Of a stretch of 14,637 nucleotides of DNA, positions 1 to 14,637 are shown piece after piece. Numbering within the stretch: position 1 is the first letter of the stretch; each line of letters starts with the position of its first letter. Origin of the DNA: Dehalococcoidales bacterium (GTDB lineage: Bacteria; Chloroflexota; Dehalococcoidia; Dehalococcoidales; UBA3254); contig JAFGOB010000055.1 in the NCBI GenBank assembly GCA_016926695.1, positions 1 to 14,637 of the forward strand. The letters are read 5' to 3'. The notes under the pieces were generated by a model, which was not told the DNA's origin, did not search any database, and was given only the letters and a program-made list of their open reading frames with translations. Made by a program: the position numbers and the translations under genes.

Positions 1-336
1 GGCCGTCTGGTCCGCGCGAAGAAGGGGCGGGAGCTTGATATCAATAACGAGATTCGAGTTATTGCCGCCAGTAACCGCTTGAAGGTGCTTTCTCCGGAGC
101 TAAGATCGAGGTTTGCGATACGGACACTCACCGCATACAACCGGGAGGATTTCCGGAATGTCGTCCAGGGAGTTTTAACCAGTAAAGAAAATATCGACAC
201 CAAAATCGCCTGTGAGATTGCCGTGAAACTCGACGGCCGCACCCAGGACATGCGGGATGCCATCCGGGTAGCTCGTCTGACCCCGCAACTCGGGGCAGAT
301 AAGGCTATCAGTCTGCTCTTGGAGGGAAAATCATGA
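1..336 (+). CDS. RuvB-like AAA+ ATPase, C-terminal part (5' end outside window)
   Basis: The reading frame is open from base 1, so the Walker A and B region lies upstream; 111 residues are visible. These fit the end of a AAA+ module: a beta strand with sensor 1 (VIAASN, Asn at visible residue 25), then SPELRSRF, where Arg 35 or Arg 37 is the expected arginine finger. A helical lid follows, with a sensor-2-like MRDAIRVARL (Arg 85). The pattern is closest to the RuvB/clamp-loader branch, whose members use ATP to remodel DNA or protein complexes; the substrate here cannot be told. A TTG at 79 could be mistaken for a start, but the conserved sensor-1 strand lies before it, so the gene is simply cut by the window edge. 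The stop overlaps the next small ORF in ATGA. As first visible gene of a compact operon it may serve replication or assembly of an element (inference). Confidence 0.8.
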   Translation, partial: GRLVRAKKGRELDINNEIRVIAASNRLKVLSPELRSRFAIRTLTAYNREDFRNVVQGVLTSKENIDTKIACEIAVKLDGRTQDMRDAIRVARLTPQLGADKAISLLLEGKS

Positions 337-413
337 AGGTAATACGGGTCACCCCAGAGGCGGTCCCTTTATCACTATCACAGGCCCCAACCACGTATCT
401 GCTAGGTGCGTAG
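333..413 (+). CDS. 26-residue ORF coupled to the AAA+ gene, possibly frameshifted
   Basis: The ATG at 333 overlaps the stop of the ATPase gene (ATGA) and has a strong GGAGGG ribosome site at 321-326, 6 nt upstream, so translation initiation looks real. The ORF begins MKVIRVTPEAVP and ends after 26 residues; I recognise no family. The neighbouring frame (codons from 335) runs open to TAA at 428-430 and reads as ordinary protein with GGPFITITGPN and CVAVGGK. A single-base shift after about codon 9 would give a 32-33 residue product. The region may therefore hold a frameshifted small gene, a programmed shift or a sequencing error; the sequence alone cannot say which. Confidence 0.4.
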   Translation: MKVIRVTPEAVPLSLSQAPTTYLLGA

Positions 414-471
414 CTGTTGGAGGAAAGTAACTCGTATTTGCTGAACGGCTTACGAAAGGAGGTATACGGCA

Positions 472-1395
472 TTGTATACATGCAAGATATGCGGGCGTGA
501 GTTCAAGACACCGCAGGCTCTGGGCGGGCATATGAAAAACGCCCATCCGGAATACACGGACGAAGTCCTACACTCAGGTAATGGGTCCGGTGAATCCCAG
601 GATATCGGAGAACCTATCGAGGCGAGTGAAGAAATACAAAGTGATCTTGCTTTGGTACCGGAAGAAACCAGCCAGGCTGAGCAGATCCGGACCTATCTCA
701 AGCAGGGCTACACGGTGAAACAACTCACCGGACAATTTGGGTTCAAAGAGACAACGGTGAGACAGGAAGTCGCTAAGATCATTCAGCCCGAGGGAGACAT
801 CATCGAGGAAAAACCCAAAGAAGAGATGGTTTGGCCGATCATCAGGAAGATGGGCGGCGGCGCCGAGGTCATCGCCCCGGAAGCGGTCCTGCGACAGTAC
901 ATGGGCGGGACGCCGCAGGAAGAGCTTGAGTTGAAGGCTATCATGAAGTTCCGGGCAGCCATGCTCATGGTCATGGACCTCGTCAATGTACAGAAAGGTA
1001 CGGCTGAAGCGGATGCCAAGAGGATGGAACCGATCCTCAAGCTAATGAAGGAAACACGGGAAGAGCAGGACGCTGCTGCCCAGCGAGCCAAGGATTCCAA
1101 TGCCGAGATTGCTGATAGAGCTGCTTATGAGACAGCCAACCAGCTCAACCAGGTCATTGCCCAGAACAACGCCAGGATTACAGACTCCATCAACCAGATC
1201 CGGCAGGCCATCGGCAACAAGGAAGGTAACCCCTTGTCCGAATTACTCAACTCCATGCAATCCATGCAGCAGCTCATGGGTATGTTTGGGGTAAATATGA
1301 CCGGGACGCAACAGAACCAGGCTAGCGGAGAGACGTGGCAGCCGCCGCCAATAACACGGAGAAAACGAAACCAAAAGGAAGAAGGAGAAGGATAA
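472..1395 (+). CDS. C2H2 zinc-finger, HTH and coiled-coil protein (307 aa)
   Basis: Starts at TTG 472, chosen for AAAGGAGG at 455-462, 9 nt before it, and because the first zinc ligand is residue 4. Residues 4-25 form a single classical zinc finger, C-x2-C-x12-H-x4-H, with a QALGGH core (residues 15-20), the signature of plant Q-type C2H2 fingers but also plausible in prokaryotic element proteins. An acidic linker follows. Residues about 70-104 look like a helix-turn-helix (AEQIRTYLKQG, TVKQLTGQFGF, KETTVRQEVAKII). Residues about 180-247 are a long charged, Gln/Asn-rich helix, probably coiled coil, then a Met-rich patch (256-275) and a basic tail (RRKRN). It is probably a DNA-binding regulator or DNA-organising protein of the element. 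The stop directly abuts the next ATG, so the two genes are co-translated. Confidence 0.75.
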   Translation: MYTCKICGREFKTPQALGGHMKNAHPEYTDEVLHSGNGSGESQDIGEPIEASEEIQSDLALVPEETSQAEQIRTYLKQGYTVKQLTGQFGFKETTVRQEVAKIIQPEGDIIEEKPKEEMVWPIIRKMGGGAEVIAPEAVLRQYMGGTPQEELELKAIMKFRAAMLMVMDLVNVQKGTAEADAKRMEPILKLMKETREEQDAAAQRAKDSNAEIADRAAYETANQLNQVIAQNNARITDSINQIRQAIGNKEGNPLSELLNSMQSMQQLMGMFGVNMTGTQQNQASGETWQPPPITRRKRNQKEEGEG

Positions 1396-1677
1396 ATGTT
1401 TGACCAAATGCAGCAGATGATGGCTTCGCCCCAGGCGAGGGAAATGGTGTTTAAGATGCTTGCCCAGCGGATAGCTCAGGCACCGCCAGAAAAGAAAGCA
1501 GCCCTGGCGCGGATCAAGGCGACCCTGGAAAAAACACCGCGAGGCATGTCTCTGGAAGTCGGGGCTTCTGACGACCCTCAGATCGAAGCGATGGTGAATG
1601 AAGCCATAGAAAACTGGACCGAGATGCTGTCCCGTGTATTTCAGTCCATGGGTTTCCAGGTGGAGATCATCGAGTGA
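1396..1677 (+). CDS. Small helical protein of unknown function (93 aa)
   Basis: The ATG follows the upstream stop with no gap (TAAATG), and AGAAGGAGAAGG within the end of the previous gene serves as ribosome site. The product is soluble and probably mostly helical. Its Met/Gln-rich N-terminus (MFDQMQQMMASPQ) echoes the Met-rich end of the preceding protein. The middle is basic (PPEKKAALARIKATLEK) and the C-terminus acidic and amphipathic, ending VEIIE. I recognise no family. Tight coupling to the zinc-finger gene suggests that the two proteins act together (inference). Its stop overlaps the GTG start of the next gene. Confidence 0.65.
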   Translation: MFDQMQQMMASPQAREMVFKMLAQRIAQAPPEKKAALARIKATLEKTPRGMSLEVGASDDPQIEAMVNEAIENWTEMLSRVFQSMGFQVEIIE

Positions 1678-1958
1678 TAAACTCAACCTTTCCAGCGACC
1701 AGTATTGATGTCATGTATCCTGCGAGAGTCATGATATTTGTATTTTTGCTTGGGATTACGTTTTCACTGACCAGGCCAAGCCGTCCTTCGTCAGAATCGG
1801 ACAATCGGTTGATGACATCGACGGTGCATGTTGATGGTTGGGAAGACTTGCCACCATGGCAGAAAAGAGCTTCACAGAAAGCCATCGTAAGATATTCTGC
1901 CACCCAGGAGAAAAAGTGGCGAAGATGGAACGAAGCCATGTTTGAGAGGTCGGAATGA
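1674..1958 (+). CDS. Small single-pass membrane protein, unknown (94 aa)
   Basis: Starts at GTG 1674, overlapping the previous stop (GTGA); GGTGGAGA at about 1659-1666 gives a ribosome site. Residues about 17-33 (ARVMIFVFLLGITFSLT) form one probable membrane segment. The C-terminal half is charged and Trp-rich (WEDLPPWQKR, KKWRRWNEAMF), probably helical. I recognise no family. The overlap with both neighbours and the full-length open frame argue that it is real although short. The stop overlaps the next ATG as ATGATG/TGA. Confidence 0.55.
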   Translation: MINSTFPATSIDVMYPARVMIFVFLLGITFSLTRPSRPSSESDNRLMTSTVHVDGWEDLPPWQKRASQKAIVRYSATQEKKWRRWNEAMFERSE

Positions 1959-2116
1959 TGCCAGTGAGTTACGAAAGAAAGCTGTTCAAAGTTGGGGAGG
2001 GTGGCGTCGCCGTCACTCTCCCCAAAGCCTGGATCAATTATTACGATTTGAAGCCGGGAGATAAGGTGGAGATTATCATTGAAGGAGATCTCGTCATAAG
2101 GGTATCCACTAAGTAA
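1955..2116 (+). CDS. AbrB/MazE/SpoVT-like DNA-binding protein (53 aa)
   Basis: This short gene opens at ATG 1955, overlapping the preceding stop; a second ATG at 1958 is equally possible, and GAGAGG at about 1945-1950 lies upstream. The protein is almost exactly one swapped-hairpin domain: RKLFKVGEGGVAVTLPKAW, a helix, then LKPGDKVEIIIEGDLVIRV. The pattern beta - (S/V)TLPK - helix - LKxGDxVEI - beta is typical of AbrB, MazE and SpoVT dimers, which bind DNA as transition regulators or as antitoxins repressing their own operon. No toxin gene follows: the next gene is convergent. A role as operon repressor or element copy-control factor is inference. It closes the plus-strand operon. Confidence 0.8.
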   Translation: MMPVSYERKLFKVGEGGVAVTLPKAWINYYDLKPGDKVEIIIEGDLVIRVSTK

Positions 2117-2150
2117 GAAATCCTTTGCGCAAAAATGGCATTTTGGGTTT

Positions 2151-3533
2151 TCAGGCTTTCATATTTTGGTATGGAAGCTTGACAGTGAACGTACTGCCAA
2201 CTTCAACCTCACTTTCAACTTCGATAATACCACCGTGCAGCTTGGCTATTTCCTGGCATATGGACAACCCCAGTCCGCTTCCGGAACCGGAAAAAGGTTC
2301 GACCCCAGGTACTCTGTAAAAACGTTCAAAGATATGGGGGAGGTACTCGTTGGCAATACCAATACCTGTGTCGGCTATGCTTACACAAGCGTTGCCATCA
2401 CTGACTTTCAAAGATACTGTGATCTCTCCTCCCTCGGGCGTGTACTTGATCGCATTGTCCACAAGGTTCAGGAATAGCTCTCTCAATCTTACTTCGTCCC
2501 CGTCTATTTTTACGTTGTCGGCAAGTGAAGTATTAAGTTGAATAACCCTTTCTTCGCGACGGGGGACGGTAATGGAGAGAACATCGTTCAGGATCTCCCC
2601 CAAATCTACGTCTTCTAGGTCCAGAGTTTCTTTCCTGTGATCTATGCGGGATAAGAAAAGAAGCTTGTTGACTATGGAAGACATATATGATACTTCGCGA
2701 GAAACATTTTCGAGCGAGTATTGATATTCCTCCTTATTTCGTGATCTGGATAACGTTAAGGAGGCTTCACTCCCGATGAGGGCAAGAGGAGCCCGGAGTT
2801 CATGAGTAACTTCAGAAGCGAATTGACGTTCGTGATCAATAGTATCTTGTAGATTTGCCAAGGCTTGATTGATAGAGGATGCAAGTCTATCAAGTTCATT
2901 TTGCCCACTTTGCTGATGATTTTGGGGATTATCGTTTTTAGAATTACTAACGGTCTGAAGTGCCCTGGTAATTCTGTCTAATGGGCCCAGAAGGCGTCTG
3001 ATGAGAAAGTACCCGAAAAGTCCTGCCACTAGCAAAGCGGTTGGTACGGCAATATAGAGCACCTGGACATATCCGGCTAGTATCGATAATACGGGCTTTT
3101 TCGATTGAGTCACGGCGAGAACGTCATAGTAATTCGGTTCATCTAAAGATGGACGGTAATAAATCCATACATCCACTGCGTTTACTATATCTTCGGTAAT
3201 AAACTTGCTTTGGTCGATAAATACAGTTCCTTCTGGAACTGAGTATTTGATCTGCCTGCTTTGTCCTGTCTGCGCTTCCTCGAGTTTATCTGACTGGATT
3301 GAATATGCTAAAAGAGGTAGAAATTCATCATTATTAGTAGATATTCCAGGCTTTTCCCTAATTCCATCTATTTCGACCTTAAATTCAGTAATCTTAACCA
3401 CTTCATAACTCGTCGAATTAGGAAACCGCGCCAGAAGAGTTAGCGTAATTGTGCACAACAGAATGATAATAGTGACCAAAATCAGCCAATACCACAAATT
3501 TATCCTAAACTTAATACTACTAAAATATTTCAT
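2151..3533 (-). CDS. Membrane sensor histidine kinase (460 aa)
   Basis: Full-length class I histidine kinase. A first membrane helix lies at residues about 13-35, an extracytoplasmic region at about 36-150 with no domain I recognise, and a second membrane helix at about 151-177. A HAMP linker follows (RRLLGPLDRITRALQTV onward). The HisKA H-box is ASEVTHELRAPL with phospho-acceptor His 244. The catalytic domain shows the N box (LVDNAIKYTP, Asn 356 and 360), G1 (DTGIGI, 388-393), F box (FERFYR) and G2 (GSGLGL, 417-422), so all kinase motifs are intact. It should autophosphorylate and pass phosphate to the regulator encoded just upstream. Its ATG overlaps that gene's stop by 4 nt (ATGA), implying coupled translation. 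The ligand is unknown; the divergent secreted proteins suggest an envelope or surface cue. Confidence 0.95.
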   Translation of the reverse strand: MKYFSSIKFRINLWYWLILVTIIILLCTITLTLLARFPNSTSYEVVKITEFKVEIDGIREKPGISTNNDEFLPLLAYSIQSDKLEEAQTGQSRQIKYSVPEGTVFIDQSKFITEDIVNAVDVWIYYRPSLDEPNYYDVLAVTQSKKPVLSILAGYVQVLYIAVPTALLVAGLFGYFLIRRLLGPLDRITRALQTVSNSKNDNPQNHQQSGQNELDRLASSINQALANLQDTIDHERQFASEVTHELRAPLALIGSEASLTLSRSRNKEEYQYSLENVSREVSYMSSIVNKLLFLSRIDHRKETLDLEDVDLGEILNDVLSITVPRREERVIQLNTSLADNVKIDGDEVRLRELFLNLVDNAIKYTPEGGEITVSLKVSDGNACVSIADTGIGIANEYLPHIFERFYRVPGVEPFSGSGSGLGLSICQEIAKLHGGIIEVESEVEVGSTFTVKLPYQNMKA

Positions 3534-4195
3534 GAGGATTTGAGCAAGTAGCCCGACCCCCTTACGGTTTCTATCATACTTTTTCCACTTCCGAGTTTAG
3601 CTCTAATTTTACATATATAAACATCCACAACGTTATAGTCTGAATCGAGTTCGATACTCTGGATCCGCTGCTCAATCATTGTTCGAGTAACAACTATGTC
3701 AGGGTGACGCATCAAGCATTCGAGAACCTCGTACTCTTTTCCTCTTATGTCCAAAGCTTGCCCCCGGAGCCAGACCTTTCTACTGCTGGGTTCCATAATG
3801 AGATCACCGACCTTAATTTTCTGAGAAACAATGATAGGGTTACGTCTTACAAGCGCTCGAACACGTGCATAGAGTTCCTCAAAATCAAATGGCTTGGTTA
3901 AGTAATCGTCTGCTCCACTATCCAGTCCTTGAACCCTGTCACGGATGCTATCGAGACCGGTCAACATGAGGATGGGTGTATTGAGTTTTTGTCCACGAAT
4001 CGTCTCACAGACACTGATTCCATCCTTGCCCGGTAGTTTTACGTCAAGGACTATAGCGTCGTAAGCAACATCATTCAAGATGAGTTCAGCGTCTTCCCCT
4101 GTATATGTCACGTCAACGCTGTAACCTTCCTCAGTCAAGCCTCTCTTTAATTTGTTCGCCATTCTCTTTTCATCTTCAACAACGAGGACACGCAT
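3530..4195 (-). CDS. OmpR/PhoB-family response regulator (221 aa)
   Basis: The receiver domain spans residues 1-118: acidic pocket E7/D8, phospho-acceptor Asp 51 (AIVLDVKLPGKDG), conserved Thr 79 (LMLTG) and Lys 101 (LTKPF). The C-terminal winged helix (about 125-220) has the family pattern with GKEYEVLECLMRHP, the recognition-helix segment SDYNVVDVYICKIRAKL and the closing VRGSGYLL. The length is normal for the family. Start ATG at 4193-4195 follows a G-rich ribosome site (AGGGGG on the minus strand). First gene of the two-gene kinase operon. The control region upstream holds 11-bp phased direct repeats that suit binding by tandem OmpR-type dimers, so it probably regulates itself and the divergent secreted-protein genes. 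Confidence 0.95.
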   Translation of the reverse strand: MRVLVVEDEKRMANKLKRGLTEEGYSVDVTYTGEDAELILNDVAYDAIVLDVKLPGKDGISVCETIRGQKLNTPILMLTGLDSIRDRVQGLDSGADDYLTKPFDFEELYARVRALVRRNPIIVSQKIKVGDLIMEPSSRKVWLRGQALDIRGKEYEVLECLMRHPDIVVTRTMIEQRIQSIELDSDYNVVDVYICKIRAKLGSGKSMIETVRGSGYLLKSS

Positions 4196-4225
4196 GCCGC
4201 CCCCTACTTTGGTACTATTTTCTTA

Positions 4226-4254
4226 ACTTTATCCAATATTTAATTTTTATTCAA
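4226..4254 (-). promoter_or_regulatory. Candidate promoter of the response regulator-kinase operon
   Basis: Reading the minus strand, TTGAAT (4254-4249) is followed by exactly 17 nt and then TAAAGT (4231-4226), each matching 4 of 6 consensus bases. Transcription would begin near 4220, leaving a short leader before the start codon at 4195. The -35 element overlaps the first TCAATG direct repeat at 4251, so a protein bound to the repeats would touch polymerase at this promoter, consistent with autoregulation. Confidence 0.5.
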
Positions 4255-4307
4255 TGATAAATCAATGATTTATCAATGTTAAATCCTGTAAAGTAACTCT
4301 TAAGTAA
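4251..4307. promoter_or_regulatory. 11-bp phased direct repeats, putative response-regulator operator
   Basis: TCAATG occurs at 4251, 4262 and 4273, each starting exactly 11 bp after the last, with similar A/T tails (ATAAA, ATTTA, TTAAA). A second pair, AAGTAA at 4291 and 4302, again has an 11-bp period. OmpR/PhoB regulators bind tandem half-sites at about one per helical turn, so this is the expected operator form between the regulator gene and its divergent target. No clear -35 is seen for the plus-strand gene at 4335, which would fit an activator-dependent promoter reading towards it. Confidence 0.6.
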
Positions 4308-4334
4308 TTACGTAGGTAAGAGAAGGAGAACTGT

Positions 4335-5060
4335 ATGGGATATAGAATGCGATTCTCAAAGAGCCTTCATCTTGTTATCGGGTGTTTGTTTCTTGGAATT
4401 TGTATTATAAGCGTGCTGCTTGCCGTGTTCCATAGTACTTCCGTAACGGCGGAGGAGAGACCCTTGAAGGCTATCGGTTACTACGAAGAAGATGGAATAA
4501 AGAACTGGCTGTACCCTGAGGACAGCATGGTCACCGTTGCCAGTTCACCTTCACAATTGGAAAAGGTTTTTCCCATGTCTTCAACGGTGGAGTCCTCCAT
4601 TATTCATGTTGAACTCGATTGCCCGGTCATCGTAGATGGTGTCAAGTACGAAGGAAACGAGATATCAAAGTTTAACGGTAAGAGATTGTATTTCATCATT
4701 GCATCGGATAGCACACTTTACGCTTTTACATCGGTTTCGGGGTTGGAAGATTATCAAGTACATTTACTCAACCAGCCGATATTGCGGTACGACGGCATCG
4801 ATTCATTGTTTTTCAAAGATGTAGGGTATGGCGGGGATAGCCTTGCAATGATCGTGGGGCACGGTATTTATGACCTGAATTCGATCGGTTATGACAATGC
4901 TCTCTCGTCGGCTAAAGTCACTTCTCTGGCTTCATGGGCTTACCTCTATGACTATCCCGATTTCCAAGGTGATTGTCTGGCTATTCCGGGTGGCGTTGAT
5001 GTGTCGAGTTTCGTGCCATACGGATGGAATGATAGGGCGTCATCTTTGGTAATACAATAA
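4335..5060 (+). CDS. Secreted protein with beta/gamma-crystallin-like C-terminus (241 aa)
   Basis: ATG 4335 follows AGAAGGAG (4321-4328). The N-terminus is a signal peptide: basic RMRFSKS, a hydrophobic stretch (about 11-32) and a VTA cleavage site after residue 39. ATG 4347 is an alternative start. Residues about 40-150 are unassigned. Residues about 155-241 look like paired Greek-key motifs of the beta/gamma-crystallin fold: aromatic strands (FFKDVGYGG, AYLYDYPDFQGD), and two copies of the calcium-site pattern (N/D)(N/D)xx(S/T)S, DNALSS at 187-192 and NDRASS at 232-237. Microbial members usually bind calcium and are often secreted. The gene is first in the plus-strand operon opposite the two-component system, 61 bp before the Rhs-type gene, which it may share a transcript with. 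A function in the envelope is inferred. Confidence 0.75.
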   Translation: MGYRMRFSKSLHLVIGCLFLGICIISVLLAVFHSTSVTAEERPLKAIGYYEEDGIKNWLYPEDSMVTVASSPSQLEKVFPMSSTVESSIIHVELDCPVIVDGVKYEGNEISKFNGKRLYFIIASDSTLYAFTSVSGLEDYQVHLLNQPILRYDGIDSLFFKDVGYGGDSLAMIVGHGIYDLNSIGYDNALSSAKVTSLASWAYLYDYPDFQGDCLAIPGGVDVSSFVPYGWNDRASSLVIQ

Positions 5061-5121
5061 GACCTTTATTAAAGAAACGAAATGAAAACAAATTAGTCCA
5101 GTTATTAATAGGGGGGAACCA

Positions 5122-8100
5122 ATGAATAATACAGATGTAAAATCAAGAAGTTTCTCAACCCGGCTCGTTTCGATACTCCTTATCGTTACTCTTTTGGTTG
5201 TGTCAGTATGCACGTCCGTTTTCCCGGTAACTGCAAACGATGGCGATCGAGACGATGATAACGCCGTTGTGCTCATACCCCCGGACATAGCTGTACTTCC
5301 AGATAGCACTGGCAATGCAAGCCAGGGAAAATCGGATAAAGAAGATCTTATCTTCATAGGAAAAACGGAAAAAGAAATCAATGCTGACGAATACGGAGAA
5401 ATTCGATCCGCCAGCGGTAAGATCTTGTTAAATGTTCCTGAAGGCTCGATAGCATCAGAAACCAATTTCAGTATCGATGAATACATCCCTCAGATGTCTA
5501 CCGGCATGCGCCTCATCAATTATATCGACCTTAATGCCGTAGAGGTTAACTCCAAGAGTGATGTTCACCAGTTCAACAAACCGCTCAACATCAGTATTAC
5601 ACACACGGAAGATGATCTTGCTGGAGTGGATCTAGACTCACTCAATCTATACTATCTCGATGAGAAGACGCTCTCCTGGATACCTGTTAAGAGTACATTT
5701 AACAGGGAGACTCTGACCCTTTCCGCCGAGATCAGTCATTTCAGTTCATATGGGGAGTTGGCCAACCCTCTGCAGAATGGCCCGGGGAGAGTAATGGCCC
5801 ACCAAGTGAGTCTTTACTCAGGGTCTGCCACCTATAAGTACACCATTAATTTGCCTCAGGGTCCCGGTGGATTCACGCCGCTCCTGGAACTCAATTACAA
5901 CAGTAGTTCCGTTGATGAAACGAAGAACAGACGCGCGGTAGCTTCGTGGGTGGGAACCGGCTGGAGTATGTCACTGGGCAGTATTACTCTGGATACGGCA
6001 ACTAAAGTGCATTACCTGGACTTAAACGGAGCTTCATACAGGCTTATTACCGAAAACGGTGTCAACTATTATACGAATCCGGACGTACATTTCAAGATCA
6101 CGCGCAATACTGCTGGAAACTATTGGGAAGTCTGGGACGTTGACGGAAATTATTACCGTTTTGGAGGGACAGCCGGATCACGGCAGTATCTATCCAATGC
6201 CATTTATTACCAATGGGATCTCAATCTCTTCCGTGATACCAAGTCAAACCAGGCTGAAATTACCTATACCCAGGACATCATCGGAACCGGAATTCAGTCA
6301 TGGGTAAGGACCGCGTACCCTGAGTACCTCAAATACGATTACGTCAACAGCAATTATCAGATAATCGTCAGTTTTATTACTGGAGGACAGATTGATCGCG
6401 GCGCCGACGGATGGCTGCGTCCCGATAATCCTATCAGCTATGGCACGAATCCTGCTCCAAAGATAATGGACACATGCCAACTTGACTCTATCGAGATTGA
6501 AATCGGGGGCGACCTGATACGCACCTACGACTTCTCGTACACCACGACAAATGCCACTCTCGATGCTTCGGAGTATGGCGGGATTTACTATGCCGGGCGC
6601 CATACGCTCTCTTCTATCGTTGAGACAGGCGTCGACGGTGAAGATACCTTGGCCTCAGAGAATCTGACGTTTTCTTATGAATTAAGAGACGTCTATCGCT
6701 CAAGCTCATCTTACGCTTATTTTGGAAATCCCGGTAATCCAACGGAACTGGAATGGCCTTACCTGACAAGCATAAACAACGGCTACACCGGTGAAGACGA
6801 TACAGTCACTTTTACTTATACACAAGCACCGAGCGGTACCCCCTCCGATATCTGGACTCGCCAGGTAGTCACGGAAAAATCTGTTAATGACGGCATGGGA
6901 AGCAGTCAGAATGTAACGTACCAATACACTGGAAATCCGCAGTATCTCGGTACCGGTTGGGATCAAAAATTCCGCGGTTTCACCCAGGTAAGAGAAACCG
7001 ATGTAGAAGAGAACTATGTTGTCCATTACTTTTACACGACCGGAACCGTTGATTCTGAACGATTGTCCGGAAGAGAATACCAGACTGATTGGTATGAACA
7101 TGGTGAAACCGATGTACTAGTCAAACGAGTAGAGTATGACTGGGCGGCGGAAGTCACCGCTGAACAAGATTGGGGCTATAATCTCGTTACCACATTCTCC
7201 CTGGAAAACCCGACTGCCATGGCGGTTTCTCCTGACGGATATCTCTACATCATTTCAGATAATGACAATGATGCATACGATTGCGTCCGCAAATACAAAG
7301 CGAACGGCACCTACGTTACTCAATTTGGCGCCGGCACGCTTACCGACCCCGGAGATATTGCAATCTCCAATGACGGCTATATCTTTGTGACCGATCCGAT
7401 TGATGACGATGTTGTCAAATACAACTCGGATGGATCATATAATACGACCTTTGCTTTACCTATCTCACGGCCTACCGGGATCGCTGTTTCACCAACCGGC
7501 AACTTTTATGTATCATCGCCTTACTATACGCGAATTTACGAATTCAATTCCTCGGGAACTTACACGGGGAACAATTTTTACGTTCCACCGCTGAGTGTTA
7601 CCTACGACCAACTCTCGATACCGGGAAACGCCGCCGATAGCAAGATGTACGCCACCTTCAACAACAATTCCTTCGCATGGATTGATGTCACATCTGGAAG
7701 TGGTTCCGGATGGACTTTGACCGTTGTCAATGACATCGATGTATCCGACGAGGGGATCGTCTTCGTCGCATCCGAGCATCAGCCATACGGAAAAGGTTTC
7801 CGGATATATGATAATTCATTTTCACTCCTCTACAGCTTCGATCTTTCACCAGTCCCCTATGACGGCATCGCAGTTGGTGATCACTATTTCTATATCACCT
7901 GTACCGTCGGCGACATCGCCGGGATTTTTGAACAGAAATTCTGCAACTGGGAAATATTGCTTGAAGGAGTCCAGGAAACCACTTATGGAACCAGCGGTAA
8001 CAAGATAGTTTCCACAGAATACGTGTACGATTCTTACGGCAACATTGTAACCGAAAAGCGCCATGGCGATACCTCAACGAATGATGATGATAGTACCATC

Positions 8101-11100
8101 TGGCGTACCTATAATTACAACACCAGCGCCAACATCCTGAATAAAACTTCCAGAGAACGGACCTATTCATCCATCAAGGCTTCCGATGACGGTGGTACCG
8201 GTCTCGCTTCACAAACGCTTTTCTACTATGATTCCAATAACAATTCCATCGCTACCCCTCCGACCATCGGAAACGTGACTCGCATCGAGCAGAGCGTCAA
8301 CGCAACAGCAAGCGTCAGTACTTACTTTACCTGGGATACTTATGGCAACCAGCTGTCCGTAACGGATCCGGAAGGTAATTCTACCAATACAACGTACGAG
8401 ACGACTTTTCACATCTATCCTGCAACCAAGACGCTGCCGCTTACCGGCCTCTCGGAAAATTATACCTATCAACCGGGGACCGGGAACTTGCTGGCGATAA
8501 CGGACATTAATGACAATACAACATACTACGAATATGATCCTCTGGGCAGGGTACTAAAGATCATCAAACCCGGAGATACATCGGAAAGCCCATCTATCGA
8601 ATATGAATACAACAACTGGGGCACGGTCAACCAGCAACATATCGCGACCATCACGAAGATAGATGGATCAAATTCAGCCTGGCAGAAGGAGTATTTCGAC
8701 GGGCTCGGCAGGGTACGGCAAGTCCATACGCAGGGTGAAGATGGCTATACCACCATTTCCGGTACGACTGCGTATGATAGCCGCGGTCTCGTTGAAAGAG
8801 AGTACCTTCCTTTCAGCTACAACGGAACTCCTACTTCTTATCAATCACCTGATGCGGGAGTGAAGTACACCTCTTATGGCTATGATGGTCTGGGCAGGGT
8901 GCTGACCCAGACAGCTCCGGACGAAATGGAAGTCAGCCATGATTTCTCCGTCGCCTGGCGTGAAGTCATCACGGATGCTTCCGGGAATACTACCCGGTAC
9001 TACTACGACGCTTTCCAGCGCCTTAAAACCGTAGAAGAGATGAGCAATCCTTCCACGGTGTATGCAACTACAGAATACACGTATGATGTCCTTGGCAACC
9101 TAATTGAAGTAGAAGATGATCACGGCAACATAACTTCCATGACCTATGACCGGCTCTCGCGCAAGACCGGCATGACCGATCCAGATATGGGTACCTGGTT
9201 CTATGGATACGACGATAACGGTAACCTTACCACCCAGACCGACGCCAAAGACCAGACCATCACCATGGTCTACGACGGTATGAACCGCCTGACTAACAAG
9301 AACTACCCGGCTGGTTCCGGTATGACAGATGTTGTTTACATTTTCGATCAAGGGACCAACGGCAATGGCCAGCGGACCGGCATGACCGATGCCTCCGGTA
9401 ATACCACCTATGAATATGATGCCCTCGGCCGGCTTGTCACCGAGACAAGAGTTATCGATTGCGTCTCCTATGAAACCTCGTATACCTACGACGGTCTGGA
9501 CCGGATAGCGACCATCACCTACCCCACTGGGGAAGTAGTCACCAACGGCTATAATGACCGAGGTCTGCCATGTTCACTGAATGGCACAGCAACGGGGAAC
9601 CTCGTTACCAGCACGCTCTATAACACCCTCGGGCTGATGACCGATATCAACCTGGGTAATGGTCTGAAGACCACTTATGGGTACTACGGCACCGGCGGCT
9701 CCTATGATACAACCGGCGGCTACTATGGCCGGTTGTGGGAGATCAAGACGCTGCCGCAAGCTGGCGGAGCAGCATTGCAGGATGTTCAATATGCTTGGGA
9801 TGCAAATGGGAATCTTGATGTCCGCACGGATGTCTTGACGTCAACCGTGGAAGACTTCTCCTATGACTTCCTTGATCGGCTTACCGGGGTATCGGACAAC
9901 TATACGGCAAATTACACCTATGATGAAATTGGTAATATCACCTCCATGAACGGCGTCAACTATACGTATGACAGCACTCAGCCTCATGCTGTGGACGCTG
10001 TAGGCTTATTGGGCTATGTATACGATGACAACGGTAACATGACTACACGCGGCACTGTTTCAGGTAACCAAACGTTGACCTGGGATGCTGAAAACCGCCC
10101 GATATCGGTTTCTTACAACGGAACGTCCGCTTCATTCGTTTATGACGGAGACGGCAAGCGCGTGAAGAAGGTAGAAGATGGAGTAACTACTCTGTATCTT
10201 AACCAATACTTTGAAGTAAATATCACGACGACAATAGAGACCAGTAACTATTACCTGGGTGGTAAACTCATTGCCATCAGCGAGAACGACACGGTACAAT
10301 ACCTCCACCAGGACCACCTTGGCAGTACGTCGCTCATGACTGATACCAGCGGCAACGTGACCAGTGGCATTACCTATGAACCGTACGGTGATACAGCCTC
10401 AGGTGATGTGGCAACAGACCGGAAATATACCGGCCAGCGTCTTGATGAAACGGGGCTCTACTTTTATAATGCACGGTATTATGATGCCGCAGTAGGGAGA
10501 TTCATCAGCTCTGATTCTATGATAGGAAACGCTTGTAATCCGCAAAATTACAACAGATACTCATATTGCCTAAACAATCCATTAAAAAATATTGATCCAA
10601 GTGGTCATATTGTACAAATTCATGGATTAGATGTAAGAATTGTCGATTCTTTAGCAAGTTGCTTTTTCCTGCCTGCAGAACTAGCAACTCTCATCTCAGA
10701 TGTGGTATCCTCACCAGAGTATCGAGCATATCAAGCCTTTAGAGATATGGGACCCGAAGCAAAGCATATGGCATGGACTATGGAAGAAAGTACCGAGCAT
10801 ATAGTTACAATAAACGCCGAAACGAGTAGGTATTGGGCTGAATCAAATAAAGAAGGAGATAACTACACAATATCGATAAACCCAGACTCCGAACATGAGG
10901 GTGCCGCTGCACAAGCTAGGGCGATATATTGGGAAGTAGACTCAACGGTTCTCGATAGACATCCTGATTTCGACTATGGATCGGCAGTGTGGGATCAAAC
11001 TGTAGGCGAATTAGTTTCACTCAACGGAAAAGTCGACGCAGTGGTTGCATTCGTGCAATATCTCTATGATGTACGAACAAGTAATCCAGCTATGGCTTTC

Positions 11101-11217
11101 ATGGATTTTTTCTTTTCAAGCTTTCCGTTAAGTGCATTTTTTTCTAATCTATTAAATCAACAAGAAAACCACGATCTTGGATACTTTATCGAGAACGAGC
11201 CATATCCTTTCAAGTAA
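5122..11217 (+). CDS. Secreted SpvB/NHL/YD-repeat (Rhs-type) giant protein (2031 aa)
   Basis: ATG 5122 follows GGGGGG at about 5111-5116. A signal peptide (residues 1-38, cleavage after VTA, as in the upstream protein) sends it through Sec. Residues about 90-215 are a beta-rich segment resembling ZU5-like domains. From about 218 an SpvB-like start appears (LYSGSATYKYTINLPQGPGG, then LLELNYNSSS). Residues about 687-940 hold NHL-like propeller repeats (PTAMAVSPDGYLYI, PGDIAISNDGYIFV, PTGIAVSPTGNFYV). YD repeats run from about 957 to 1727, forming the expected beta-cocoon shell. The Rhs core lies at 1731-1829 (DHLGSTSLMTD, YTGQRLDETGLYFYNARYYD, NPLKNIDPSGH). A distinct 202-residue tip follows. 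Exported YD proteins such as WapA deliver C-terminal toxins or act as surface structures; no type VI genes are seen. Probably expressed with the crystallin-like gene. Confidence 0.93.
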   Translation: MNNTDVKSRSFSTRLVSILLIVTLLVVSVCTSVFPVTANDGDRDDDNAVVLIPPDIAVLPDSTGNASQGKSDKEDLIFIGKTEKEINADEYGEIRSASGKILLNVPEGSIASETNFSIDEYIPQMSTGMRLINYIDLNAVEVNSKSDVHQFNKPLNISITHTEDDLAGVDLDSLNLYYLDEKTLSWIPVKSTFNRETLTLSAEISHFSSYGELANPLQNGPGRVMAHQVSLYSGSATYKYTINLPQGPGGFTPLLELNYNSSSVDETKNRRAVASWVGTGWSMSLGSITLDTATKVHYLDLNGASYRLITENGVNYYTNPDVHFKITRNTAGNYWEVWDVDGNYYRFGGTAGSRQYLSNAIYYQWDLNLFRDTKSNQAEITYTQDIIGTGIQSWVRTAYPEYLKYDYVNSNYQIIVSFITGGQIDRGADGWLRPDNPISYGTNPAPKIMDTCQLDSIEIEIGGDLIRTYDFSYTTTNATLDASEYGGIYYAGRHTLSSIVETGVDGEDTLASENLTFSYELRDVYRSSSSYAYFGNPGNPTELEWPYLTSINNGYTGEDDTVTFTYTQAPSGTPSDIWTRQVVTEKSVNDGMGSSQNVTYQYTGNPQYLGTGWDQKFRGFTQVRETDVEENYVVHYFYTTGTVDSERLSGREYQTDWYEHGETDVLVKRVEYDWAAEVTAEQDWGYNLVTTFSLENPTAMAVSPDGYLYIISDNDNDAYDCVRKYKANGTYVTQFGAGTLTDPGDIAISNDGYIFVTDPIDDDVVKYNSDGSYNTTFALPISRPTGIAVSPTGNFYVSSPYYTRIYEFNSSGTYTGNNFYVPPLSVTYDQLSIPGNAADSKMYATFNNNSFAWIDVTSGSGSGWTLTVVNDIDVSDEGIVFVASEHQPYGKGFRIYDNSFSLLYSFDLSPVPYDGIAVGDHYFYITCTVGDIAGIFEQKFCNWEILLEGVQETTYGTSGNKIVSTEYVYDSYGNIVTEKRHGDTSTNDDDSTIWRTYNYNTSANILNKTSRERTYSSIKASDDGGTGLASQTLFYYDSNNNSIATPPTIGNVTRIEQSVNATASVSTYFTWDTYGNQLSVTDPEGNSTNTTYETTFHIYPATKTLPLTGLSENYTYQPGTGNLLAITDINDNTTYYEYDPLGRVLKIIKPGDTSESPSIEYEYNNWGTVNQQHIATITKIDGSNSAWQKEYFDGLGRVRQVHTQGEDGYTTISGTTAYDSRGLVEREYLPFSYNGTPTSYQSPDAGVKYTSYGYDGLGRVLTQTAPDEMEVSHDFSVAWREVITDASGNTTRYYYDAFQRLKTVEEMSNPSTVYATTEYTYDVLGNLIEVEDDHGNITSMTYDRLSRKTGMTDPDMGTWFYGYDDNGNLTTQTDAKDQTITMVYDGMNRLTNKNYPAGSGMTDVVYIFDQGTNGNGQRTGMTDASGNTTYEYDALGRLVTETRVIDCVSYETSYTYDGLDRIATITYPTGEVVTNGYNDRGLPCSLNGTATGNLVTSTLYNTLGLMTDINLGNGLKTTYGYYGTGGSYDTTGGYYGRLWEIKTLPQAGGAALQDVQYAWDANGNLDVRTDVLTSTVEDFSYDFLDRLTGVSDNYTANYTYDEIGNITSMNGVNYTYDSTQPHAVDAVGLLGYVYDDNGNMTTRGTVSGNQTLTWDAENRPISVSYNGTSASFVYDGDGKRVKKVEDGVTTLYLNQYFEVNITTTIETSNYYLGGKLIAISENDTVQYLHQDHLGSTSLMTDTSGNVTSGITYEPYGDTASGDVATDRKYTGQRLDETGLYFYNARYYDAAVGRFISSDSMIGNACNPQNYNRYSYCLNNPLKNIDPSGHIVQIHGLDVRIVDSLASCFFLPAELATLISDVVSSPEYRAYQAFRDMGPEAKHMAWTMEESTEHIVTINAETSRYWAESNKEGDNYTISINPDSEHEGAAAQARAIYWEVDSTVLDRHPDFDYGSAVWDQTVGELVSLNGKVDAVVAFVQYLYDVRTSNPAMAFMDFFFSSFPLSAFFSNLLNQQENHDLGYFIENEPYPFK
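10609..11214 (+). other. Rhs C-terminal tip domain (residues 1830-2031), unassigned
   Basis: Past the DPSGH that ends the Rhs core, the last 202 residues match nothing I recognise, as expected for the variable, often toxic, tips of this family. Visible features are PEYRAYQAFRDMGPEAKHMAW, an ISINPDSEHEG segment, a helical VDAVVAFVQYLYDV and a strongly hydrophobic aromatic end (AFMDFFFSSFPLSAFF) that could insert in a membrane. There is no HExxH, HNH or other nuclease motif I can name. The DNA turns visibly AT-richer from about 10520, just before the boundary, and stays so through the next gene, which suggests replacement of the tip with its downstream gene. Toxin activity is unproven. Confidence 0.55.
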
Positions 11218-11236
11218 TGTTAGGGTTGAGTCTGAA

Positions 11237-12208
11237 ATGTGTATCCGATTCCATATGAGCTTGAGACTTATAGCAGCACTTGTATTACTATCAATCTCAG
11301 TCCTCGGATGTGAAAACACAGTTTCATCTATTGAGACTAGACAAGAATCGTCACCATGTGAATCTGATATCACTTATCCTGAAACAATCGAATGGCAAGC
11401 ATCATGGCCTCAAACCAATACACTTCTTGATATTTGGGGAAATTCTCCTTCAAATATTTACGCCGTTGGTTATAATGGTACTATTCTTCATAATGATGGC
11501 CAGGTATGGTCATCAATGGTCAGCGGGACTACTGTGAAGTTAACGGGTACTTGGGGAACTGATTCTGACGTTTTCGCTGTGGGTGAAAAAGGTACCATTT
11601 TGCGTTATAACGGCGATGTCTGGACAGAAATAGAAAGTGGAACAGAAGAAAATCTCCTCAGCATTTGGGGGACTTCTCCCTCGAATATATTTGTGAGTTG
11701 TTGGGGTCCGGGTACCATCCTACATTTTGACGGAGAAACTTGGAGTACTATTCAGACTGAACTTGATAAACCTATTCATAAAATATGGGGGTTCTCCTCG
11801 ACTGATATATTTGTGTCGGGCCGATACAATTCAGTACTACATTATGATGGAACAACATGGACTATATTAAAAAAGGAAGACGAATCCTATGGAATACTGG
11901 GATCTATTTGGGGTTGTACTTCAAAAAATGTCTTTGTTGGAGGTATAAACGGTAATATCGAGTATTACAATGGAGCAATTTGGAGTTCGATGCATACCGG
12001 GGTGAGTCAATATGTTAGCAGTATTTGGGGCACTTCCCTAAATAATGTGTTTGCGGTAGCTAACAAATCCATAATACGTTATGATGGCAGTAAATGGACT
12101 GAAATAGATAGTGGTGTGAATGATGGATTATACGCGATATGGGGTAGTTCACCACAAAACATTTATATTGTAGGCAATAACGGTGTTATTCTGCATTCTA
12201 GCGAATAG
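11237..12208 (+). CDS. Lipoprotein, predicted seven-bladed beta-propeller (323 aa)
   Basis: I chose ATG 11237, 19 nt after the Rhs stop, because it gives MCIRFHMSLRL and then a hydrophobic stretch ending SVLGC, a lipobox with Cys near residue 24. ATG 11255 is an alternative; a TTG at 11177 would overlap the Rhs gene and spoil the signal peptide. The ribosome site is weak (GAG at 11228-11230). The mature protein is seven tandem repeats of about 40 residues with the pattern IWGTSPSNIFAVG - GTILHYDG - W. The last repeat is short and the N-terminal IEWQASW could supply its missing strand, closing a seven-bladed propeller. The protein should be lipid-anchored outside the cytoplasm. Its place after an Rhs tip is where immunity genes usually sit; a surface partner or adhesin is equally possible. 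Confidence 0.8.
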   Translation: MCIRFHMSLRLIAALVLLSISVLGCENTVSSIETRQESSPCESDITYPETIEWQASWPQTNTLLDIWGNSPSNIYAVGYNGTILHNDGQVWSSMVSGTTVKLTGTWGTDSDVFAVGEKGTILRYNGDVWTEIESGTEENLLSIWGTSPSNIFVSCWGPGTILHFDGETWSTIQTELDKPIHKIWGFSSTDIFVSGRYNSVLHYDGTTWTILKKEDESYGILGSIWGCTSKNVFVGGINGNIEYYNGAIWSSMHTGVSQYVSSIWGTSLNNVFAVANKSIIRYDGSKWTEIDSGVNDGLYAIWGSSPQNIYIVGNNGVILHSSE

Positions 12209-12286
12209 CATTCTAGTAAGGTTTATTCCGAATTTCGACTCCTCTTAGCTGATCAATGGAGTGTTCTTTAGTAAATTCTTCTATAC

Positions 12287-12315
12287 TTGACCGTTCGTAA
12301 TCAATAAACTAGGCT
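12287..12315 (+). promoter_or_regulatory. Weak candidate promoter for the 12500 gene block
   Basis: TTGACC (12287-12292) is separated by 17 nt from TAGGCT (12310-12315). The -35 is good and the -10 poor. If used, transcription would start near 12322 and produce a leader of about 180 nt holding the helices described at 12324-12468. The rest of 12209-12323 is AT-rich with no gene or other site I can support. Confidence 0.25.
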
Positions 12316-12323
12316 TGAACTAT

Positions 12324-12364
12324 AGCCCTGAGAGCTTGACCGGTGAAGGTTGTCTCTCAGGGCT
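12324..12364 (+). terminator. Stem-loop with 11-bp perfect stem, probable terminator of the propeller gene
   Basis: AGCCCTGAGAG (12324-12334) pairs perfectly with CTCTCAGGGCT (12354-12364); the loop is 19 nt and TTTCTTC runs out of the stem. It lies 115 nt after the propeller stop. It may end the plus-strand transcript from 4335 onwards or, if the promoter at 12287 is real, be the first hairpin of a structured leader. The long loop and mixed T-tract make it less than ideal as an intrinsic terminator. Confidence 0.55.
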
Positions 12365-12400
12365 TTCTTCATTGGAAAAGCACTTCAGGGTCTGTACCAA

Positions 12401-12468
12401 AAGGGGTCGGCGATCCGGACCGGGAAGGTTCGAAGCTGACCCCTTCTCCTTTTTCAGCCCGGATCGCC
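12401..12468 (+). promoter_or_regulatory. Interlocking leader helices, terminator-switch or pseudoknot candidate
   Basis: Two long helices interlock. AAGGGGTCGGC (12401-12411) pairs with GCTGACCCCTT (12435-12445) over 11 positions with one G-U, and a T-run (12450-12454) follows, resembling a terminator. GGCGATCCGG (12409-12418) pairs perfectly with CCGGATCGCC (12459-12468). The 5' arms share GGC at 12409-12411 and the order is A-B-A'-B', so the full helices either exclude each other or fold as a pseudoknot. The second 3' arm ends 17 nt before GAGGAGG of the 12500 gene. This is the layout of an attenuator or riboswitch-like control, but no known class is recognised; a small RNA is another possibility. 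Confidence 0.5.
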
Positions 12469-12499
12469 TCCCCGAAATGATGATCGAGGAGGTATCCAC

Positions 12500-12712
12500 A
12501 TGGGCAAGTATGCAAGCTGGGCCGAGTTTGAACGGGAAGTTCCCGTTACCTACCAGGAAAAGGCGACCCCGGAATCCTATCGTACCGGCATGAACGGCAT
12601 CGCCCCCAACGGGATGCGGGTCAAGGAAGGCCGCGTCAACCACTACAAGGACGGCGTCGACGGCAAGGGTGAAGATGTGGTCAGAGGCTACAAACGCGCC
12701 ATGTTCGAGTAG
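12500..12712 (+). CDS. Small hydrophilic protein of unknown function (70 aa)
   Basis: ATG 12500 follows a strong GAGGAGG (12485-12491). The 70-residue product is soluble, charged and aromatic (MGKYASWAEFEREVP, NHYKDGVDGKGEDVVRGYK, ending AMFE), with no membrane segment and no family I recognise. It lies alone between a structured leader and a strong terminator, so it is probably its own transcription unit. GC-rich third positions match the downstream genes rather than the AT-rich propeller gene. A structural or DNA-associated role in the element is only a guess. Confidence 0.6.
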   Translation: MGKYASWAEFEREVPVTYQEKATPESYRTGMNGIAPNGMRVKEGRVNHYKDGVDGKGEDVVRGYKRAMFE

Positions 12713-12737
12713 GAATCCCATCCGGTGCCTCCTGATG

Positions 12738-12766
12738 CCTGCCGCCATCACGGCGGCAGGTTATTT
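12738..12766 (+). terminator. Intrinsic terminator after the 70-aa gene
   Basis: CCTGCCGCC (12738-12746) and GGCGGCAGG (12752-12760) form a perfect 9-bp GC-rich stem with a 5-nt loop, followed by TTATTT. It sits 26 nt after the stop at 12712 and should end that transcript. Read-through would feed the methionine-rich gene cluster. Confidence 0.75.
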
Positions 12767-12799
12767 CCCTTAAAGCACCACGGAACTGACGCAGCTGAG

Positions 12800-13235
12800 T
12801 AAGGAGGAAAGATGTTCACAGGACAGCAGGTAACCGGGCCGGTAGCCCCCGGACAGTACAGTCCCACCCAGGTCAGCGGACCTTCGGCTTACTACCCGGC
12901 CCAGACCTCGGACTCTATCACGAGTATGTTCAGCGCCATGATGCCGATGATCATGATGATCATGATGATGGCCATGATCATGCCGATGATGAAGGGCGTC
13001 ACGGCCTCATCCAACAACTAAGTAACTCCAACCTATTAAGGAGGAAGAAGATGTTCACAACGCAGCAATTCGCCGGGCAGCAGGTCAGGCCGCAGCAATA
13101 CCAGTACGGCACGGTATCGGGCTACTACCCGACACAGACGGACCAGATGTCCAGCATGTTCAACGCGATGATGCCGATGATCATGATGGTCATGATGATG
13201 GCGATCCTCATGCCCATGATGAAGGGTGTCACCGG
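12800..13235 (+). repeat. Tandem gene duplication of the methionine-rich protein
   Basis: The two genes share the ribosome site and start (AAGGAGGA, ATGTTCACA) and long similar stretches over the helix-coding part, such as ATGATGCCGATGATCATGAT and ATGATGAAGGG followed by TGTCAC/CGTCAC. Units run roughly 12800-13010 and 13039-13235. The ATG-rich triplet content makes the DNA internally repetitive and prone to slippage. Confidence 0.65.
12812..13021 (+). CDS. Methionine-rich small membrane protein, copy 1 (69 aa)
   Basis: ATG 12812 has AAGGAGGA (12802-12809) just upstream. The N-terminal half is polar and rich in Gln, Pro, Gly, Ser and Tyr (MFTGQQVTGPVAPGQYSP, AYYPAQTSDS). The C-terminal half is a single membrane-spanning segment (about residues 38-62) built largely of methionine, including MMPMIMMIMMMAMIMPMMKG; 14 of 69 residues are Met. 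A short VTASSNN tail ends it. There is no signal peptide, so the helix itself would target the membrane. It is paralogous to the next gene. I know no family of this exact form; small virion-membrane or membrane-remodelling proteins are possible. The thiol-ether-rich helix might bind copper or silver, but no polar metal motif supports that. Confidence 0.65.
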   Translation: MFTGQQVTGPVAPGQYSPTQVSGPSAYYPAQTSDSITSMFSAMMPMIMMIMMMAMIMPMMKGVTASSNN

Positions 13236-13251
13236 CTCCAGCAAGTCCTAG
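13051..13251 (+). CDS. Methionine-rich small membrane protein, copy 2 (66 aa)
   Basis: ATG 13051 follows AAGGAGGAAG (13039-13048). The same plan as the preceding gene: MFTTQQ start, Gln/Tyr-rich stretch (VRPQQYQYGTVSGYYPTQT), then SMFNAMMPMIMMVMMMAILM and PMMKGVTGSSKS; 14 of 66 residues are Met. The helix and the PMMKGVT end are nearly identical to copy 1, whereas the polar halves have diverged. That pattern suggests duplication followed by selection on the membrane part. The two probably form hetero- or homo-oligomers in a membrane (inference). It lies 32 nt before the 233-aa gene, likely in one operon. Confidence 0.65.
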   Translation: MFTTQQFAGQQVRPQQYQYGTVSGYYPTQTDQMSSMFNAMMPMIMMVMMMAILMPMMKGVTGSSKS

Positions 13252-13283
13252 CCAGGGCGAAATCTACGAGGAGGTTTTACAGG

Positions 13284-13985
13284 ATGAACAAAAATATCGT
13301 TCCGCAGCAGTATGCGGGCACGCGGCCTCCCAAGGGATGGGTGCCTCCGCTGGGACAGTGGCTGACTCTGCTCGGTGCCTATGACAATGACTCCGGCTAC
13401 TGGGTCGGTCTCCCGCTCCAGGTGCTCTCCGAGCAGCTCGTCCTGGCTGAAAAGCAGCACGCCCTGGACCGCATCGATCCCAGGAACGGCCAGGTATCGA
13501 TCACCGTCCCCATCGGTACCGCGGTCGGCGCTTCGGTGACCGGTGAAATCGAAGTCCCCACTGGCGAGATATGGTACCTCAGGGGCCATGAGATCCGGGT
13601 CCACCAGCAGGCGGCCCTCACCGCGGGCGATCTTATCTGTAATTTCAGGGTCTCACGGTTCCCGGTAACCGACGATGTCGCCAAGCTGTTCTACAGTACC
13701 AACGACCGGCTGACAGCTACCCAGGCATTGATCGCCGCCGGCGATGTCTATGACCATGACCTGGTACTTACTGGTGCCTACTGGGATGGTGCCGCTGAGG
13801 TAAAAGTCTACCGCGAGGAAGTCAGGGACTTCGCCGATCTCGATGAGCTTGGTAACGCGCTGAGACTTGTCGGCGGGGACAAACTCACGCTTGTGGCCAC
13901 GGGCGAAACGGCGGCCATTGCCGGTGGCGCGGTCACTGTCGATCTCACCGTCTGGGGGCTTCGGGGCAAGCGGCTGGTATCGTAG
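13284..13985 (+). CDS. Beta-rich protein of unknown function, possible structural protein (233 aa)
   Basis: ATG 13284 follows GAGGAGG (13269-13275). No signal peptide or membrane segment. The N-terminus NIVPQQYAGTRPPKGW shares the PQQY motif of its neighbours. From about residue 68 onward the sequence alternates short strands, with VSITVPIGTAVGASVTGEIE, then VPTGEIWYLRGHEIRVH (91-107), LICNFRVSRF and a Gly/Ala/Val-rich C-terminus ending LRGKRLVS. A VPxGxxWxLxG strand is common in viral coat, spike and fibre beta-sandwich domains, so a jelly-roll-like structural protein of a virion or surface layer is my best guess, but I cannot name a family. It is the largest product in the cluster and sits among small membrane proteins, as a coat or spike protein might. 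Confidence 0.65.
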   Translation: MNKNIVPQQYAGTRPPKGWVPPLGQWLTLLGAYDNDSGYWVGLPLQVLSEQLVLAEKQHALDRIDPRNGQVSITVPIGTAVGASVTGEIEVPTGEIWYLRGHEIRVHQQAALTAGDLICNFRVSRFPVTDDVAKLFYSTNDRLTATQALIAAGDVYDHDLVLTGAYWDGAAEVKVYREEVRDFADLDELGNALRLVGGDKLTLVATGETAAIAGGAVTVDLTVWGLRGKRLVS

Positions 13986-13993
13986 GTGTTGAC

Positions 13994-14500
13994 ATGCCGG
14001 CTGCATTTGTATCGCCGGGGTGCCAGGCCGTCCTCATCGGGCAAGCCGTTGACATAGAGGACCTGGGGACCTTCGCACCGCTGGAAGAAAGCTCTGCCGA
14101 AGGTACCCCGGTCCTCCTGAAACTATCCTTTGCTACAATGCCTTCCGATGAAACGCTGTCTAATCTGGAGCAATCCTGTCGCGATGCGCAGATCGAGCTT
14201 TTCCCCGGCTGTCAGTTCTATGTTTATGCCGCCCCGGACGAGAACAGCGTCTACCTGGTCTGGCAAAAAGGCATGCCCTGGCTGGTGATCATTGTCGGGA
14301 TCGTTGCCACGACCGTGTTACCGCCCTTGCTCGGCGCCGGTCTCTGGCTTATCCTGCCCGACTCGATTAAAAGCCTGATTTCCAGCCTGCTCAACATGGG
14401 CATGATGCTGCTGATGATGTGGCTCGTCATGAGCCTGGTAAAGCCGATGATGGCTCCGCCGAAGGAGAAACCCAGGTTTCAGAGGGAGGTTACCGAGTGA
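13994..14500 (+). CDS. Two-helix membrane protein with methionine-rich second helix (168 aa)
   Basis: ATG 13994 follows an AGGTG (13984-13988), 8 nt after the previous stop. Residues 1-93 look like a soluble alpha/beta domain (LLKLSFATMPSDETLSNL, QIELFPGCQFYVYAAPDE). Two membrane helices follow, at about 95-120 (MPWLVIIVGIVATTVLPPLL) and 127-149 (LISSLLNMGMMLLMMWLVMS). The second is Met-rich and is followed by KPMMAPP, resembling PMMKG of the two small paralogs, which hints at a common origin or an interaction surface. A charged tail (KEKPRFQREVTE) ends it. No family recognised. The stop overlaps the next GTG start (GTGA). Confidence 0.7.
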   Translation: MPAAFVSPGCQAVLIGQAVDIEDLGTFAPLEESSAEGTPVLLKLSFATMPSDETLSNLEQSCRDAQIELFPGCQFYVYAAPDENSVYLVWQKGMPWLVIIVGIVATTVLPPLLGAGLWLILPDSIKSLISSLLNMGMMLLMMWLVMSLVKPMMAPPKEKPRFQREVTE

Positions 14501-14637
14501 ATTACCTGCCCCAACAATACAGTAACTACCCGACATCGGGCTACGAGCCCCAGTTCTGGCAGGTCCTCATCGGCGGCGTCATCGACGTGGTCATGCTGAT
14601 CGCCCTCGGAGCCTGGGCCTTGTCACTGGTCAAGAAA
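14497..14637 (+). CDS. Small membrane protein, 3' end outside window (47 aa visible)
   Basis: GTG 14497 overlaps the preceding stop by 4 nt and has AGAGGGAGGT at 14481-14490. The visible part begins MNYLPQQYSNYPTSGYEPQF, a Gln/Tyr/Pro-rich N-terminus carrying PQQY like its neighbours. A membrane helix follows (about 20-44: WQVLIGGVIDVVMLIALG, AWALSLVKK). The frame is still open at the window end. No family recognised; it is clearly part of the same co-translated cluster of small membrane proteins. Confidence 0.65.
   Translation, partial: MNYLPQQYSNYPTSGYEPQFWQVLIGGVIDVVMLIALGAWALSLVKK

Follow-up and report, generated by a model that had tools for sequence, protein, structure and literature searches.

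Tandem methionine-rich membrane proteins encoded by an integrative, possibly virus-like element of Dehalococcoidia

Two adjacent small genes in a 14,637-nucleotide stretch of a Dehalococcoidales contig (hereafter the window) encode MetA and MetB, real, conserved, paralogous single-span membrane proteins without a described family in the searches made. The methionine content of their helices is far beyond chance. Both genes lie in the late operon of an element that has been overlooked and is undescribed in the searches made. On balance, we favor the reading that MetA and MetB are membrane proteins of a particle, made by a virus-like element that is temperate, sits integrated in Dehalococcoidia chromosomes and would be tailless and membrane-containing; we infer the virus, because the searches turned up neither a packaging ATPase, terminase or portal nor a free particle. 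The two genes are as follows.

12812-13021, + strand: MetA, 69 aa, 14 Met (20%); 1,056 homologues for the joint MetA/MetB profile
13051-13251, + strand: MetB, paralogue of MetA, 66 aa, 14 Met (21%)

Both proteins have a nearly uncharged, Q/P/Y/G-rich N-tail of ~35 residues, then a helix of ~24 residues and a short C-tail, and most of the Met (totals counted by hand on the translations) falls in this one membrane-length helix. MetA contains the run MMPMIMMIMMMA and has its Met-rich helix at S38-K61 (about 12923-12994); in MetB, the N-tail carries RPQQYQYGTVSGYYP and the helix (S35-K58, about 13153-13224) reads SMFNAMMPMIMMVMMMAILMPMMK. AAGGAGG-type ribosome sites precede both genes. The first-pass annotation had put Met at about a fifth of all residues and called the ribosome sites strong, and both statements agree with what was counted and seen here. 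It had also described a conserved PMMKGVT end; the motif is conserved but stands five residues (ASSNN / GSSKS) before the C terminus.

A profile of 19 homologues, run on 7,976 scored candidates, gave the 1,056 proteins at E ≤ 1e-3. Among the best 120 of these, organism names, where given, were Dehalococcoides, Dehalogenimonas, Dehalococcoidales or Chloroflexi/Chloroflexota, and some homologues come from records named D. mccartyi and Dehalogenimonas. Several homologues carry the public label “cell division protein FtsH,” apparently a misannotation; neither FtsH nor any other domain was found in the MetA and MetB of the window. Against Pfam there was no match above cut-off (the sole match was PF20088 at E 0.05, under its cut-off), and PHROGs, NCBIfam and PADLOC gave none. 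Nor did MetA/MetB match any PDB sequence (query A1 gave none); a separate query, A5, gave two rows (E 0.72 and 0.89). In the portion of the literature that was searched, the sole wording of the kind “methionine-rich helix” concerned CueO, a multicopper oxidase. The earlier remark that no described family of this composition was known is thus upheld in these collections.

Per-codon counts gave pN/pS values of 0.31 for MetA (19 sequences) and 0.26 for MetB (22 sequences), and of 0.23 and 0.21, respectively, for the helix alone; the frame is under purifying selection, over its whole length and over the helix. Changes of Met codons are rare and most go to Leu, Ile or Phe, a conservation that is biased upward because the rows were prefiltered for at least 8 Met (two rows, from L024, were left out). 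Copies were therefore also located through the neighboring gene p192. A search of 294 genomes from the class Dehalococcoidia (that of G001, the genome of L002) for the p192 family gave 19 places, spread over 12 genomes; a Met-rich single-helix gene lies directly upstream of p192 in 19 of 19 copies and a tandem pair in 18 of 19, the exception (L025/L047) having one divergent gene with fewer Met. A phylum sample had p192 in 8 of 400 genomes, all eight already within the class sample. Homologues that keep the Met-rich helix therefore exist in related genomes, and the first-pass picture of real, selected paralogues, with a conserved helix and diverged polar halves, is borne out by their number, by the tandem arrangement and by the codon data. 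ATG-rich tracts are present, as they would be if these were spurious ORFs made by ATG-repeat slippage; we give that reading scarcely any credence and reject it on the codon data, which show purifying selection. The tracts are also broken up by conserved codons for P, I/V, A and K, the ribosome sites are conserved in the window, and the pairs are kept over deep divergence.

As a host control, we took fifteen 20-kb pieces of host-type chromosome from G054, with 288 ORFs of 100 aa or more, none overlapping another. Predicted membrane windows with hydropathy of at least 1.5 (n = 294) held a mean of 0.66 Met per 19 residues and at most 3; at the cut-off used for the element (1.2), 449 windows held a mean of 0.62, again with a maximum of 3, and the maximum over every hydrophobic host 19-mer was 4. 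In element copy L001, at the same cut-off, the figures per 19 residues were 9 for MetA, 10 for MetB and 11 for p157M, then 7 for p225M, 7 for the tail of a subtilase (hydropathy 1.35) and 3 for p175M, while p73, the holin-like p108 and p93 had 0 to 1. Three other late-operon proteins of L001 (p157M, p225M and the subtilase) thus end in helices with 7 to 11 Met per 19 residues. The last 48 residues contain 10 to 13 Met in p157M (8 copies besides L001), 8 to 12 in the subtilase (10 copies), 3 to 8 in p225M (12 copies) and 2 to 9 in p175M (12 copies). A helix HMM built from 41 MetA/MetB helix segments matched p157M tails in nine element copies (E 1.9e-7 to 1.5e-4) and three divergent MetA/MetB proteins of G267 and G231 (E 3e-5 to 2.4e-3), with no match among 1,361 host ORFs (at least 50 aa, all frames). 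The p157M tail is therefore detectably related to MetA/MetB. The tails of p225M, the subtilase and p175M were not matched; the first two share with MetA/MetB composition and C-terminal position only, and p175M composition only.

Ctr1-type copper-transport helices carry an M-x3-M ladder, and the same spacing (Met at i, i+4 and i+8) is invariant in the Met-filtered main-group rows of MetA (19/19) and MetB (22/22). This would suit a soft-metal (Cu+/Ag+) binding or conducting bundle, as the annotation had suggested. That suggestion is weakened by the most divergent homologue (L047 10806-10985), in which, aligned by eye, the ladder is gone and L, T and V occupy its positions. No conserved Cys, His or extramembrane Met motif was found in the MetA/MetB alignment, and similar tails end unrelated proteins, a protease included; we regard a metal-binding role as very improbable.

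Gene order of the element is largely conserved in L001, L002, L003, L006, G054, two G018 copies, G088, G216 and G194 (the left end of L002 differs, and some contigs end early). In the divergent G231, G267 and G064 it is conserved in part. The left end comprises a serine recombinase (Resolvase and Recombinase domains), an M78-like protein (below cut-off) and an HTH repressor (minus strand); the recombinase ORF is 517 to 673 aa in six copies and 301 aa in L001, where the locus end cuts it. The early region follows, with an HTH protein, a Gp3-like recombination directionality factor (RDF; phage type, PF18897), a DUF3854 primase and DnaJ, then an AAA (MoxR-like) ATPase, a zinc-finger protein, small proteins and, in some copies, a MazE-type regulator. 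The late operon begins with p70, MetA, MetB, p192, p175M, p58, p225M, p155 and fiber-like proteins (by eye) and continues with the subtilase, a weakly holin-like protein (E 0.0096, below cut-off), more fiber-like proteins, p127, p192b, p157M and a tyrosine recombinase. One of the variable fiber-like genes has a weak tail-fiber match (E 0.057). To the right of the tyrosine recombinase, several copies carry a DUF192/ArdC fusion and ORFs of 177, 201, 419 (clamp-like, by eye) and 161 aa. Since conserved genes extend this far, the element would measure about 28 to 31 kb, cargo included, and a size of 20 kb was dropped.

Up to three copies occur per chromosome. The copies examined in G018, G054 and G216 each have a tRNA gene next to their left end; in G018, one copy starts behind tRNA-Val, and ~42 kb separate this tRNA gene from the return of homology to G054, where the same interval is ~1.5 kb. 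No direct repeats of at least 13 bases were found between left end and right flank in the stretches searched of five copies. The window opens within the early region, with the following features.

1-336, + strand: AAA (MoxR-like) ATPase, C-terminal piece; 69% identical to L001 6802-7740, the piece itself without a Pfam match
472-1395, + strand: C2H2 zinc-finger protein of the early region
1955-2116, + strand: MazE/AbrB-type regulator (PF04014); in L001 and some further copies it immediately precedes the leader

In the window, ~10 kb of lower-GC cargo (2117-12320; GC 0.45 vs 0.52 and 0.58) lies between the MazE gene and the late-operon leader and encodes a histidine kinase, a response regulator, a weakly crystallin-like protein, a 2,031-aa RHS-repeat protein and a beta-propeller-like protein. 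G088, G216 and G194 have different low-GC genes at a similar spot, which may therefore be a cargo hotspot. Elsewhere among the copies, L039 10845-12494 is a fusion in which a hydrophobic segment separates DUF192 from an ArdC-type anti-restriction domain (relatives occur in other copies), and the small tyrosine recombinase at the end of the late operon (L001 19472-20167) has a zinc-ribbon stretch between two matched integrase pieces. The late-operon features in the window, apart from MetA and MetB, are listed below.

12403-12473, + strand: late-operon leader RNA; terminator 12403-12411/12435-12443 plus T tract
12500-12712, + strand: p70, 70-aa soluble protein, first gene past the leader
13284-13985, + strand: p192 family, 233 aa, soluble, predicted jelly roll, candidate capsid or cement protein; N terminus PQQYAGTRPPKGWVPP
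13994-14500, + strand: p175M family, 168 aa, soluble N-terminal part followed by hydrophobic segments
14497-14637, + strand: p58 family, small Q/P/Y-rich single-span protein, start only (truncated by the window end); its GTG, our choice of start codon, overlaps the previous stop

The leader is present upstream of p70 in the 12 copies compared (the window and 11 others). An antiterminator (12409-12418/12459-12468, plus GGGG/CCCC) uses the same 5′ strand as the terminator and excludes it; read by eye, the minimum-energy fold was terminator-like in 3 of 12 copies and antiterminator-like in 9. The terminator is G+C-rich and is represented by six different arm pairs, in which 54 of 54 cells pair, with four pair types at one position; shuffles gave 50.0 ± 1.3, and 42 of 2,000 reach 54. 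Across ten distinct antiterminator pairs, 90 of 100 cells pair (shuffles, 78.2 ± 2.5; 0 of 2,000 reach 90), a figure favored by the script’s choice of the 3′ arm for best complementarity; two or three pair types occur at six positions that pair in 10 of 10. Both helices show compensatory changes; the shuffles used for the two of them ignore relatedness. Rfam gave no match on 12200-14637. By its pairing, the leader is probably an attenuator switch that sets late-operon expression. Several related elements have a second, diverged p70 copy downstream of their tyrosine recombinase.

For p192, a first fold model, of the 233-aa protein of the window (pLDDT 70), gave viral VIA matches in 47 of 50 rows. 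A better jelly-roll model, of a 192-aa orthologue (pLDDT 81.6), gave viral matches in 26 of 50, with CBM4 and PHM ranking top, and further families may lie beyond the fold-tool lists. The jelly roll resembles viral capsid and cement proteins and, equally, some non-viral domains; we keep the capsid claim low because the better model resembles viral rows in just 26 of 50. A structure search of the first model (pLDDT 70) against viral predictions has no discriminating power, since that set comprises viral proteins alone. No match to p192 was found in phage and plasmid collections. The last hydrophobic segment of the multi-span p175M is Met-rich in the window (LLNMGMMLLMMWLVMSLVKPMM, 8 Met in 20), and its Met content differs among copies. 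MetB (QQFAGQQVRPQQY; 13051-13100) and the jelly-roll protein (PQQYAGTRPP; 13284-13330) have similar N termini, possibly a shared recruitment motif, and p58 is also Q/P/Y-rich. Most copies of p127 and p192b (L001 18016-18399 and 18411-18989) have in common a C-terminal motif, roughly ISEFKIADFxKV, perhaps a second assembly tag.

Viral hallmarks were sought among a scanned subset of the element’s ORFs. With Pfam and PHROGs, no HK97-fold capsid, large terminase or portal was matched, and where a packaging ATPase was sought they gave only the DUF3854 primase and the AAA (MoxR-like) ATPase; no Zot/pI-type ATPase was matched with Pfam. A Walker A scan of the G054 copy (ORFs of at least 80 aa) returned only the primase ORF, with a simple pattern that also misses the degenerate MoxR motif. 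IMG/VR scans with MetA gave one contig; A1 and A2 hit the same contig and A4 none. The blastn search of window 12300-14637 against phages gave no match. For the L001 subtilase, 45 phage records were returned, all below 60% identity, and were taken as generic proteases. PADLOC likened the AAA ATPase and the subtilase to broad families, IetS among them; a defense system was not accepted because the two genes are far apart and the subtilase is Met-tailed. No paper describing the element was found in a literature search whose coverage mostly excludes subscription journals.

Among the proteins scanned, none was recognized as a capsid, terminase or portal, and this would also suit an integrative, plasmid-like element. 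In such an element, MetA, MetB and the Met-tailed proteins would form or cover a structure of the cell surface or envelope that serves exclusion, vesicle release or S-layer modification and so aids maintenance or transfer. The single IMG/VR contig and the resemblance of the jelly-roll model to non-viral domains point the same way, as does the G018 copy, which has ArdC-type anti-restriction and TIR proteins and restriction- or methylase-like ORFs (by eye) of kinds common on plasmids. Such an element, however, would have to account for the phage-type RDF, the HTH and M78-like regulators, the weakly holin-like gene, the jelly-roll protein and the fiber-like variable genes with their one weak tail-fiber match, and neither a relaxase nor a conjugation gene appeared among the scanned proteins; we consider it rather unlikely.

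Inovirus major coat proteins (pVIII, Pf3) are small and single-span, with a nearly neutral N-tail and a positive C-tail. MetA and MetB are likewise small and single-span, with a C-tail charge of +1 or +2 in all but two of 43 sequences (those two have 0) and an N-tail net charge of −2 to +1 (the script cut the N-tail too short in two rows); the p157M C-tail, in contrast, is negative. By the positive-inside rule, these charges, from which alone topology was read, would fit an N-out/C-in coat of a filamentous or budding virus, with the positive C-tail turned to the DNA and extrusion without lysis. Unlike inoviruses, the element has its Met-rich helix in tandem paralogues; among its scanned proteins there was no Zot-type extrusion ATPase, and a genome of about 28 to 31 kb is large for an inovirus. 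The weakly holin-like gene and the jelly-roll and Ig-like proteins, which have no obvious signal peptides (by eye), also speak against a coat of this type, and we judge it improbable.

We thus return to the favored reading, membrane proteins of a virus-like particle, which draws on the integrative element, the jelly-roll protein, the weakly holin-like protein and the other C-terminal Met-rich helices. MetA and MetB would be made from the late, virion-type operon, its expression probably set by the terminator/antiterminator leader, as small single-span membrane proteins. In the particle’s lipid layer, the Met-rich helices may associate into a flexible matrix, with MetA and MetB as its abundant filler, and larger proteins may be tied to the particle, under or beside a jelly-roll shell, by Met-rich tails of their own that join the matrix. 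Met thioether side chains are long, unbranched and flexible and would permit many packing geometries; in strictly anaerobic hosts, Met oxidation is less of a cost. Assembly would proceed from the cytoplasmic side, followed by release by lysis, which fits because no signal peptide was seen by eye and a weakly holin-like gene is present. Of the three roles offered in the first-pass annotation, a flexible virion-membrane protein is the best and gains from the late-operon context, although its virion is inferred; a membrane-remodeling oligomer, another of the three, is conceivable as well.

A wider proposal is possible but doubtful: the elements could represent a lineage, so far undescribed, of temperate viruses that infect wall-less Dehalococcoidia, lack a tail, contain a membrane and are built on a common Met-rich transmembrane module. 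If so, MetA and MetB would form a methionine matrix in the virion membrane into which spike, protease and other proteins plug via similar tails, and particles could carry genes (such as dehalogenase genes) between these bacteria. We know of no described virus that builds its particle by common Met-rich tails. In the libraries and searches used, membrane helices made almost wholly of methionine appear to be undescribed, and MetA and MetB would lend themselves to testing how a helix built from methionine behaves in a membrane. The family has 1,056 proteins yet one IMG/VR contig; virus detectors tuned to known hallmarks may therefore miss this group.

Among known systems of Dehalococcoides, the chromosomal prophage of Waller et al. 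(2012) is described in PMC3462421 as Siphoviridae-like and is therefore a different element; here, no tail, terminase or portal was recognized among the scanned proteins. Dehalococcoides also has genomic islands that are inserted at ssrA and whose left end carries, on the reverse strand, a gene for a 540-aa serine recombinase (PMC3146451). The present element resembles them in its large serine recombinase (ORFs of 517 to 673 aa), also on the reverse strand at the left end, and in its variable cargo; unlike them, it has a tRNA gene as its left-end neighbor in the copies of G018, G054 and G216, and its virion-type operon goes unmentioned in the sections of PMC3146451 consulted. The jelly-roll cement protein of phages KHP30/KHP40 is 8 to 14% identical to p192.

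From Halopanivirales, we compared Simuloviridae (SNJ1), Sphaerolipoviridae (HCIV-1/HHIV-2) and Thermus phage P23-77. As described in the portions consulted, these viruses have two single-jelly-roll capsid proteins, a putative packaging ATPase and a number of small membrane proteins, in some of which the transmembrane helix is C-terminal (PMC12642351, PMC6414509), and SNJ1 is temperate, with a MazE-superfamily protein (ORF4) as its lysis-lysogeny switch (PMC12642351). The element is like them, on those descriptions, in its jelly-roll shell candidate, small membrane proteins and MazE-type regulator upstream of the late operon. It differs in having one jelly-roll candidate and no packaging ATPase found, in being integrated beside a recombinase where those comparators are episomal, and in its Met-rich helices, which are absent from the Halopanivirales descriptions consulted. 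We make no claim of membership in Halopanivirales; internal-membrane single-jelly-roll viruses are the nearest working model for the element.
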